Below are positions 1 through 64,000 of a stretch of 64,000 bases of DNA, piece by piece; the first letter of the stretch is position 1; each line of letters opens with the position of its first letter. A model generated the notes under the pieces. It was given only the letters and a program-made list of their open reading frames with translations. It was not told where the DNA came from and searched no databases. Both the position numbers and the translations under genes were made by a program. The DNA comes from Rhodobacteraceae bacterium IMCC1909 (GTDB taxonomy: Bacteria > Pseudomonadota > Alphaproteobacteria > Rhodobacterales > Rhodobacteraceae). The stretch spans positions 744,001-808,000 of the forward strand of contig JAPDHM010000001.1 of NCBI GenBank assembly GCA_030704425.1, in the 5' to 3' direction.

Positions 1-41
1 TTTCAGACCGCTTTCTTCAACCTGCGATAGGAGCGCTCCGT

Positions 42-1652
42 TTGAATATTCTATTCCTGATGGTGGATCAGCTTCGTTACGATTATCTGGGCTGCACTGG
101 TCATAAAACCATCAAGACACCCAACATTGATGCTCTCGCCAGACAAGGTGTTCGGTTTGACAGAGCTTATGTCCAGTCACCCCTTTGTGGCCCGAGCCGA
201 ATGAGTGCATATACCGGGCGCTATTGTCGAAGCCACGGTGCCACCTTCAACGGCACGCCGATAGGTGTAGGAGAATTGACTTTAGGCGACCATTTACGGC
301 TGGTCGGTATGGATACGGTGTTGTGCGGCAAAACGCATGCAGCGCCGGACAAGCGCGGAATGCAACGGCTTGGAATCGAGGCCGATAGCAAGATAGGTCG
401 CAGAATTGCTGAATGTGGATTTGATGTGTGGGAAAGAATGGATGGTGAGTTTCCAGCCACTCAGCCTGACCCCAACAACGCTTACCAGATCTATCTGCGT
501 TCAAAAGGCTATGACAGCGACAATCCGTGGCACGATTTTGCCAATTCCGGAGAGGATTCGGATGGTAAGATCTTGAGCGGCTGGCAGCTGCAGAATGCGA
601 CCAAACCTGCCCGTATTGCAGCAGAGGACAGTGAAACGGCATGGCTCACAACCCGAGCGATGGATTACCTGGATCAAGTTGGCGACATGCCCTGGTGCCT
701 GCATGTGAGCTATATCAAACCGCATTGGCCTTATGTTGCGCCTACTCCTTACCATCAGATGTATGGCCCCGAAGACATCCAACCTGTTGTGCGCTCCGAA
801 GGCGAACATACCGACCCGCACCCGGTGTTGGGCGCGTTTCAAGCCGAGCGGGTTGGAAGGGCATTCTCAAGGGCGGAGGTCCGCGAAGCAGTGATTCCAG
901 CCTATATGGGATTGATTACTGAGATCGATGATCAAATAGGGCGGCTGATTGCGCAATTGGAGACCACTGGCCAACGCGACAATACTCTGATTGTCTTCAC
1001 GTCCGACCATGGTGACTATTTGGGTGATCACTGGCTCGGGGAGAAGGAGTTGTTTCACGATGCCTCTGTTCGCGTGCCATTGATCGTGGTGGATCCACGT
1101 GCTGAAGCGATGGCAACTCGTGGCACTGTCTGCAATGCGCTTGTTGAGGCGATCGACCTTGTGCCGACATTCGTGGAATACGCCGGTGGTGAACCACGGA
1201 CTGAAATTTTGGAAGGCAAATCACTGAAACCATTAATCCAGGGGCAGGCCACCGAAGTGCGACAGCATGTATTCAGCGAGTATGACTATTGCTTCAAATC
1301 CGCCCGCAAAAAACTAAACCAACCTATTGGTGATTGTCGTCTGGCGATGATCTGTGATGACCAGTTCAAGCTAATCCACGCCGAGGGATTCCGTCCGATG
1401 CTCTTTGATTTAAAGAAGGACCCCGGTGAACTGACCGATCTGGGCAAAAGTTTGGATCACAAAGAGATCTGCGACAACCTGATGGAGCAACTAAACTCCT
1501 GGTACAGACAACATCACAATAAAACGATGCACTCCAACGCAGACATTGTTGCGCGCGAAAACGGCGCGGTACGACGTGGTATTTATCTGGGGTTTTGGGA
1601 CCAGGAAGAGATAGACGAGGCCGCGCAGTTAGCCGCGTCGAAAAATTATTAG
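42..1652 (+). CDS. Cys-type sulfatase (arylsulfatase / phosphonate monoester hydrolase-like)
   Basis: A 536-residue alkaline-phosphatase-superfamily sulfatase, predicted to hydrolyse a sulfate or phosphonate ester. Metal-binding MVDQLRYD is at the N-terminus, and C49 in the CGPSR motif is the residue family members convert to formylglycine. A second metal-site segment, TSDHGDYLGDH, lies near residue 325. No signal peptide is visible, so it is probably cytoplasmic. The start is TTG at 42, with AGGAG at 29-33 eight bases upstream; an upstream gene may lie outside the window. It points toward a decayed IS6 copy that begins 11 bases after the stop. A second sulfatase of different sequence lies at 2640-4202. 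The substrate cannot be told from sequence. Confidence 0.88.
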   Translation: MNILFLMVDQLRYDYLGCTGHKTIKTPNIDALARQGVRFDRAYVQSPLCGPSRMSAYTGRYCRSHGATFNGTPIGVGELTLGDHLRLVGMDTVLCGKTHAAPDKRGMQRLGIEADSKIGRRIAECGFDVWERMDGEFPATQPDPNNAYQIYLRSKGYDSDNPWHDFANSGEDSDGKILSGWQLQNATKPARIAAEDSETAWLTTRAMDYLDQVGDMPWCLHVSYIKPHWPYVAPTPYHQMYGPEDIQPVVRSEGEHTDPHPVLGAFQAERVGRAFSRAEVREAVIPAYMGLITEIDDQIGRLIAQLETTGQRDNTLIVFTSDHGDYLGDHWLGEKELFHDASVRVPLIVVDPRAEAMATRGTVCNALVEAIDLVPTFVEYAGGEPRTEILEGKSLKPLIQGQATEVRQHVFSEYDYCFKSARKKLNQPIGDCRLAMICDDQFKLIHAEGFRPMLFDLKKDPGELTDLGKSLDHKEICDNLMEQLNSWYRQHHNKTMHSNADIVARENGAVRRGIYLGFWDQEEIDEAAQLAASKNY

Positions 1653-1662
1653 CAGCTAGACG

Positions 1663-2469
1663 GGTGCTGTCAGACGAATGAGAACTCGCATCGGATCGCT
1701 GGCTCAGCCTGAATCTATGCGCTCAATAATTGGCGCCACTCAGTAAGAGCGGCGGTTCGATTGAGCTTGAAATTGTCTCGTGAGTAGAAGTGGCGCTCCT
1801 GATTGAAATGGTTGTGGACTGAAGAGTGGACGGCAGCGAACTTTTGCAGACATCGCATCTGTCGGAAGCGGAGCATAGCAAGTTCTCGTCGTCAAAACGG
1901 CAAGTGGGAATTTTCCGCCCTATTGTTTACCCAGCGGCCCGTTTCCTGCCGATCCGCGGTGCCAACAACTTTCATTGCAGCGCCATAGGAACGTAGTTTG
2001 TCCTTCACAACCACTTCTGGCCCTCCGTAGCGCTTCATTGCTTTTCTGAGGAATTTTAATGCCGCTTTGCGGTCTCGGCGCTTGGTAACATAACTTTCCA
2101 GCACCTCACCTTCGTGATCAACGGCTAATGTGTCTCTCCATTTATCTTTACGAAGACCTCGTCCAAGTGCCATTGCCAGTTCGAATAAGATCGCATCCTA
2201 CTGACCCAGTTTCTCCGTATCTCAGCAGCAAACATTAGGCCAAATCTATTCCACCAAAACCGAACTGTTTCGTGGCTGATCTCAATGCCTCGTTCGTGCA
2301 GAAGATCTTCCACATTACGGAGTGAGAGCGGAAACCGAACGTACAGCATCACAGTCAGGCGGATGATCTCAGGACTCGTTTTAAACTACCTGAATGGGGA
2401 GCGTTTTGTCATTTGCGGATTCTACAAATACACCCTGATCGCTTCAACCGAGTTTAATCTGACGGTACC
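1663..2469 (-). mobile_element. Decayed IS6-family insertion sequence
   Basis: The element is bounded by imperfect terminal inverted repeats: GGTGCTGTCAGAC at 1663-1675, and GGTACCGTCAGAT read on the minus strand at the right end (2457-2469). The span of about 807 bp is normal for the IS6/IS26 family. It contains a broken transposase (1715-2412). The 8 bases on either side do not match, so no target duplication is seen, as expected if the ends were reshuffled by cointegrate formation or recombination. Related end fragments occur at 2470-2559 and 8077-8210. Confidence 0.85.
1715..2412 (-). pseudogene. IS6-family transposase, inactivated
   Basis: Read on the minus strand, this is a near-complete IS6 transposase of the rhizobial/roseobacterial type. 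It starts MTKRSPFR and runs through FPLSLRNVEDLLHERGI, WHLDEVFVKINGETH, AVDHEGEVLESY and DRQETGRWVNNRAENSHLPF to the C-terminus FKLNRTAALTEWRQLLSA. Three lesions are visible: a TAG replaces codon 9 (usually Tyr), about ten bases are missing after GETH (near 2125), causing a frameshift, and a TGA follows HLPF (near 1892) where family members have Arg. The DDE residues are therefore split between frames and no active enzyme is expected. Confidence 0.88.
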
Positions 2470-2559
2470 GGCCAGGTAGCTAAATAGCGAGTGTTTTGTC
2501 ATACGGCGAGGCTGAGAAACCGCCCGCCCCGTCTCAAGTTAGTTTAATCTGACAGTACC
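2470..2559 (-). mobile_element. Truncated right end of a second IS6-family copy
   Basis: Directly beside the first element is another IS6 right end. It has the terminal repeat GGTACTGTCAGAT (minus strand, ending at 2559) and, after a leader of different sequence, an ATG at 2502 opening MTKHSLFSY, which parallels MTKRSPFR of the neighbour. The reading breaks after about nine codons, where the terminal repeat of the first IS begins. This suggests nesting, or fusion of two related elements. Confidence 0.7.
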
Positions 2560-2639
2560 AATTCACAGTTACCAGAACGGTTGAGAACTTAGTCCATAAC
2601 TCGCTCTCATTGGTGGGACACTTTCACCTGTCTTTGCCT

Positions 2640-4202
2640 TTAGGCTAAACGATCTGCCTGTGGACTCTCGTCCATTTGGGAAATCAGATGGTGTACAAGG
2701 CGGTTGGTAAGGCGCGCGCGCGTGTCTTGATGATCTTCGCTATCCCACAGATTGTTCGTTTCTGACGAGTCGCGTTTCAAATCATAAAGCTCACCCCAAT
2801 CCTGATGACGATAGATTGTCAGTCTCCACTCAGCTGTAACCAACGACCGCACTCGTGCGGGTTCTCCAAATCCCAAGCGTTTACCGCCATCGTTATATTC
2901 AATCAAAGTTTCATCACGTGGTCCTTGCTGTGCTTTGGTAGCAGGCAAAAAACTATGACCTTGATTACCGTTGAAAGGCTCAAGCCCTGCACGCTCAAGT
3001 ATTGTCGCAGCTAGATCAACGGTAGAGCAAAGCGCATCAGAGCGCGTCTGAGTCCGTCCATTAGGATCGGACCAAATAAACGGCACGCGGGTGATACTGC
3101 GAAACGGCAGTGCGCCTTTTAGCAACATATTATAATCGCCAAGGTAATCGCCATGATCGGCATTGTAGCAGATGACGGTGTTTTCTAATTGCCCTGATGC
3201 CTCGAGCGCTAAAAGAATGTCACCCACGGCATCATCAATAAATGCAATCATACCCGCGGTCAGTGCCATAGCCTCTTTGATCTGCTGATCATCCAGCATC
3301 ATTGCTGTTTGTGGTGTCGTTTGCCCGCCATCTCCTTTCCAGTTTTTATGGAGCCATTGCATTGGCGGTGTTGGGTTTTCATGGGCGTCGTAAGGCAGTG
3401 AGACCTCGAAATCTTGTGGGTCGTACATATCCCAATATTTACCGGGCGGATTGAAGGGGTGATGAGGGTCAGGGAAGCTAACGAAAGCAAAGAACGGATC
3501 ATCTTCTTCAGCGCGCGAGGTCAAATAGTCGATCGCACGGTCACGGATATAGGCCGTTGGATATAGGTTTTCTAGCACCGGTGTGCGATACGATTGAGGG
3601 CATGTATACTCGTGCTCAAGTTCATTTACAGGGTCGTGCAGTGCTTTCCAATCGGGTGCGTTCGCCCTGAACCATTGACCGTAATGACCACCACAGCGAT
3701 CGCCATGGGATGTGACCATATCTACATGCTGATAGCCATAATAGGGCGATTTGATATCATAACGCCCCTCGCCCTGATAGTTCACAGGTTCTTCTTCATA
3801 GTCTTTGACACGCTCTACTTGCCAAGCCTCAGGCATGCCCGCAATCTCTTCAGCCGATTTCCCCATAGGGGCCATAGCGGTAAAGGGTTGCAAATGGCTT
3901 TTACCGATCGCTGCCGTATGATAACCAGCATCCGCCAAAACATTCACAAAAGTATTCGCGTTTTCTGGCAATGCACAGCCATTGTATCGAAGCCCATGCA
4001 GGCTAGGATACCGTCCCGTTAAAAGCGAAGCACGATTTGGCATGCAAACAGGAGAGGCCACGTGGAAATTTTCAAATAATGTGCCCCGCGCTGCGATGGA
4101 GTCGATGTTTGGTGTTTTCAACACAGGATGGCCATAACAACCCAACCAATCAGCCCGTTGCTGATCGGTAATAATGAACAAGAAATTTGGGCGTTTTGTC
4201 AT
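2640..4202 (-). CDS. Cys-type sulfatase in the TRAP operon
   Basis: A 520-residue sulfatase. N-terminal FLFIITDQQRADWLGCYGH supplies metal ligands; C53 in CMPNRASLLTGR is the formylglycine site (CxPxR); NADHGDYLGDY near residue 345 is the second metal segment. No signal peptide is evident. It is the last gene of a minus-strand operon behind a TAXI-type TRAP transporter: its start lies 20 bases after the permease stop. It therefore probably cleaves sulfate from the imported compound in the cytoplasm. Downstream lie IS6 remnants. It differs clearly from the sulfatase at 42-1652, so the two are not a recent duplication. The substrate is unknown. Confidence 0.88.
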   Translation of the reverse strand: MTKRPNFLFIITDQQRADWLGCYGHPVLKTPNIDSIAARGTLFENFHVASPVCMPNRASLLTGRYPSLHGLRYNGCALPENANTFVNVLADAGYHTAAIGKSHLQPFTAMAPMGKSAEEIAGMPEAWQVERVKDYEEEPVNYQGEGRYDIKSPYYGYQHVDMVTSHGDRCGGHYGQWFRANAPDWKALHDPVNELEHEYTCPQSYRTPVLENLYPTAYIRDRAIDYLTSRAEEDDPFFAFVSFPDPHHPFNPPGKYWDMYDPQDFEVSLPYDAHENPTPPMQWLHKNWKGDGGQTTPQTAMMLDDQQIKEAMALTAGMIAFIDDAVGDILLALEASGQLENTVICYNADHGDYLGDYNMLLKGALPFRSITRVPFIWSDPNGRTQTRSDALCSTVDLAATILERAGLEPFNGNQGHSFLPATKAQQGPRDETLIEYNDGGKRLGFGEPARVRSLVTAEWRLTIYRHQDWGELYDLKRDSSETNNLWDSEDHQDTRARLTNRLVHHLISQMDESPQADRLA

Positions 4203-4222
4203 GCGCCTAAGTCAACTTTTCA

Positions 4223-6583
4223 TCATGGAATTTTCGTTGATTGAGATGCTGTCGTTTTCTGTCGACGCGCGCCAATATGGTGCCATCCCAACAGGATGGC
4301 AATGAAAACCAACGCTCCAAATTGGACCATTTCTGGCCGCATAAGAACCGCGACGGCAGCCGCTAAGCGCACCAGGATCCATGGGAAAGTTAAGCGGGCC
4401 GCATCAAACCCAGCAAGCGCACTTGCCACCAAATACAGCGCCAAAATCAACCGTGCGATCAACCACAACAACACGCCTAAAGAGACACCGTTTTCATAAC
4501 CAGCCAAAGGTGCACCTGTAGGGCTTGCTGGATCAATCATTGCTTGGTCGATCAACAAAATCTCTGGATAAAACGCAAAGACGAATGGGATTGCGAACAT
4601 GACGATGCCTGATCTCATAGCACTGAACCCGGTCATCATCGGATCAGCTTTGGTAATAGTTGATGCTGCGAACGCCGCCATCGCGACAGGTGGCGTTATT
4701 GCAGATGCAATCGCGAAGTAAAAAATGAACATGTGCGCTGTGAATGTTGCGATTCCAAGTCCGATCAACAAAGGCCCCATTAGCAAGGCTACGTTCAGAT
4801 ATGCTGGGACCGCAGGCATGCCCATGCCAAGAAGAATGGCAAGAACCATGGTGATCGCTAAAGCCAAAAACTGCACCATAACAGACCCACCATCGCCAAG
4901 ATTAAGCGACATAAGCAGCCGCAAAACGTCGATTGCGACAAACTTGGAAAGGCCTGTGAAATTCAAGCAAACGTCAATCACAGTCACCGCAAGCAACATC
5001 AAATACAATGTCGAGATGGTAATCCCTGCTTCAGTGAGGGCATCAAGCAGCATCCGTGGTTTGGCCCGAAATGCTTTATCCAAGAACAATAATACCAACA
5101 CGAGTGCAGCTGCCCACCATCCCGTGGCCCCTGCATCGCCAGCTGCATCTTGAACTAGCTGCAAAATCCAAGGCAATGAGGTGGCTACGCAACGATCACC
5201 ATTCATCACTATTTCTGCGCCCATCATCCAACCTATTGGGCCACAACCCACAGCATCCTTAGGGGTAAGCAGCAAGAAAAGGATAAGTAGGATAGGAAAG
5301 AAGATTTGGCATAGATGTAGGTAATCTTCTTTACTCATGTGCATATCTTTGGTCAGCTCGCCGACTGCCGTGATTCCCTGTTTACGCGATTGGAAACTGG
5401 CGCTCAGAAACAGACAAACAAAGTACGCTATGGCCGGAAGGGTCGCCGCTATAATGATGTCGCGGTATGGAACGGCTGTCATCGCTGCAAGAATAAACGC
5501 GGCGACCCCCATAACGGGCGGCATGATTGAACCACCAGATGATGCCGCAGCTTCCATTCCGCCAGCAAAAACCCTGGAAAACCCGCGTTTGACCATCATC
5601 GGGATTGTCAAAACACCAGTCGACAAGACGTTAACAACCGGTCCGCCTGTAATTGTACCAAACATGGCAGAGCTAACAATTGCAGCATGTGCAGGGCCAC
5701 CGCGTAGTCCACGTGTCCAGCGAAAGGCCAGCTTGATCAAGGTTTGACCTCCCGCTGATTTTCCGAACAACGCACCAAGAATAATATATGGGAAGACCAT
5801 GTTCATGATCACATTCATGAAACGGCCCAACATACCTGAGGCAGTGTTGACCAAAGCATCGTGTACGTTTGGAATGCCGTCTAAGAACGTGCGTGGTTCA
5901 CCACCCATCTTGGTTACAAGATATTTATTAACATCATCTGGTCCGTAGAAATACCAAACCAATACTGTGCCGATAGTATAAAGGGCCACAGCAAACGACA
6001 CCGCAACCAACGGCAACCCCCATACTTTAATATTGTAGGCTAAAAAGGTCAGAATTGAGAGACCCATAATAGCCACCAGCCAAACGCCAGTTGTCGAGAC
6101 ACATTTAGGATCGTCAACTGTGTCAGGTGCAGGCAACCCCATTAGATCGGCGAATTCTATCTCAGCTTGCAATGTTTGCGCTATGATCCGCGCCCGATCT
6201 CCATTAAGCGCGTCGATCAGGCATACGCTGTCGATCTCAATCAGATAAGTGATTGAGATTGCGGCCGCAGCAACCACCAACGCAATATCCATAAACGCAC
6301 CAAACCAAACACGTGATGTACCACGCCATTCACGCCACATCGAATTTTTAAGCGCAACAATCAACATCATTACGAAAAATACTAATGGATAGAAAAATTC
6401 CGTTGAAAACTTTCGGGTCTGGAGGTTTTCAATTCCAGTAAGGCCTATCCATAACTGCTCCCAACCAGGAATAACCGGCATGCTGTTGATAATGCCCATG
6501 GCAACGAAAATAAGTGAAACAATATAAACCGTACGATTGGGAAAAAGCTGCTTCGCGACGGCTTCGTGTGTTGTGTCAGACAT
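4223..6583 (-). CDS. TRAP transporter permease, fused 4TM/12TM (TAXI type)
   Basis: A 786-residue inner-membrane protein fusing the small (DctQ-like) and large (DctM-like) TRAP permease domains, the arrangement usual for TAXI-type systems. The N-terminal part has about four hydrophobic segments, followed by a long DctM region with the glycine-rich AAASSGGSIMPPVMGVAAF and a second conserved repeat, GMGMPAVPAYLNVALLMGP. It should carry out ion-driven uptake with the binding protein encoded upstream (6659-7705). The start ATG is at 6583. A hairpin in the preceding gap probably lowers its expression relative to the binding protein. Confidence 0.9.
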   Translation of the reverse strand: MSDTTHEAVAKQLFPNRTVYIVSLIFVAMGIINSMPVIPGWEQLWIGLTGIENLQTRKFSTEFFYPLVFFVMMLIVALKNSMWREWRGTSRVWFGAFMDIALVVAAAAISITYLIEIDSVCLIDALNGDRARIIAQTLQAEIEFADLMGLPAPDTVDDPKCVSTTGVWLVAIMGLSILTFLAYNIKVWGLPLVAVSFAVALYTIGTVLVWYFYGPDDVNKYLVTKMGGEPRTFLDGIPNVHDALVNTASGMLGRFMNVIMNMVFPYIILGALFGKSAGGQTLIKLAFRWTRGLRGGPAHAAIVSSAMFGTITGGPVVNVLSTGVLTIPMMVKRGFSRVFAGGMEAAASSGGSIMPPVMGVAAFILAAMTAVPYRDIIIAATLPAIAYFVCLFLSASFQSRKQGITAVGELTKDMHMSKEDYLHLCQIFFPILLILFLLLTPKDAVGCGPIGWMMGAEIVMNGDRCVATSLPWILQLVQDAAGDAGATGWWAAALVLVLLFLDKAFRAKPRMLLDALTEAGITISTLYLMLLAVTVIDVCLNFTGLSKFVAIDVLRLLMSLNLGDGGSVMVQFLALAITMVLAILLGMGMPAVPAYLNVALLMGPLLIGLGIATFTAHMFIFYFAIASAITPPVAMAAFAASTITKADPMMTGFSAMRSGIVMFAIPFVFAFYPEILLIDQAMIDPASPTGAPLAGYENGVSLGVLLWLIARLILALYLVASALAGFDAARLTFPWILVRLAAAVAVLMRPEMVQFGALVFIAILLGWHHIGARRQKTTASQSTKIP

Positions 6584-6612
6584 GAGATTTCCAGAATATT
6601 ACAAAACCCAAA

Positions 6613-6638
6613 AAGCGCCGCCTTACTAAGCGACGCTT
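6613..6638 (-). terminator. Attenuating hairpin between TAXI binding protein and permease
   Basis: On the minus strand AAGCGTCGC pairs with GCGGCGCTT around an 8-base loop and is followed by a short T run. It sits in the 75-base gap after the binding-protein stop. A partial terminator or RNA-stabilising hairpin here would give more binding protein than permease, as is common in such operons. Confidence 0.65.
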
Positions 6639-6658
6639 ATTTTCAGTATTGAATTGAT

Positions 6659-7705
6659 TTATTCCGCAACGGCGCAATCATCGAGTTCGAAACCAGCTTC
6701 ACGCCATGCCGCAGCTGCTGCTGGGTGATACTGGATAGGATTTGCACCACACATGCCTTGCATCGGGAAATCGTATCCAACGGTTTTTCCGTAAGGTGCT
6801 TTCGCCATCAAGTCTTCAAGCGATGCAATATAGGTAGAAACCAACTCAGTGACCAACGCATCATCCATGCTCTTGTTCACGACGTTACCACCGATTGTTG
6901 CAAATGCACGGAAGGTGTCGTCTTCGGAAACGAATGTGAACCCGTCACCCATGATCGCTTCAAGACTAGCAACGTCAGAGGTCCAAGGCGCGCTACCCGG
7001 TGCCTTCATATATTTTTGCATTGCATCGCTCTCATATGCTTCGCTTGGCATTGACCAGATCGTCATGGCACCAGCAGCGCTTGGAATTGTCAGACGCGGA
7101 CTTGGGAACAACTCAGGAAGAACAACAGCATCAGGCTCACCACTTGAGATAAGCGTTGCGCCCTGCCCCCAGTTTGTTTGCATACCCTGGTAACCAGAAC
7201 CATCCTCAAGACCTGCTACGATTTGAATCATAGCACGGCTATTTGTTAACGCGCCGCCACGAGGTGGACCATTGTAAATGGTGCGACCTTCAAGGTCACC
7301 CCAACCATCTATACCCTTGGAATCATATGCGAAAAGAAAAAATACACCCAATGTAAATGGGTTGATCACACGCAAGTTCGACACAAGTTCTGCGCCTGAT
7401 TCCGCACCAAGTGCGCCATAAGGGCCAACGCCTCTACTCATCAAAAATGGGAGGATGAATGGCGTACCGGCGATGTCAGTCTTACCTTCAGCTACGTTCT
7501 GAATAGAGTTGGTCAGTGTCTGACCTTCAGCAAGCTGGATGTTGGCGATACCATTCGTGCCAGCAATCTCTGTCATGTGCGCTAGTGAAAGATGCGTTGC
7601 ACCACCTGGACTTGCGGTCTCGGCCGTCAGATTGGTCTGAGCAAAAGCACTCGTCGTAGTTATCACGGCAGCAACAGTTACCGCCAGTAGGTTCACCTTT
7701 TTCAT
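6659..7705 (-). CDS. TAXI-family TRAP transporter solute-binding protein
   Basis: A 348-residue periplasmic protein with a clear signal peptide (MKKVNLLAVTVAAVITTTSAFA, cleavage after AFA). The mature part has the TAXI-like opening with GGATHLSLAHM, NSIQNVAEGKTDIAGTPF and a domain on the DAVVLPELFPSPRL theme. It captures the substrate for the permease encoded directly downstream. The start ATG at 7705 is preceded by GGGAGAGG. It is the first gene of a three-gene operon ending in a sulfatase, so the ligand is plausibly a sulfated organic compound, but TAXI ligands are mostly unknown. Confidence 0.85.
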   Translation of the reverse strand: MKKVNLLAVTVAAVITTTSAFAQTNLTAETASPGGATHLSLAHMTEIAGTNGIANIQLAEGQTLTNSIQNVAEGKTDIAGTPFILPFLMSRGVGPYGALGAESGAELVSNLRVINPFTLGVFFLFAYDSKGIDGWGDLEGRTIYNGPPRGGALTNSRAMIQIVAGLEDGSGYQGMQTNWGQGATLISSGEPDAVVLPELFPSPRLTIPSAAGAMTIWSMPSEAYESDAMQKYMKAPGSAPWTSDVASLEAIMGDGFTFVSEDDTFRAFATIGGNVVNKSMDDALVTELVSTYIASLEDLMAKAPYGKTVGYDFPMQGMCGANPIQYHPAAAAAWREAGFELDDCAVAE

Positions 7706-7726
7706 TGTCCTCTCCCTGGTTTTTAT

Positions 7727-7771
7727 TATTAATTACTTAACTTGAGTATTAATTTAACATAAGTATTAATT
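7727..7771. promoter_or_regulatory. Three direct TATTAATT repeats upstream of the TAXI operon
   Basis: TATTAATT occurs at 7727-7734, 7747-7754 and 7764-7771; the last two share the extended form AGTATTAATTT. They lie 22-66 bases upstream of the binding-protein start in a very AT-rich stretch. Spacing of 20 and 17 bases suits a repeated operator or overlapping promoter elements. The regulator is unknown and none is encoded next to the operon. Confidence 0.4.
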
Positions 7772-8076
7772 TTTGCCTAAACATTTTGACGCTTCAATGA
7801 ATCGACAACGCCAAGTTTTTTTATGTGTAAGCATTCACTCACGCTACGAATGAGAACAACTTTGTATCAATTATGAAATCTGAATAGCGATCTATTTCTT
7901 TTGATACTACGTTGAAACTGAGAATTGATTGACTCCAACTGAGGAATAGGTTGTACCGGGGTAATTCTCGCGCGAGAGAAAATCTTTCGGATTGAAAATC
8001 TGAAAATAACAGCCTGAAATAACAATTATTAAAACCAGTTATATGAAGCTGTTGAATGTTGGGGGAAATCAGTGGC
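7772..8076. other. Intergenic stretch between TAXI promoter and IS6 remnant
   Basis: No convincing gene is seen. A minus-strand open frame covering 7839-8153 runs through the IS6 end in the wrong frame and resembles nothing recognisable. The stretch is AT-rich and probably holds upstream control sequence for the TAXI operon and junction DNA. Confidence 0.4.
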
Positions 8077-8210
8077 GGTGTTGTCAGACGAATGAGAACT
8101 CGCATCAGATTGCTGGCGCAGCCTGAATCTATGCGCTCAATAATTGGCGCCACTAAGCGAGCGTAGCGGCACGGTTCAGCTTGAAATTGAGGCGTGCGTA
8201 GAGGTGCGTT
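8077..8210 (-). mobile_element. IS6-family C-terminal end fragment
   Basis: This is closely similar to 1663-1800. It begins with the terminal repeat GGTGTTGTCAGAC (8077-8089) and, read on the minus strand, encodes HLYARLNFKLNRAATLA, a stop, then WRQLLSA and the normal stop at 8129-8131. It ends abruptly near 8210, so only the left end of the element remains. It has the same orientation as the copy at 1663-2469; the two form direct repeats around the TAXI/sulfatase operon. Confidence 0.82.
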
Positions 8211-8446
8211 GCAACAGCCTCACAGCCAACATTACCCCACACCCAGCCCCCGTAGCGCCTTAACCGAGCCACAGCCGCGTCAGCAGGCAAACAGCTGCGT
8301 AACCAAGCGGCAAAACAAACATGTTTGCATCGACGCGCAGGCGTGCGGGCGCGTGGCGGATGTAGACTCGCAAATCAAGAATCCGATAGCGATAATGTAC
8401 GTTGTTTAACGCGCATCTGTCTGGCTCTATGTCTGGCTGGGAAATA
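8211..8446. other. Non-coding junction between IS6 fragment and tRNA-Asn terminator
   Basis: No supported gene. A minus-strand frame (about 8260-8460) contains a hydrophobic run, but it has no recognisable start signal or homology and overlaps the tRNA terminator. It may be the remains of a gene cut by the insertion event. Confidence 0.3.
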
Positions 8447-8450
8447 AAAA

Positions 8451-8478
8451 AACACCCCACAAAATTCGCTAGGGTGTT
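8451..8478 (-). terminator. Rho-independent terminator of tRNA-Asn
   Basis: On the minus strand AACACCC pairs with GGGTGTT and is followed by a T-rich run (TTTTTTATTT). It lies about 10 bases past the tRNA 3' end. Confidence 0.75.
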
Positions 8479-8486
8479 GTTTTAAT

Positions 8487-8561
8487 TGGCTCCGGCGGTA
8501 GGGATCGAACCTACGACCAATTGATTAACAGTCAACTGCTCTACCGCTGAGCTACGCCGGA
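8487..8561 (-). tRNA. tRNA-Asn (GTT)
   Basis: Minus-strand cloverleaf: acceptor TCCGGCG pairs with CGCCGGA, D arm AGCTCAGCGGTAGAGC, anticodon loop with GTT, T arm GGTTCGATCCC. The discriminator base is G and CCA is encoded at 8487-8489. It lies next to an IS6 remnant but is intact. Confidence 0.95.
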
Positions 8562-8624
8562 CCACTGGGGGCCGATATAGCGGCGTGGGTTTGGGAGGTC
8601 TAGCCCAAAAATTCGAAAATCGCC

Positions 8625-9500
8625 TCAGATCACAGAATATTTTGCCTGAAGGTCAATTGGTCCCTGACAGGTGGCTAAATTGCGCTCACATAGGTCGATC
8701 AAATGCGCCAAAACATTACGTGTTGCGGCGTGAATGAGGCGGGGATCGATGTCGGTGTAGATCGCTTCGGCCAAGCCTTGTGCGGTATTGGGCTGACCTT
8801 GCAGATGGGAGATGATTTGCGATTCCCGCTCCTGCCTATGCGCCAAAAGCCAATGCAGCCGGGCAGGGCCATCTTCTATCGCATCGCCATGGCCGGGTAG
8901 GTAGAGCCTTTCGCGGCGATGTTGCAGCTGCGCACAGCTGCGGCGGAAGGCACCAAGATCCCCATCAGGCGGCGATATCATCGTACTGGCCCAGGCCATA
9001 ACGTGATCTCCACTGAAGAGTGCTCCGTTCCAGGAAAAGGCCATATGATTGCCGAAGTGCCCAGGCGTCCAAATGGCGATAAGCTCTTGTCCCTCATGGT
9101 CCAAAACGGCGCCATCTTTGAGGGTAATATCGGGCTGGAAATCATAATCGACACCTTCGCCACCTCCGATCGTGCCAGCCGCGCTTAGGGCGATCATCTG
9201 CGCCGTGCGTCCTGCGCCGCTGTCCCCATAGGCATAGATTGGCGCGCCGCAGTGGGCGCTGAGGCGCCGCGCTAACGGGGCGTGGTCAAGATGGGCATGG
9301 GTCACCAAAATTTTTGTGATCTTTTGATCGGGGGCAATGGCCGAAACTATGGCAGCAAAATGCGCGTCATTATCTGGGCCCGGGTCGATGACGGCGATGT
9401 CGCGCAGGCCCAGCAAATAGGTATTTGTGCCGGTATACGTCATGGGAGACGGGTTTGGCGCCACAAGACGGCGGATTTTGGGGGCCTGTGTTTCTGCCAT
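8625..9500 (-). CDS. MBL-fold metallo-hydrolase (LACTB2-like)
   Basis: A 291-residue metallo-beta-lactamase-fold enzyme with the zinc motif THAHLDH at residues 67-73, a GHFGNH histidine near 160, GDHVM near 178 and LPGHGD near 215. The C-terminal winged-helix-like tail is typical of LACTB2-type proteins, a group that includes endoribonucleases and thioester hydrolases. No signal peptide is seen, so it is cytoplasmic. It is divergent from the sensor-kinase gene 34 bases away, so the two probably share a promoter region. The substrate cannot be assigned. Confidence 0.82.
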   Translation of the reverse strand: MAETQAPKIRRLVAPNPSPMTYTGTNTYLLGLRDIAVIDPGPDNDAHFAAIVSAIAPDQKITKILVTHAHLDHAPLARRLSAHCGAPIYAYGDSGAGRTAQMIALSAAGTIGGGEGVDYDFQPDITLKDGAVLDHEGQELIAIWTPGHFGNHMAFSWNGALFSGDHVMAWASTMISPPDGDLGAFRRSCAQLQHRRERLYLPGHGDAIEDGPARLHWLLAHRQERESQIISHLQGQPNTAQGLAEAIYTDIDPRLIHAATRNVLAHLIDLCERNLATCQGPIDLQAKYSVI

Positions 9501-9534
9501 TCCTTATGCTCTCTCAAGTTGATAAGCTGCGCCC

Positions 9535-10827
9535 ATGATAGGCCGCTTTTTAAAACAATTTGCACCTCGAACACTCTATGGCCGTGCTGCGGCGATTTTG
9601 CTCTTGCCGATGCTGACGTTACAATTGGCGGTCGCTGCTGTCTTTGTGCAACGGCATTTTGAAGATGTCACGGAACAAATGACGAATAACCTTTTGCTGG
9701 AGGTTGAGTTGGTGCTGCGCGCGCTTGAGCGGCACCCTATTGATGAGGTGTCGCAGGGCCTTGCGGCGGAGCTTAACATTGATCTGCAGTCTTGGGATGG
9801 GGTGCCGCGTGACAATCGTGTGGTGTTTTATGATATCTCTGGGCGCACCATTATTCCACTCATGCGCAGCCGGCTCGAAGGGCTTCGTGAGATTGATCTG
9901 TCCGATTTGGATTTTGTGGTGCTTGGGCTTATGACCGCAAAAGGACCCATTCAGCTGATATTGAGCCGCGATCGCGTCTCAGCGTCTAATCCGCATCAAG
10001 TGCTTGTTCTGATGGTCTTTACGGGTATTTTTATGACTTTGATTGCCTATATGTTTTTGCGCAATCAATTGCGGCCTATTAAGCGGCTCTCTGTGGCTTC
10101 GGCGGCTTTTGGGCGGGGCCAGCGGGTGGCGCTGAGCCCGTCTGGTGCGCTGGAAGTGCGGGCTGCTGGGCAGGCATTTTTGGACATGCGGGACCGGATT
10201 GAACGGCAAATTGAACAGCGTATTATGATGCTCAGCGGCGTGAGCCATGATTTGCGCACCCCCATTACGCGCTTGCAATTGGCTCTGGAGCTCATGGAGG
10301 GGCCAGAGGTTGAGGATCTGAAAAAAGATGTGTCGTCGATGCAGGTGATGGTGGATTCCTTTTTAAACTACGCACGTGATTTGGCGGCAGATCCGGTTGA
10401 GAATGTGGACCTTGTTGCGCTGGCCGCAGAGCTGGCTGCGCGGATGACGCCGCCGGCTCATTTCGAGCTGGTCGGCGCGCCGCGGCTCTGCGCTCTGCGG
10501 CCGGTGCCGATTGGCCGTGCCATTGAGAATCTTTTGGTCAATGCAGGCCGTTACGGCACCCAGAGTATTTTGGCTCTTCATTTCGCGGACACAGGCCTGC
10601 ACATAACCGTGCATGACGATGGTCTGGGCATCCCTGAGGCGCATCGTGATGCCGCCGTTAAACCCTTTGTACGGCTTGAAGCGGCGCGCGGTCAAAATCA
10701 GGGCAGCGGAGTTGGATTGGGACTTGCCATCGCGGCGGATGTGGCGCGGTCGCATGGTGGGCAGCTGGTGTTGGGTGAAAGTGCGAAACTGGGCGGATTA
10801 TCGGCGCAAATCCGTCTGCCGCTGTGA
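9535..10827 (+). CDS. EnvZ-like sensor histidine kinase
   Basis: A 430-residue inner-membrane kinase: TM1 at about residues 18-38, a short periplasmic loop, TM2 at about 153-175, a HAMP domain, a dimerisation/phosphoacceptor motif SGVSHDLRTPITRL with H238, and a HATPase domain with NLLVNAGRYG, HDDGLGIPE and GSGVGLGLAIA. The length and the short periplasmic domain are EnvZ-like. No response regulator is adjacent, so the partner is encoded elsewhere. The start ATG at 9535 is 34 bases from the divergent MBL gene. Confidence 0.88.
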   Translation: MIGRFLKQFAPRTLYGRAAAILLLPMLTLQLAVAAVFVQRHFEDVTEQMTNNLLLEVELVLRALERHPIDEVSQGLAAELNIDLQSWDGVPRDNRVVFYDISGRTIIPLMRSRLEGLREIDLSDLDFVVLGLMTAKGPIQLILSRDRVSASNPHQVLVLMVFTGIFMTLIAYMFLRNQLRPIKRLSVASAAFGRGQRVALSPSGALEVRAAGQAFLDMRDRIERQIEQRIMMLSGVSHDLRTPITRLQLALELMEGPEVEDLKKDVSSMQVMVDSFLNYARDLAADPVENVDLVALAAELAARMTPPAHFELVGAPRLCALRPVPIGRAIENLLVNAGRYGTQSILALHFADTGLHITVHDDGLGIPEAHRDAAVKPFVRLEAARGQNQGSGVGLGLAIAADVARSHGGQLVLGESAKLGGLSAQIRLPL

Positions 10828-10896
10828 TATTCTGATCTGGAGTTGAAATTTTAACGCCGAGCCATAGGCTGTACACGAAATTATAGGGGCAAAATT

Positions 10897-11721
10897 ATGA
10901 TGGTCATGCGTAAAATATTACTTGCGACGTCGCTGCTGTTTTGGACGGTGATGCCTGTGAAATCGGCAGATCGTGCACTGATTGCGGAATTCATGGCGGT
11001 GACTGGTTTTGATGTGGCGCTTGAATCCATGCGCCTGTCCGCGCGGGATGCGCCGACGATGTTGGGCCTTGATGCGGATGACTTTGGCCTCAGCTGGTCA
11101 CGGCTTGCTGATCGCATCTTTGAGCCGGAGTCTTTGAAAAGCGATGCGTTGGAGATTTTGGACAAGGCCCTGACAGAGGATGTTTTGGCCCATGCCACGG
11201 GGTTTTACGGCTCAGACCTTGGGCAGAAACTTGTGACTGCTGAAAACGAAAGCCATGCCTTGGAGTTCGAAGATCGTGAGGTTGAGGGCGCGCGCTTGGC
11301 GCAGGCTCTGACCTTGCGTGGATCACCGCAAACGCAGTATTTTCTCGATATGGCTGAGAGCATTGGATATGTGGGCGCGACCATAAAAGCCTATCGGGAG
11401 GTGCAGGTGCGATTTTTGATGGCCGCCTCCTTGGCTGGCCTGATTGACCAACGGTTTGATGAGGTAGACCTTAGAGCCATGTTGGCCCAGCAAGACGATG
11501 AGGTGCGCCAGGCCATGACAGACAATTTGATTGTCGCCAATGCCTTTACCTACCGTGATTTCACAGACCGTGAAATGGAAATTTATCGTGACGCTCTGGC
11601 GATGCCACAGATGATGGAAGTCTATGAGTTGATGAACGCAATTCACTTCACCATTATGGCAGATCGTTTTGAACGCATGGCTCTCGAGATGGTGAACTTA
11701 ACGCCAACGCAAGAGCTGTGA
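10897..11721 (+). CDS. DUF2059-domain secreted protein
   Basis: A 274-residue protein with an N-terminal signal peptide (MRKILLATSLLFWTVMPVKSA), so it is probably periplasmic. The rest is helical and matches the DUF2059 pattern, with a repeated amphipathic layout and FYGSDLGQKLVTAENE near residue 108. Function unknown. The start at 10897 (ATGATGGTCATG) could shift to 10900 or 10906 without altering the signal peptide. It follows the EnvZ-like kinase by 69 bases and may be co-transcribed. Confidence 0.7.
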   Translation: MMVMRKILLATSLLFWTVMPVKSADRALIAEFMAVTGFDVALESMRLSARDAPTMLGLDADDFGLSWSRLADRIFEPESLKSDALEILDKALTEDVLAHATGFYGSDLGQKLVTAENESHALEFEDREVEGARLAQALTLRGSPQTQYFLDMAESIGYVGATIKAYREVQVRFLMAASLAGLIDQRFDEVDLRAMLAQQDDEVRQAMTDNLIVANAFTYRDFTDREMEIYRDALAMPQMMEVYELMNAIHFTIMADRFERMALEMVNLTPTQEL

Positions 11722-11888
11722 AGAGGCTTGACTTCAAAGCCAAACCCATGAATAAGCACTCAATGCGGTCAAGAGTGGGCTGCATTTCAGTGTAATACGC
11801 CTGCACATTCAGGCGCGCTGTCTGAGGTGGCCTTGGCCAAAACACCCAAGTGGGGACCGAAAGGCGTGAAAAAACAAAGGAAACGCAA

Positions 11889-12497
11889 ATGTTTGCGGTA
11901 ATGAAAACCGGCGGCAAGCAATATCGGGTACAATCCGGTGATGTGCTTCGCGTCGAAAAGCTGGCAGCTGATGCTGGTGAGATGATTCAATTCAACGAAG
12001 TTTTGATGGTTGGCAGCACAGTCGGTGCACCGATGATAGCTGGCGCTGGCGTTCAAGCCGAAGTCATCGACCAAATCAAAGGCCCAAAAACAATCAACTT
12101 CGTAAAGCGCCGTCGGAAGCACTCTTCCAAGCGCACAAAAGGCCACCGCCAGAAGCTGACTTTGGTGCGTATCAAAGACATTTTGGAAAAAGGCGCTGAC
12201 AAATCCGGCGTGAAAGCCGCCATAGGCGCGGGCTCAGTGCCCAATGTGGCGACCCCGGTGGTTGAAGCCGCTCCAGCAGAGAAAAAGCTAGCAGCCAAAA
12301 AAGCCGTGGCAAAACCTGCCGCTGCGAAGGAACCGGCACCTGCGGCAAAACCTGCCGCTGCGAAAAAGCCAGCAACCGCAAAAAAGCCAGCGGCCGCGAA
12401 AGCGTCTGCTGAAAAGCCAGCAGCGAAAACAGCAGCTGCGAAAAAGCCAGCGGCTAAGAAGCCAGCGGCGAAAAAACCAGCAGCCGATAAGGAGTAA
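11889..12497 (+). CDS. rplU: 50S ribosomal protein L21 with long Lys/Ala/Pro tail
   Basis: The first 100 or so residues are canonical L21 (MFAVMKTGGKQYRVQSGD, then KRRRKHSSKRTKGHRQKLTLV), which binds 23S rRNA in the large subunit. The protein continues to 202 residues with a repetitive AAKKPA-type tail that resembles histone H1 and should be positively charged and disordered; many Rhodobacterales have such extensions. The start ATG at 11889 is preceded by AAAGGAAACGCAA. It forms an operon with rpmA 6 bases downstream, the usual pairing. Confidence 0.95.
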   Translation: MFAVMKTGGKQYRVQSGDVLRVEKLAADAGEMIQFNEVLMVGSTVGAPMIAGAGVQAEVIDQIKGPKTINFVKRRRKHSSKRTKGHRQKLTLVRIKDILEKGADKSGVKAAIGAGSVPNVATPVVEAAPAEKKLAAKKAVAKPAAAKEPAPAAKPAAAKKPATAKKPAAAKASAEKPAAKTAAAKKPAAKKPAAKKPAADKE

Positions 12498-12503
12498 TCA
12501 CAG

Positions 12504-12773
12504 ATGGCACATAAAAAAGCAGGTGGTTCATCCCGTAACGGTCGCGATTCAGCGGGACGTCGCTTAGGTGTAAAACTCTATGGTGGTCAGGACGCAATTC
12601 CAGGCAATATCATTGTGCGCCAGCGCGGCACGAAGTTTTGGCCGGGTGAAGGTGTTGGCATGGGCAAAGATCACACCATCTTTGCAACTGTTGAGGGCAA
12701 TGTGAAATTCCACAAAGGTCTCAAAAGCCGTCAATTTATCTCAGTTGTGCCAACCGCGGAGGCCGCTGAATAA
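12504..12773 (+). CDS. rpmA: 50S ribosomal protein L27
   Basis: An 89-residue L27, complete ([24 protein letters not shown] at the start, then the conserved [23 protein letters not shown]). The basic N-terminus reaches the peptidyl-transferase centre. It follows rplU by 6 bases and is closed by a strong terminator about 30 bases later, so rplU-rpmA form a two-gene operon. obgE, often linked to this pair, is about 1.8 kb downstream. Confidence 0.97.
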
Positions 12774-12801
12774 GCCGAACCTTTCAGGTTTATCTATTCA
12801 A

Positions 12802-12830
12802 GGGATCGGCTGAAAGGCCGGTCCCTTTTT
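12802..12830 (+). terminator. Terminator of rplU-rpmA
   Basis: GGGATCGGC and GCCGGTCCC form a stem with one G-T pair around a short loop, followed directly by a run of five T. Confidence 0.85.
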
Positions 12831-12887
12831 CGTTTTCCCTAAAGTGCTTTGCGCGCTGTGCTGCATGGCCAAGTTTGGAGCCTATCA

Positions 12888-13496
12888 ATGCCTGTTGAAC
12901 TCATTGCATTAACCCTATTTGCCCTGTCGCAAATTGGCACGCCAGGACCGGCGAATATGGCGCTTTTGGCGACTGGGGCTGGATATGGGTTGCGGCGGGC
13001 TTTACCTTTTGTGGCTGGTGTTGTTGTGGGAAAACAGCTGATCATCTGGCCTTTGGGCTTTGGCTTAATGCAACTGGCGCAATCAGCACCTGGGGTATTT
13101 TTGGCGATGAAATATCTCTCGGCGGCCTATATTGTTTATTTGGCCTGGCGCGTGGCCAATATGCGGCTCAAAGCTGATCAGACGGATGGGCCACCGCCAG
13201 GGTTTTTGGCCGGTTTGATCGTGCATCCTCTTAATCCGAAAGCCTGGGGCATGATTACGACGGCCTTCACCAGTTTTGTAACCCCTGGCGCCACGGCATT
13301 TACGGCGACAGTGAGCATCGCGGCGGTGTTGCTGGTGTGCCAGACGCTTCTCCATCCCATTTGGGCCGGGGCAGGGCAGCTGATTGCCGCCACCATACAA
13401 GGCACCCGCGCAGAGCGGTTTGTGTTTCTTCTGCTGTCATTTTTGACCGTAGCCACGGTATTTTATGCTCTGTTTGGTGGCGGAATTGCGTCATGA
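12888..13496 (+). CDS. LysE/RhtB-family exporter
   Basis: A 202-residue membrane protein with about six hydrophobic segments and the family signature near residue 20 (QIGTPGPANMALLATGAGYG), plus the central NPKAWGMI. Members export amino acids or related metabolites across the inner membrane. The ATG at 12888 is preceded by GGAG at 12877-12880; an upstream in-frame start lacks this site. Its stop overlaps the start of the next gene (ATGA). The exported compound is unknown. Confidence 0.85.
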   Translation: MPVELIALTLFALSQIGTPGPANMALLATGAGYGLRRALPFVAGVVVGKQLIIWPLGFGLMQLAQSAPGVFLAMKYLSAAYIVYLAWRVANMRLKADQTDGPPPGFLAGLIVHPLNPKAWGMITTAFTSFVTPGATAFTATVSIAAVLLVCQTLLHPIWAGAGQLIAATIQGTRAERFVFLLLSFLTVATVFYALFGGGIAS

Positions 13497-14029
13497 TATC
13501 GCCGATCCGGACCCAGCATAGCTTTGAAAGCGCGCGCCTCTCCCTGCGCCCAATCCGCAAATCTGATGCGGGTTTAATTGGACTATACGCGGGCGATATT
13601 CGCGTGTCGGGCCCCACGCGGTCCATTCCTCATCCCCTACCGCCTGGTGCCATTGATGCCTTTATAGAGCAAGCGCAGAATCCCGGGCGTGTTGAGGATG
13701 TTTGGGTTCTTGATGGCAGTAAATCTGATTTGGCGGAGGTTGTCGGGGTTATTGGGCTCAAACGGCTTGATCGTCGGCAAGGCGAGCTGGGCTATTGGTT
13801 GGCCCCTGCTTTTTGGAGCATTGGACTGGCGCGTGAAGCGGTGGAGACACTAATCCAAGCCAATCCGCAAGGAAGCAAAACCCTATTTGCTGAAGTCTTT
13901 CAAGACAATGCGCGCTCAGCGCGGGTGCTGACCGATATGGGTTTTTCCTATCTTGGCGATGCGGAATCCTTTTGTGTGGCCCGTAAAACCACCGTTGCCA
14001 CCTGGATATATCTTAGGTCGATGGAGTGA
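13493..14029 (+). CDS. GNAT-family N-acetyltransferase
   Basis: A 178-residue acetyltransferase of the RimJ/RimL type: RLSLRPIRKSDA at the N-terminus, LGYWLAPAFWSIGLAREAVETLI as acetyl-CoA-binding core, and DNARSARVLTDMGFSYLG near the end. The ATG overlaps the LysE stop by four bases and a second GNAT gene starts 3 bases after its own stop, so the genes are translationally linked. Substrate unknown. Confidence 0.82.
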   Translation: MISPIRTQHSFESARLSLRPIRKSDAGLIGLYAGDIRVSGPTRSIPHPLPPGAIDAFIEQAQNPGRVEDVWVLDGSKSDLAEVVGVIGLKRLDRRQGELGYWLAPAFWSIGLAREAVETLIQANPQGSKTLFAEVFQDNARSARVLTDMGFSYLGDAESFCVARKTTVATWIYLRSME

Positions 14030-14032
14030 GAT

Positions 14033-16700
<2,668 letters not shown>

Positions 16701-16715
16701 GACTGTTGGGAGACG

Positions 16716-17972
16716 ATGATGGATGTGAAGGCAACTCTTAAACAGATTGGGATCGCGGCAAAGGCCGCCGCGGCAGAACTTGGATTTGCCACCGCTGAGC
16801 GCAAACATGCGGCCCTGATTGGGGCGGCTGAATATGTTTGGGCCGCAAGGGGCAATATCATAGAGGCCAACGCGCTCGACATGGATTACGGCCGCGAAAA
16901 AGGTCTTTCGGCGGCTATGCTGGACCGTTTGATGCTCAATGAAGACCGCATTCGCAACATGGTAGATGGGCTGCGGGCGGTGGCTGAGCAGGAAGATCCT
17001 GTCGGGCAGGTGCTTGAAGAGTGGCAACGCCCCAATGGGCTGCATATTAAACGTGTGCGCACGCCCTTGGGTGTCATCGGTGTGATCTATGAAAGCCGCC
17101 CCAATGTGACTGCGGATGCCGGCGCCCTCTGCCTTAAGGCTGGCAATGCTGTCATTCTGCGCGGGGGATCGGAAGGCTTTCATTCCTCCACGGCCATCCA
17201 CAAGGCCTTGGTCAAAGGGGTGGTTGCTGCAGGTTTGCCCGAGGCGACCATTCAATTGGTGCCGACCCGTGATCGGGCTGCGGTGAGCGAAATGCTCACT
17301 ATGGTCGATACGATCGATGTGATTGTGCCTCGCGGGGGCAAAGGGCTTGTGGGATTGGTGCAGCGTGAGGCCCGGGTGCCGGTCTTTTCGCATTTGGAAG
17401 GTATTGTGCATATCTATATAGATGCGTCAGCGGATCGGCAAAAAACCCTGGATGTGGTGCTCAATGCCAAGACCCGCCGCACGGGAATTTGCGGCGCGGC
17501 TGAATGTTTGCTGATGCATGACGATATCGCCGCCAGCTGGGGCCCGGAGGTGATCCAGGCTTTGATGGACAAAGGAGTTGTTGTTGACGCGGACACAACC
17601 CTACAAGCGATTGCCGGTACCCAACCGGCTGCGGCTGACCACTGGGGCAAAGAATTCTTGGACATGGAGATTGCGGCGAAAACCGTGGCCAATGTCGATG
17701 AGGCGATTGCTCATATCCGCCAATATAGCTCCAATCACACAGATTGTATCATGGCCGAAGATGGCCGCGCCGTGGACCGTTTCTTTGAACGGTTGGACAG
17801 CGCAATTTTGATGCATAATGCCTCAACGCAATTTGCCGATGGGGGAGAGTTTGGCATGGGCGCTGAAATTGGCATTGCGACAGGAAAAATGCATGCACGC
17901 GGCCCCGTCGGCGCGGCCCAGCTCACAAGTTTCAAATATTTGGTGCGTGGGGACGGCGCGGTGCGCGCTTAA
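16716..17972 (+). CDS. proA: Gamma-glutamyl phosphate reductase
   Basis: A 418-residue aldehyde-dehydrogenase-fold enzyme that reduces glutamyl-5-phosphate with NADPH in proline synthesis. Recognisable segments: [31 protein letters not shown], the catalytic-cysteine segment [14 protein letters not shown], and [26 protein letters not shown] precedes ATG-ATG at 16716/16719. It completes the proB-proA pair. Confidence 0.96.
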
Positions 17973-18022
17973 ATCTTAATGCGCCCAAGCGCGGCAGTGA
18001 AGACGCCGTCAAAAACTGACAG

Positions 18023-18589
18023 TCATTTCTGTTGCGCTGTGATGGAGTTGCAGCGGCAAATCAAGCGCCTGTAAGATCGCAAATTGCACATGTTTGGGGG
18101 GATGTCGGGCGCGATCTGCTTATGCGTGAGGGCGTACCATAGCGCTTCATCAAAAGTGACCTTGGGACCGACAGCATGGATGATCCGGCGCCCCTCTGCA
18201 ATTTTAACCACTACTTTGGCCCCCCGCGGCATGGCGACTTGGATAGATTGCAGTATTAAAAGACAGGTTTTCATATCCGTCTTCAGTAATTGTTTGGGGA
18301 TAAAATCGACGTGAATACGGCCGGTGACGTTCCAAGCTGTTTGCACGGCTGAAATCTCGGCGGCGTTTAAAATTTCATCCGCATTAAATTGACCAAAGGC
18401 GATGCGGAAGAGTTTTAGCTTTGCGACGGCCGCGTTGACGCTGTCTTTGACCAATTCTCCCTCCTGGCTGAGGGTTTTGCCTGTCAACTCCACAAGCTCA
18501 ACGCCATTGCCAACGGCACCAATAGGACTGGCCAAATCATGGCACATGCGGGCAGCGACAAGGGCTGTTACATTGGGTTTTTCTGTCAT
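18023..18589 (-). CDS. chpT: ChpT-like histidine phosphotransferase
   Basis: A 188-residue protein with the degenerate kinase-like dimerisation motif AARMCHDLASPIGAVGNGVELVE near residue 15, where the histidine of CHDLASP is the phosphotransfer site, followed by a divergent HATPase-like domain without clear ATP motifs. In alphaproteobacteria ChpT relays phosphate from CckA to CtrA, and in Rhodobacteraceae it affects motility and gene-transfer-agent expression. The chosen start (MTEKPNV at 18589) sits just before the motif. It is divergent from the DUF3553 gene 25 bases away. Confidence 0.75.
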   Translation of the reverse strand: MTEKPNVTALVAARMCHDLASPIGAVGNGVELVELTGKTLSQEGELVKDSVNAAVAKLKLFRIAFGQFNADEILNAAEISAVQTAWNVTGRIHVDFIPKQLLKTDMKTCLLILQSIQVAMPRGAKVVVKIAEGRRIIHAVGPKVTFDEALWYALTHKQIAPDIPPNMCNLRSYRRLICRCNSITAQQK

Positions 18590-18614
18590 ATGATAGCCTC
18601 GAAAAAGAGGGTCC

Positions 18615-18791
18615 ATGGAAAATTTAAATTCATTTTTAGAGCCCGGTCAGCGCGTGCAACACCCCAATCAACCCGATTGGGGCATAGGTCAGGTGCAGTC
18701 CAACATCAACAATCACATCACTGTGAATTTTCCAGAAGCTGGAAAGGTTGTCATTGATGGGTCTCGTATTGTTTTAATCTTAGTGCAATGA
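18615..18791 (+). CDS. DUF3553 small protein
   Basis: A 58-residue protein: MENLNSFLEPGQRVQHPNQ, then DWGIGQVQSNINNHITVNF and a short C-terminal strand. The VQHPxxPDWGIGQVQS pattern resembles the small SH3/CarD-like beta barrel of DUF3553 proteins (also seen at the ends of UvrD-type helicases). Function unknown; a role in protein or nucleic-acid contact is possible. It is divergent from chpT with a 25-base spacer. Confidence 0.7.
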   Translation: MENLNSFLEPGQRVQHPNQPDWGIGQVQSNINNHITVNFPEAGKVVIDGSRIVLILVQ

Positions 18792-18863
18792 TTAATATAA
18801 AATGTTGATATATAACGATAAAATAATCATATTTGTCAAGCTGTCCCAAGCGGGTGCGCCGCG

Positions 18864-19637
18864 ATGCTGATGCCTTCGGAATTCGAAGTGCGGCTGGCCA
18901 AGGACGCGGAGGATCTTTGGGCGGTGCAGCGTTTGCGCTATGATGTTTTTGTACGGGAGTTGGGCGCCAGCGGGCCGGCGGTCAATCATGATCTCGAGAT
19001 TGAAGCCGATGCTTTTGATGCCCACTCTGAGCATTTGATGGTGCTGGACCGGGCCCGCGGCGCGGATTTGGCCGAGCAGCTTGTAGGCGTTTACCGTATG
19101 ATGACCCAAGCTGGCGCAGAGGCCGCAGGCGGGTTTTACACGGCGTCAGAATTCGATCTTGCGCCGCTGGTGCAAACTGGCCGGCCCATGATGGAGCTTG
19201 GCCGGTCTTGTCTGCGCAAGCCCTACCGGGGAGGGGCGGCGATGTTTTATCTGTGGCAAGCTTTGGCCCAGCATGTGACACATCAGGGTGCGGAAATCCT
19301 CTTTGGCACGGCTAGTTTTGCCGGTACTGATCTCTGTGCGCTCACCGCGCCACTGTCCTTGCTCGGCCGGGAGCATCTGGCGCAGGTTGCATTGCGCCCG
19401 AAAGTGATTGGAGCGGGCGCCGTGCCGCTGGGCGGTTCGGGGGATTTTGAAATTGATCGTCTGGCGGCGCTGCGCGCAATGCCAGCTTTGATTAAGGCTT
19501 ATCTGCGCTTGGGAGGCTGTGTTGGTGAGGGGGCCTATGTAGATGCGGCGTTCAATACGGTGGATGTCTGCATGGTGCTGGATGTACCGGCGATGAACCC
19601 GCGGCAAAAAACGATCTACCTGAAAGGGTCAGGATGA
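18864..19637 (+). CDS. olsB: Ornithine N-alpha-acyltransferase (OlsB-like)
   Basis: A 257-residue GNAT-like acyltransferase that attaches a 3-hydroxyacyl chain from ACP to ornithine, the first step of phosphate-free ornithine lipid synthesis. Motifs: EFEVRLAKDAEDLWAVQRLRYDVFVRELGA, VGVYRMM, MMELGRSCLRKPYRGGAAMFYLWQAL. The start could be 18864 or 18870. It overlaps the downstream OlsA-like gene by four bases, the usual olsB-olsA arrangement. Ornithine lipids rise under phosphate limitation in marine bacteria; no pho box was recognised. Confidence 0.85.
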   Translation: MLMPSEFEVRLAKDAEDLWAVQRLRYDVFVRELGASGPAVNHDLEIEADAFDAHSEHLMVLDRARGADLAEQLVGVYRMMTQAGAEAAGGFYTASEFDLAPLVQTGRPMMELGRSCLRKPYRGGAAMFYLWQALAQHVTHQGAEILFGTASFAGTDLCALTAPLSLLGREHLAQVALRPKVIGAGAVPLGGSGDFEIDRLAALRAMPALIKAYLRLGGCVGEGAYVDAAFNTVDVCMVLDVPAMNPRQKTIYLKGSG

Positions 19638-20473
19638 CGAAGTCCCCAACTTGGATGTCTGAAACCGAACCCGATCCCGTGCCGATTTCTGCTGCGGGTT
19701 GGATGCGGGTGGCTTGGCGCGGCCTATTGATGGGCGGTTACACATTTGGCGGGTTGGCCGTTTTGTTGCTGGTGCGCTTGGTGGAAAAGCCAGTCTATGG
19801 AATGGCCCGGCCCTGGACCCCAAAGATCACACAATCGGTCTGCCGTTTTGCATTTTGGGTTCTGGGCATGCGCCTTGAGGTGATTGGCACGCCGATGCGG
19901 GGCAGCGCGGTTGCGGTGGCCAATCACACAAGTTGGCTGGATATTTTTGCGCTTAACGCCTTCGATGATATTTATTTTGTGGCCAAGTCAGAGGTTGCAA
20001 ATTGGCCGATGATTGGCTGGTTGGCGCGCGCCACCGGTACGCAATTTATCACCCGTGACCGCAAACAAGCGCAGCTGCATTTGCAGCTGTTGCAACATCG
20101 TTTGCGCCATGGGCATCGGTTGCTGTTTTTCCCAGAGGGCACTTCGACGGACGGCCGGCGGGTATTGCCATTTAAACCCACGCTGTTTCAGTCCTTTTTG
20201 ACGCCAGATCTGCCGGATGATTTGCGCATCCAGGCTATTACTTTGGCCTTCCATGCCCCTGAAGGCGAGGATCCGCGGTTCTATGGCTGGTGGGGAGACA
20301 GTGACTTGGCGCGCCATTTGCTGCAGTCTTTGGCCTATAAGCGGCATGGCTCCGTGCAGGTGATGTACCATGAACCCGTTGCGGCCATTGATTTTGCCGA
20401 TCGCAAATCCTTGGCGCGGCACTTACAGGCGCAGGTCGCCGCGGCCCTGCCTTGGGCGGATGCGACCTCTTAA
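19634..20473 (+). CDS. olsA: Lyso-ornithine lipid O-acyltransferase (OlsA-like)
   Basis: A 279-residue membrane-associated acyltransferase of the PlsC family with a hydrophobic segment at residues 30-50, the catalytic NHTSWLD (about residue 96) and the FPEGTSTDG substrate motif (about residue 170). It acylates the hydroxyl of lyso-ornithine lipid, and some homologues also act on lysophosphatidate. The start overlaps the olsB stop, so the two are translated as a pair. Confidence 0.86.
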   Translation: MTKSPTWMSETEPDPVPISAAGWMRVAWRGLLMGGYTFGGLAVLLLVRLVEKPVYGMARPWTPKITQSVCRFAFWVLGMRLEVIGTPMRGSAVAVANHTSWLDIFALNAFDDIYFVAKSEVANWPMIGWLARATGTQFITRDRKQAQLHLQLLQHRLRHGHRLLFFPEGTSTDGRRVLPFKPTLFQSFLTPDLPDDLRIQAITLAFHAPEGEDPRFYGWWGDSDLARHLLQSLAYKRHGSVQVMYHEPVAAIDFADRKSLARHLQAQVAAALPWADATS

Positions 20474-20518
20474 GGGCAAAGCGTCAATCTGGTCTCGGCT
20501 GGTAGATTGCAGGGCGGC

Positions 20519-21142
20519 CTAGCTGTTTCGGGCAGCGGCGAGCATATGCAGCTGCGCCGAAGGATCGTCCTGGGTCCAAATCTCAGCGCCAATGGCAAAG
20601 AAATCTACCTTATCGGAGAGGCTGCGGATTAAATCCCCCGTCAGGCCACCCTCTGCGACCACAGGCACCTCAATCATTTCACTCCACCAAGTCAACAACT
20701 CTGGATCCACCTGCGCCCCATCACCCAGAGCGGAGGCCGCCACTGGGCCAAAGCTGACATAATCGGCGCCAGCTTCCCCTGCGGTCAGCCCATCATGGCG
20801 GGAGGTGTTGCAATAAGCGCCAAGGATTGCGTCTTCGCCGAGATCCTTGCGCAATTGCCTCAGATTGCGCCCGCCGTCCATCAGATGCACCCCGTCCAAA
20901 CCCAAACGGTCCACCAACAACGCATGCCTTTCAATCACCAGCATGATGTCCCGCGCATGGGCGACATCGCGCAGAGCATCTGCGGTGCGCGCTATGTGAT
21001 CTTCGTCACTGCTGGCCAGGCCCAAACGCAGGCAGGCGACCTCGACCGAATCTAAGACACGCGCCAGCTGATCGGGGTAGTGCTCCAGGTCAATCACACT
21101 GGGGGTGACGAGGTAGATCTGCGGCAAATCTTCAGTGCTCAT
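20519..21142 (-). CDS. Thiamine-phosphate-synthase-like protein
   Basis: A 207-residue TIM-barrel of the ThiE/TenI type. It opens with LPQIYLVTPSVIDLEHYPDQL, has DGVHLMDG for the HxG region, GADYVSFGPV and a phosphate-binding end VVAEGGLTGDLIRSL. ThiE joins pyrimidine and thiazole moieties of thiamine; this copy is rather diverged and stands alone away from other thi genes, so a TenI-like or other role is possible. The start MSTEDLP at 21142 is preferred over the longer frame. It is convergent with olsA. Confidence 0.72.
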   Translation of the reverse strand: MSTEDLPQIYLVTPSVIDLEHYPDQLARVLDSVEVACLRLGLASSDEDHIARTADALRDVAHARDIMLVIERHALLVDRLGLDGVHLMDGGRNLRQLRKDLGEDAILGAYCNTSRHDGLTAGEAGADYVSFGPVAASALGDGAQVDPELLTWWSEMIEVPVVAEGGLTGDLIRSLSDKVDFFAIGAEIWTQDDPSAQLHMLAAARNS

Positions 21143-21244
21143 CGCATTGGCTCCAAATTGCATGGGTGTTGCTACGGGCTATAGCGTGACAAATTGGCTT
21201 TGACCACCGCTTGTCGCGCGCCTCTGTGAACGCTAAGAGACCCT

Positions 21245-21991
21245 ATGACACGTCATTCTCTGCAACAACCCGCAATCATCCTCATTCGCCCGCAAATGGG
21301 TGAAAACATTGGCGCTGCCGCTCGGGCTATGTGGAATTTTGGGCTCGATCACATGCGCATCGTGGACCCGCGTGACGGCTGGCCAAGCCAAAAGGCCGTG
21401 GCGATGGCCAGTGGAGCTGGGCGTTTGCTCGATGAAGCGCGATTGTTTGACACAACCGCCGAGGCATTGGCCGATACCACCTTCGTGATGGCCACAACCG
21501 CGCGGCCGCGTGATTTGACCAAACCTGTGTACAGTCCAGAATTTGCGATGGCGGAAGCGGCCCGGCGGATTGGTACGGGACAGAAGGTGGCCGTGATGTT
21601 TGGCCCTGAGCGCGCGGGTCTTAAAAATGATGACATCATCCGCGCAAATGCGATTATCTCGGTCCCCGTGAACCCTGACTTTCCGTCGCTCAATCTGGCG
21701 CAATGTGTGTTGCTCCTCAGCTATGAGTGGCAAAGGCAGGTGGGCGAGGTGGGGCAACCTGCGGCTCAGGTGACAAAATCAGAATGGGCCAGCGGGCTTG
21801 AAGTCGAGAAATTGGCTGAACATTTTGAGCAAAGACTTGATACAGCAGGTTTTTTCTTTCCAGAAACCAAGGCTGCAAGTATGAAAGTTCATCTGCGCAA
21901 CCTGTGGTCGCGTATGCCGCTGACCAAAGCCGATGTGCAAATGCTGCATGGCACCATGCGCCAAATGGTCCGTTGGAAAGAGCGTGGTTGA
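21245..21991 (+). CDS. trmJ: tRNA 2'-O-methyltransferase TrmJ
   Basis: A 248-residue SPOUT (trefoil-knot) methyltransferase: PAIILIRPQMGENIGAAARAMWNFG at the N-terminus, VMATTARPRDL, the SAM-binding knot VAVMFGPERAGLKNDD, and VPVNPDFPSLNLAQCVLLLSYEW. TrmJ methylates position 32 of several tRNAs. A C-terminal helical extension is present. The ATG at 21245 has AGAGA upstream. It is monocistronic between divergent and downstream genes. Confidence 0.88.
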   Translation: MTRHSLQQPAIILIRPQMGENIGAAARAMWNFGLDHMRIVDPRDGWPSQKAVAMASGAGRLLDEARLFDTTAEALADTTFVMATTARPRDLTKPVYSPEFAMAEAARRIGTGQKVAVMFGPERAGLKNDDIIRANAIISVPVNPDFPSLNLAQCVLLLSYEWQRQVGEVGQPAAQVTKSEWASGLEVEKLAEHFEQRLDTAGFFFPETKAASMKVHLRNLWSRMPLTKADVQMLHGTMRQMVRWKERG

Positions 21992-22038
21992 ACGTGGATT
22001 TTTTAGCCCTAACTTGAGATGAAACGAAAGGCTTAAAC

Positions 22039-23181
22039 ATGGCGAGTAAGCGAAATATCTTTGAAGAGGTTGGCAGCGATACAAAGATCACAAGCGCCAG
22101 TGCGGGTGCCATCGCGCGCGCCGGGAGTGGAGATCGGCATTGGGTGCGCCTTTGGTTGTGGAGCTTGGTCGGTTTGATCATTGTTATGATCACCGTGGGC
22201 GGATTAACGCGCCTGACGGACAGTGGCCTGTCGATCACCGAATGGGACCCGGTTATGGGTGCCATCCCGCCTTTGAGCGCTGCTGCCTGGCAGGCCGCCT
22301 TTGCCGCTTATCAAACCACCGCTGAATTTGCTGTGCAAAATGCTGCGATGAGCTTGGCTGAGTTCAAAGTTATCTTTTGGTGGGAATGGGGCCACCGGCA
22401 GCTTGGGCGTTTCATTGGTCTGACCTGGGCACTTGGGTATGCGCTGTTGTTTTTCACGGGCAAACTGCCCAAGGCCCGGCGCCTGTCTCTCTTTGCCATT
22501 GGGCCTTTTATCGGCCTGCAAGGGTTCATCGGCTGGCTGATGGTTCATTCGGGTCTCGATGGTGTGCGGCTTGATGTGGCCTCCTATTGGCTTATGGCGC
22601 ATCTTGGGGCGGCTTTTGCGCTTTTGGGGTATATTTACTGGAGTTTGCAGATATATTCCCGCTCTGAGGCGGAGTTGCTGCAGGCGCGTCGCGCGCGCGA
22701 GCGCAAGCTGTTTGGCATGTCCACCGGCTTGATGCATTTCGTGGCGCTGCAAGTGCTGCTGGGCGCTTTGGTTGCTGGGATTGATGCTGGGCGCAATTAC
22801 ACCGATTGGCCGCTGATGGCCGGTGGGTTTTTACCTCCCGATATGTTCAGCCTGTCGCCTTGGTGGCGGAATTTCTTTGAGGACGATGGCTTGGTGCAGT
22901 TTATTCATCGGATGAGCGCCTATCTCTTGTTTGCCTTTGCCATTGTTGTGGCTTTGCGGGCCAAGGCCTCTGCCCATAAGGTGACCCGCGCCGCCTTTGG
23001 CACTGTCGGGCTTGTTTTGACGGTTCAAATGATCTTAGGTGTCGTGACGGTGATGCATTCATCTCCTTGGAATCTGGCTATTTTGCACCAGTTTACCGCA
23101 GTGCTTTTGTGGCTTGCGGTGCTTCGAGGGCGATTTTTGGCGGGCTATCCGATTGCCACTTCTGTTCGGGGGACCACATGA
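22039..23181 (+). CDS. ctaA: Heme A synthase (COX15/CtaA)
   Basis: A 380-residue integral membrane protein with about eight membrane segments that oxidises heme O to heme A for cytochrome c oxidase. Conserved: GGLTRLTDSGLSITEWDPVMGAIPPL, the heme-ligand histidines in WWEWGHRQLGRFIG, LQGFIGWLMVHSGL and FIHRMSAYLLF near residue 290, and LHQFTAVLLW near the end. It overlaps the carboxypeptidase start by four bases. Other oxidase genes are not in the window. Confidence 0.93.
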   Translation: MASKRNIFEEVGSDTKITSASAGAIARAGSGDRHWVRLWLWSLVGLIIVMITVGGLTRLTDSGLSITEWDPVMGAIPPLSAAAWQAAFAAYQTTAEFAVQNAAMSLAEFKVIFWWEWGHRQLGRFIGLTWALGYALLFFTGKLPKARRLSLFAIGPFIGLQGFIGWLMVHSGLDGVRLDVASYWLMAHLGAAFALLGYIYWSLQIYSRSEAELLQARRARERKLFGMSTGLMHFVALQVLLGALVAGIDAGRNYTDWPLMAGGFLPPDMFSLSPWWRNFFEDDGLVQFIHRMSAYLLFAFAIVVALRAKASAHKVTRAAFGTVGLVLTVQMILGVVTVMHSSPWNLAILHQFTAVLLWLAVLRGRFLAGYPIATSVRGTT

Positions 23182-24659
23182 CGGCTTTAACGGAACTTCT
23201 ACATTTTGATCGCCAAACCCAGGCATTGGGTCAGGTTTCAGGTCGTTTGGGATGGGATCAAGAAACGATGATGCCCAGCGGGTCATCTGCGCAACGCGGC
23301 GAAGAGATGGCCGCGCTCGAAGGGGTGCTGCATGCGCGCAGGTCAGATCCGCGCGTGTGCGATTGGTTGGCGGCTTGTGACAGGCAGGCCTTTAACCGGG
23401 TGACCCAGGCGCAGCTGCGCGAGATTAAAACCGCTTATGAGCGCGCTGTGAAAGTGCCGGGCGATTTGGCAGAGGCCATCGCCAGCACAACCTCAATGGC
23501 GCAGGGCAAATGGGCAGAGGCACGCGCGGGGGATGATTTTCCAGCTTTCGCTCCTGTTTTGCAGGAGGTTTTGGCGCTCAAACGCGAAGAAGGGCAGGCG
23601 CTGGCGGCTGGCGGGGATGTCTATGATGCCATGTTGGCCGATTATGAGCCGGGCACGACAGCCTCTGAGCTCGACCAGATGTTTGGGGCATTGCGCCCCG
23701 GATTGGTGGCTCTGCGTGGTGAGATCTTAGAGAAACCCCCAGCGAAATCACTGCAAGGGTTTTTTGATGAGACTGTGCAATTGCAGATCGCCAGTGAATT
23801 GGCGCAGTGTTTTGGCTATGATTTGAACTGTGGGCGGATTGATAAGGCGGTGCATCCCTTCTCCTCCGGATCAGGGCAGGATGTCCGGATCACCACACGC
23901 ACGGACCCCAGCGATCCGTTCAATTGCTTTTATTCCACCATTCATGAGGTGGGGCATGGCTGTTACGAGCAAAATGTTGATCCAGAGTATACGCTGACGG
24001 CCATAGGGCAGGGTGCCTCCATGGGCGTTCATGAAAGCCAGTCACGGATCTATGAAAACCAATTGGGCCGCAGCCGCGCCTTTACCGAGTTTCTCTTTGG
24101 AAAAATGCGCTCGGGCTTTGGTGATTTTGGCATTGAAAGCGCGGATGAATTTTACAAAGCGGTGAATTCGGTACGCAATGGTTTTATCCGCACTGAGGCC
24201 GATGAGGTGCAATATAATTTGCATGTGTTGCTGCGCTTTGATCTGGAGCGCGCGATGATTGTGGGCGATTTGCAAGTGCAAGATTTGCAGAGCGCTTGGA
24301 ATGATCGCTTTGCGGCTGATTTTGGATATGAGGTGCCGCGTGCCTCGCAGGGGTGTTTGCAAGATGTCCATTGGTCTGTGGGTTTGTTCGGATATTTCCC
24401 AACCTATTCGCTTGGCAATGTCTACGCAGGCTGCCTTTTTGAGCGGATGACGGCGCTTAATCCTGATTTGGACGATCAGCTTCGGGTTGGAGATTTGAGT
24501 AAGGCGACGGCCTGGCTGAAGGAGAGTTTGCAGCGTCATGGAGCGTTGAACTTGCCGCGTGAGACCATCACGCAGGCCTGTGGCGCCGTGCCGAGTGAAG
24601 CGCCTTTACTGGCCTATCTGCAGGATAAATTTTCAGATCTTTACGACCTTAGCTTGTAA
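23178..24659 (+). CDS. M32-family (Taq-type) carboxypeptidase
   Basis: A 493-residue zinc metallocarboxypeptidase. The HEXXH motif is HEVGH in FYSTIHEVGHGCYEQN (about residue 260); GVHESQSRIYENQLGRS supplies the glutamate ligand; FIRTEADEVQYNLHVLLRF is another family block. It trims residues from peptide C-termini in the cytoplasm. The start ATG at 23178 overlaps the ctaA stop (ATGA). A terminator follows 14 bases after its stop. Confidence 0.92.
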   Translation: MTALTELLHFDRQTQALGQVSGRLGWDQETMMPSGSSAQRGEEMAALEGVLHARRSDPRVCDWLAACDRQAFNRVTQAQLREIKTAYERAVKVPGDLAEAIASTTSMAQGKWAEARAGDDFPAFAPVLQEVLALKREEGQALAAGGDVYDAMLADYEPGTTASELDQMFGALRPGLVALRGEILEKPPAKSLQGFFDETVQLQIASELAQCFGYDLNCGRIDKAVHPFSSGSGQDVRITTRTDPSDPFNCFYSTIHEVGHGCYEQNVDPEYTLTAIGQGASMGVHESQSRIYENQLGRSRAFTEFLFGKMRSGFGDFGIESADEFYKAVNSVRNGFIRTEADEVQYNLHVLLRFDLERAMIVGDLQVQDLQSAWNDRFAADFGYEVPRASQGCLQDVHWSVGLFGYFPTYSLGNVYAGCLFERMTALNPDLDDQLRVGDLSKATAWLKESLQRHGALNLPRETITQACGAVPSEAPLLAYLQDKFSDLYDLSL

Positions 24660-24672
24660 TGCGGCAAATTAA

Positions 24673-24706
24673 AAAGCACGGTCCCTCACCTAAGAGACCG
24701 TGCTTT
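24673..24706 (+). terminator. Terminator of the ctaA-carboxypeptidase unit
   Basis: AAAGCACGGTC at 24673-24683 pairs perfectly with GACCGTGCTTT at 24696-24706; the T run is short but the stem is strong. Confidence 0.75.
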
Positions 24707-25067
24707 ATGCAATGCTAAGGCAGATCAAACATGATGCCGCCGTTGCATCCCCTCACTCGTATTATGCTTGGAGAACCCTCCAAACAACACAATCGCCGCA
24801 GCTGCACATAACTTTATACTTTATAATCAATTTGCTACGTCGAAGGGCCGAATTGAAGCACTTTGGTGCCACAATGAACTCGCTACTTGCGACTTGGTGC
24901 TAAACACTCATTAGATCCGAGTCGCGCAACATTTATTAAATTGACGTTAACGCGATCGGAAGAAGAGTGCGAGTCCGAGTAAGGCTATGTCGGTGGTTTT
25001 GCCGTATAGGTATATATACACCTATGTATATAAAAAGTTTTTATATATGAGTTTCGTAAAATGCCGA
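24707..25067. other. Long AT-rich gene-free stretch with palindromes, 3' of gyrA
   Basis: No gene is supported across about 360 bases. The right part is very AT-rich and contains two palindromes close together: a near-palindrome at about 25005-25024 (ATAGGT...ACCTAT arms) and a perfect one at about 25028-25048 (TATATAAAAA, G, TTTTTATATA). It lies between convergent transcripts, each with its own terminator. The base composition differs sharply from the flanking genes. Confidence 0.45.
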
Positions 25068-25099
25068 TGTGACCGCGCAGAATTGCCTGCACGGTCACA
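25068..25099 (-). terminator. Hairpin downstream of gyrA
   Basis: TGTGACCG at 25068-25075 pairs with CGGTCACA at 25092-25099 around a 16-base loop, 8 bases past the gyrA stop. There is no clear T run, so it may act in RNA stability or together with the AT-rich palindrome beyond it. Confidence 0.55.
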
Positions 25100-25107
25100 T
25101 ATGTGGT

Positions 25108-27858
25108 TTAAGAGTCGGCCTCGGAAGTGCTTTCCTCGGGCGTATCTTCGCCATCGCCTTGATCTGGAATATAGGCGACGCTGACCACTTGCTCATCGCG
25201 GCTTGTATTGAACACCCGCACACCGCCAGCATTGCGGGAGCGGAAGGATATGCCGTCAATGGGGCAGCGGATTGATTGACCTGTGCTTGTGACCAGCATG
25301 ATTTGATCGACAAGCTCAACCGGGAAGCTGGCGACCACTGGACCGCCGCGCATCGCCTTATCCATCGCGGCTACGCCCATCCCGCCGCGCCCGCGCACCG
25401 GGTAATCATGGCTGGACGACAGCTTGCCAGAGCCGCCACGGGTAATGGTCAGGATCAGATTTTCAACCGCCGCCATTTCCTCATAGCGTTCTTGCGAGAA
25501 GTTCGGATCGGCTGGAACATCGTCCTCACCGGCCTCCGCATCGGTCACGCCCGCCAGAGCGCGGCGCATCTTTAGATAGGCGGCGCGCTCTTCGGGTGTG
25601 GCTTCAAAATGGCGAATAACGGACATGGAGACAACCATATCGTCGCCAGTGAGACGAATACCGCGCACACCGGTTGAGGCGCGAGAGTTCATCACCCGCA
25701 GATCGTTCGAGGCAAAGCGAATGGCTCGGCCACTGTTGGTGGTGAGCATAACATCATCATCTTCGCTGCAGATCCGCGCGTTGACCAACTCCACCCCTTC
25801 GGGCAATTTCATGGCGATCTTGCCATTTGAGCGTACATTGGTGAAGTCAGACAGGCGGTTGCGTCGTACATCGCCTTGTGTGGTTGCAAAGACGATTTGC
25901 AAATCGCCCCATTCGGCTTCATCACGGTCAACCGGCATGATCGCAGCCACAGAGACGCCGGTCGGAATGGGCAAGATATTGACAATCGCCTTGCCCTTGG
26001 CCGTGCGCCCTCCGAGCGGCAGCCGCCAGGTCTTCATCTTATAGGCCATGCCATCGGTTGTGAAAAACAACAGCTGGGTATGGGTATTGGCCACAAAGAG
26101 TGTGGTGACCACATCTTCATCTTTGGTCGACATGCCCTGCAGCCCCTTGCCGCCGCGCTTTTGCGCCCGGAAATCGGCCAAGGCCGTGCGTTTGATATAG
26201 CCGCCGGCGGTGACTGTGACGACCATTTCCTCACGCTCAATCAAATCTTCGTCCATCATATCACCGGACCATTCAATGATCTCCGTGCGGCGCGGAACGG
26301 CGAAATTGTCTTTAACCTCGCGCAGCTCATCGGAAATGATCCCCATGATCCGCTCGCGAGAAGACAGAATTTCAAGATACTCTTTGATCTTCGCGGCCAG
26401 AACAGCCAGCTCGTCGGTGACCTCTTTGACTCCGATTTGTGTCAACCGCTGTAAACGCAGCTCCAAAATAGCCCGCGCCTGCGTCTCTGATAGATTGTAG
26501 GTGCCATCGTCGTTCATCGTATGGGTTGGATCGTCGATCAGGCGAATATAATCGGAAATTTCCGCCGCCGGCCAGCGCCGCTCCATTAATTTGAGACGTG
26601 CCTCTGCGGCATCGCTTGAGGCGCGGATGGTGGCAACAATTTCATCCACATTGCTCACCGCCACCGCAAGCCCGCATAACACATGGCTCCTCTCGCGCGC
26701 CTTGCGCAGCTCAAAGGCCGTCCGGCGTGCTACGACTTCCTCGCGGAAATCGATAAAGCAGGTCAAAAAGCGCCGCAGCGTGAGCTGTTCGGGCCGCCCA
26801 CCATTCAGGGCCAGCATATTACAGCCAAAGGAGGTCTGCATCGGTGTGTAGCGGAACAATTGGTTCAAAACCACTTCCGCCGTGGCATCGCGTTTCAACT
26901 CAACCACCACACGCACGCCATTGCGATCTGATTCATCTTGCACATGGGCCACGCCTTCAATGCGCTTATCACGCACTTCGGCTGCAATTTTCTCGATCAT
27001 TGCCGCTTTGTTGACCTGATAGGGGATCTCTTCAATGATGATGGCCCAACGATCTTTGCGCAGCTCTTCAAAACGGGTTTTGGCACGGTTGATCACGCTG
27101 CCGCGACCTTCGAGATAGGCCTTGCGGGCGCCCGAGCGGCCCAACATCACACCACCCGTGGGAAAATCCGGCCCGGGAATATAGTCGATCAGCTGTTCTG
27201 AGGTCAGATCCGGATCTTCAATCAAGGCCAATGTCGCATCAACCACTTCGCCCAGGTTGTGGGGGGGGATATTGGTGGCCATGCCCACGGCAATGCCGCC
27301 AGCGCCGTTGACCAGCATATTGGGATAGCGGGCCGGCAGAACTGTGGGCTCCGTATCTTTACCATCATAATTGAGCTGAAAATCAACTGTATCTTTGTCG
27401 ATATCGGCCAAGAGCGCTTGCGCCGATTTTTCCATACGCACTTCTGTGTAGCGATAGGCTGCGGCCTTATCACCATCCATGGAGCCAAAATTGCCTTGCC
27501 CGTCCAACAGCACCAAAGACATTGAGAAGTCCTGCGCCATGCGCACCAAAGCATCATAGATTGCGCCGTCCCCATGGGGGTGGTATTTCCCCATCGCTTC
27601 CGCGACCGGCCGCGAGGACTTTCGGTAGGGCTTGTCATGGGTGTTATTGGTTTCATGCATCGCATAGAGAATCCGGCGGTGCACAGGCTTCAGACCATCG
27701 CGCAGATCCGGGATTGCACGGCTGACAATCACGCTCATGGCATAGTCAAGATAGGAGGTTTTCATCTCCTGCGTAATGCTGATCGCCGGGCCGTCATAGG
27801 CGGAGGATGTGGGAGCTGGTGTCTCGCTGCTCTCGGGGGGGAGTGTTTCATCTGTCAT
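25108..27858 (-). CDS. gyrA: DNA gyrase subunit A
   Basis: A 916-residue type II topoisomerase subunit, cytoplasmic, which cuts and rejoins DNA for negative supercoiling. The N-terminal breakage-reunion domain has [33 protein letters not shown] and the quinolone-resistance region [21 protein letters not shown], with catalytic Tyr in the [11 protein letters not shown] segment; the Ser at the usual resistance position is replaced by the sequence HGDGAIYD, as expected. The C-terminal beta-pinwheel includes the GyrA box ([11 protein letters not shown]). Length is normal for alphaproteobacteria. The ATG is at 27858. Confidence 0.97.
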
Positions 27859-28080
27859 TTTGGCCGCCTGTCTGGGATATTCCCATATTTAGTTGTCTGA
27901 CACATTACTGTCCAAACATATGCGATGCAAACGCTTAGAGCCCCTGCGGCTGGATGAATAACATATTGCGATGAAAATTTTGAGAATGCAGAGGATTTGC
28001 GCGTAAATTCGGCTGAAAACCCCTGAAAATGGTGCTGTGCCCGGCGGTTTGGGGAATCGGCTGGGGCGGATATCCCTGCG

Positions 28081-28566
28081 CTATCGGCGCCGCAAGGCCA
28101 GGATCCAGATTGCGCAAAGCAGAGCCGAAAGAACCGCATTCCAAGCGGGCATGGACAGGCCGGCAAAGGCCCAGGAAATCTCGTCGCACATAACAAGTTT
28201 TTCGAAGGTATCTGTCGCTAAAAGATCCTGCCCTGACAGCCCGCTCAACTCGGCTCCGGCACCGGTACAAGAACTGGGGCCGTCCCACCATTTTTGCTCG
28301 ACCCCGGCGTGGAAAGCGCCGATGCCGGCGGTCGTCAGTGCGGCCAACGCGCCAAGCCCAGCCAAAAGGCGGTTGGGCCAAAACCAAATCAGCGCGCCGA
28401 TCGCTATGGCCAGCATATGGGGGTATCTTTGCCAAAAACACATCTGGCACGGCGCGTAGCCGAGCGCCTGAAACAGGTAAGCCCCTGCCAGAAGCATGCC
28501 CGACCCTGCCGCTGCAAAAAGCGCGAATTGGCGAGATGAGTGTGACAACAGAGTATTCTTTTTCAT
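28081..28566 (-). CDS. dsbB: Disulfide bond formation protein DsbB
   Basis: A 161-residue four-TM inner-membrane protein that reoxidises DsbA and passes electrons to quinone. The first redox pair is in APCQMCFWQRYPH; the second pair is the two cysteines in PSSCTGAG and KLVMCDEISW of the second periplasmic loop. The start MKKNTLLSH at 28566 overlaps the stop of the upstream yqaA-like gene (ATGA), so the two are co-translated. Confidence 0.88.
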   Translation of the reverse strand: MKKNTLLSHSSRQFALFAAAGSGMLLAGAYLFQALGYAPCQMCFWQRYPHMLAIAIGALIWFWPNRLLAGLGALAALTTAGIGAFHAGVEQKWWDGPSSCTGAGAELSGLSGQDLLATDTFEKLVMCDEISWAFAGLSMPAWNAVLSALLCAIWILALRRR

Positions 28567-29141
28567 AGATATCTGACCGCAAAAAATCCTGCACCCAATA
28601 TGAGCACAAAAGCGGTAAAGACCAAGCCCAAATGTCTTTCTATAAAGCGGCGGATATGTGGGCCGAAGTAATACAGCAGAAGGGCGACCGCAAAAAACCG
28701 CAAGGCCCGCGCGACCAAGGCGCTGAGCACAAACGCAACCAAGGCCATTCCGGTCCAACCCGACATGATCGTGATCACTTTGAACGGGAAGGGCGTCACC
28801 CCGGCAATCAGCACGGCCCAGGTCCCATAGGCGTTGAATTTATCATTGAAGGCAGTCATGCTGGCCTCCTTGCCCAATGAGGCCAAGATGGGCTGGCCGA
28901 TGCTTTCAAAGGCGAAAGCCCCGATGGCATAGCCAAAAAGCCCGCCCGCAACCGAGGCGACAACCGCCACCGAAGCAATGCGAAACGCCTGGCTCCGCGC
29001 CGCCAGGATCATCGGGATGAGCATGATATCCGGCGGGATCGGAAAGAAAGAGCTTTCTATGAAGGCGACAATGGCCAAAGCCCAAAGCGCCCGCGGATGC
29101 TCAGCCAGCGACAAGGTCCAAGTATAAAGGCGGTGTATCAT
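28563..29141 (-). CDS. YqaA/DedA-family membrane protein
   Basis: A 192-residue inner-membrane protein of the VTT/DedA group (SNARE-associated-like). Signature segments: IVAFIESSFFPIPPDIMLIPMIL, then GGLFGYAIGAF, and the GVTPFPFKVITIMSGW block with its arginine-lined exit. Related proteins move lipids across membranes or support envelope stability. The start MIHRLYTW at 29141 is chosen because the longer frame has no homology. It overlaps dsbB by four bases. Confidence 0.82.
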   Translation of the reverse strand: MIHRLYTWTLSLAEHPRALWALAIVAFIESSFFPIPPDIMLIPMILAARSQAFRIASVAVVASVAGGLFGYAIGAFAFESIGQPILASLGKEASMTAFNDKFNAYGTWAVLIAGVTPFPFKVITIMSGWTGMALVAFVLSALVARALRFFAVALLLYYFGPHIRRFIERHLGLVFTAFVLILGAGFFAVRYL

Positions 29142-29227
29142 GTGACCCCAAAGATTATTTCCCGGTTTTTGCCATGGATAGGCCGGGATGGGTAGGGGCT
29201 TTTCAAGCCCCCGCGGCACAAGCGCCT

Positions 29228-29395
29228 TTACGCCGACGGGCCACTCACTGCTCTCGGATTCTGGCGCAACAGCGGCCGCGCAAGAAACGGTTTGCGCTGC
29301 ATTAACACTGGCTCCACGATAAGACCGACCATCAGAATCGGCAAGAGGGGCAGTTGATAAGCGCAGTTTCGCGGGTCATTGAGACATCCGCTCAT
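29228..29395 (-). CDS. Possible small membrane peptide
   Basis: A 55-codon frame starting MSGCLNDPRN within the last codons of the upstream gene, with one hydrophobic stretch (YQLPLLPILMVGLIVEPVLM) and a basic tail. Overlap with the preceding stop would permit coupling, but no homologue is recognised and the frame could be chance. Confidence 0.25.
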   Translation of the reverse strand: MSGCLNDPRNCAYQLPLLPILMVGLIVEPVLMQRKPFLARPLLRQNPRAVSGPSA

Positions 29396-29975
29396 GTACC
29401 GCGGCCATGCCTCTTTCGGACATATCACTCACTTCGGCGGCATGGGTTTGCAACAGCTTTACAACCTCGGGATTGCTGGAGGTTTGGATGACGGTCACGC
29501 CGGTGTCGGTGACTTCGATCTCGGTTTCAATATCCTCATGGTCGTCAAAAAGCGCATCTAGAGTGGGGGACTGGATGATCACCTCTGGGTTTTTGCCCTC
29601 CGCCAATCGAGTTACCATCATTGACACATGCGAGACAATCGCAGCCCGCAGCTCAGGATTTTCGGAGGCGGTAGAGGTTGAGATACCATCGGGGAGATTG
29701 GTGACTTGGCGCTCAATTTCTATGTGCTGTTGGAAAATTTTTCTCAGATCGGCGACTTCAGTTTCGGTGGTGTCTTTGCCCTGCAGGCCGGGCATGGTCA
29801 TCTCATCATGCATATGCCCCTGCATCATACCCTGGGAGGCCCCGCCAGACTTTCCATGGTGCATTTCGTGCATGGTGGCATAGGAATTATAGTGGGCGCT
29901 ATGTTTGAGGTAGATAAACACCGCTCCACCGCCCAAAACGAAGGCCAGCGCTCCGATGATTAAGGTTTTTCGCAT
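29376..29975 (-). CDS. His/Met-rich membrane-anchored protein of unknown function
   Basis: A 199-residue protein with an N-terminal signal anchor (ALAFVLGGGAVFIYLKH) followed by a His/Met-rich stretch (TMHEMHHGKSGG, then MMQGHMHDEMTMP) that looks able to bind copper or another soft metal. The rest is acidic and helical. It is probably periplasmic and tethered. No enzymatic motif is seen. Metal storage or a metal-responsive role is inference. It is transcribed with nothing obvious upstream. Confidence 0.65.
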   Translation of the reverse strand: MRKTLIIGALAFVLGGGAVFIYLKHSAHYNSYATMHEMHHGKSGGASQGMMQGHMHDEMTMPGLQGKDTTETEVADLRKIFQQHIEIERQVTNLPDGISTSTASENPELRAAIVSHVSMMVTRLAEGKNPEVIIQSPTLDALFDDHEDIETEIEVTDTGVTVIQTSSNPEVVKLLQTHAAEVSDMSERGMAAVHERMSQ

Positions 29976-30315
29976 TCCAAACTCTCCTCAAAATTCGCCC
30001 CCAACTGCCAGCAAATAGTGCTCTTTGCAAACCAAAACGATCGCCTGCATTCTGCCCGGCGCCTTTGAGCGGCCATTGAGCTTGTTCGGCAAACCCCGTC
30101 AGGCGAGGTTTTGTGGCAATTATTCCCTCAGCGTTGAAATATCTGGCTTTACCTTTGATGGAAACTTGACTACCTGAAGTTTCAAGATTCGTGCTGCTTA
30201 CGGAGGTCTACTTACCATAGCCCTTTGGCACGAAACTGGCTTAAGGTCGTTGTAAAACCTGTTCTGGCGCAAAAAGCCGCATGTACAGAGGGGCGCAGCC
30301 CGCAGCAACCGGTGG
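29976..30315. other. Gene-free stretch upstream of tRNA-Leu
   Basis: About 340 bases without a supported gene between the His/Met-rich gene and tRNA-Leu. It must hold the tRNA promoter and the promoter of the divergent gene. An open frame from 30225 runs through the tRNA and into the integrase but is not a plausible start for it. Confidence 0.4.
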
Positions 30316-30399
30316 GCCCAAGTGGCGGAATGGTAGACGCAGGGGATTCAAAATCCCCCGCCGCGAGGCGTGCCGGTTCGAGTCCGGCCTTGGGTACCA
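30316..30399 (+). tRNA. tRNA-Leu (CAA), integration site of the island
   Basis: A complete class II tRNA: acceptor GCCCAAG pairs with CTTGGGT, anticodon stem GGGGA/TCCCC with loop TTCAAAA (anticodon CAA), a long variable arm (CCGCGAGGCGT), T arm CCGGTTCGAGTCCGG, discriminator A and encoded CCA at 30397-30399. The last 16 bases overlap the att core, so the integrase restores a full tRNA when it inserts. Confidence 0.95.
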
Positions 30400-30464
30400 A
30401 ATCTACTTCATATACACGATGTATCGCACTGATCTGTAAGCAATGTTTTGTTTTAGATGATGTG
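30384..30464 (+). repeat. 81-bp inverted repeat, left arm (attL side)
   Basis: An exact reverse complement of 31624-31704. It starts with the tRNA 3' end/att core and ends one base into the GGAGG of the integrase. Outside the arm, both ends lose similarity at once. Confidence 0.95.
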
Positions 30465-30476
30465 GAGGTATACACT

Positions 30477-31622
30477 GTGGTATCCAAAAGCAGTGAGTAT
30501 TTGTGGAAGAAGAATGAAGTTTTCTATTTTCGTAGGCATGTGCCAGTGGACGTACAGAAGCATTATGAACGATCAAGCATCGTCATTTGCTTGAAGTCCA
30601 AGAGCAAGCCGTCAGCACTGAGAGCCAGTAAATCAATCGCCAGCAAGCTGGATGATTTTTGGTTTAAAATGCGTCTTGCCGAATTGGATGTCCCTGCATC
30701 TCACTTGTTGATCAAAGGCAAACCTAAAGAGGCATTTACTTCGTATGCTCCTAAATTGAGCGAAGCTTTATCGAAGTATTGTTCTTTAAAGGGGCAGGGC
30801 CGTGCAGCACTCTTCTTCAAAGCAGGAAAGCGTAATGTTGGTTATGTTATCGATCATCTTGGAGATCGCCCAATTGATACCTACAGCTCCGCTGATGCTG
30901 CATCATTCAGGGACTGGCTGATAGCTAGAGGGCTCAATGTGTCATCCATAGCTCGTATCTTTGGAACTGTTAAAGCAGTGGTAAATCTCACTATCCAAGA
31001 GCTTGGCTTAGACTGTTCAAATGCATTTTTAAATATCTACCTACCCAAAAAGGAAGAGGAAAAACGCAAACCATTGCGTGTCGATGAGATCATGTTGATC
31101 CAAAAAACGTGTTTGGAAATTGCCGATGAACGCAGACTATTGCTTGCCCTAATATCTGACACTGGGATGCGCCTATCAGAGGCTCTGGGGCTTGCGTGGG
31201 GCGATGTTAATCTTGAGCATGAGTATCCGCATATCAATCTTGTTCCGCATCTGTGGCGGCCGCTAAAGACCTCTGGGAGTAAACGACTTGTTCCACTCGT
31301 TGGAGTAGCTTTGACGTCGATAAAACTTATGCATCGGCAGTGGGTTAACACTCAGTTTCTGTTCCCGTCGTATACAAATGCTGAACGTTGCAATGGCAAC
31401 TCAGCTTCAGCGGCTTTGAACAAGTGGATGAAGGCTTACACGAAGCAAGGTGTAGTCCATTCATTCAGGCATAGTTTTCGGGATAGGCTACGTGCCGCTG
31501 AGGTGAGCACAGAGCTTACCGATCAATTAGGTGGGTGGGCATTATCTTCAGTGGGTCAAAGTTATGGAGAAGGTCATACGTTGGTGCAAAAGTATGCTGC
31601 GATGGAGCGCATTGTGTTGTAG
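30477..31622 (+). CDS. Tyrosine-recombinase integrase
   Basis: A 381-residue phage-type integrase. The catalytic residues are present: R232 in TGMRLSEAL, a beta-hairpin lysine near 264-269, H328 and R331 in HSFRHSFR, W354 in GGW, and the nucleophile Y363 in GQSYGEG. The N-terminal part is an arm/core-binding domain. The start is GTG at 30477, with GGAGG at 30464-30468 eight bases upstream; longer frames read through the tRNA and are rejected. The gene occupies nearly all the space between the two 81-bp inverted arms. It should catalyse recombination at the tRNA-Leu core. Confidence 0.88.
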   Translation: MVSKSSEYLWKKNEVFYFRRHVPVDVQKHYERSSIVICLKSKSKPSALRASKSIASKLDDFWFKMRLAELDVPASHLLIKGKPKEAFTSYAPKLSEALSKYCSLKGQGRAALFFKAGKRNVGYVIDHLGDRPIDTYSSADAASFRDWLIARGLNVSSIARIFGTVKAVVNLTIQELGLDCSNAFLNIYLPKKEEEKRKPLRVDEIMLIQKTCLEIADERRLLLALISDTGMRLSEALGLAWGDVNLEHEYPHINLVPHLWRPLKTSGSKRLVPLVGVALTSIKLMHRQWVNTQFLFPSYTNAERCNGNSASAALNKWMKAYTKQGVVHSFRHSFRDRLRAAEVSTELTDQLGGWALSSVGQSYGEGHTLVQKYAAMERIVL

Positions 31623-31623
31623 T

Positions 31624-31704
31624 CACATCATCTAAAACAAAACATTGCTTACAGATCAGTGCGATACATCGTGTATATGAAGTAGATTTGGTACCCAAGG
31701 CCGG
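31624..31704 (-). repeat. 81-bp inverted repeat, right arm with inverted att core
   Basis: An exact reverse complement of 30384-30464, beginning one base after the integrase stop. Its outer 17 bases (31688-31704) are the att core in inverted orientation. Beyond the core the sequence resembles the island side of attR, so the site as a whole has an attP-like layout. Confidence 0.95.
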
Positions 31705-31811
31705 TATTGTTTCCCTTCATATGCACCACGTACGAACTGATGCAAACAATAACAGTACCTTACGTATCTGCAGTTCATAATCAAGCATCACATTTATGAT
31801 ACCCATTTGGA

Positions 31812-32132
31812 TACCACAGCTATCTGCAGTCACTGTACGTAGAGAGAGACGGTGTAATCCTTATCGTTACTAGTACAGGGGATGTGATGGTGGTGATGGT
31901 GGTACACTGTACGTGATGTACACCTAAAGTGACCCTACCCTTAGGTGTCCAACATTGGACAGTTACCTATCGCATAGGGGTATGCAGGGGCCATGGGGGT
32001 ACCCTGGTATATGTATATGGGCTGTTACACAGATCAGGGTTTGTGAGAGGGGTTTAAGGTATCTATCTGTTAAGCGCTGATACTGCTCACATGCGCAACA
32101 ATACTAAAAATTTTTGCGTTGGCCCGTTTTAC
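31812..32132 (+). repeat. Long inverted repeat, left arm
   Basis: Roughly 90% identical to the reverse complement of 35585-35906. It includes short motifs of symmetry: GTGATGGTGGTGATGG, a pair GTACACTGTAC/TGATGTACACC, and GTCCAACATTGGAC. It sits 107 bases inside the inverted att core; the matching right arm sits 105 bases inside attR, so the spacing is mirrored. Confidence 0.88.
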
Positions 32133-32212
32133 AGGTGGGAATCCAAGGTACAGATTTGGTTTGCGGATGGGTTTGTTCTTTGGCAGTCTGTAGCGTGATG
32201 AGACCCATTGGA

Positions 32213-32374
32213 ATGGCCAAAAGTAGAATTGAAGAGACAGAAGAAGAATTTAATGCTCGGATGGCAGCAATAAGTTCTGAATCTAAGAACGCTAATAGAC
32301 CGCAAGCTAAGCCAATAGAAAGCTCAAAGGAAGTTTTCGGGGCGTTGTTTTCTCCATCGTCCAAAGAAGACTAA
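32213..32374 (+). CDS. Possible small acidic/basic protein
   Basis: A 53-residue frame starting MAKSRIEETEEEFNARMAA, hydrophilic and probably helical at its N-terminus, with ATG at 32213 (or 32198). The upstream ribosome site is weak and no homologue is recognised; a frame of similar length exists on the other strand. Included as a candidate only. Confidence 0.25.
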   Translation: MAKSRIEETEEEFNARMAAISSESKNANRPQAKPIESSKEVFGALFSPSSKED

Positions 32375-32381
32375 CAGCACC

Positions 32382-32537
32382 ATGAAACACCTCACCGAGC
32401 CAATACGGGCGATCCGCTTTGTAATTCTGGCGTTCATGACGACGATTGGAACGCAGGTTGTTGCCAAAGATATTAGCATTACCTGCACATATACTGGTTC
32501 TTATGATGACAAAGGATATGAAGGCAGGTTGGCCTAA
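32382..32537 (+). CDS. Short signal-peptide protein, probably truncated
   Basis: A 51-residue frame: MKHLTEPIRAIRFVILAF, MTTIGTQVVAKD and a tail ITCTYTGSYDDKGYEGRLA, then TAA. The first 29 residues look like a signal peptide with cleavage after VVA. The stop comes soon after, so it looks like the front of a longer secreted protein cut short. A distant echo of its coding start (AATACGGGCG region) is seen near 33990. Confidence 0.35.
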   Translation: MKHLTEPIRAIRFVILAFMTTIGTQVVAKDISITCTYTGSYDDKGYEGRLA

Positions 32538-32608
32538 AAAGGGTGCTTCAAAAACAAAATGACCGCCCAACAGAGAGAAACTCTTTGTTGAACGGCCACT
32601 GGTTCTAA

Positions 32609-33069
32609 TCCATCTGTCAGTCACCTTCAGCATAGGTTGCACCCATGCGTCCTGCGTTTAAGTCTCGGGAACAGCATCTAAAGATATTATTTCCGCCAAC
32701 TAATCGCCGATGCAATCATGACAATGATCCGAAGACCAAAATCTTTCCAACATCTGTGGTCTAATTTGCCGACTACCTTCTACATTAGCGAGCCAATGCT
32801 TCCTACGTTTTAGTAAAAGCTCACGAAATCCGAAGACTTCACTTACTTTTTATATCACGTCGATGCCTTTCCGTTTTCTCATCCGAAGATCAGAACTGTC
32901 CCAGCATCTGTAATCTAACTCATCAGTTACCTTCAACATCAGCGAACTGATGCCTCCTGCGTTTAATTTGTTTCCACAATCTCTGAAGAGCTTGTTTTCA
33001 CAATATAACCGCCAATGCTTTTGCTGATAATGACCCGAAGATCATAGTCCTCTCCAACATCTGTACTCC
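32609..33069. repeat. Three degenerate tandem repeats of about 150 bp
   Basis: Units at about 32609-32765, 32766-32918 and 32919-33069. Each has, in order, a block like ACCTTCAACAT, a block like ATGCCTCCTGCGTTTAA, a block like CCGAAGATCA and a block like CCAACATCTGTAATCTAA. Internal spacers vary in length and sequence. Short minus-strand frames start at equivalent points, but single-base shifts break them in each unit, so either the units are non-coding or they derive from a decayed coding cassette. Confidence 0.7.
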
Positions 33070-33217
33070 GACAGTGGTAATTTCGTTTTAGCCTTAAAAC
33101 TATTGCCAGCTTTAAAAACTGAAATTTCGTTACCCCCCAGACTAGACTGGCTTGGAGATTATATAGAAATCTGAATGTACAAAGCATAAAATTAGGAAAA
33201 AGCGCTTACTCACAGGC

Positions 33218-33248
33218 TTATCCCCAACTTTGTGAAAATTATCCCCAA
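33218..33248. other. Two DnaA-box-like TTATCCCCA motifs
   Basis: TTATCCCCAA occurs at 33218-33227 and 33239-33248 in the same orientation, 21 bases apart, each one base from the consensus TTATCCACA. No replication gene or iteron array is nearby, so a functional origin is doubtful. The rest of 33070-33546 holds no supported gene. Confidence 0.25.
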
Positions 33249-33546
33249 AAACTATGGATAGTGATGCGCAAAACAACAAAAAACGATAACGAATCGATTT
33301 TAGGACACCCAAATAATGAGCGATGACCGTCTCACTCGCTTTCATTCGCCAACTCAGCATCACCTGCGGCCTCTGTAAGCACCATACGATGCTAGAGGTG
33401 GCAAACCTTATAGCTGTCGTACAAACAATCCGCAGTCAGATCACGCTTAAGTTAGTATCTATGAGCGTTGTGCTGTTGATCCAAAAATGTTTAGCTGAAA
33501 AGGTATTTTGTGCTAAGATTTAGCTGAAACTAGGGAGATTATAAAT

Positions 33547-33837
33547 ATGCCAAAAGGATACTTAGTGGCCAACATTAGGGTCACTGATGCTGAGAAATTC
33601 CAAGCATTTGCAGGAATGGCGGCACCAGCTATCAAAAAATATGGTGGTAAAGTTCTAGCCAGAGGCCCTTTGGCTGATAGGCACGAAGGTAAACTCACTG
33701 GTACAGTTATGATGATTGAGTTTGAAAGTAAGCAAGCTGCCGAAACATTCTATTTTAGTGACGAATATCAAGCTGCAAAAGCTGTGCGTGAAACATGTTC
33801 AGATACCGACCTGATGATTATCGAGGGCGCTGAGTAG
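33547..33837 (+). CDS. DUF1330 small protein
   Basis: A 96-residue protein of the dimeric alpha-beta-barrel fold (DUF1330): KGYLVANIRVTDAEKFQAFAGMAAPAIKKYGGKVLARG, then EFESKQAAETFYFSDEYQAAKAVR. Function unknown; the fold resembles small stress- or antibiotic-monooxygenase-like proteins. ATG at 33547 is preceded by AGGGAGAT. It is complete and looks functional within the island cargo. Confidence 0.85.
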   Translation: MPKGYLVANIRVTDAEKFQAFAGMAAPAIKKYGGKVLARGPLADRHEGKLTGTVMMIEFESKQAAETFYFSDEYQAAKAVRETCSDTDLMIIEGAE

Positions 33838-34133
33838 TTCAGCTTTTATCCCAATCCTCTTTCTGAACAGCCTAACTAATATGAATCAAAGGGTTCCCTA
33901 CAGGCTCACACAGAGGCTCATACAGCGTGTGTAACGTCTGTATCATCGTGTGACAAAAAACCAAAGGTTATCACGCTTGTACGGAGCTAATACGGGCGCT
34001 TTGACGATAGTTGTTGTTTCTAACATTTGACATCAATTTTGAAGGTCAGAATGTTTAACCCGTGCACTCCACTACGCTTAAGTGTTTATGTGGCCTACAA
34101 ACATATAATTTTGTGGATTGGGATTAATCGCTC
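33838..34133. other. Gene-free gap with a 12-bp tandem repeat
   Basis: No gene is seen. AGGCTCACACAG at 33902-33913 is followed directly by AGGCTCATACAG at 33914-33925. The area near 33975-34000 weakly resembles the coding start at 32390-32420. Confidence 0.35.
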
Positions 34134-34523
34134 ATGGAAAAGACAATGCAAAACAAACCTCACAGATTTGGTGAGTTAACACCCTATTTCACTGTTACAG
34201 ATTCAGATTACTTCATCACTTTTTTGTCGGAAGTGTTTGCTGCCAAAATTGTGAAGGACAGCCGCTATGAAGATGGCACACTCCAACATGCAAGACTACA
34301 GATTGGTGATAGTCTAATCATGCTTAACCAAGCGAATGGAACTTATGCGGCAATGCAAATGCAGATGCATCTTAATGTTGCAAATGTAGACGACACTCTT
34401 GCAAAAGCGATCAGCAAAGGTGCGACTTCAATCATGAAACCTATGCTGCGACCTCATGGGGATAAGATGGCCGGTTTTTGCGATCCCATGGGCAATATCT
34501 GGTGGGTTGCGCAGATGGCTTAG
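34134..34523 (+). CDS. VOC-family (PhnB-like glyoxalase) protein
   Basis: A 129-residue protein with the paired beta-alpha-beta-beta-beta modules of the vicinal-oxygen-chelate fold: LTPYFTVTDSDYFITFLSEVFAAKIVKDSRYEDGTLQHARLQIGDSLIMLNQ, and MMKPMLRPHGDKMAGFCDPMGNIWWVAQM-like C-terminal module (written here as the segments MKPMLRPHGDKMAGF and CDPMGNIWWVAQ). The DPxGNxW ending is characteristic. Enzymatic role unknown. A cargo gene of the island. Confidence 0.82.
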   Translation: MEKTMQNKPHRFGELTPYFTVTDSDYFITFLSEVFAAKIVKDSRYEDGTLQHARLQIGDSLIMLNQANGTYAAMQMQMHLNVANVDDTLAKAISKGATSIMKPMLRPHGDKMAGFCDPMGNIWWVAQMA

Positions 34524-34558
34524 AGTAGTTTTGAGTGATGTGATTGAAACAAACACTA

Positions 34559-34747
34559 TCAGCCTCTCTTATATCCAACAGCCAAGTTATGATCTGTCTC
34601 ACATGTGTCACCTGAGCAGCACTCAAAAATATTAGACTTACAGATGACACATTGCTCATGCCCATGCACTACGACAGTGTTCAGAGGTGACTGGCATCTG
34701 GGGCAACGCTGCTGGTGTGCGTTGGCTGGATTCAAGAGATTATCCAA
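34559..34747 (-). CDS. Small zinc-ribbon protein
   Basis: A 62-residue protein with a Cys4 ribbon: CPRCQSPLNTVVVHGHEQC then CKSNIFECCSGDTC. It starts at TTG (34747) immediately after the TGA of the upstream CIA30-like gene, so it is likely translated by coupling. Ribbon proteins of this size act as metal-binding or nucleic-acid/protein-contact modules; role unknown. Confidence 0.6.
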   Translation of the reverse strand: MDNLLNPANAHQQRCPRCQSPLNTVVVHGHEQCVICKSNIFECCSGDTCETDHNLAVGYKRG

Positions 34748-35281
34748 TCAGTAAAACTCCAAGCTCTTCACCGATACATTAGCCGTATAATCCTTACCGT
34801 ATGCGACAATACCTATAGTTTTAATCTTGCTTTGGTTGAGTGTAGTTCTCAAAATAGATGACGACTTTACAAAAGCCTCAAACGGAAGCCTTACCTCATT
34901 CCATGAGCCGTTTGTTTGAAAACTATGCTGATAATAGTGCCAAGGTAAGCGAGTGTTGGTACTCCTGATGTGTAAATAATAAAGATCACCGTTGCCTTTA
35001 ACCATCAGTTTGATACCTGTTTTGCCCTTCGCCGCCTCCCATGCCACTGGTGACCGAACCTGAATAAAACCACCATTATTAGCTGTAGAAACTTCACCGC
35101 TCAGCCGAATGACTTGGGATGTTCCCTGATCTTCAAACTGTGCAGTTCCCTCGGAAATACCACCCATGACTGTATCTGCCAAATAAACCCATTGTCCTGT
35201 TTTGATGAGATTATTAGCCATTGAGCCACCATTTGTAAGGAGCAGTAACAGAGTAAACAGAGATGCTATAATCGTCTTCAT
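34748..35281 (-). CDS. CIA30-like (NDUFAF1-like) secreted protein
   Basis: A 177-residue protein with an N-terminal signal peptide (MKTIIASLFTLLLLLTNGGSMA) and a jelly-roll domain like CIA30/NDUFAF1: WVYLADTVMGGISEG, FIQVRSP, GIKLMVKGNGDLYYLHIRST, PFEAFVKSS, and the ending IKTIGIVAYGKD. In mitochondria the family aids complex I assembly; bacterial homologues are secreted or lipid-linked with unknown function. Four codons before the mature domain look like a cleavage site. Its stop abuts the zinc-ribbon start. Confidence 0.75.
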   Translation of the reverse strand: MKTIIASLFTLLLLLTNGGSMANNLIKTGQWVYLADTVMGGISEGTAQFEDQGTSQVIRLSGEVSTANNGGFIQVRSPVAWEAAKGKTGIKLMVKGNGDLYYLHIRSTNTRLPWHYYQHSFQTNGSWNEVRLPFEAFVKSSSILRTTLNQSKIKTIGIVAYGKDYTANVSVKSLEFY

Positions 35282-35371
35282 AGTTTTCTCCTTTTGCTCG
35301 TATTGATGACATATTGTGAGTTGCCCGTGTATTAAGACTTACTTGGTGAGCCGTTCCGTAATGTGATCCTA

Positions 35372-35473
35372 TTAGTCGCTCTTCTTCTTGAACATATCTA
35401 TCATCATCATGATTCTCATCACGAAGCCTTTGAAGGATTGTTTAGCGAACTCAGGCTTATCTGCATCAGACAT
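35372..35473 (-). CDS. Small basic peptide candidate
   Basis: A 33-residue frame (MSDADKPEFAKQS, then FKGFVMRIMMMIDMFKKKSD) with an amphipathic, Met-rich middle and a lysine tail. GGAA lies about seven bases upstream. No homologue is known to me. It could be a membrane-active peptide, but it may equally be chance in AT-rich DNA. Confidence 0.35.
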   Translation of the reverse strand: MSDADKPEFAKQSFKGFVMRIMMMIDMFKKKSD

Positions 35474-35482
35474 ATCATATTT

Positions 35483-35517
35483 CCGATCTTCTCAGCTTAT
35501 CCGATCTTCTCAGCTTA
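35483..35517. repeat. Short tandem repeat, 18-bp period
   Basis: CCGATCTTCTCAGCTTA at 35483-35499 and again at 35501-35517, separated by one base. It lies just upstream of the small peptide candidate and overlaps the likely control region. Confidence 0.8.
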
Positions 35518-35584
35518 ATAGATGTTCCTGTAAGCCTAACTCCACACGCTGTAACCAGTAAATCTTTATCTTGGATTCTCACCA

Positions 35585-35906
35585 GTAAAACGGGCCAACG
35601 CAAAAATTTTTAGTATTGTTGCGCATGTGAGCAGTATCATCGCTTAACAGATAGATACCTTTAACCCCTTCCACAAAACCTGATCTGTGCGACAGCCCAT
35701 ATACATATACCAGTGTACCCCCCATGGCCCCTGCATACCCCTATGCGATAGGTAACTGTCCAATGTTGGACACCTAAGGGTAGGGTCACTTTAGGTGTAC
35801 ATCACGTACAGTGTATCACCATCACCACCATCACATCCCCTGTACCAGTAACGATAAGGATTACGCTTTCTGTCTGTACTTTCAGTGACTGCAGATAGCT
35901 GTGGTA
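35585..35906 (-). repeat. Long inverted repeat, right arm
   Basis: The partner of 31812-32132, about 90% identical in inverted orientation, with scattered substitutions and single-base indels and a more diverged outer end. It lies 105 bases inside attR. Confidence 0.88.
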
Positions 35907-36011
35907 CGACACAGTGGACACACAAACTATCTTGCAATTCATTTTGGTTAACATAACCTACTAATAATACTGTCATGGAAATATGATTGGTGCATACGTT
36001 AGGGAATGACA

Positions 36012-36028
36012 CCGGCCTTGGGTACCAA
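36012..36028 (+). repeat. attR core, copy of the tRNA-Leu 3' end
   Basis: CCGGCCTTGGGTACCAA, identical to 30384-30400 and in the same orientation. It marks the right junction of the island; sequence beyond it should be the original chromosomal DNA downstream of tRNA-Leu. Confidence 0.9.
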
Positions 36029-36302
36029 CACTTCCTACTTCATGATGAAAATTTTAAAACCTTACGCTGGATCTGTCCTGACCAAGACGGGTTGAACACC
36101 GACCTGCACGGGTCGTTGTATAACTGGTTCAATATTCGAACTAGATCACCGCTCCATCTCATCCCAAACTCAAAACGTGAACGGACTGTAGTGGTGACGA
36201 TCTTGGCAAAGGAATGCACTTTAAATTTGGATTTAATTCCGAAGGTAAACTGAGTTTTAAGCCAAAATTGTGGATTTGAATTCAGTACAGTTAAGCATGA
36301 AC
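36029..36302. other. Gene-free chromosomal flank right of the island
   Basis: No supported gene. A plus-strand frame at 35987-36253 crosses attR and is rejected. The stretch probably holds the promoter of the GYD-domain gene. Confidence 0.35.
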
Positions 36303-36332
36303 CTGAAACTGAAACTGAAACTGAAACTGAAG
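36303..36332 (+). repeat. Hexanucleotide repeat (CTGAAA) upstream of the GYD gene
   Basis: Four perfect CTGAAA units and a fifth ending in G (CTGAAG), 17 to 46 bases upstream of the ATG at 36349. Slippage here would alter the spacing of control elements rather than the reading frame. Confidence 0.8.
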
Positions 36333-36348
36333 ATGAAAGGTGTAAGAA

Positions 36349-36678
36349 ATGGCAAAATACTTGGTGCGCGCCGGCTATAATGACAGCGGCTTCAAAGGCA
36401 TGGTTTCCAATCCGTCAGATCGAGGTGAAGCGATTAAAGGAATTACAGCTGCACTTGGGATCACGACCGAATGCATTTATTTCTCACCCTCCACGGCCGA
36501 AGCCATCATGATCGTTGAGTCTGATGCGGAAAAAAACGCGCGGCTCATGATGGTCGTGATGTCGTCGGGAACCTTCTCGGGCGGATCCATGGTCGAGCTG
36601 ATTGACACGGATAGCATGCTCGCTGCGATGCAAGACTCGGGAAAATTGCTTGGGACTTATAAATCGACAACGGGCTAA
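36349..36678 (+). CDS. GYD-domain protein
   Basis: A 109-residue protein of the GYD family (AKYLVRAGYNDSGFKGMVSNPSDRGEAIKGI; FSPSTAEAIMIVESD; SGGSMVELIDTDSM). The fold is ferredoxin-like; function unknown. The ribosome site AAAGGTG lies 8-14 bases upstream of the ATG. It is a single gene following the hexamer repeat. Confidence 0.8.
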   Translation: MAKYLVRAGYNDSGFKGMVSNPSDRGEAIKGITAALGITTECIYFSPSTAEAIMIVESDAEKNARLMMVVMSSGTFSGGSMVELIDTDSMLAAMQDSGKLLGTYKSTTG

Positions 36679-36853
36679 AGGTATGAGCGCGGCAAAAGGA
36701 TCTGTAACGTCACATGTTGCTTTCCTATCGGGATTGCGAGCGCTCAATAGGCGGTGACTTAAATTGCGTTTGGCGTGCAGGGGTGACTTGATACCGAACA
36801 ACGTAAGATCGTTCTTTAGGTATTGCATTTGAAGTAACTAAGGAAATGACGAC

Positions 36854-37264
36854 ATGATTGAAGCAAGTGGTGGACTGGCCAACTTTATTGCGATTTTAAT
36901 TCCTGCCCTCATGGGCGGGTTTTATGGGTATCGCTGCCTGTTTTTAAGTGATGGGTTTATCGATCAATACGGGCTTGGTGCGGGTTCTGAGTTTATGGTC
37001 AAGCTGAGTGGCACTTACACTTTCACGCAATCACTTATTTATTTCATACTGTTGTTGACCTTTCCAGTTGGGGCTTGGTCCGTCTTTGCCTTTGGGGCGA
37101 TCCAAGCAGCCTTATTCCTTGTGTTTGGTTATACGACGGTTAAGGGCAAATGGGCGCAAGTTGAAGGTGTAAAGGCGACAGCAGAGGGCTATATCGTGCC
37201 AGCCATATTGTTGGTTTTTCACCTTTATATAATGTTCACGATGGGTGACATCATTTACGCATAA
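36854..37264 (+). CDS. Small four-TM membrane protein, unknown function
   Basis: A 136-residue protein with four hydrophobic segments (about 9-27, 55-75, 78-96, 112-132). No catalytic motif is seen. The ATG at 36854 is preceded by AGGAAATGACGAC. It stands alone between the GYD gene and the tRNA. Confidence 0.6.
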   Translation: MIEASGGLANFIAILIPALMGGFYGYRCLFLSDGFIDQYGLGAGSEFMVKLSGTYTFTQSLIYFILLLTFPVGAWSVFAFGAIQAALFLVFGYTTVKGKWAQVEGVKATAEGYIVPAILLVFHLYIMFTMGDIIYA

Positions 37265-37288
37265 TATCTTGAGCCCATGAGGTATTTG

Positions 37289-37313
37289 GATCACCGGTGG
37301 CCGGCCGGTGATC
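37289..37313 (+). terminator. Hairpin downstream of the membrane-protein gene
   Basis: GATCACCGG pairs perfectly with CCGGTGATC around a 7-base loop, followed by only three T. It could serve transcripts from both sides. Confidence 0.6.
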
Positions 37314-37388
37314 TTTGCATCGACGCCATGATTGCTAAGGGGTTGACCTATTTCTCTGGCGGGCAAGACACCGCAGAAATGCAAAAAA

Positions 37389-37465
37389 TGGTAGGCCCGG
37401 CAGGACTTGAACCTGCGACCAATCCGTTATGAGCGGACTGCTCTAACCAGCTGAGCTACAGGCCC
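37389..37465 (-). tRNA. tRNA with CAU anticodon (probably tRNA-Ile2)
   Basis: A minus-strand tRNA with acceptor GGGCCTG/CGGGCCT (one G-T pair at each end), D arm AGCTCAGCTGGTTAGAGC, anticodon loop CTCATAA, variable TTGGTCG, T arm GCAGGTTCAAGTCCTGC, discriminator A and encoded CCA (37389-37391). The TTGGTCGC variable region resembles tRNA-Ile2, whose C34 is made lysidine; elongator tRNA-Met cannot be excluded. Confidence 0.85.
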
Positions 37466-37572
37466 CCGTAACCCCTGACTAGCAGAGAAATCTCAAGGGT
37501 CAAGCGGGCTTGATGGACATGTGTCGCCGAGCCTGTTATCGGAGCGGCAAATTTGGAATAAATGGTGCTCAA

Positions 37573-38613
37573 ATGACCCAAGGTTTAACATATGCGCAGG
37601 CCGGCGTTGATATTGATGCGGGCAATGAATTGGTGGAGCGAATCAAACCGGCCAGCAAATCTACACAACGGTCTGGGTCTATGTCAGGCTTGGGCGGATT
37701 TGGCGCGATGTTTGATCCCAAAGCAGCCGGCTATGACGATCCGATTCTTGTCGGTGCAACCGATGGGGTCGGCACCAAGCTGCGTTTGGCAATTGATACG
37801 GGTGATGTGTCAACGGTTGGCATTGATCTTGTGGCCATGTGCGTCAACGACCTGATCTGCCAGGGAGCAGAGCCACTTTTTTTCCTAGATTATTTTGCCA
37901 CTGGCAAGCTGCATGTGTATCAAGCCACCAAGGTCATTGAGGGCGTTGCTGAGGGCTGCCGCCTGTCTGGCTGCGCCTTGATCGGCGGGGAGACAGCTGA
38001 GATGCCTGGGATGTATGCCAAGGATGATTTTGATTTGGCTGGCTTTGCTGTTGGTGCGATGGAGCGCGGCACGCATTTGCCGCAAGCTGTGGCTTTGGGC
38101 GATGTGCTCATCGGTCTGCCGTCCAGCGGTGTGCATTCGAACGGGTTTTCCCTGGTGCGCAGAATTGTGGCCGACCAGGGGCTCACCTGGGACAGCCCGG
38201 CACCATTCGGCACCGGCACGCTTGGCGCGGCGCTTTTGACCCCAACGGCGCTTTACGTAAAAGCCTGTTTGGCTGCCCTCAAAACAGGCGGGGTTCATGC
38301 CATGGCGCATATCACTGGTGGCGGGCTGACCGAAAACTTGCCGCGGGTTTTGCCGGATGATCTGGGTGTAACGATTGATTTGCAGCGCATTCCGGCTTTG
38401 CCGATCATGGCCTGGTTGGCGCAGGCTGGCGGAATTTCTGAGGAAGAAATGCTCAAGACCTTTAATTGTGGCATTGGCATGATCCTGGCGGTAGAGCCGG
38501 CGCAGGTCACGCCGATTACGGCCGCTTTGAGCGCGCAGGGGATGAGCCCGGTCCGCTTGGGTGAAGTGATTTCTGGCCAGGGCGTCAGCTACATGGGGCA
38601 ATTGCCATTTTAA
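37573..38613 (+). CDS. purM: Phosphoribosylformylglycinamidine cyclo-ligase
   Basis: A 346-residue AIR synthetase that closes the imidazole ring in purine synthesis (FGAM + ATP to AIR). Motifs: [66 protein letters not shown], and [13 protein letters not shown]. Start [18 protein letters not shown] at 37573 matches homologues; an upstream in-frame start adds 21 unlikely residues. purN follows with an overlap. Confidence 0.95.
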
Positions 38614-39188
38614 ACGTTGCGATTCTGATTTCCGGTGGCGGCAGCAATATGCTGCGGTTGCTGGAGGATATGGCCCTACCGCATCCAGGGCACGCGCGTT
38701 TGGTGCTGTCCAGCCGGCCCGAGGCTGGCGGGCTGGCTAGGGCTCAAGCAATGGGCGTTGCGACAGAGGTATTGGATCACCGGCCTTTCGGTGAAGACCG
38801 GGCCAGTTTTGAAACCGAGCTGCACAAGATCTTAATGGCCTATGAGATTGATGTGATATGCTTGGCAGGGTTCATGCGAATTTTGGGCGAGGAATTTGTC
38901 AGCGCTTGGCGGGGGCGGATGCTCAATATTCATCCCTCGCTTTTGCCAAAGTATCAGGGGCTCCATACCCATCAACGCGCCTTGGCGGCAGGTGACGCGC
39001 TTGCGGGATGCTCTGTGCATGAGGTTGTGCCACAATTGGATGCTGGCCCGGTTCTGGGGCAAAGTGAGGTGCCCATCTTGCCCGGTGATACGGCGCAAGA
39101 TCTTGCAGATCGTGTTTTGAAGCAAGAGCACCTCCTATATCCAAAGGTCTTGCGGACTTTCTTGACCCATTTCGAGCCGCTCAGCTAG
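38607..39188 (+). CDS. purN: Phosphoribosylglycinamide formyltransferase, unusual start
   Basis: Formylates GAR with 10-formyl-THF in purine synthesis. The N-terminal phosphate-binding ILISGGGSN, the [15 protein letters not shown] block, the catalytic [16 protein letters not shown] and the ending motif [17 protein letters not shown] are intact. Family members start about ten residues before GGGSN, but no in-frame ATG, GTG or TTG exists there. I annotate ATT at 38607 (reading [14 protein letters not shown]), which overlaps purM by seven bases. The next ATG (38649) would cut off the phosphate-binding loop. A sequence error or a start-codon mutation is possible. Confidence 0.85.
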
Positions 39189-39266
39189 CCTGGGTTATGG
39201 CCGCTTTCTTTTCGCGGGGTTTCGCCATATTGTGCCCCGAATATCTCTCAAACAGCCGGACAGCCT

Positions 39267-40424
39267 ATGCAAACATTGACCACACAAGCCGAGCTTGACG
39301 CCTTTTGTACAAGGGCGCAGGGCTATCCCTATGTGACCATCGACACTGAATTTCTCAGAGAGCGCACCTATTATTCCAAGCTCTGTTTACTGCAGATGGC
39401 GGTTCCGGGGGAGAATGAGGCGGATGCTGTTTTGGTCGATCCTTTGTCTTCTGAGATGTCGCTTGAGCCGCTCTACCGCCTGTTTCGTGACACCTCTGTT
39501 GTGAAAGTCTTCCATGCGGCCCGTCAAGATCTTGAAATTTTCTGGAATGATGCTGAAATTTTTCCGACCCCCCTGTTTGATACGCAAATCGCGGCGATGG
39601 TCTGCGGCTTTGGGGAGCAGGTGGGCTATGAGACTTTGGTGCGCAAAATTGTCAAACAACAGGTGGACAAATCTTCGCGCTTCACCGATTGGTCACGCCG
39701 CCCGCTGACCGAGGCCCAAAAGATCTATGCGCTGGCGGATGTGACTCATTTGCGGGGGGTCTATGAGTTTTTAAAAGCGGAGTTGGAGCGCACCGGGCGC
39801 ACGGCTTGGGTGGTTGAGGAAACGCAAGCTTTGACGGATCCTGCCATTTATGATGTCGTGCCCTCTAAGGCATGGCGCCGGGTGAAAACACGGTCCAACT
39901 CAAATAAATTTCTTGCCTATCTTCGCGAATTGGCCGCCTTTCGGGAAACTTATGCGAAGACGCGAAACATTCCGCGAAATCGGGTGTTCAAAGATGATGC
40001 GATGGTCGAATTGGCCTCCACCAAACCCATCACACAGGAAGATTTGAGCAAATCGCGCCTGCTGCTGCGCGAAGCGCGCAAGGGTGACATCGCTGAGGGA
40101 ATTTTGAACGCCATCAAAACGGTGAATGCCATGGATGCGGACAGCTATCCAAGGTTGCCGAAGGTGAACGACAAGCTCCAGGTCAATCCGGCGTTGGCCG
40201 ATCTTCTTAGGGTGTTATTGAAAGCCAAATCTGAACGCTCCGATGTGGCGCAAAAGATGATCGCCAGCACGGCAGAGCTGGATGCTTTGGCCGCCGGGCA
40301 ACGGGATGTGCCGTCTTTAAAGGGCTGGCGCATGGATGTCTTTGGCTCGGATGCTTTGCGGCTTTGCGAAGGCAAGGTTGGCTTGGCCGTGAAGGGCAAT
40401 AAAGTGAAACTGTTTGAGCTGTGA
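39267..40424 (+). CDS. rnd: Ribonuclease D
   Basis: A 385-residue 3'-5' exoribonuclease for tRNA and small RNA maturation. The DEDD exonuclease core is visible: VTIDTEFLRERTYYSKLCLLQ, VFHAARQDLEIFW, and YALADVTHLRGVYEFL; an HRDC-like C-terminal domain starts near residue 210. It follows purN by about 80 bases and may have its own promoter. Confidence 0.9.
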   Translation: MQTLTTQAELDAFCTRAQGYPYVTIDTEFLRERTYYSKLCLLQMAVPGENEADAVLVDPLSSEMSLEPLYRLFRDTSVVKVFHAARQDLEIFWNDAEIFPTPLFDTQIAAMVCGFGEQVGYETLVRKIVKQQVDKSSRFTDWSRRPLTEAQKIYALADVTHLRGVYEFLKAELERTGRTAWVVEETQALTDPAIYDVVPSKAWRRVKTRSNSNKFLAYLRELAAFRETYAKTRNIPRNRVFKDDAMVELASTKPITQEDLSKSRLLLREARKGDIAEGILNAIKTVNAMDADSYPRLPKVNDKLQVNPALADLLRVLLKAKSERSDVAQKMIASTAELDALAAGQRDVPSLKGWRMDVFGSDALRLCEGKVGLAVKGNKVKLFEL

Positions 40425-40459
40425 CGCAGGTCCAGAAGTAAGCGAAATAGGAGAGCTCC

Positions 40460-40870
40460 ATGGCGCAAGCCGGGTTTGAAGATCTAGTTGAAACGTTTGA
40501 ATTTCTCGATGATTGGGAAGAACGCTATCGTCATGTGATTGAGCTAGGCAAGGCTTTGCCTGACATGCCAGAGGCGCTCAAAGTTCCGCCCACGAAGGTT
40601 GAGGGCTGTGCGTCGCAGGTCTGGCTGCATATGACTATTGAAAATGGTACTTTGACCTTCATTGGAGACAGTGATGCGATCATTGTGCGGGGGCTCATTG
40701 CGGTTCTGATCACACTCTATTCCGGTCTTGCGATTGCGGAGATCGGCAAGGTCGATGTTGCAGAGGAGCTGGCGCGGTTGGGTCTCAATGAGCATCTGTC
40801 CTCGCAGCGGTCCAACGGCTTGAGGGCCATGGTGGCGCGTGTGGTGCAGACGGCGGCAGCGGCTGCTTAA
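40460..40870 (+). CDS. sufE: SufE-family sulfur-transfer protein
   Basis: A 136-residue SufE: FEFLDDWEERYRHVIELGKALPDMPEAL, then the active-site cysteine in KVEGCASQVWL (C51), and RGLIAVLITLYSGLA. It accepts sulfur from SufS for iron-sulfur cluster assembly. GGAG is 10 bases upstream. Its end overlaps the convergent DUF1638 gene by four bases. No other suf genes are in the window. Confidence 0.9.
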   Translation: MAQAGFEDLVETFEFLDDWEERYRHVIELGKALPDMPEALKVPPTKVEGCASQVWLHMTIENGTLTFIGDSDAIIVRGLIAVLITLYSGLAIAEIGKVDVAEELARLGLNEHLSSQRSNGLRAMVARVVQTAAAAA

Positions 40871-41511
40871 GAGGCCGAGGACAGCGCGGCCAAAGCCGGC
40901 GCCAAATCTCCGTATCCGGTATAGCGATACTGATAGGCAAGCCCCATGCGGCGCGCGCAATCCTGTGCTTTGGCCTCAAGTGAAGCATCTTTGAGCTGTG
41001 CTTGATAGACTAGGGTGGTGTAATTGCCAAAATACATATCGCGCAATTGTGGGTGTTTGTCCAAGCCCATTGGTCGCCAGAAAAAGGCATCAAACTGGCG
41101 CACCAAAAAATCGGTGAGATAAAAGCACGTCAGCTCCTCGCGGGCTTCAAAGGCGGCGTTGCCCTCAAAGAAACTGTAACAATGCGGCCCGGCAATCATT
41201 GACACGCCCATCTCATGGCAGAGGGTTTGCAGCTGCCCCCCGGTGCCGCAATCCGCATAGACGACGAAAATGTCGGAATAATCACCCCGGTGTTTTTCAA
41301 TATAGCTTCTGACCGCTGGCGTGATTTTCTCTGGGGTGTTGTGATAGATGGCGGGCAGGCATTGCAAATCCATATGTTGCCAATCATTTGCCTTCATTAA
41401 AGCCAGGATTTCTCGCGCCAAAGCCCCGCAAGCAATCAGCAGCACCCGACCTTGATTGCGCAGCTGCATGCCTTCGGTCGCGAGCTGATCGTCTGAAACG
41501 GGTTGTACCAT
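40867..41511 (-). CDS. DUF1638-domain protein
   Basis: A 214-residue soluble protein with the DUF1638 pattern: VLLIACGALAREILALMKAN, LPAIYHNTPEKI, FVVYADCGTGGQLQTLCHEMGVSMIAGPHCYSFF, FFWRPMGLDKHPQLR. Two conserved cysteines and a histidine could bind a metal or a cofactor. Such genes are often found next to corrinoid methyltransferase components, as here (corrinoid protein and homocysteine methyltransferase upstream on the same strand). A role in corrinoid activation or methyl transfer is inference. Confidence 0.78.
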   Translation of the reverse strand: MVQPVSDDQLATEGMQLRNQGRVLLIACGALAREILALMKANDWQHMDLQCLPAIYHNTPEKITPAVRSYIEKHRGDYSDIFVVYADCGTGGQLQTLCHEMGVSMIAGPHCYSFFEGNAAFEAREELTCFYLTDFLVRQFDAFFWRPMGLDKHPQLRDMYFGNYTTLVYQAQLKDASLEAKAQDCARRMGLAYQYRYTGYGDLAPALAALSSAS

Positions 41512-41536
41512 CGCACGTCTCCTGCGTTAATGTAAC

Positions 41537-41567
41537 GAAAACGGCCCCACCTGAGACAGGTCGGGCC
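41537..41567 (-). terminator. Terminator between the corrinoid protein and DUF1638 genes
   Basis: On the minus strand GGCCCGACCTG pairs with CAGGTGGGGCC (one G-A mismatch) around a 3-base loop, followed by GTTTTCG. It lies 28 bases past the corrinoid-protein stop, so DUF1638 may be expressed separately or at a lower level. Confidence 0.75.
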
Positions 41568-41594
41568 GCATAAGCGCTTTGCTGCGTTTTGTAT

Positions 41595-42302
41595 TTACGC
41601 GTTGGCGGCCAGACTGTTGTGTTTGCGGGCCATGAATTCCTTTGCCGTTTCCACAGCAACCGCGGCATCGCGGCAATAGGCATCGGCGCCGATGGCCTTG
41701 CCAAATTCCTCATTCAAAGGCGCGCCACCCACCAAAACTGTGTAATCATCGCGCATGCCTTTTTCGACCATCGTGTCGATCACAACTTTCATGTAGGGCA
41801 TTGTAGTGGTCAAAAGTGCAGACATGCCCAGGATATCGGGCGTTTCGGCTTCAATGGCTTCAAGATAGGATTCAACCGAGTTGTTGATGCCCAGATCCAC
41901 AACCTCAAATCCGGCGCCTTCCATCATCATGCCGACCAAGTTTTTGCCGATGTCATGGATGTCCCCTTTGACCGTACCAATCACCATTTTTCCGACGCGC
42001 GGTGCACCGGTTTCAATCAGCAAGGGTTTCAAGATGGCCATGCCACCTTTCATTGCATTGGCTGCAAGCAGAACTTCAGGCACAAACAAAATGCCGTCCC
42101 GGAAGTCATTGCCCACGATGGTCATGCCGCCCACCAAAGCTTCGGTCAAAATGCGGTAAGGCTCCCATTTGCGTTCGAGCAAAATGTTAACGCCTTCTTC
42201 GACCTCCTCTTTCAAGCCGTCATAGAGATCGTCAAACATTTGAGCGACGAGATCTTCGTCATTCAATTCGGATAGGATGATATCGTCTTCTTGGTCAGAC
42301 AT
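41595..42302 (-). CDS. Corrinoid (B12)-binding methyltransferase protein
   Basis: A 235-residue methyl carrier of the MtbC/MttC type: an N-terminal helical cap (about 1-100), then the cobalamin-binding Rossmann domain with the DxHxxG signature GTVKGDIHDIGKNLVG (His116 ligates cobalt) and the later SALLTTTM and VGGAPLN motifs. The start MSDQEDDI at 42302 is chosen over a longer frame. It sits 138 bases downstream of the homocysteine methyltransferase. Together they could act as the B12 and homocysteine modules of a split methionine synthase. Confidence 0.88.
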   Translation of the reverse strand: MSDQEDDIILSELNDEDLVAQMFDDLYDGLKEEVEEGVNILLERKWEPYRILTEALVGGMTIVGNDFRDGILFVPEVLLAANAMKGGMAILKPLLIETGAPRVGKMVIGTVKGDIHDIGKNLVGMMMEGAGFEVVDLGINNSVESYLEAIEAETPDILGMSALLTTTMPYMKVVIDTMVEKGMRDDYTVLVGGAPLNEEFGKAIGADAYCRDAAVAVETAKEFMARKHNSLAANA

Positions 42303-42440
42303 TGGCCAGCGCCTTCTTATGGAATATCTCTTCACCCGTATGCGGTCGGTGGATCGATTTGGTCTTCACCGATTGCGACAACAAGTCTGCCGCTACCGAC
42401 CTTTTGCACAATGCCCTCTTTTTGTGGCTGCTCGTGGGTC

Positions 42441-43469
42441 TTAGCTGCTGCGCCGCCTGCGGTTCTGCCGCAAGCGGATGGGGCCAGTGCCATCCGTGCC
42501 GTCGCTGCCTGAGGAGAAGCCGCCCAGAGCGGCCTCGATGTCCTGTAAGCTGGGGCGGTCTTTTGGAACATGTGTTTCCAAAGCTGTGCGCATGGCGCGC
42601 AGATGTTCAGGTGTGGTGCCGCAACAGCCGCCAATGATGGTTGCGCCGCAGTCGCGGGCCAAGGTGGCATAATGGGCCATCAGCGCCGGCGTGCCGTCAT
42701 AATGGATATGGCCGTCGTGATATTTTGGGATGCCCGCATTGCCTTTTGCAACGATGGGCGTTTGCGTGCCCGTGGCGGAAAATCCCAAGATCGTCCGCAG
42801 CAGATCCGACGCTCCCACGCCACAATTGGCCCCAAAGGCGAGCGGTTTGTTCGGAATTTTGTCCAGCAGTTTCACCATATCGGGTGCTGTGATGCCCATC
42901 ATTGTGCGCCCGGCCGTATCAAAACTCATCGTGCCGACCCAGGGCATATCTGCCAGGGCAAAGGCCTCAGCTGCCGCGCGATACTCGTCACCGAAAGAGA
43001 TGGTTTCGACCCAAGCCACATCTGCGCCACCGGCTTTCAGACCCTCGGCCTGTTCGTGGAAAATTTCCACGGCCACAGCATAGGAGAGCGGGCCCATGGG
43101 CTCCATGATTTCGCCGGTAGGCCCGACGGAGCCTGCGACAATCACCGCACGACCAGAGGCATCGGCTACTTCACGACCAATTTGAGCCGAGATGCGCGAA
43201 AGCTCTGCGGCGCGTGCTTCAGCGCCATGAAGTTTTAGCCGGGATCTATTGCCGCCAAAGGAATTGGTCAGGAATAAATCGGATCCAGCATCCACGCTGC
43301 CTTTGTAGAGCGCTTTGATTTTATCGGGTGCAGTGTCATTCCACAGCTCCGGCGCATCACCCGAAGACAACCCCATGTTGAACAAGTTGGTTCCCGTGGC
43401 GCCATCGGCCAATATCCAATCACGCTTTGCCAGCATGCGTTGCAACGGGCTTTGCGTGTCTGCTGACAT
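42441..43469 (-). CDS. Homocysteine S-methyltransferase family protein
   Basis: A 342-residue pterin-independent Hcy-methyltransferase-domain protein: DWILADGATGTNLFNMGL, VAGSVGPTGE, ANCGVG (first zinc Cys, about 218) and IIGGCCGTTPEHL (Cys pair, about 285). In annotated genomes it is often named betaine-homocysteine methyltransferase. Next to a corrinoid protein, it more probably takes the methyl group from methyl-cobalamin. From memory, related Roseobacter strains have split MetH of this kind; the exact locus match was not checked. Divergent from purC. Confidence 0.82.
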   Translation of the reverse strand: MSADTQSPLQRMLAKRDWILADGATGTNLFNMGLSSGDAPELWNDTAPDKIKALYKGSVDAGSDLFLTNSFGGNRSRLKLHGAEARAAELSRISAQIGREVADASGRAVIVAGSVGPTGEIMEPMGPLSYAVAVEIFHEQAEGLKAGGADVAWVETISFGDEYRAAAEAFALADMPWVGTMSFDTAGRTMMGITAPDMVKLLDKIPNKPLAFGANCGVGASDLLRTILGFSATGTQTPIVAKGNAGIPKYHDGHIHYDGTPALMAHYATLARDCGATIIGGCCGTTPEHLRAMRTALETHVPKDRPSLQDIEAALGGFSSGSDGTDGTGPIRLRQNRRRRSS

Positions 43470-43750
43470 GTCATGACCTTTTTGATAATTCAGAGCTTCT
43501 TTAATGCCCGAAAGTCAAACATGAGTGAAATTGATTTTTATCATGAAGGTTATGAAAATTTGGCGATCGGGGCCGGGCCCGCCACGACAAAATATTGCTG
43601 GTTCCAAAAGGCCATCCCGTTTGGATCTCTCTGCATGTGTTTTTTAGCGCTGGGCAAAAAACTTGCCGTATTCCGAGGGCGAGAGCTCCCGTGCCGACTT
43701 GCCGCCCGTCGCACATTGCCATATGAGGCGAGCAAAGCACGGAGAGTCAT
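43470..43750. other. Divergent intergenic region between homocysteine methyltransferase and purC
   Basis: It holds the promoters of both genes. A plus-strand frame starting MSEIDFYHEGYENLAIGAG (about 43521) runs into purC in another frame and is not recognised; considered chance. No riboswitch was confidently seen. Confidence 0.35.
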
Positions 43751-44512
43751 ATGGCACGTCGCAAGTTGGTTTATGAAGGCAAGGCAAAGATCCTCTATGA
43801 GGGTCCAGAACCAGGCACTTTGGTTCAGTATTTCAAAGATGATGCCACTGCATTCAATGCAGAGAAGAAAGACATTATTGAAGGTAAAGGCGTGTTGAAT
43901 AACCGCTTGTCTGAATTTTTTATGACCGGTCTCAATACTTTGGGCATTCCGACCCATTTCATCAAAAGCCTCAATATGCGCGAGCAGTTGATCCGGGCGG
44001 TTGAGATCGTGCCATTGGAAGTTATCGTGCGCAATTATGCCGCTGGCACTATGTCCAAGCGTTTGGGCATTGAGGAGGGCACGGCCCTGCCGCGTCCGAT
44101 TGTTGAATTTTGTTTAAAAGATGATTCTCTGGGCGATCCATTGGTGTCAGAAGAACATATCATCGCGTTCAATTGGGCCAGCCAACAAGATTTGGACGAT
44201 ATGTTGGCGCTGGCGTTGCGCGTAAATGATTTTCTCTCCGGCGTCATGTATGGGGTTGGCATTCGCGTTGCGGATTTCAAAATTGAGATTGGCCGCGTCT
44301 ATGAGGGCGATTATCAACGTTTGATCATCGCAGATGAAATCAGCCCCGACAGCTGCCGACTTTGGGATCTCAAAACCGGTGAAAAACTCGACAAAGATGT
44401 GTTCCGCCGTGATCTGGGTAGTCTGACGGATGCCTATGCTGAGGTGGCGCGCCGCTTGGGCGTCTTGCCGGAAAATCCAGCGCCCATCAGCAAGCCCACT
44501 TTGATCAACTGA
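43751..44512 (+). CDS. purC: SAICAR synthetase
   Basis: A 253-residue enzyme that joins aspartate to CAIR in purine synthesis. Motifs: [65 protein letters not shown] at 43751 is preceded by GGAGAG. purS follows after 16 bases, then purQ, so purC-S-Q form an operon. Confidence 0.97.
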
Positions 44513-44528
44513 CCTGAAGGACAAGACA

Positions 44529-44759
44529 ATGAAAGCTATCGTCACAGTGATGCTCAAGAATGGTGTGCTCGATCCGCAAGGCGAGGCCGTTAAATCGGCG
44601 CTTGGAGGTCTTGGCTTTTCTGGGGTGAATTCCGTGCGTCAGGGAAAGTTGATCGAGCTGGACTTGGCCGAGGGTACAGATCCGGCACAGATCGATGAGA
44701 TGTGCAATCGCCTTTTGGTGAATGCGGTGATTGAAAGCTATCAGCTGGACATCACATAA
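44529..44759 (+). CDS. purS: FGAM synthase subunit PurS
   Basis: A 76-residue PurS, a small dimer that couples PurQ to the PurL subunit in FGAM synthase. Sequence pattern [29 protein letters not shown] is typical. The last base overlaps purQ start. It is an intact and normal-length member. Confidence 0.95.
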
Positions 44760-45427
44760 TGCGCGCCGCGGTTGTTGTATTTCCCGGCTCGAATTGTGAT
44801 CGTGACATGGTTGTGGCGCTGCGCCAATCGGGCGCCGACGTGGCCAAGGTTTGGCACAAGGACGCCGACCTGCCGCAGGGACTGGATCTTGTCGCGGTTC
44901 CCGGTGGGTTTTCCTTTGGCGATTACCTGCGGTGCGGTGCGATTGCGGCGCAATCTCCCATTTGCCGGGCGGTGGTCGATCATGCCAATCGTGGCGGCTA
45001 TGTCTTGGGGGTCTGCAATGGCTTTCAAGTTTTGAGCGAAACCGGTCTGGTTCCCGGTGCGTTAATGCGCAATTCTGGGTTGAAATTTCTGTGCAAAACC
45101 GTCGGATTGACCGTTGAAACACAGGACAGCGCCTTTACCGCGGCCTATAGCCAAGGCTCTGAAATACAAGTGCCAATTGCGCATCATGATGGCAATTACT
45201 ATGCGACGGAAGATGAGCTGAAAGCCCTGGACAGTGAAGACCGAGTGGCGTTTCGCTATAGCGACAATCCCAATGGGTCGATGTCTTCAATTGCGGGTGT
45301 GTTATCGGCCAACCGCCGGGTTTTGGGCATGATGCCCCATCCCGAGCGTGCGATGGATGCGCAGATGGGGTCCGCCGATGGGCAGGCGCTTTTCCGCGCG
45401 TTGGTGGGGCAAACCACCCAGGCCTAG
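44759..45427 (+). CDS. purQ: FGAM synthase glutamine amidotransferase subunit PurQ
   Basis: A 222-residue class I amidotransferase that provides ammonia to PurL. Catalytic Cys in [11 protein letters not shown] (about residue 86), with His/Glu near [10 protein letters not shown] (about residue 195). The start overlaps the purS stop by a base. purL, the third part, is not in the window. Confidence 0.96.
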
Positions 45428-45472
45428 GCTTGGCCGCTTGAATGGTGGCGCCGAGCGCCGTAACGCTAGTGC

Positions 45473-47236
45473 ATGTCTTCCGTTACAGAAAATTCTGAAA
45501 CACTCGCACCGCGTGTCGCCAACCTGTCTTGGCGCGTGCGGATCGCTTTGTTGACGATTTTCTTGATCGCGGTCGGCACAGTCTATTTTACCAACCAATT
45601 GCTCACCGCAAGGTTTACGCAATCCACCCTGCAAAGGGCGCAGCTGCGGCTTGCGCTTTACTCGGGCAATATGGTCAGCGAGCTGCAACGCAACTCGATT
45701 GTGCCCAGACTCCTCAGCAGTGATGCGGAGCTGGTGGGGGCATTGAGCTCTCGAGATTATCAGCGGACCTCGCAGCGCTTGCTGTCATTTGTGGACGAAA
45801 TCGGTGCGGCGGCGATTTTGCTGTTGGATTTGGATGGCCGCGTTGTGGCGGCGACAGATCGCAATCGCTTGGGTGAAATACAGCGCAATTTGCCACATTT
45901 CGTTCAGGCGGCTCGGGCCAGCGAAACGGTGTTTACCACCCATCAGATGGATGTTGGTGGGTATGATTTTGCCTATTCACGCCGCGTGGTGGCCAATAAA
46001 AAGACCCTTGGTGTGATCGTGGTTGAGGTGGATTTGCGAAAGTTTCAATCGGCTTGGGCGGGGATATCTGACGCGGTAATTGTGTCGCTCCCTAATGGTC
46101 CGATTGTTTTGGCCACGGAAAAAACTTGGATTGGCCTGCCCGAAGAGGAGGCGCTTGCGCTGCGGTCCGCGCCCAGTGCGATTGAGCGCGCCATTCGGGC
46201 CACGCAAGATTGGACAGCCCTGCCGGCGGATGCCTATGTGCAAGGGCGGGCGGTTATGCGGCGCGAATTGCGGGTGCCGTTTCGGGGTTGGACCATGGTT
46301 TTATTCACCACCTATGGCGGAATTCGCCAGAGGGTGAATGCGGTATTGGCCCTGGAGATCATGGGGTTTTCAATCCTGTTTACCTTGGCCTTTTATCAAC
46401 TGTCGCGTCAAACCTTAACGCGTGCGCTGTTTTTCCAACAAGAATCTGATGACCTGCGGCAACTCAACCTGCGCTTGCAACGAGAGATTTCAGAGCGTCA
46501 AAAGGTCGAGAAGAACCTGCAAGTGGTAGAGCAAACCCTGGCGCAGTCTTCGAAATTGGCGGCTCTGGGGGAAATGTCAGCAGCGGTCAGCCATGAGCTA
46601 AATCAGCCTTTGGCCGCCATGAAAACCTATCTTGCGGGGGCCAAGCTGTTGCTTCAGCGCAAACGTATGGACGAGGCTTTAAGCTCTTTTCAACGGATTG
46701 ACGATCTTATTGGCCGCATGAGTGCCATCACCCGGCAACTTAAATCCTATGCGCGTAAGGGCGGTGATGATTTGGTGCCTGTGGACGTGCGCGCGGCTCT
46801 CAATGGGGCACTGGAAATTATGGAGCCGCAATTGAAATCGCGGCAAGTCTCCCTATCTACATCAGTGCCAAGCACGCCTGTTATGATTTTAGGTGACCAA
46901 CTGCGTTTGGAGCAGGTCGTGGTTAATTTGCTGCGTAATGCGCTTGATGCTACTTCGATGATCGACACGCCTGAGATCGAGCTTTTGCTGATCGGCGGTG
47001 AGACAGCGACCTTGACTGTGCGGGATAATGGGGAAGGAATTTCAGATCTCGATGACCTGTTTGAGCCGTTTTTTACCACTAAGAAGCCCGGCGATGGGGT
47101 CGGGCTTGGTTTGGCAATCTCCTCGGGGATTGTTTCCGATCTTGGGGGGCGTTTGGTGGCGCGTAACAGTGACCAATCGGGCGCGGTCTTCGAGGTGACG
47201 CTGCCGATTATTGATAACTACAACGACGAGGATTGA
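45473..47236 (+). CDS. dctB: DctB-like sensor histidine kinase
   Basis: A 587-residue inner-membrane kinase: TM1 at about 23-45, a periplasmic double-PAS/Cache-like domain (about 50-280), TM2 at about 290-315, a coiled-coil linker, phosphoacceptor AAVSHELNQPLAAMKTYLAGA with H374, and a HATPase domain (NLLRNALDA, DNGEGISD, GDGVGLGLAIS). DctB senses C4-dicarboxylates in other bacteria. The dctD-like regulator follows 2 bases later. No dct transporter genes lie close, so the ligand is not certain. Confidence 0.87.
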   Translation: MSSVTENSETLAPRVANLSWRVRIALLTIFLIAVGTVYFTNQLLTARFTQSTLQRAQLRLALYSGNMVSELQRNSIVPRLLSSDAELVGALSSRDYQRTSQRLLSFVDEIGAAAILLLDLDGRVVAATDRNRLGEIQRNLPHFVQAARASETVFTTHQMDVGGYDFAYSRRVVANKKTLGVIVVEVDLRKFQSAWAGISDAVIVSLPNGPIVLATEKTWIGLPEEEALALRSAPSAIERAIRATQDWTALPADAYVQGRAVMRRELRVPFRGWTMVLFTTYGGIRQRVNAVLALEIMGFSILFTLAFYQLSRQTLTRALFFQQESDDLRQLNLRLQREISERQKVEKNLQVVEQTLAQSSKLAALGEMSAAVSHELNQPLAAMKTYLAGAKLLLQRKRMDEALSSFQRIDDLIGRMSAITRQLKSYARKGGDDLVPVDVRAALNGALEIMEPQLKSRQVSLSTSVPSTPVMILGDQLRLEQVVVNLLRNALDATSMIDTPEIELLLIGGETATLTVRDNGEGISDLDDLFEPFFTTKKPGDGVGLGLAISSGIVSDLGGRLVARNSDQSGAVFEVTLPIIDNYNDED

Positions 47237-47238
47237 AC

Positions 47239-48573
47239 ATGGCCCAGGCGATGAAAATTGCAATCATAGATGATGAGCAGGATATGCGGCAATCCATCAG
47301 CCAATGGTTGGCGCTCTCTGGTTTTGAGACTGAGACCTTCGCCTCTGCGGGTGATGCTCTTAAAGGATTGAACGCAGATTATCCAGGCATTATCGTGACA
47401 GATATCAAAATGCCGCGCATGGACGGCATGCAATTCCTCAGAAAAATTAAGGGCATAGACAGCAACCTCCCGGTGATTATGATCACGGGGCATGGGGATG
47501 TTCCCATGGCCGTCGAGGCCATGCGCATCGGCGCTTTCGATTTCTTAGAAAAGCCTTTTAATCCCGACACAATGACCGATTTGGCCAAGAAGGCGACACG
47601 GGCGCGGCGTTTGGTGTTGGACAATCGGCAATTGCGCCGTGAGCTTTCTTCGGGCAGCTCCATTATGGAGAAGCTCGTTGGTGCCAACGGGGTCATGGAG
47701 CGGTTGCGCGAGGATATTTTGGATCTGGGGCAAGCGGATGGTCATGTGCTGATTGAGGGGGAAACCGGCACTGGCAAAAGCCTGGTGGCCCATGCGCTGC
47801 ATGCGGTTTCCGCAAGGGCCCGCAAGAAATTTATTCTCTTCTCTTGCGCGGGTGAGGAGGAGGAGACGATCATGCGGCGCCTATTTGGCCCTGCGGGCGA
47901 AGAGGATCGCCTGCCGGTCTTAGAGGCCGCAAGGGGCGGAACCCTTGTTTTGGAGGATATTGAGGCGTTGAGCCATCAGGTGCAATCGCGCTTGCTCAAA
48001 GCGATTAATGCCCAGGGGGATCCCTCTGAAACCCGCATTATCGCAATTTGCAATCTGCAAGAGCAGGGCAAGACCTGCGAAGATGTGTTGCGCCCTGATC
48101 TATATTATCGCTTGGCGAGTTTGCGCATTGAATTGCCACCTCTCCGCACGCGCGGTGAGGATATATTAACGCTCTTTACGCGCTATGCCGATCAATTTGC
48201 GGAGGAATACGGATGCGACAGCCCCAGCGTGACGGCGCAGGAGGCGGCGCAATTGCTTCAGGCTCCGTGGCCCGGCAATGTGCGTCAGTTGATCAATGTG
48301 GCCGAGCGGGCAGTGCTGCAAAGCCGCAGAGGTAATGGCACCATTGCCTCGCTCTTGATGGCAGAGGGCGATGATGATCGGCCCGTGATGACCACAGAAG
48401 GCAAGCCGCTCAAGGAATATGTCGAGGCGTTTGAGCGTATGTTGATTGACAATACCATGCGCCGGCATCGGGGCTCTATCGCGAGTGTGATGGAAGAGCT
48501 CCGCCTGCCGCGCCGGACTTTGAATGAAAAAATGGCCAAATATGGCCTCACCCGCGCGGACTATATCGGCTAA
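47239..48573 (+). CDS. dctD: DctD-like AAA+ response regulator without a GAFTGA loop
   Basis: A 444-residue NtrC-family regulator: receiver domain with D55, AAA+ domain with Walker A GETGTGKS (174-181) and Walker B-like GGTLVLED (233-240), and a C-terminal Fis-type helix-turn-helix (MRRHRGSIASVMEELRLPRRTLNEKM). The segment after RRLFG (211-217) is shortened to PAGEEDRLPVLEA and lacks the GAFTGA motif needed to contact sigma-54. The protein may therefore act with sigma-70, as is known for Rhodobacter NtrC. Paired with dctB. Confidence 0.87.
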   Translation: MAQAMKIAIIDDEQDMRQSISQWLALSGFETETFASAGDALKGLNADYPGIIVTDIKMPRMDGMQFLRKIKGIDSNLPVIMITGHGDVPMAVEAMRIGAFDFLEKPFNPDTMTDLAKKATRARRLVLDNRQLRRELSSGSSIMEKLVGANGVMERLREDILDLGQADGHVLIEGETGTGKSLVAHALHAVSARARKKFILFSCAGEEEETIMRRLFGPAGEEDRLPVLEAARGGTLVLEDIEALSHQVQSRLLKAINAQGDPSETRIIAICNLQEQGKTCEDVLRPDLYYRLASLRIELPPLRTRGEDILTLFTRYADQFAEEYGCDSPSVTAQEAAQLLQAPWPGNVRQLINVAERAVLQSRRGNGTIASLLMAEGDDDRPVMTTEGKPLKEYVEAFERMLIDNTMRRHRGSIASVMEELRLPRRTLNEKMAKYGLTRADYIG

Positions 48574-49063
48574 AATTCGCGCGGTGGACCGGGCAGGGCG
48601 TTGGGTGCTATTTTCTGAGGAAATCAGCGAATTTTCCCGCCGGTCCAATCTGCAAAGCGCCGCTGCTTGCAAGAGATTGCGGGGGCAAGTGCATTTAGCC
48701 ATTGTCTTCCCCCCCGCTTGCCCTTTACAGTCAGCTTAGCTCTACGGTTGCAAGATACCCTGGGCGAATGGTTTTTTTCGCAGTCTGTTGCGCGTTATAA
48801 AATGCGCGGGGGTGCGACGGAAAATGGCTCTGACGAGCCACGAGAGATGACCCAGGTTTTCAGATTTGATCGAAGACAAGGGCAGTTAACAGGCAGGAGA
48901 AATTCTGTCACAGAAAGCAACGCGATGACACAGGCGCAGGCTATAACATTGGATGAAGGCAGGCCTTTGAGCCGCCCCCATGTTGCGTGTATCGCCCTTA
49001 ATAGACATCTCTTCGGTTTTGGCTTCCTTTCAGGGGGCCTGCTGAGTGATGCAAGTGGATATA
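48574..49063 (+). promoter_or_regulatory. Long leader region upstream of rne
   Basis: About 490 bases without a supported gene between dctD and rne. In other bacteria the rne leader folds into hairpins by which RNase E regulates its own mRNA, and a similar role is plausible here. A frame covering 48667-49140 has no recognisable content and runs into rne in another frame. A promoter could not be fixed with confidence. Confidence 0.45.
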
Positions 49064-51835
49064 ATGTCAAAAAAGATGCTTATCGATGCCACGCACGCGG
49101 AAGAAACCCGTGTTGTCGTGGTCGACGGAAACAAAGTTGAGGAATTTGACTTTGAATCACAAAACAAACGGCAAATAGCTGGCAACATATATTTGGCAAA
49201 AGTAACGCGGGTTGAACCCTCGTTGCAGGCAGCCTTTGTTGACTATGGCGGAAATCGCCACGGCTTTTTGGCCTTCTCTGAAATCCATCCGGATTACTAT
49301 CAGATCCCAGTTACGGATCGTGAAGCGCTCATGGCGGAAGAAAAAGCCTATGCGGAAGCCATGGCGGCGGAAGCTGAGCAGGAAGCGCAAAAACCCAAAC
49401 GCACGCGAAAACGCCGGGCAAAACCCGCCGCACAGCACAGCTGGGACCCCATTGAAACGCGGGATGTGACCGCGGTTGATGGGGTGGTTGATGGGATGGA
49501 GACCATTGATCTGTCTGCGGATGAAGCGGGGCAGGCTGCCGCTCCTTTGCTCGAGGACGATCTGTCTGAGGCTACACCGGAAGCCGAAGAAGCCAATGAT
49601 ACAGCAGAATTTGCACCAGAACCTGAGCCTGCATCTGCGGGTTCTGAAGAGGTAGTTGAGCCAGAGGCGGCGCTGGACACTGCGGAGGACCAAGATCAAG
49701 AGGATGAAGATCAGGAGGCCGATGACGGGATCGAATCTGTCGCCCAAGAAGATGACAGTGAAGATGTGCGCCCTGTGCGCAAGCCGCGTCCAAGGCGTTA
49801 TAAGATCCAAGAAGTGATCAAAGTGCGCCAAATCATGTTGATCCAAGTGGTCAAAGAAGAGCGCGGCAACAAAGGCGCCGCTTTGACGACATATCTGTCG
49901 CTCGCGGGGCGCTATTGCGTTTTGATGCCAAACACTGCGCGCGGTGGTGGTATAAGCCGCAAAATTACCAATGCAGCTGACCGCAAGAAATTGAAAGAAA
50001 TCGCCACCACAATCGTTGTGCCCGAAGGGGCCGGTCTGATTGTGCGGACCGCTGGTGCGAAACGCACGAAGACGGAAATCAAACGCGATTATGAATACCT
50101 ACAACGTATGTGGGAACAAATTCGTGAGCTTACCCTGAAATCTTCCGCTCCGGCGGCGATTTATGAAGAGGGTGACCTGATCAAACGCTCGATTCGCGAC
50201 CTTTACAACCGCGATATTGACGAGGTTTTGGTGGAAGGCGCGGCGGGCTATCGCAACGCCAAAGACACCATGAAAATGATCATGCCGTCCCATGCCAAAA
50301 ACGTGAAGCATTACATGGATCCAATGCCACTTTTTGCGCGTTTTCAGGTCGAAACCTTTATGGATGGAATGTTTAATCCAACGGTTCAGCTGAAATCTGG
50401 TGGCTATCTGGTCATCGGCATCACTGAAGCTTTGGTGGCCATTGATGTCAACTCCGGCCGTGCGACCAAAGAAGGCAGCATTGAGCAGACCGCTTTGAAT
50501 ACCAATCTAGAGGCCGCCGAAGAGGTGGCGCGCCAATTGCGCTTGCGCGATTTGGCCGGGTTGATCGTGATCGATTTCATCGACATGGATGAACGCCGCA
50601 ACAATATCGCCGTTGAAAAACGCATGAAAGATAAGCTGCAATCTGATCGTGCGCGCATTCAGGTGGGCCGGATCAGCGGCTTTGGATTGATGGAAATGAG
50701 CCGCCAGCGTTTGCGTCCAGGGATGTTGGAAGCCAGCACGCAGCCCTGCGCCCATTGCCACGGCACCGGCTTGATCCGCTCGCAGGACAGTTTGGGTCTG
50801 ACCATTCTGCGTGAGCTGGAAGAAGAGGGTGGGCGTGCCCGTTCCAAAGAAGTGCTGATCAAAGCGCCGATCAGCATTGCCAATTTCTTGATCAACCAAA
50901 AGCGCGAGCATATTAGTCAGATTGAGCAACGCCATGGGATGGCCGTGCGGGTTGAAGCTGATCCTTTCTTGATCAGCCCAGATTACACGATTGAGAAATT
51001 CAAAACGGCCACGCGCATTGTTCCGGCGAACACCACGACCGTGAGCTCGGTTGATTTCGCCTTAATGGAAGAAATTGATGAGCAAGGTCAAGAGGATGAT
51101 CAGGCTGATGTGATTGAGGCTGTTGAGACTCCAGAGGAAGGGGATGCTCCGAAGAAGCGGCGTCGTCGTCGTCGGCGGCGGCGGGGCGGCAGCGATGCCT
51201 TAGCGGGTGATCAGAGCCAAGAGGATGGGTCGCAAGATGAGGCCTATACCGACGCGCCTGCTGTTGAAAGTGACGACGAAGGGGACAAGCCAAAACGCCG
51301 TCGCCGTACGCGCGGCGGGGCGAAAGCCAAGCCGGTAGAGGAAAACCCGCAGGATCGTTCGGAAGAACTTTCTGAGGCGGGCGAGGTCGCTGTTGTCGCT
51401 ACGCTGGAGCCTGTTGCGGATGTGGAGGATGTTGCGGTTGTGGCTGAGGCGGCGCCCGCCGAGAAACCCAAACGAGTGCGCAAACCGCGTAAGACCAAAG
51501 CGCAGCGTGAGGCTGAAGAGGCCGCGGCAGCGCAAACCACAGCCCTTACAGCTGCGGCTGAAGAGGCGGTTGTGGCAGAAGAGGCGGCGCCAGAGGTTGC
51601 GGTTGAAAAACCTGCAGCCAAACCCAAGCGCGTGCGCAAACCGGCAGCAAAAAAGGTGGTGCCCGTCGCGGAGACCCCGGCGGAAGCGCCAGCGCCAGAA
51701 GCTGTTGAACTGTCTCCTGTCCCCGAAGCGGTCGCGGCGCCTGTTGCGCAGGCAGATCCGGCGCCATTGGTCACCGAACCTGAGCCAGAGAAACTGGCCG
51801 CGCCCAAAAAACGCGGTTGGTGGTCACGCGGCTAA
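49064..51835 (+). CDS. rne: Ribonuclease E
   Basis: A 923-residue endoribonuclease and degradosome scaffold. The N-terminal S1 domain (SKKMLIDATHAEETRVVVVDGNKVEEFDFE; NIYLAKVTRVEPSLQAAFVDYGGNRHGFLAFSEI) is interrupted by a long acidic insert (about 105-250), as in other alphaproteobacteria. Catalytic DNase I-like segments include VDVNSGRAT and IDFIDM. The Zn-link is in CAHCHGTG. The last 260 residues are low-complexity, alternating Arg-rich (RRRRRRRRGG-type) and acidic/Ala-rich tracts for RNA and partner binding. MSKKML at 49064 is chosen as the start. Confidence 0.95.
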   Translation: MSKKMLIDATHAEETRVVVVDGNKVEEFDFESQNKRQIAGNIYLAKVTRVEPSLQAAFVDYGGNRHGFLAFSEIHPDYYQIPVTDREALMAEEKAYAEAMAAEAEQEAQKPKRTRKRRAKPAAQHSWDPIETRDVTAVDGVVDGMETIDLSADEAGQAAAPLLEDDLSEATPEAEEANDTAEFAPEPEPASAGSEEVVEPEAALDTAEDQDQEDEDQEADDGIESVAQEDDSEDVRPVRKPRPRRYKIQEVIKVRQIMLIQVVKEERGNKGAALTTYLSLAGRYCVLMPNTARGGGISRKITNAADRKKLKEIATTIVVPEGAGLIVRTAGAKRTKTEIKRDYEYLQRMWEQIRELTLKSSAPAAIYEEGDLIKRSIRDLYNRDIDEVLVEGAAGYRNAKDTMKMIMPSHAKNVKHYMDPMPLFARFQVETFMDGMFNPTVQLKSGGYLVIGITEALVAIDVNSGRATKEGSIEQTALNTNLEAAEEVARQLRLRDLAGLIVIDFIDMDERRNNIAVEKRMKDKLQSDRARIQVGRISGFGLMEMSRQRLRPGMLEASTQPCAHCHGTGLIRSQDSLGLTILRELEEEGGRARSKEVLIKAPISIANFLINQKREHISQIEQRHGMAVRVEADPFLISPDYTIEKFKTATRIVPANTTTVSSVDFALMEEIDEQGQEDDQADVIEAVETPEEGDAPKKRRRRRRRRRGGSDALAGDQSQEDGSQDEAYTDAPAVESDDEGDKPKRRRRTRGGAKAKPVEENPQDRSEELSEAGEVAVVATLEPVADVEDVAVVAEAAPAEKPKRVRKPRKTKAQREAEEAAAAQTTALTAAAEEAVVAEEAAPEVAVEKPAAKPKRVRKPAAKKVVPVAETPAEAPAPEAVELSPVPEAVAAPVAQADPAPLVTEPEPEKLAAPKKRGWWSRG

Positions 51836-51852
51836 AGATCTTACAACTACAA

Positions 51853-51882
51853 AGGGGCTCCGCAATTGCGGGGCTCTTTTGC
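51853..51882 (+). terminator. Terminator of rne
   Basis: GGGGCTCCGC and GCGGGGCTCT form a stem with wobble pairs around AATT, followed by TTTT. Confidence 0.78.
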
Positions 51883-51904
51883 GTTCAAAGGGTGAAATTC
51901 AAGC

Positions 51905-52138
51905 CTATTCGCCGATTTTTCTTATGAAAAATAGCAGTTCTGCGCCTTCGCTATCTTGCGATATTAGTCTGTGTCCCGCCTCAGCGCAGAAATGCGGCAC
52001 ATCAACGATGGCGGCCGGGTCATCGGCTCGCATAAGCAAAACAGCGCCCTCAGCCATTGCCATCAAGCGTTTGCGGGCTTTGAGCACCGGTAAGGGGCAC
52101 AATAGCCCAATGGCATCCAATTCTTCGTCCCAAGTCAT
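51905..52138 (-). CDS. TusA/SirA-family sulfur-carrier-like protein
   Basis: A 77-residue protein with the family motif LDAIGLLCPLPVLKARKRL; the Cys of CPLP is the sulfur carrier in TusA. TusA relays sulfur for tRNA thiolation or molybdenum cofactor synthesis; paralogues serve other trafficking. The gene is convergent with rne and divergent from ccdA. Confidence 0.85.
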   Translation of the reverse strand: MTWDEELDAIGLLCPLPVLKARKRLMAMAEGAVLLMRADDPAAIVDVPHFCAEAGHRLISQDSEGAELLFFIRKIGE

Positions 52139-52341
52139 CGCAGCGCCCTATTGTCGATCATTGTACTCTTAAGTCCACTCCATGCCGTAAAATTTTCGCG
52201 CGCGCCAGAGGCAGAGATGCGATTTCATCGGTTGCAGGGCGTGGTGAGACGCGCGGCGCGGGTAGCTTGGTGTGACAAACTTACAGATGACGCCAGTGCT
52301 GAGATAGCCTATGACAGCTTAAGACAGGAAAGGCCGCTTTA

Positions 52342-53094
52342 ATGTTGGGAATTGATCTATGGGATGCCGGGCTTATGCCGGCCATGTTTGTGGCGCTGCT
52401 CAGCGGGTTGATGAGCTTTGCCAGCCCCTGTGTTTTGCCCATCGTTCCGCCCTATTTGGCCTATATGGGCGGGGTGAGCATGGATGATATGAGCGCCACA
52501 GCACAAGCGCGAAGGCGTGTGGTTTTGGCCGCCCTGTTTTTTGTTTTGGGCCTGTCCACTGTGTTCATCCTACTGGGGTTTACCGCCTCAAGTTTTGGCC
52601 GCCTGTTTTTGTCCAATCAAGATTGGTTCGTCAGCGGTGCTGGCATTTTGGTGATGGTGTTTGGCGCGCATTTCCTGGGGGTCATCCGCATTGGAATTCT
52701 GGACAGGGAAGCGCGGATTGAGGGGGGGGACCGCGGTGGTTCGGCCTTTGGTGCCTATATTTTGGGGCTGGCCTTCGCCTTTGGCTGGACGCCTTGTTTG
52801 GGTCCCATTCTGGGCACAATCCTCGCGCTTGCCGCCGATACGGCCAATCCCGCCAAAGGGGTCATCCTACTCGCCACCTATGCGGCGGGCCTTGGGATAC
52901 CCTTTGTGCTGGTGGCGGTGTTCTTCCCGTCTCTCAAAGGTCTAATGGATTGGATGAAACGCCATATGATGCGGATCGAACGGATCATGGGTTTGCTGCT
53001 CTGGACCGTTGGATTGATAATGGTCACGGGGCAGTTTACCCAGTTCAGCTGGTGGATTTTGGAGCAATTTCCCACCCTTTCAACGCTGGGGTGA
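52342..53094 (+). CDS. ccdA: Cytochrome c biogenesis protein CcdA
   Basis: A 250-residue inner-membrane protein with about six TM segments that passes reducing power across the membrane for cytochrome c maturation. The redox cysteines are in SFASPCVLPIVPPYLAYMGG (TM1) and FAFGWTPCLGPILGTIL (TM4). AGGAAAGG precedes the ATG. A single gene with a 108-base gap to the next. Confidence 0.9.
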   Translation: MLGIDLWDAGLMPAMFVALLSGLMSFASPCVLPIVPPYLAYMGGVSMDDMSATAQARRRVVLAALFFVLGLSTVFILLGFTASSFGRLFLSNQDWFVSGAGILVMVFGAHFLGVIRIGILDREARIEGGDRGGSAFGAYILGLAFAFGWTPCLGPILGTILALAADTANPAKGVILLATYAAGLGIPFVLVAVFFPSLKGLMDWMKRHMMRIERIMGLLLWTVGLIMVTGQFTQFSWWILEQFPTLSTLG

Positions 53095-53202
53095 TGAATG
53101 AGCTGGGACCGCCTGTGCCGGGCTGTGATGCTTTGGCTGTAAAAAGAGATTTAATTTTTGATCGGCATAGGTTGGGAGACCTTTATATTTTGAGGTCTCC
53201 CC

Positions 53203-54390
53203 ATGGGACAGAGTTTTAAACGGAAAGTATTTTATATTCCCGGGTATGATCCAATTCATCCCCGCAGGTATCTTGAGCTCTATCGGGCCGAGGCTGCGGC
53301 GCAGGCTGCCATCAGCGGCTATGACATCCATCTCAGCGCAAAAACTGGTCCGGGGGGCTATGGTTGGTTTGTGGACAGTGAGATTGACGGCAGATCAACA
53401 CGTGCGGAATTCGAAGTCATGCTTTGGTCCGATCTTGTTTGTGCCTCCATGCGCAGTGGCATTCTGGCGACCTATGGGCAGATGGTGCGCACCGCCTATA
53501 TTTACATCGCGAGCGGCGCGCTGTGGCGATATATGCTGCTGCGCAAAGGGCCGGTTATCGTTGCACTCTATCCAGTGGTGATGTTGATCGTGCAGGCGGC
53601 TGTGGCTCTGGCCTATGCGGCGGGGGCGGCGTTGCGCTTGTGGCATCCCGGCCTTTTCTGGCTTGGGCTCGTGGTGATCCCTTGGGTCCTGATGGGGTTT
53701 CGCCGCTATGACAATCGGCTTTTTGCCTCTTATTTGATGCATGATTACGCCTATTCGGCCGCGGCCGGCGGTACCAATCCGTCCGAATTGGAAGCTCGAT
53801 TGGCGCAATTTGCAAAGCGAGTGGTGGCTGCGCTGCGAAGCTATGTGGACGAGGTGTTGCTGGTCGGCCATTCCTCCGGGGCGCATTTGGCAATCTCGCT
53901 CTTGGCGGATATCGAGCGCATTGGCGCGCATCAAACCGGCGGCCCGGCCCTGTCTTTTTTGAGCTTGGGGCAGGTGGTGCCGATGGTGTCTTTTCTGCCA
54001 AATGCCTACTGCTTGCGTCGTGATTTGAGGCATATGAGCGGGCAGAGGCAAATTACCTGGGTTGATGTAACTGCGCCGGGTGATGGCTGTACTTTCGCGC
54101 TTTGTGTTCCGGTGGCTGTCACCGGTGTGGCCCCGCCGGATCAAAAATGGCCCCTCGCGCTGTCGGCAGCTTTTAGCCAGGCCTCATCTGCTGAAAAATG
54201 GCGGGCGTTGAAGCGGCGGTTTTTCCGGCTGCATTTTCAATATATCTGCGCATTTGATCGTCCCGCAGATTATGACTATTTCCAAATAACTGCTGGCCCT
54301 TTGACGCTTGGCGCGCGCTATAAAGATCGCGCGCCCTCTCCTGGAAAAGTCACCCGTGCGTTGTCAAAATACAGGCAGACCTGCCCATGA
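53203..54390 (+). CDS. Membrane-spanning alpha/beta-hydrolase-like protein
   Basis: A 395-residue protein: an N-terminal Rossmann/hydrolase-like start (KRKVFYIPGYDPIHPRRYLELY), two TM segments at about 115-140 and 148-168, then a GHSSG nucleophile elbow (Ser224 in VLLVGHSSGAHLAISLL). Asp and His of a triad may lie in DVTAPGDGCTF and further on. No clear family assignment. Its stop overlaps the P450 start by four bases, so the two enzymes are probably made together and act on a common, perhaps lipophilic, substrate. Confidence 0.65.
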   Translation: MGQSFKRKVFYIPGYDPIHPRRYLELYRAEAAAQAAISGYDIHLSAKTGPGGYGWFVDSEIDGRSTRAEFEVMLWSDLVCASMRSGILATYGQMVRTAYIYIASGALWRYMLLRKGPVIVALYPVVMLIVQAAVALAYAAGAALRLWHPGLFWLGLVVIPWVLMGFRRYDNRLFASYLMHDYAYSAAAGGTNPSELEARLAQFAKRVVAALRSYVDEVLLVGHSSGAHLAISLLADIERIGAHQTGGPALSFLSLGQVVPMVSFLPNAYCLRRDLRHMSGQRQITWVDVTAPGDGCTFALCVPVAVTGVAPPDQKWPLALSAAFSQASSAEKWRALKRRFFRLHFQYICAFDRPADYDYFQITAGPLTLGARYKDRAPSPGKVTRALSKYRQTCP

Positions 54391-55754
54391 GTCCGCCCCT
54401 CCTGCCGCCAAAACCGCCCGCGCGACCGGGGCAGGTGTCTTTGTGGCGCTATGTCAAACTGTTCCGGCGCGATTTGCTCTCGGCGCAACCGGCCAAACTT
54501 TACCGTGCTTGGATGGCGGAATTCAAAACGCCCTTCTTTCGCAGCTATCTGGTCAATCAGCCCGAGCTTGTGGATTTGGTGCTCAAGCGCCGACCGCCAG
54601 ATTTTCCGAAATCAAACTGGGTCAGCGAAGGGTTGCGACCTCTTTTGGGAAATAGCGTGTTTTTGACCAATGACGCAGAATGGGAGCGGCAGCGCCGGAT
54701 TATTGATCCTGCATTTGGGGGGCGTCTGCGCGAGGCCTATCCTGCGATTTCGGCCGCTGCCGAGGCGGCCGTGGCGCGTCTTGCACCTAAGGCCGGAGGC
54801 GGTCCGGTGGATATCGAGGCGGAGACCAGCTTTGCTGCTGCGGATGTGATCTTTCGGACGTTGTTTTCTATTCCGATTGAGGACCGCATGGCGCGGCAGG
54901 TATTTGAGGAGTTCAAGACCTATCAACGCAGCCAACCGGTGGTCAATCTCGCAGCATTTTTTCGCTTGCCCAGCTGGGTTCCGCGGCCCTTTTCCCGCAG
55001 AACCCGGCGCAGCGCGGAGGTGATACGCCGATTGATTGCTGAGTTGACCGATAAGCGCGCAGAGGCGCTGGCGGCTGGCACAGCGCCCAATGATCTCGTG
55101 ACAAAAATCATGACCACAAAAGACCCAATTACAGGGCAGCTGTTTTCCGCGTCCGAAATGGTGGATCAGGTCGCTATTTTTTTGGCCGGGCATGAGACCA
55201 GTGCCTCTGCCTTGTCATGGGCGCTTTATCTCATGGCGACGCATCCAGAATATCAAGAGAAAGTGGCCCGCGAAGGGGCCGCTTTGGGGCCGCAGGCGCG
55301 ATTTGAGGACCTGCTTGCGCTGCGTGTCACCCGGGACGTGTTTCGCGAAACTCTACGTCTGTACCCACCCGTGCCGATGATGGTTCGAGAGGTGGCCCAG
55401 GCCGAAAGATTTCGCGGACGTGATGTAGCGCCTGGCAGTCAGGTGGTGCTGAGCCCTTGGCATCTGCATCGTCACATGCGGCTGTGGGACAATCCCGATG
55501 GGTTTTATCCTGAGCCTTGGCACAGTGAGAACGGAAAACACTGCCAACGCGCCGCCTATATTCCCTTTTCTGTGGGTCCGCGGGTCTGCACCGGGGCGGG
55601 TTTTGCGATTCTTGAGGGGGTATTGTTGCTCGCGCGGTTGTGTGCGGCTTATGAATTTACACCCATAGCAGAGCAGGACCCTAAGCCTGTCGCGCATCTA
55701 GCGGTGCGCGCGCAAAGTGGAATTTGGCTGAAGCTGCGACCACGCGTTATTTGA
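54387..55754 (+). CDS. Cytochrome P450
   Basis: A 455-residue bacterial class I P450. Motifs: I-helix AIFLAGHETSASALSW, K-helix FRETLRLYPP (ExxR), PERF-like region DGFYPEPWH, and the heme-binding FSVGPRVCTGAGFAILE with Cys401 as thiolate ligand. It needs external ferredoxin/reductase partners, which are not adjacent. No signal anchor is evident. Coupled to the upstream alpha/beta-hydrolase-like gene by ATGA overlap. The substrate is unknown; CYP family was not assigned. Confidence 0.92.
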   Translation: MSPPLLPPKPPARPGQVSLWRYVKLFRRDLLSAQPAKLYRAWMAEFKTPFFRSYLVNQPELVDLVLKRRPPDFPKSNWVSEGLRPLLGNSVFLTNDAEWERQRRIIDPAFGGRLREAYPAISAAAEAAVARLAPKAGGGPVDIEAETSFAAADVIFRTLFSIPIEDRMARQVFEEFKTYQRSQPVVNLAAFFRLPSWVPRPFSRRTRRSAEVIRRLIAELTDKRAEALAAGTAPNDLVTKIMTTKDPITGQLFSASEMVDQVAIFLAGHETSASALSWALYLMATHPEYQEKVAREGAALGPQARFEDLLALRVTRDVFRETLRLYPPVPMMVREVAQAERFRGRDVAPGSQVVLSPWHLHRHMRLWDNPDGFYPEPWHSENGKHCQRAAYIPFSVGPRVCTGAGFAILEGVLLLARLCAAYEFTPIAEQDPKPVAHLAVRAQSGIWLKLRPRVI

Positions 55755-55759
55755 TCCAA

Positions 55760-56512
55760 CTATGCGGGTCTGGACAATTTGCGGCTGGCATCCCTGCGGG
55801 TGGCGTTGCGGAGTTTATGGCCATGCGCATCCAAAAAGCCCTGTGCCCGCTCTGGTGACTTGCGTGACAGCTCATAGACCCACTCGGCCACGGCCTGTTG
55901 TATGATTTTGGACGGATCCTCGGCAAGCTCAGCGGCCCACCCCAGCGCGTGCTCGCGGATCGCCAAATTCGCCGCGTTCGGATTGCGCATTTTGGCCCAG
56001 GGCAATGTCATGGCCAATACAGCTCTGCGGGTCCACAAATGCGGGCTTTGCGGCCAGGCGGACATCTCATCCATGCGCGCCACATCCGCGCTCAAGCGCC
56101 GGTGCCCAGCCAGGCAGAGATGATCGCAAATGGCCACGCAATCGACTTCCGCCATCCAGGTTTGTAGCAATTGCCAAGCGGCGTTGTCATTGGGACGGAT
56201 GCGGGCCTGCGTCAGCAATTTTGTGGCGCAAATGCGGCCCTCATGGGCGTTGCTCGCCCAAAGTTCAGCGGCCAGTTGCAGGCGTTCTGCCAGCGACAGT
56301 TCCTGGCGCCATTGGCGGGCCTGATCGTCCAGCACCGGGGTGGTTAAACCCCAATACACACGCTCAACCTTGTAATAGGCCCGCATTTTTGCCGCCTTGC
56401 CGGGGACTTCATGCAGCTGCAGCATGGCAATGGCATCTTCGATCAACATATTCTGGGCCCTCAGGTGCGTGTTCAATCGCAACAGATTCTGTGCTGTGAC
56501 CCGACAGCTCAT
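55760..56512 (-). CDS. DNA alkylation repair (AlkD-like) protein
   Basis: A 250-residue HEAT-repeat-like protein: KAAKMRAYYKVERVYWGLTTPVLDDQARQW, WASNAHEGRICATKLL, VDCVAICDHL, and WTRRAVLAMTLPWAK are AlkD-type segments. AlkD glycosylases remove 3- and 7-alkylpurines without flipping the base. The start may be 56512 or, with a slightly shorter protein, 56449 (MLIEDAIAML). Convergent with the P450. Confidence 0.78.
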   Translation of the reverse strand: MSCRVTAQNLLRLNTHLRAQNMLIEDAIAMLQLHEVPGKAAKMRAYYKVERVYWGLTTPVLDDQARQWRQELSLAERLQLAAELWASNAHEGRICATKLLTQARIRPNDNAAWQLLQTWMAEVDCVAICDHLCLAGHRRLSADVARMDEMSAWPQSPHLWTRRAVLAMTLPWAKMRNPNAANLAIREHALGWAAELAEDPSKIIQQAVAEWVYELSRKSPERAQGFLDAHGHKLRNATRRDASRKLSRPA

Positions 56513-56589
56513 GGCCCATTCACCCCAAGAGGTCCAGTGATCGCGCTGAATTTATCCGCTTGGATAATATTCCTCTTTTAACCTCATCA

Positions 56590-57159
56590 TCACCATAAGG
56601 CAGGTTTCGACAGAGCAGACACACAGTCAAACTTAGTCGGTGTGCCGGAAGTTGTGATTGCATTCAACGTCATTCCAGTCCAACCGACAGGATACGTCAA
56701 TGGGTATGGTGGAACGAATAAACGTCCAATTTCTTCCTTAAAACCGAACCTTTGATAGTAATTAGGGTCACCATAGACCAGTAAAACGCCAACACCATCC
56801 TTTGTGAGCATGTCTATTCCAGAGTTAATGAGAGCGGAGCCGACACCTTGGCTTTGATATTCTGGAGATACTGCAAGTGGAGAAAGAATATATCCAGAGA
56901 CGTCATATGTTGATTTCAAAAATACGGGGCTATAGCACACATAGCCAATCAGCTTGCCGCCGAGCTCAGCAACCAATGACTTGATCGGGGGGCGCGTGGT
57001 CTCTTTGATAAGATCAGCAGACAAATCACGAATAAGCTTATTCTCTTCAGCCGCAAACGCAGCTTCAATAACCGATTGGATCGATGCCAAGTCTGTGCCT
57101 TGAGCAAGTCTGATGCTTATCCTGTCCGAGCGTGTCACCGGTACGTTTGTAGGAGTCAT
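56590..57159 (-). CDS. GNAT-family N-acetyltransferase
   Basis: A 189-residue acetyltransferase (YhbS-like): ISIRLAQGTDLASIQSVIEAAFAAEE, LSPLAVSPEYQSQGVGSALINSGIDML (acetyl-CoA loop QSQGVG), LLVYGDPNYYQRFGFKEE. It and its flanks are visibly more AT-rich than the neighbours and use different codons, hinting at transfer. Its start is at 57159. Substrate unknown. Confidence 0.85.
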   Translation of the reverse strand: MTPTNVPVTRSDRISIRLAQGTDLASIQSVIEAAFAAEENKLIRDLSADLIKETTRPPIKSLVAELGGKLIGYVCYSPVFLKSTYDVSGYILSPLAVSPEYQSQGVGSALINSGIDMLTKDGVGVLLVYGDPNYYQRFGFKEEIGRLFVPPYPLTYPVGWTGMTLNAITTSGTPTKFDCVSALSKPALW

Positions 57160-57375
57160 TCTGAAAACCTCAAGCTTTAGTCATGATTGATGTTCGATCT
57201 TTTATCTCGCAGCTTCTTCCTTTTCAAAATGGAAAGAACATGCGTGATTTTGAACTCATATCCTTTTCGGGCCTTGTTTTTTTGTCATCACAGTCATGTG
57301 GATACCAACAGTGAGATGCAATCACTTTCACCGTGACAGGCCAATACCCTATACCCGAGGCCTGCGTGTTTTCAG

Positions 57376-59199
57376 TTATTCCACTGTGACAGACTTGGCC
57401 AGGTTGCGGGGTTGATCGGCATCTGTGCCCTTGGCCAGTGCCGTATGATAGGCGAGCAGTTGCGCGGGGATGGCGTAGATGATGGGGGCCAGAAGATCGG
57501 GGGTTGTGGGCATCGTGATTTGTGCCCAGGTGCCCTCGGCCGCTGTCTTTAGCCCTTGCTTGCAGGAGATCAACAGCACTTGGCCAGATCGGGCCATGAC
57601 CTCTTGCATATTGGAGACTGATTTGTCGAAAAGAGGATCCATGGGGGCCATGACCACCACGGGCACAGTCTTGTCAATCAGAGCAATGGGCCCGTGTTTC
57701 AGCTCACCTGAAGGATAACCTTCGGCGTGTATATAGCTGATTTCTTTTAGCTTAAGGGCGCCCTCCATAGCGAGAGGGTAGAGCGCACCCCGTCCTAAGA
57801 AGATGACATCCTGCGCCGTTGCTAATTTTTTTGAAATGTCTTGCACAGCGCCATCAATGCCGAGCGCTTGGCTGATCAGACCGGGCAGGCGGTTCAGCTC
57901 TGCGATATGGGCGCGATATTGCGCGGCATCAATTGTGCCCCGCGCACAGGCGATTTTGATCGCCAGAAGGGCCAGGACTGTCAGCTGCGCGGTGAAGGCT
58001 TTGGTCGAGGCCACACCAATTTCGACCCCCGCATGCAGAGGCAAAACAAGATCACTTTCCCGCGCAATGGAGCTTTCGGGCACGTTCACCACCGATAGGA
58101 TGGTTGCGTTTTGTGAGGCCATATAGCGCAGCGCGGCCAGCGTGTCGGCGGTCTCACCCGATTGGCTGACAAAGAGGGCGCAGGTTCCAGGGCTGACCGG
58201 GGGCTCGCGGTAGCGAAACTCGGAGGCAACATCGACATCGACCGGCAAGCGCGCAATCTTTTCAAACCAATATTTCGCCGTCAGAGCCGCATAAAAGGCC
58301 GTACCGCAGGCCACCATGGTCAGCCGGTCAATATGGGCCAGATCAATATTATGGTCTGGCAGCTCAACCTCTGAGGCATCGGCATTTTGGTAATGGCTCA
58401 GCGTGTTTTTGAGCACCGACGGTTGCTCGGCAATCTCTTTGGCCATGAAGTGCTTATAGCCGCCTTTGTCGACGCGTGCGGCATCGATGGCGATTGTGCG
58501 CATCTCGCGATTGGCCAGAGTGCCATTTTCGTCATAAATTTCAATGGATGATCGGGTGATCACGGCAAAATCACCCTCTTCGAGATAGGTGATTTTATCA
58601 GTCAGAGGGGCCAATGCGATGGCATCCGAGCCCACATAGGCTTCACCATCGCCATGGCCGATGGCCAATGGAGAGCCTTTGCGCGCAGCAATCATCAAGT
58701 CATCTTCGCCTTGAAAGAGAAACGCGAGGGCGAAGGCCCCCTCTAGGCGGGCGATGGTTTTTTGCGCGGCCTCTTGGGGGCTGTGGCCTTGGGACATGTA
58801 ATATTGGGTTAAAAGCGCCACGGTTTCCGTGTCTGTGTCCGTCTCATGGGTCAGTCCGAGAGCGTTTAATTCTGTGCGTAATTCCTTAAAATTTTCAACA
58901 ATGCCATTGTGCACCACAGCCACAGGCCCAGCTTTATGGGGATGGGCGTTTAAGGTGGTGGGGGCGCCATGGGTTGCCCAGCGGGTATGGCCTATGCCCG
59001 CTTTGCCCGACAAGGGTTCCGCAACCAAACGGTCGGACAGGTTTACCAGCTTGCCAACGGCCCGGCGGCGTTCGAGATGGCCTGCGTTGACCGTGGCGAT
59101 GCCGGCGCTGTCATAGCCGCGGTATTCCAGGCGTTTGAGCGCTTCGACCAAGATTGGAGCGACTTGGTGATTTCCTAATGCGCCAACAATTCCGCACAT
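57376..59199 (-). CDS. glmS: Glucosamine-fructose-6-phosphate aminotransferase (isomerising)
   Basis: A 607-residue cytoplasmic enzyme making glucosamine-6-phosphate for cell-wall precursors. The N-terminal class II amidotransferase begins MCGIVGALG (Cys2 becomes the nucleophile), GHTRWATHG follows; the C-terminal half has two SIS domains (ALFVSQSGETADTLAAL; GRGALYPLAMEGALKLKEISYIHAEGYPSGELKHGP; ending KSVTVE). No glmS ribozyme is present. It follows glmU by four bases on the minus strand. Confidence 0.97.
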   Translation of the reverse strand: MCGIVGALGNHQVAPILVEALKRLEYRGYDSAGIATVNAGHLERRRAVGKLVNLSDRLVAEPLSGKAGIGHTRWATHGAPTTLNAHPHKAGPVAVVHNGIVENFKELRTELNALGLTHETDTDTETVALLTQYYMSQGHSPQEAAQKTIARLEGAFALAFLFQGEDDLMIAARKGSPLAIGHGDGEAYVGSDAIALAPLTDKITYLEEGDFAVITRSSIEIYDENGTLANREMRTIAIDAARVDKGGYKHFMAKEIAEQPSVLKNTLSHYQNADASEVELPDHNIDLAHIDRLTMVACGTAFYAALTAKYWFEKIARLPVDVDVASEFRYREPPVSPGTCALFVSQSGETADTLAALRYMASQNATILSVVNVPESSIARESDLVLPLHAGVEIGVASTKAFTAQLTVLALLAIKIACARGTIDAAQYRAHIAELNRLPGLISQALGIDGAVQDISKKLATAQDVIFLGRGALYPLAMEGALKLKEISYIHAEGYPSGELKHGPIALIDKTVPVVVMAPMDPLFDKSVSNMQEVMARSGQVLLISCKQGLKTAAEGTWAQITMPTTPDLLAPIIYAIPAQLLAYHTALAKGTDADQPRNLAKSVTVE

Positions 59200-59203
59200 G
59201 GTT

Positions 59204-60562
59204 TCAATCCTTCGTCTTATTTCGTCTTGCGGCCTTAAGCGCGCGCAATTTTTTCATTAATTTCAAAGCCAATCCAGGTTTATTGTCTTGTTTGGCGCGG
59301 GCAATGGCAAGACTTCCGGCGGGCACATCCTGCGTGATCACGGATCCGCTGGCGGTCATAGCTTCTTGCCCGACGGTGACCGGTGCGACCAGCATTGTGT
59401 TTGAGCCGATAAAGGCCTCTTCGCCTATACTTGTGTGATGCTTCATCACCCCATCATAGTTGCAGGTGATCGTACCGGCGCCGATATTGGCCCGGGCACC
59501 GATGTGCGCATCGCCAATATAGGACAGATGGTTGACCTTAGCGCCTTCTTCGAGGGCGCTGGCTTTGATTTCCACAAAATTGCCAATTTTGACATCCTCG
59601 GCGAGTTCCGCGCCGGGGCGCAGGCGGGCATATGGGCCAATGATGCAACCGCGCGAGACATGCGCGCCTTCCAAATGTGAAAACGCGCGGATCTGAGCGC
59701 CGCTTTCGACTGTGACACCCGGGCCGAAAACCACGTTTTGCTCAATGATTGTATCGCGACCAATGACGGTATCATAGGAGAAATGCACGGTTTCGGGGGC
59801 CGGCATAGTTACGCCATCCTCTAAAGCCTCCGTGCGGCGCAGATTTTGGAACTCTTTTTCGGCCTGCATCAATTCAACCCGGCTGTTGACGCCAAGCGTT
59901 TCGCGCTCTGCGCAACGAACTGCCGTGCATGGCAAGCCGCGCGCCACGGCCTTGCCAATGACATCGGTTAAATAGAGCTCACCGGAGGCGTTATTCGCAT
60001 CAATTTCTGACAATAAATCGAAGAGGAGGCCCGCGGAGGCGGCCATGACGCCACTGTTGCAAAGGCTCACCGCTCTTTCGGCGGGGCTGGCGTCTTTGAA
60101 TTCAACAATTCGCTTCAATTTGTCACCATCTGTGATCAACCGGCCATATCGCGCCGGATCTTTCGCCTCAAATCCAAGCACTGAGACGGCCGAGTCGCTG
60201 AGCGTGGCGCTCAATTCCTCGAGGGTGCGCGATTGAATAAGGGGGCAATCGCCGTAAAGAACAATGACGGTTCCATCAAAATCACTCAATGCGGCGCGGG
60301 CTTGATCGACGGCGTGACCGGTGCCCAATTGGGCTTCTTGCCGCACAACTTCCACCTCTGGATCTTCGGCGCGCGCAGCAGCGCTCACCGCCTCAAAGCC
60401 ATGGCCAGCGATAATAATCGTCCGTTTAGGGTCCAAGGCCCGCCCGGCGCGCATAGCGTGGACCAACATGGGCGCACCGGCCACCTCGTGCAAAACTTTT
60501 GGCAGCTCAGATTGCATTCGGGTGCCTTTTCCCGCGGCAAGAATGATGAGTGCGATATTCAT
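59204..60562 (-). CDS. glmU: Bifunctional GlcNAc-1-P uridyltransferase / GlcN-1-P acetyltransferase
   Basis: A 452-residue enzyme making UDP-GlcNAc. N-terminal uridyltransferase: LAAGKGTRMQSELPKVLHEVAG, VLYGDCPLI; C-terminal left-handed beta-helix hexapeptides with ARLRPGAELAEDVKIGNFVEIK, HLSYIGDAHIGARANIGAGTITCNYDG and EAFIGSNTMLVAPVTVG. First gene of glmU-glmS. Divergent from gph with a 118-base spacer. Confidence 0.96.
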   Translation of the reverse strand: MNIALIILAAGKGTRMQSELPKVLHEVAGAPMLVHAMRAGRALDPKRTIIIAGHGFEAVSAAARAEDPEVEVVRQEAQLGTGHAVDQARAALSDFDGTVIVLYGDCPLIQSRTLEELSATLSDSAVSVLGFEAKDPARYGRLITDGDKLKRIVEFKDASPAERAVSLCNSGVMAASAGLLFDLLSEIDANNASGELYLTDVIGKAVARGLPCTAVRCAERETLGVNSRVELMQAEKEFQNLRRTEALEDGVTMPAPETVHFSYDTVIGRDTIIEQNVVFGPGVTVESGAQIRAFSHLEGAHVSRGCIIGPYARLRPGAELAEDVKIGNFVEIKASALEEGAKVNHLSYIGDAHIGARANIGAGTITCNYDGVMKHHTSIGEEAFIGSNTMLVAPVTVGQEAMTASGSVITQDVPAGSLAIARAKQDNKPGLALKLMKKLRALKAARRNKTKD

Positions 60563-60680
60563 TTGCGGATCTAAGTCCTTTATAAATCAGTGGAGCCCTT
60601 TTAAGGGTATAAGGGAAATCGACAAGCTGTTTTGCACAAACTCCGCTTTTTGCAATCGGCGTAACCAAAGAGGCAAGAAT

Positions 60681-61349
60681 ATGCTCAAACCCTGCGTGGT
60701 CTTTGACCTGGATGGCACGCTTGCCGATACAAGTGGAGATTTGCTCAAAGCGGCCAACAGCTGTTTTCGCGGCCTTGGGCTGGGTGATCTGCTGCAGGCG
60801 CCACAGGACAGCGGCATTGCCTTGCGCGGGGGGCGGGCGATGCTCAGCGTTGGGTTCGAACGGGCCGGCTGGGCGGATATGTCTGAAATAGATCGGCAAT
60901 ATCCAATTTTATTGGAGGCCTATGGTGCCGATATCTCGGAGCTGACGGTCTTTTACCCCGGTGCTCTGAACGCAGTGGCCCGGCTGCGTGCCTCTGGATA
61001 TGCGGTGGCGATTTGCACCAATAAGCCTGAAGCTCTGGCGGTGCAGTTGATGCAGGCTTTAAACGCCAGCGCCTATTTTGACGCTTTGGTGGGCGCCGAT
61101 ACGCTGGCGCAGCGCAAACCGGACCCGGCGCCCCTGTGGGAGGCGGTGGAGCGCGCCGGTGGGGATCGCGCGCGGGTCTGTTTGATTGGGGACACGGTCA
61201 CTGACCGTTCAACCGCCGCAAATGCTGAAATCCCATCGGTGCTGGTGACCTTTGGGCCGGGCGGGGGCGATATGGAGGCCTTGGCGCCCGCAGCTTTACT
61301 GCATCACTTTGATGATCTGCCCGATGTGGTCGCTCAGCTGATCGGTTGA
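60681..61349 (+). CDS. gph: Phosphoglycolate phosphatase-type HAD hydrolase
   Basis: A 222-residue HAD phosphatase: VFDLDGTLADTSGDLLKAAN (nucleophile Asp), AICTNKPEALA, and CLIGDTVTDRSTA. It removes 2-phosphoglycolate, a by-product of oxygenation or DNA repair, or a related phosphate ester. The ATG at 60681 has AAGAGGCAAG upstream. Its 3' end overlaps the convergent MmgE/PrpD gene by 16 bases. Confidence 0.87.
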   Translation: MLKPCVVFDLDGTLADTSGDLLKAANSCFRGLGLGDLLQAPQDSGIALRGGRAMLSVGFERAGWADMSEIDRQYPILLEAYGADISELTVFYPGALNAVARLRASGYAVAICTNKPEALAVQLMQALNASAYFDALVGADTLAQRKPDPAPLWEAVERAGGDRARVCLIGDTVTDRSTAANAEIPSVLVTFGPGGGDMEALAPAALLHHFDDLPDVVAQLIG

Positions 61350-62650
61350 GCCAAAAGGTCAAGCAAGGGCTGTGCCGTGGCGCTTTGCTCAAGCGCCTCA
61401 ACGGCGCGGTGGATCGCCTGGCTGCGCGCCTGGCCGAGAACCGGGCCGGCATAGTTAAAAAATTTTGCTTCCAAATCTTCTTTGCTTGGCGGGTCGGTCG
61501 GGTCCCATTCCGGTTCGAACCAGTCCGATTGCAGGCGGTTTCCGGCCGCCAAGGTAATCTCAGCGCGCGCCATGCGCCGGTTGGGAAAGGCATTATTCGC
61601 TGCCGCATCCTCGCCCATCGTTAGTATCGAAGACAGACGCTGAACCTCCGGGTGGTCCAGTGCTGCCTCAGCGACATGTTCGGGCAAGACGGTGCCATGC
61701 ACCAAGGCGAGAGCGCATGGGAAGGAGGTTGAATACTGCGCCTCTTCGGTCGTTGTGACCTGTTTTGTGCCCAATCGCACAGATTCGTGAAAGGAAACGA
61801 TATGCAACCCCGTGATGGCTCGGCTGTCAAAGCCATGGCGTTTTTGCAGGTCCAGCACCGCTGCAATCGGTGCTTGTGCCCAACGGCAGACGGGGTAGGG
61901 CTTGAAATATTGTTGACAGATCAGCCAAGTGTCTCCCAAATCTCGCCAATGGTCAGTGCTGAGTGTGAGCGCAGGGGCGCCGGTGAAGCCGCGCGCGGCC
62001 AAACGTGCCGCAGAGACCCCGCACATTGCGCCCCAACCGGAGCCATCCTTGAGCATTGTTGGGTGATCGATACAGCGCATCATTTGGCTCCGGGGGCCGT
62101 GATATTCTGCAATTCCCATGGCATGTGCGGTCTGCGCGCGGTCCAGCCCCATAAGGCGTGCGGCCAGGCCGGCAACCGCCACGGCCACCCAAGCCCCAGA
62201 GGTGTGATAATCTGGAACGCTGGCATGCTGTGCCATAGCGGTACGGCAGGCCAGCTCATAGCCAAGCGTGAGGCAGAGCAAAAATTCCTGACCCGAGACA
62301 TCGCCCAACTCTTGCGCCAGCCCATAAAGCGCCGGCAGAACGCCGCAGCCCGCGTGCCCTTTGGCCGGGTTGAACCCATCATGGCCATCAAGCGCATCAA
62401 TGGTCATCCCGCCCGCAAGCGCCACGCCAGAGACGGAGGCTCCGCGCCCATCGAACATCATGGGCAGCGCGCCGCCCATATCCAAGGCGCTATAGTCGCG
62501 AATAATGCGCGACAATTTTGTGCCAGCGCCACCGGCGCCAACGCCGATGAGATCCAGAAGGCACAATTTGCTTTGCCTGCGCACCTGCGGTGGCAGGTCG
62601 TCCCAGGTGAGCTCGGCGATGAAGTCTAAAATCCCCGCTGGTGTCGTCAT
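61334..62650 (-). CDS. MmgE/PrpD-family protein
   Basis: A 438-residue member of the family that includes 2-methylcitrate dehydratase and iminodisuccinate-related enzymes. Blocks: LLDLIGVGAGGAGTKLSRII, GMTIDALDGHDGFNPAKGHAGCGVLPALYGLAQ, GPRSQMMRCIDHPTMLKDGSGWGAM, KPYPVCRWAQAPIAAV. The start at 62650 is supported by AGGAG close upstream; a longer frame is unlikely. No propionate-pathway genes are nearby, so the substrate is open. Confidence 0.82.
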   Translation of the reverse strand: MTTPAGILDFIAELTWDDLPPQVRRQSKLCLLDLIGVGAGGAGTKLSRIIRDYSALDMGGALPMMFDGRGASVSGVALAGGMTIDALDGHDGFNPAKGHAGCGVLPALYGLAQELGDVSGQEFLLCLTLGYELACRTAMAQHASVPDYHTSGAWVAVAVAGLAARLMGLDRAQTAHAMGIAEYHGPRSQMMRCIDHPTMLKDGSGWGAMCGVSAARLAARGFTGAPALTLSTDHWRDLGDTWLICQQYFKPYPVCRWAQAPIAAVLDLQKRHGFDSRAITGLHIVSFHESVRLGTKQVTTTEEAQYSTSFPCALALVHGTVLPEHVAEAALDHPEVQRLSSILTMGEDAAANNAFPNRRMARAEITLAAGNRLQSDWFEPEWDPTDPPSKEDLEAKFFNYAGPVLGQARSQAIHRAVEALEQSATAQPLLDLLAQPIS

Positions 62651-62766
62651 ATCGGCTCCTCCCATGGTCTCAAGCCTGCGCCGCAAGCGCATAAATTCTG
62701 ATCTGTTTGCGACATGGCGGGCAAAAGTGGATTGACTTTGCTCGCAGCAAGACCAAAACCTGCCGC

Positions 62767-63960
62767 ATGACAAAGATTTTCACGGGCAATTTCACTCAGC
62801 AAGAACCCATTTTGGACGAATCCATCGCGGCGGCCGTGGCGGTCATGCAGCATGGGCGGCTGCATCGCTACAATGAGGCTGCAGATGAAGTGGCGGAAAC
62901 CGCGCTTTTAGAGCAGGAGTTTGCCGCGCAAATGGGCGCGCGCTATTGTCTCGCTGTGGCCTCCGGCGGTTATGCGCTGGCCACAGCTCTGCGTGCGCTG
63001 GGCGTGAAGCCCGGTGATCGGGTTTTGACCAATGCTTTCACTCTCGCGCCGGTGCCTGGGGCCATTGCCTCGGTCGGTGCTGTGCCCGTTTTTGTGGGTG
63101 TGACTGAAGGGTTGGTTATTGATCTTGACGATTTGGCAGCTAAGGCCGATCAAGCCGATGTTTTGATGCTGTCGCATATGCGTGGACATATCGTGGATAT
63201 GGATGCTTTGATGGATCTGGCGCAGGCGCATGATCTCAAGGTGATTGAAGACTGTGCCCATACGATGGGCGCAAAATGGGGCGATACTTGGTCGGGACGC
63301 TCAGGCATCATTGGCTGTTACTCCTGCCAGACATATAAGCATGTGAACTCTGGCGAAGGCGGCCTCCTGATCTGTGAGGATGATGAGATCATGGCGCGGG
63401 CCATTATGCTGTCAGGCAGCTATATGCTCTATGGCAAGCACCGTGCAGGGCCTCCGGTCGAGGCTTTTGAGGCGGTGCGGCTGGTCACCCCCAATATTTC
63501 AGGGCGGATGGACAATCTGCGCGCCGCCATTTTGCGCCCACAGCTGCGCCAGCTCGAGGCGCAATGCGCAGCTTGGAACGATCGCTATCATGTCGTGGAC
63601 CAGGGGCTTGCCCAGGTTGCAGGCCTCACGCGCATCAAGCGGCCGCAGCAAGAAAAATTTGTTGCTTCCTCCTATCAGTTCCTATTGCTCGATTGGTCAT
63701 CGGCGGCGATCCGTTCTGTTCTGGTGCGCTGTTTGGCCCGCGGGGTGGAGCTTAAATGGTTTGGGGCCCCAGATCCGGTCGGGTTCACCAGCCGTTATGA
63801 CAGTTGGACCTATGCGCCCAGCAGTGCCATGCCCAAGAGTGATCGTATTTTGCACGGTGTGATTGATATGCGGCTGCCTTTGACCTTCTCTTTGGATGAT
63901 TGCGCGATTGTGGCGCGTATTATCGCCGAGGAAGTGGCTCAAGAGGCAAAGGGGGCGTGA
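62767..63960 (+). CDS. DegT/DnrJ/EryC1-family aminotransferase
   Basis: A 397-residue PLP-dependent enzyme of the sugar aminotransferase superfamily: ALATALRALGVKPGDRVLTNAFTLAPVPGAIASVGAVPVFV, VIEDCAHTMGAKWGD, and the Lys-containing SCQTYKHVNSGEGGLLI (PLP Schiff base). Members aminate nucleotide-linked ketosugars, but without neighbouring sugar genes the role is uncertain. Divergent from MmgE/PrpD. Start at 62767 (MTKIFTGNF). Confidence 0.82.
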   Translation: MTKIFTGNFTQQEPILDESIAAAVAVMQHGRLHRYNEAADEVAETALLEQEFAAQMGARYCLAVASGGYALATALRALGVKPGDRVLTNAFTLAPVPGAIASVGAVPVFVGVTEGLVIDLDDLAAKADQADVLMLSHMRGHIVDMDALMDLAQAHDLKVIEDCAHTMGAKWGDTWSGRSGIIGCYSCQTYKHVNSGEGGLLICEDDEIMARAIMLSGSYMLYGKHRAGPPVEAFEAVRLVTPNISGRMDNLRAAILRPQLRQLEAQCAAWNDRYHVVDQGLAQVAGLTRIKRPQQEKFVASSYQFLLLDWSSAAIRSVLVRCLARGVELKWFGAPDPVGFTSRYDSWTYAPSSAMPKSDRILHGVIDMRLPLTFSLDDCAIVARIIAEEVAQEAKGA

Positions 63961-63968
63961 GGCCTCTG

Positions 63969-63983
63969 CCCGGTCTTTTCGGG
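63969..63983 (+). terminator. Weak hairpin after the DegT gene
   Basis: CCCG and CGGG around a 7-base loop, followed by TTTATTT. Short stem; a marginal terminator at the window edge. Confidence 0.35.
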
Positions 63984-64000
63984 TTTATTTGCCACCGGCT

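What the first reader, a model, noticed from the sequence alone, without database searches (positions are those of the whole stretch)
30384..36028. Island with three att cores, the middle one inverted and attP-like
The 17-bp core CCGGCCTTGGGTACCAA is present at 30384-30400 (in tRNA-Leu), inverted at 31688-31704, and direct at 36012-36028. Around the middle copy, the integrase side equals the island side of attL (81 bp exact), and the cargo side resembles the island side of attR. So the middle copy has the makeup of a complete attP, in reverse. This is not the simple attL-cargo-attR of a typical island: it implies two segments, each flanked by inverted sites, that the resident integrase could flip separately, while recombination of the outer pair would excise everything. 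I know no described element with this layout.
Basis: partly seen in the sequence, partly recalled or inferred. Interest (0 to 1): 0.88.

Follow-up and report, generated by a model that had tools for sequence, protein, structure and literature searches.

The report
Islands carrying mirrored integration sites
A small mobile DNA island in a bacterium carries two mirror-image copies of its integration site around its integrase gene, and the same unusual layout recurs in dozens of related islands in other bacteria, which suggests an integration mechanism not yet described for such islands.

Summary
In detail: the 17-bp core lies at 30384 (+), 31688 (-) and 36012 (+), and 81-bp perfect inverted repeats flank the integrase. 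It is neither unique nor an assembly accident. The same plan (tRNA core, integrase, inverted core, cargo, direct core) recurs in a clade of DUF6538 tyrosine integrases in alphaproteobacteria, and is pristine in the circular megaplasmid of Ruegeria sp. TM1040 (85-bp and 1148-bp perfect inverted repeats). Repeats of at least 40 bp flank 41 of 57 clade integrases with enough sequence held, against 0 of 19 testable other integrases. The middle core matches the target at 16 kinds of tRNA gene, and both integrase-side arms change together. So the circular form should carry two inverted, jointly maintained attP sites. Cargo orientation differs between relatives, but the integrase points away from the tRNA in 60 of 61 cases, so free flipping of both segments is not supported. 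I favour integration from a folded single strand (CTXphi-like); a 2-micron-like inversion system is the main rival. Ten searches of the held library found no description. The mechanism is untested.

The parts
30316..30399 (+). tRNA-Leu(CAA), the integration target; its 3' end is the attL core
   Evidence: ARAGORN; Rfam tRNA; site without the island in G001
30384..30400 (+). attL core (17 bp)
   Evidence: exact match
30384..30464 (+). left arm of the integrase-side inverted repeat (core plus 64-bp P' arm)
   Evidence: 81 nt, 100% complementary to 31624-31704; identical arms in relatives
30477..31622 (+). tyrosine integrase, 381 aa, DUF6538 plus Phage_integrase; GTG start with GGAGG at 30464-30468 at the edge of the repeat; TAG stop just before the right arm
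   Evidence: residues recalled as catalytic are invariant in alignment A1
31624..31704 (-). right arm of the integrase-side inverted repeat (P' arm plus core, inverted)
31688..31704 (-). middle core: centre of the resident inverted attP
31705..32157 (-). P arm of the middle site (cargo-side inverted repeat, left copy)
   Evidence: 41 nt 80%, 188 nt 95%, 163 nt 93% complementary to the attR side
33547..33837 (+). cargo: DUF1330 protein, 96 aa
   Evidence: Pfam PF07045 E 1.6e-26
34134..34523 (+). cargo: glyoxalase/VOC-type protein, 129 aa
   Evidence: Pfam PF00903 E 6.1e-7
34748..35281 (-). cargo: CIA30-domain protein, 177 aa
   Evidence: Pfam PF08547 E 1.8e-26
35560..36011 (+). P arm of attR (cargo-side inverted repeat, right copy); core-proximal part of about 105 bp diverged
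36012..36028 (+). attR core (17 bp), right end of the element
   Evidence: similarity of G005 and G002 to the right flank begins at 36012
30401..36028 (.). whole integrated element, 5628 bp
   Evidence: attL-attR direct repeat plus site without the island in G001

Best explanation
This is a member of a family of tRNA-integrating islands, apparently undescribed, whose circular form would carry two attP sites in inverted orientation: int on one side with a P' arm at each end, cargo on the other side with a P arm at each end. Integration through one attP leaves the other as the inverted middle site (the integrated anatomy is shown in many elements; the circle is inferred). Both attP copies are kept alike inside each element (shown). 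The mechanism I think most likely (inferred): because P', core and P are all duplicated as inverted repeats, one strand of the circle can fold into a dumbbell whose stem is a complete double-stranded attP; the integrase recombines this folded single strand with the tRNA site by a one-strand exchange completed by replication, as for CTXphi and integron cassettes. This fixes the orientation of int relative to the tRNA, and pairing of the arms with mismatch repair keeps them identical. Excision would use ordinary attL x attR recombination. Cargo inversions arise by homologous recombination, or by the integrase, across the cargo-side repeats.
For: Architecture: in 60 tRNA-adjacent clade integrases the first copy of the target tRNA's last 14 nt downstream of int is inverted in 41 (16 kinds of tRNA), direct in 1, absent in 18, of which 13 have under 1.1 kb of sequence after int. 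Inverted repeat of at least 40 bp: 62 of 90 int places, 41 of 57 with enough flank, 0 of 20 non-clade integrases, one of which (L238) had no upstream sequence. Eleven further loci, one (L300) a second fetch of L236, all have a repeat of 39-118 bp. All 62 repeat-bearing integrases fall in one clade of 86, support 0.967, outside which lie all 7 outgroups. Named complete record NC_008043.1: 85-bp and 1148-bp perfect repeats, cores +,-,+. Joint maintenance: in 6 of 6 pairwise comparisons within two trios the 4-8 differences lie at identical positions in both arms, while the arms are 100% identical within each element; the Ser-TGA and Ser-GGA elements carry their own tRNA's core at all three sites. 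Strand-specific use: int points away from the tRNA in 60 of 61 (44 of 45 with a repeat of at least 40 bp; 31 of 32 where at least 3.5 kb after int is held) and in 12 of 12 in single-contig genomes, although two equal double-stranded attP sites predict a mixture. The binomial value for 60 of 61 is 5e-17, but some cases are orthologous and not independent. Not only the core but both arms are duplicated. [quoted passage not shown]
Against: No single-stranded form and no circle has been seen, and no relaxase or rolling-circle initiator appeared among the families shown for the cargo proteins scanned (not all cargo was scanned). Cargo-side repeats (up to 1148 bp) are longer than a folded attP should need. 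The orientation bias could be selection, or an unseen asymmetry of the two attP sites beyond the repeat. The window's own right P arm is diverged next to the core. 16 of 57 clade integrases with enough flank lack a repeat of 40 bp by my criterion, five tRNA-adjacent ones with 1.7 kb or more after int show no further core (L058, L119, L199, L219, L227), and L112 and L211 have different tRNA-type cores at the two ends of the int segment.
Confidence: 0.4

Rival explanations
1. Double-stranded inverted-site system like the yeast 2-micron circle: the integrase inverts int against cargo in the replicating circle, which turns forks around and amplifies copy number; the integrated form is a resting state.
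For: Two inverted recombinase sites in long, nearly identical inverted repeats, as in the 2-micron plasmid (PMC3147054, passages). Cargo orientation differs between relatives. Some cargos carry primase-helicase modules: L049 Prim-Pol plus D5_N/DUF5906/Pox_D5, L110 AEP-TOTE plus DUF5906; L047 has DUF5906/Pox_D5.
Against: int orientation is fixed in 60 of 61, whereas flipping and two equal attP sites should give both. The three window cargo proteins match no replication family. An attP x attP reaction by this integrase is unshown.
Confidence: 0.25
2. Natural cassette exchange platform: the integrase-site pair around the cargo lets cargo be swapped or inverted with other elements bearing the same core, while int and tRNA stay put.
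For: The window and L042 share site, int (92%) and P arms but little cargo; the same helicase-like/TPR cargo lies next to different integrases and tRNAs (L045 vs L052, L053, L056; 86-89% DNA over 5 kb); hybrid cores L112, L211 and different P-arm types beside the same Thr core in G000; cargo orientation is not fixed.
Against: Homologous recombination in the long P arms explains exchange without the integrase. It does not explain why the int segment is mirrored, nor the fixed int orientation.
Confidence: 0.15
3. Passive by-product: an old duplication kept alike by RecA-dependent gene conversion, with no role for the middle site.
For: Long repeats convert readily (established knowledge); 16 of 57 clade members with enough flank lack the repeat.
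Against: The plan is conserved at 16 kinds of tRNA with the middle core matching each target, and the int-side arms of 81-121 bp are identical within each of the six elements compared although short.
Confidence: 0.1
4. Assembly artefact or chance repeat.
For: Several MAG contigs end exactly at the repeat (L037, L198, L202, L204, L216).
Against: Same layout in single-contig genomes and in the complete record NC_008043.1.
Confidence: 0.01

Closest known systems
Classical tRNA-targeting genomic islands (tyrosine integrase, attL-int-cargo-attR)
   Same: tRNA 3' end as target, int next to attL, direct repeat of the tRNA end at attR, site without the island in a relative, tandem insertions
   Different: a third, inverted, complete attP lies between int and cargo; int and cargo are each flanked by inverted repeats
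CTXphi attP(+) (Vibrio cholerae filamentous phage)
   Same: two attP sites in inverted orientation that could form one folded site from a single strand
   Different: CTXphi uses host XerCD at dif in a ssDNA phage; here the element encodes its own integrase, targets tRNA genes, and int or cargo would lie in each loop; no ssDNA form shown
Integron gene cassettes (attC)
   Same: inverted repeats that can fold one strand into a recombination site; fixed orientation of insertion (recalled)
   Different: no attI/IntI seen, though not searched for; the element carries its integrase; target is a tRNA gene
Yeast 2-micron circle (Flp/FRT)
   Same: recombinase gene on a circle with two inverted target sites in long identical inverted repeats (599 bp in 2-micron; passages of PMC3147054)
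   Different: bacterial, chromosomally integrating, tRNA cores, fixed int orientation; copy-number amplification not shown
Tycheposons and phage satellites of marine bacteria
   Same: tRNA-linked tyrosine recombinase islands with metabolic cargo; some primase-helicase modules here
   Different: no inverted middle att site is mentioned in the passages shown to me (PMC10872708, 12 of 16 places; PMC11389934); the original tycheposon paper is not held

Membership tests
tRNA-targeting tyrosine-integrase genomic island | tyrosine recombinase with catalytic residues | tested here: met
   PF00589 E 1.2e-16; R232, K264, H328, R331 and Y363 invariant in 11 integrases (that these are the catalytic ones is recalled)
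tRNA-targeting tyrosine-integrase genomic island | direct repeat of the tRNA 3' end at both borders and a site without the island in a relative | tested here: met
tRNA-targeting tyrosine-integrase genomic island | only two att sites in the integrated state | tested here: not met
   third inverted site
CTXphi-like folded single-strand integration | two inverted attP copies able to pair into one duplex site | tested here: met
   int-side arms 100%; cargo-side arms alike next to the core in 10 of 12 (the window is one of the two exceptions) and in NC_008043.1
CTXphi-like folded single-strand integration | single-stranded intermediate is the substrate | not testable with these tools
   indirect only: fixed int orientation
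2-micron-like amplification system | both orientations of the segment between the inverted sites | tested here: inconclusive
   cargo both ways among relatives; int away from tRNA in 60 of 61
2-micron-like amplification system | autonomous replication | tested here: inconclusive
   primase/helicase-type domains in L047, L049, L110; none in the three window cargo proteins
Integron | IntI with attI and attC cassettes | not tested
   no IntI or attC search was run; int matches NF040815 (XerA/integron integrase) only far below its cut-off, 34.8 of 220 bits
Tycheposon | the defining features in the original description | not testable with these tools
   original paper not held

The most novel reading that the evidence does not exclude
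A widespread family of bacterial islands integrates into tRNA genes from one strand that folds into a dumbbell with a complete duplex attP as stem, the encoded integrase in one loop and the cargo in the other: to my knowledge a third natural case, after CTXphi and integron cassettes, of tyrosine recombination on folded single-stranded DNA, and the first with a self-encoded integrase that targets tRNA genes.
Probability: 0.35. Interest if true: 0.92.

Novelty: new variant of a known kind. Interest (0 to 1): 0.8.

Why it matters
Standard schemes give a tRNA-integrating island one attP (established knowledge). A whole integrase clade with two mirrored, jointly maintained attP sites shows that this scheme is incomplete. 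It gives testable alternatives (single-strand integration, 2-micron-like amplification, cassette exchange), has a named example in Ruegeria sp. TM1040 carrying a type I restriction system, and supplies a simple signature by which such islands can be found and their ends mapped. It may also explain why several MAG contigs break at these islands.

Tried and rejected
Assembly error: rejected for the family, because single-contig genomes and a complete circular record show the same plan. Chance repeat: rejected (controls). A single event of inverted double insertion: rejected, since int is not duplicated and the plan is conserved at 16 kinds of tRNA.

Viral origin: three scans of viral contigs with int, the 1079-aa cargo protein and the int alignment gave 1, 0 and 5 relatives, and no phage record matched the L053 integrase. 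One viral contig, L099, has the mirrored int (84 bp, 100%). Its 1084-aa ORF, which I first took for a relative of the cargo helicase, was only 21% identical in the alignment; I judge it HsdR-like by eye, untested, and dropped it. One plasmid record of 72,556 matched P0001: Ruegeria sp. TM1040.

Replication protein: the 1079-aa protein of L053 and its three 87-89% homologues gave only a sub-threshold ResIII match and an unusable fold (pLDDT 29); I do not call it a replication protein. No structure search was run.

Rows dropped or set apart: L254 was drawn as a control but is a clade member (222 bits) with a 100-bp 97% repeat, so controls are 20, not 21; L238 had no upstream sequence, so 19 are testable. 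L059 held no int. L044 and L101 count twice among the 90 places because their integrase is split. L201 has a facing tRNA 1049 bp after int but no matching core, so I count 60 of 61; counting it gives 60 of 62. The 12 single-contig cases are L042, L045, L046, L052, L056 (G011), L106, L110 (G302), L104, L107, L109, L227, L254 (G470); L227 has no repeat and no further core, and L254 comes from the control list. Tree rows under 280 aa (200 for outgroups, which removed L254) were left out.

The organism names behind G011 (3,288,122 bp, Planktomarina temperata) and G302 (2,753,527 bp, Puniceispirillum marinum) are recalled from genome lengths and were not tested.
Full report
OBSERVATION. The 17-bp core is present exactly three times at the stated places, the middle copy inverted. 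The integrase (30477-31622; DUF6538 plus Phage_integrase) sits between 81-bp perfect inverted repeats that begin in the core and stop at the gene's edges. The cargo (DUF1330, glyoxalase-type and CIA30 proteins) sits between a second inverted pair of about 450 bp: 95% and 93% in its outer parts but diverged in the roughly 105 bp next to the right core. In congener G001 the identical tRNA-Leu(CAA) is followed, with no island, by the window's right flank: 41 bp at 80% that include the core itself, then the tRNA-Met region (177 bp at 82%) at nearly the same distance of 1.3 kb. So the 5.6 kb are an insertion.

NOT ALONE. A DNA search showed the same mirrored arms in congener G011 at the same spacing, and a protein search at E 1e-15 found 9 related integrase places in the window's genome and 6 in G011. 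Fetching these showed the same plan at Leu-CAA, Thr-TGT, Leu-CAG, Ser-TGA and Ser-GGA. Wider searches, each counting the window's genome where it was in the set and each with its own threshold, found relatives in 10 of 385 genomes drawn from the class (E 1e-60), 28 of 61 of one other family (E 1e-100), 4 of 398 drawn from the phylum (E 1e-80) and 10 of 295 drawn from the window's family (TM1040 integrase, E 1e-120).

COUNTS. Of 90 clade integrase places examined, 62 have a flanking inverted repeat of at least 40 bp and 70% identity; of the 57 with at least 200 bp before and 1500 bp after int, 41 do. The median length is 92.5 bp and median identity 97%; 21 are perfect. Of 20 other tyrosine integrases from G000, G011, G302 and G470, tested by a comparable criterion around the catalytic domain, none has one; one of the 20 (L238) had no upstream sequence. 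Eleven more loci, one of them a repeat fetch, all have one of 39-118 bp. The 62 lie in one clade of 86 (support 0.967, rooted on L060), with all 7 outgroups outside. Among 60 integrases with a tRNA just upstream, the first further copy of that tRNA's last 14 nt (one mismatch allowed) is inverted in 41, direct in 1 (L114) and not found in 18, of which 13 have less than 1.1 kb after int. The 41 cover 16 kinds of tRNA. In 8 of the 60 the next copy, within the fetched range, is direct. Complete triples outside the genus include E106 and E110 in G302 and E108 and E109 in G470, E109 being two elements in tandem.

A NAMED, COMPLETE EXAMPLE. In the circular megaplasmid record NC_008043.1 of Ruegeria sp. 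TM1040 the tRNA-Phe core lies at L296 positions 11911 (+), 13234 (-) and 24664 (+). The int-side repeat is 85 bp at 100% and the cargo-side repeat 1148 bp at 100%, with a BRO-family gene (WP_011537156.1) in each copy and a type I restriction system between them.

THE SITES ARE KEPT ALIKE. Within the trios window/L042/L035 and L052/L053/L056 the two int-side arms are 100% identical in every element, yet elements differ at 4-8 positions, always the same positions in both arms, in 6 of 6 comparisons. The Ser-TGA and Ser-GGA elements differ in three core bases, and each carries its own tRNA's version at all three sites. Next to the core the cargo-side arms are identical, or nearly so over at least 120 bp, in 10 of 12 complete triples; the exceptions are the window and the second E109 element. 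Something repeatedly homogenises the two attP copies. Site-specific inversion alone would not do this; pairing of the arms on one strand, or gene conversion, would (inference).

ORIENTATION. Two equal attP sites on a double-stranded circle should give both int orientations. Observed: 60 point away from the tRNA and 1 towards it (L055, whose contig begins in the repeat); L201 is doubtful. Among those with a repeat of at least 40 bp it is 44 of 45, and where at least 3.5 kb after int is held, so that a facing tRNA could be seen, 31 of 32. In single-contig genomes it is 12 of 12 (cases listed in Tried and rejected). Some of these are orthologous insertions, so they are not all independent. Cargo is not fixed: L042 15912-18338 matches L035 6516-4093 at 97.4% in reverse while int is colinear at 94.9%, at the same tRNA; L053 and L056, and L045 and L053, are likewise inverted, while L052 and L053, and L045 and L056, agree. 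The asymmetry follows repeat length (short around int, long around cargo), which fits homologous recombination for cargo inversion.

MECHANISM. Shown: in complete elements two inverted attP-like copies, homogenised, with a nearly fixed int direction. Inferred: the mirrored arms let one strand fold into a dumbbell whose stem is P'-core-P; one-strand exchange with the tRNA site, then replication, gives exactly the observed order and a fixed int direction. [quoted passage not shown] The main rival is a 2-micron-like system (passages of PMC3147054), supported by primase-helicase genes in some cargos but not by the int orientation. No single-stranded stage, circle or inversion event was observed here.

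CARGO TURNOVER. The window and L042 share int and site but little cargo. A helicase-like/TPR cargo is shared at 86-89% over 5 kb between elements whose integrases are only 52-53% identical and which sit at different tRNAs, with similarity beginning 20-70 bp from the core. Exceptions to matching cores exist: L112 has an Arg-type core on one side of int and a Phe-like core on the other; L211 has Arg and Gly-like cores (types judged by eye).

LITERATURE. Search listings only, unless passages are named above: searches listed no description of such elements. The library lacks most subscription journals and the original tycheposon paper, so absence from print is not proved.

VERDICT. A real and conserved feature: a new variant of tRNA-integrating islands with mirrored attP sites. 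I am about 0.97 sure of the architecture and about 0.4 of the single-strand mechanism.

Noticed in passing
G000:C1, C2 and C3 (L062-L074): Ten copies of the tRNA-Thr(TGT) core in the window's genome, with several different P-arm types and a truncated tRNA-Thr copy; one pair (C1:70783 - and C1:138230 +) with the same P arm would bound a 67-kb segment in inverted orientation.
   Followed up: partly
L109 5126-15214: Two mirrored islands in tandem at tRNA-Thr(CGT), the second inserted at the attR core of the first.
   Followed up: partly
L045, L052, L053, L056 cargo: A TPR protein whose 102-bp tandem repeats vary in number between elements; its C-terminal part is methyltransferase-like in L053 and sulfotransferase-like in L045.
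   Followed up: partly
window 33547-33837; L107 10812-11156; window 36349-36678; L042 11238-11648: DUF1330 proteins are cargo in both the window and a distant G470 island, and GYD-domain genes lie both in L042 cargo and just right of the window's attR.
   Followed up: no
window 32727-32810 and 32881-32964; 35482-35517: A degenerate 84-nt direct repeat (73%) in the cargo and a perfect 18-bp tandem duplication near the right P arm.
   Followed up: no
L112 and L211: Int segments with two different tRNA-type cores at their two ends, natural cases for locating the crossover point.
   Followed up: partly
L055 (G018:C15): The only clear case of int pointing towards the tRNA; the contig begins inside the repeat, so assembly choice is possible.
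   Followed up: partly
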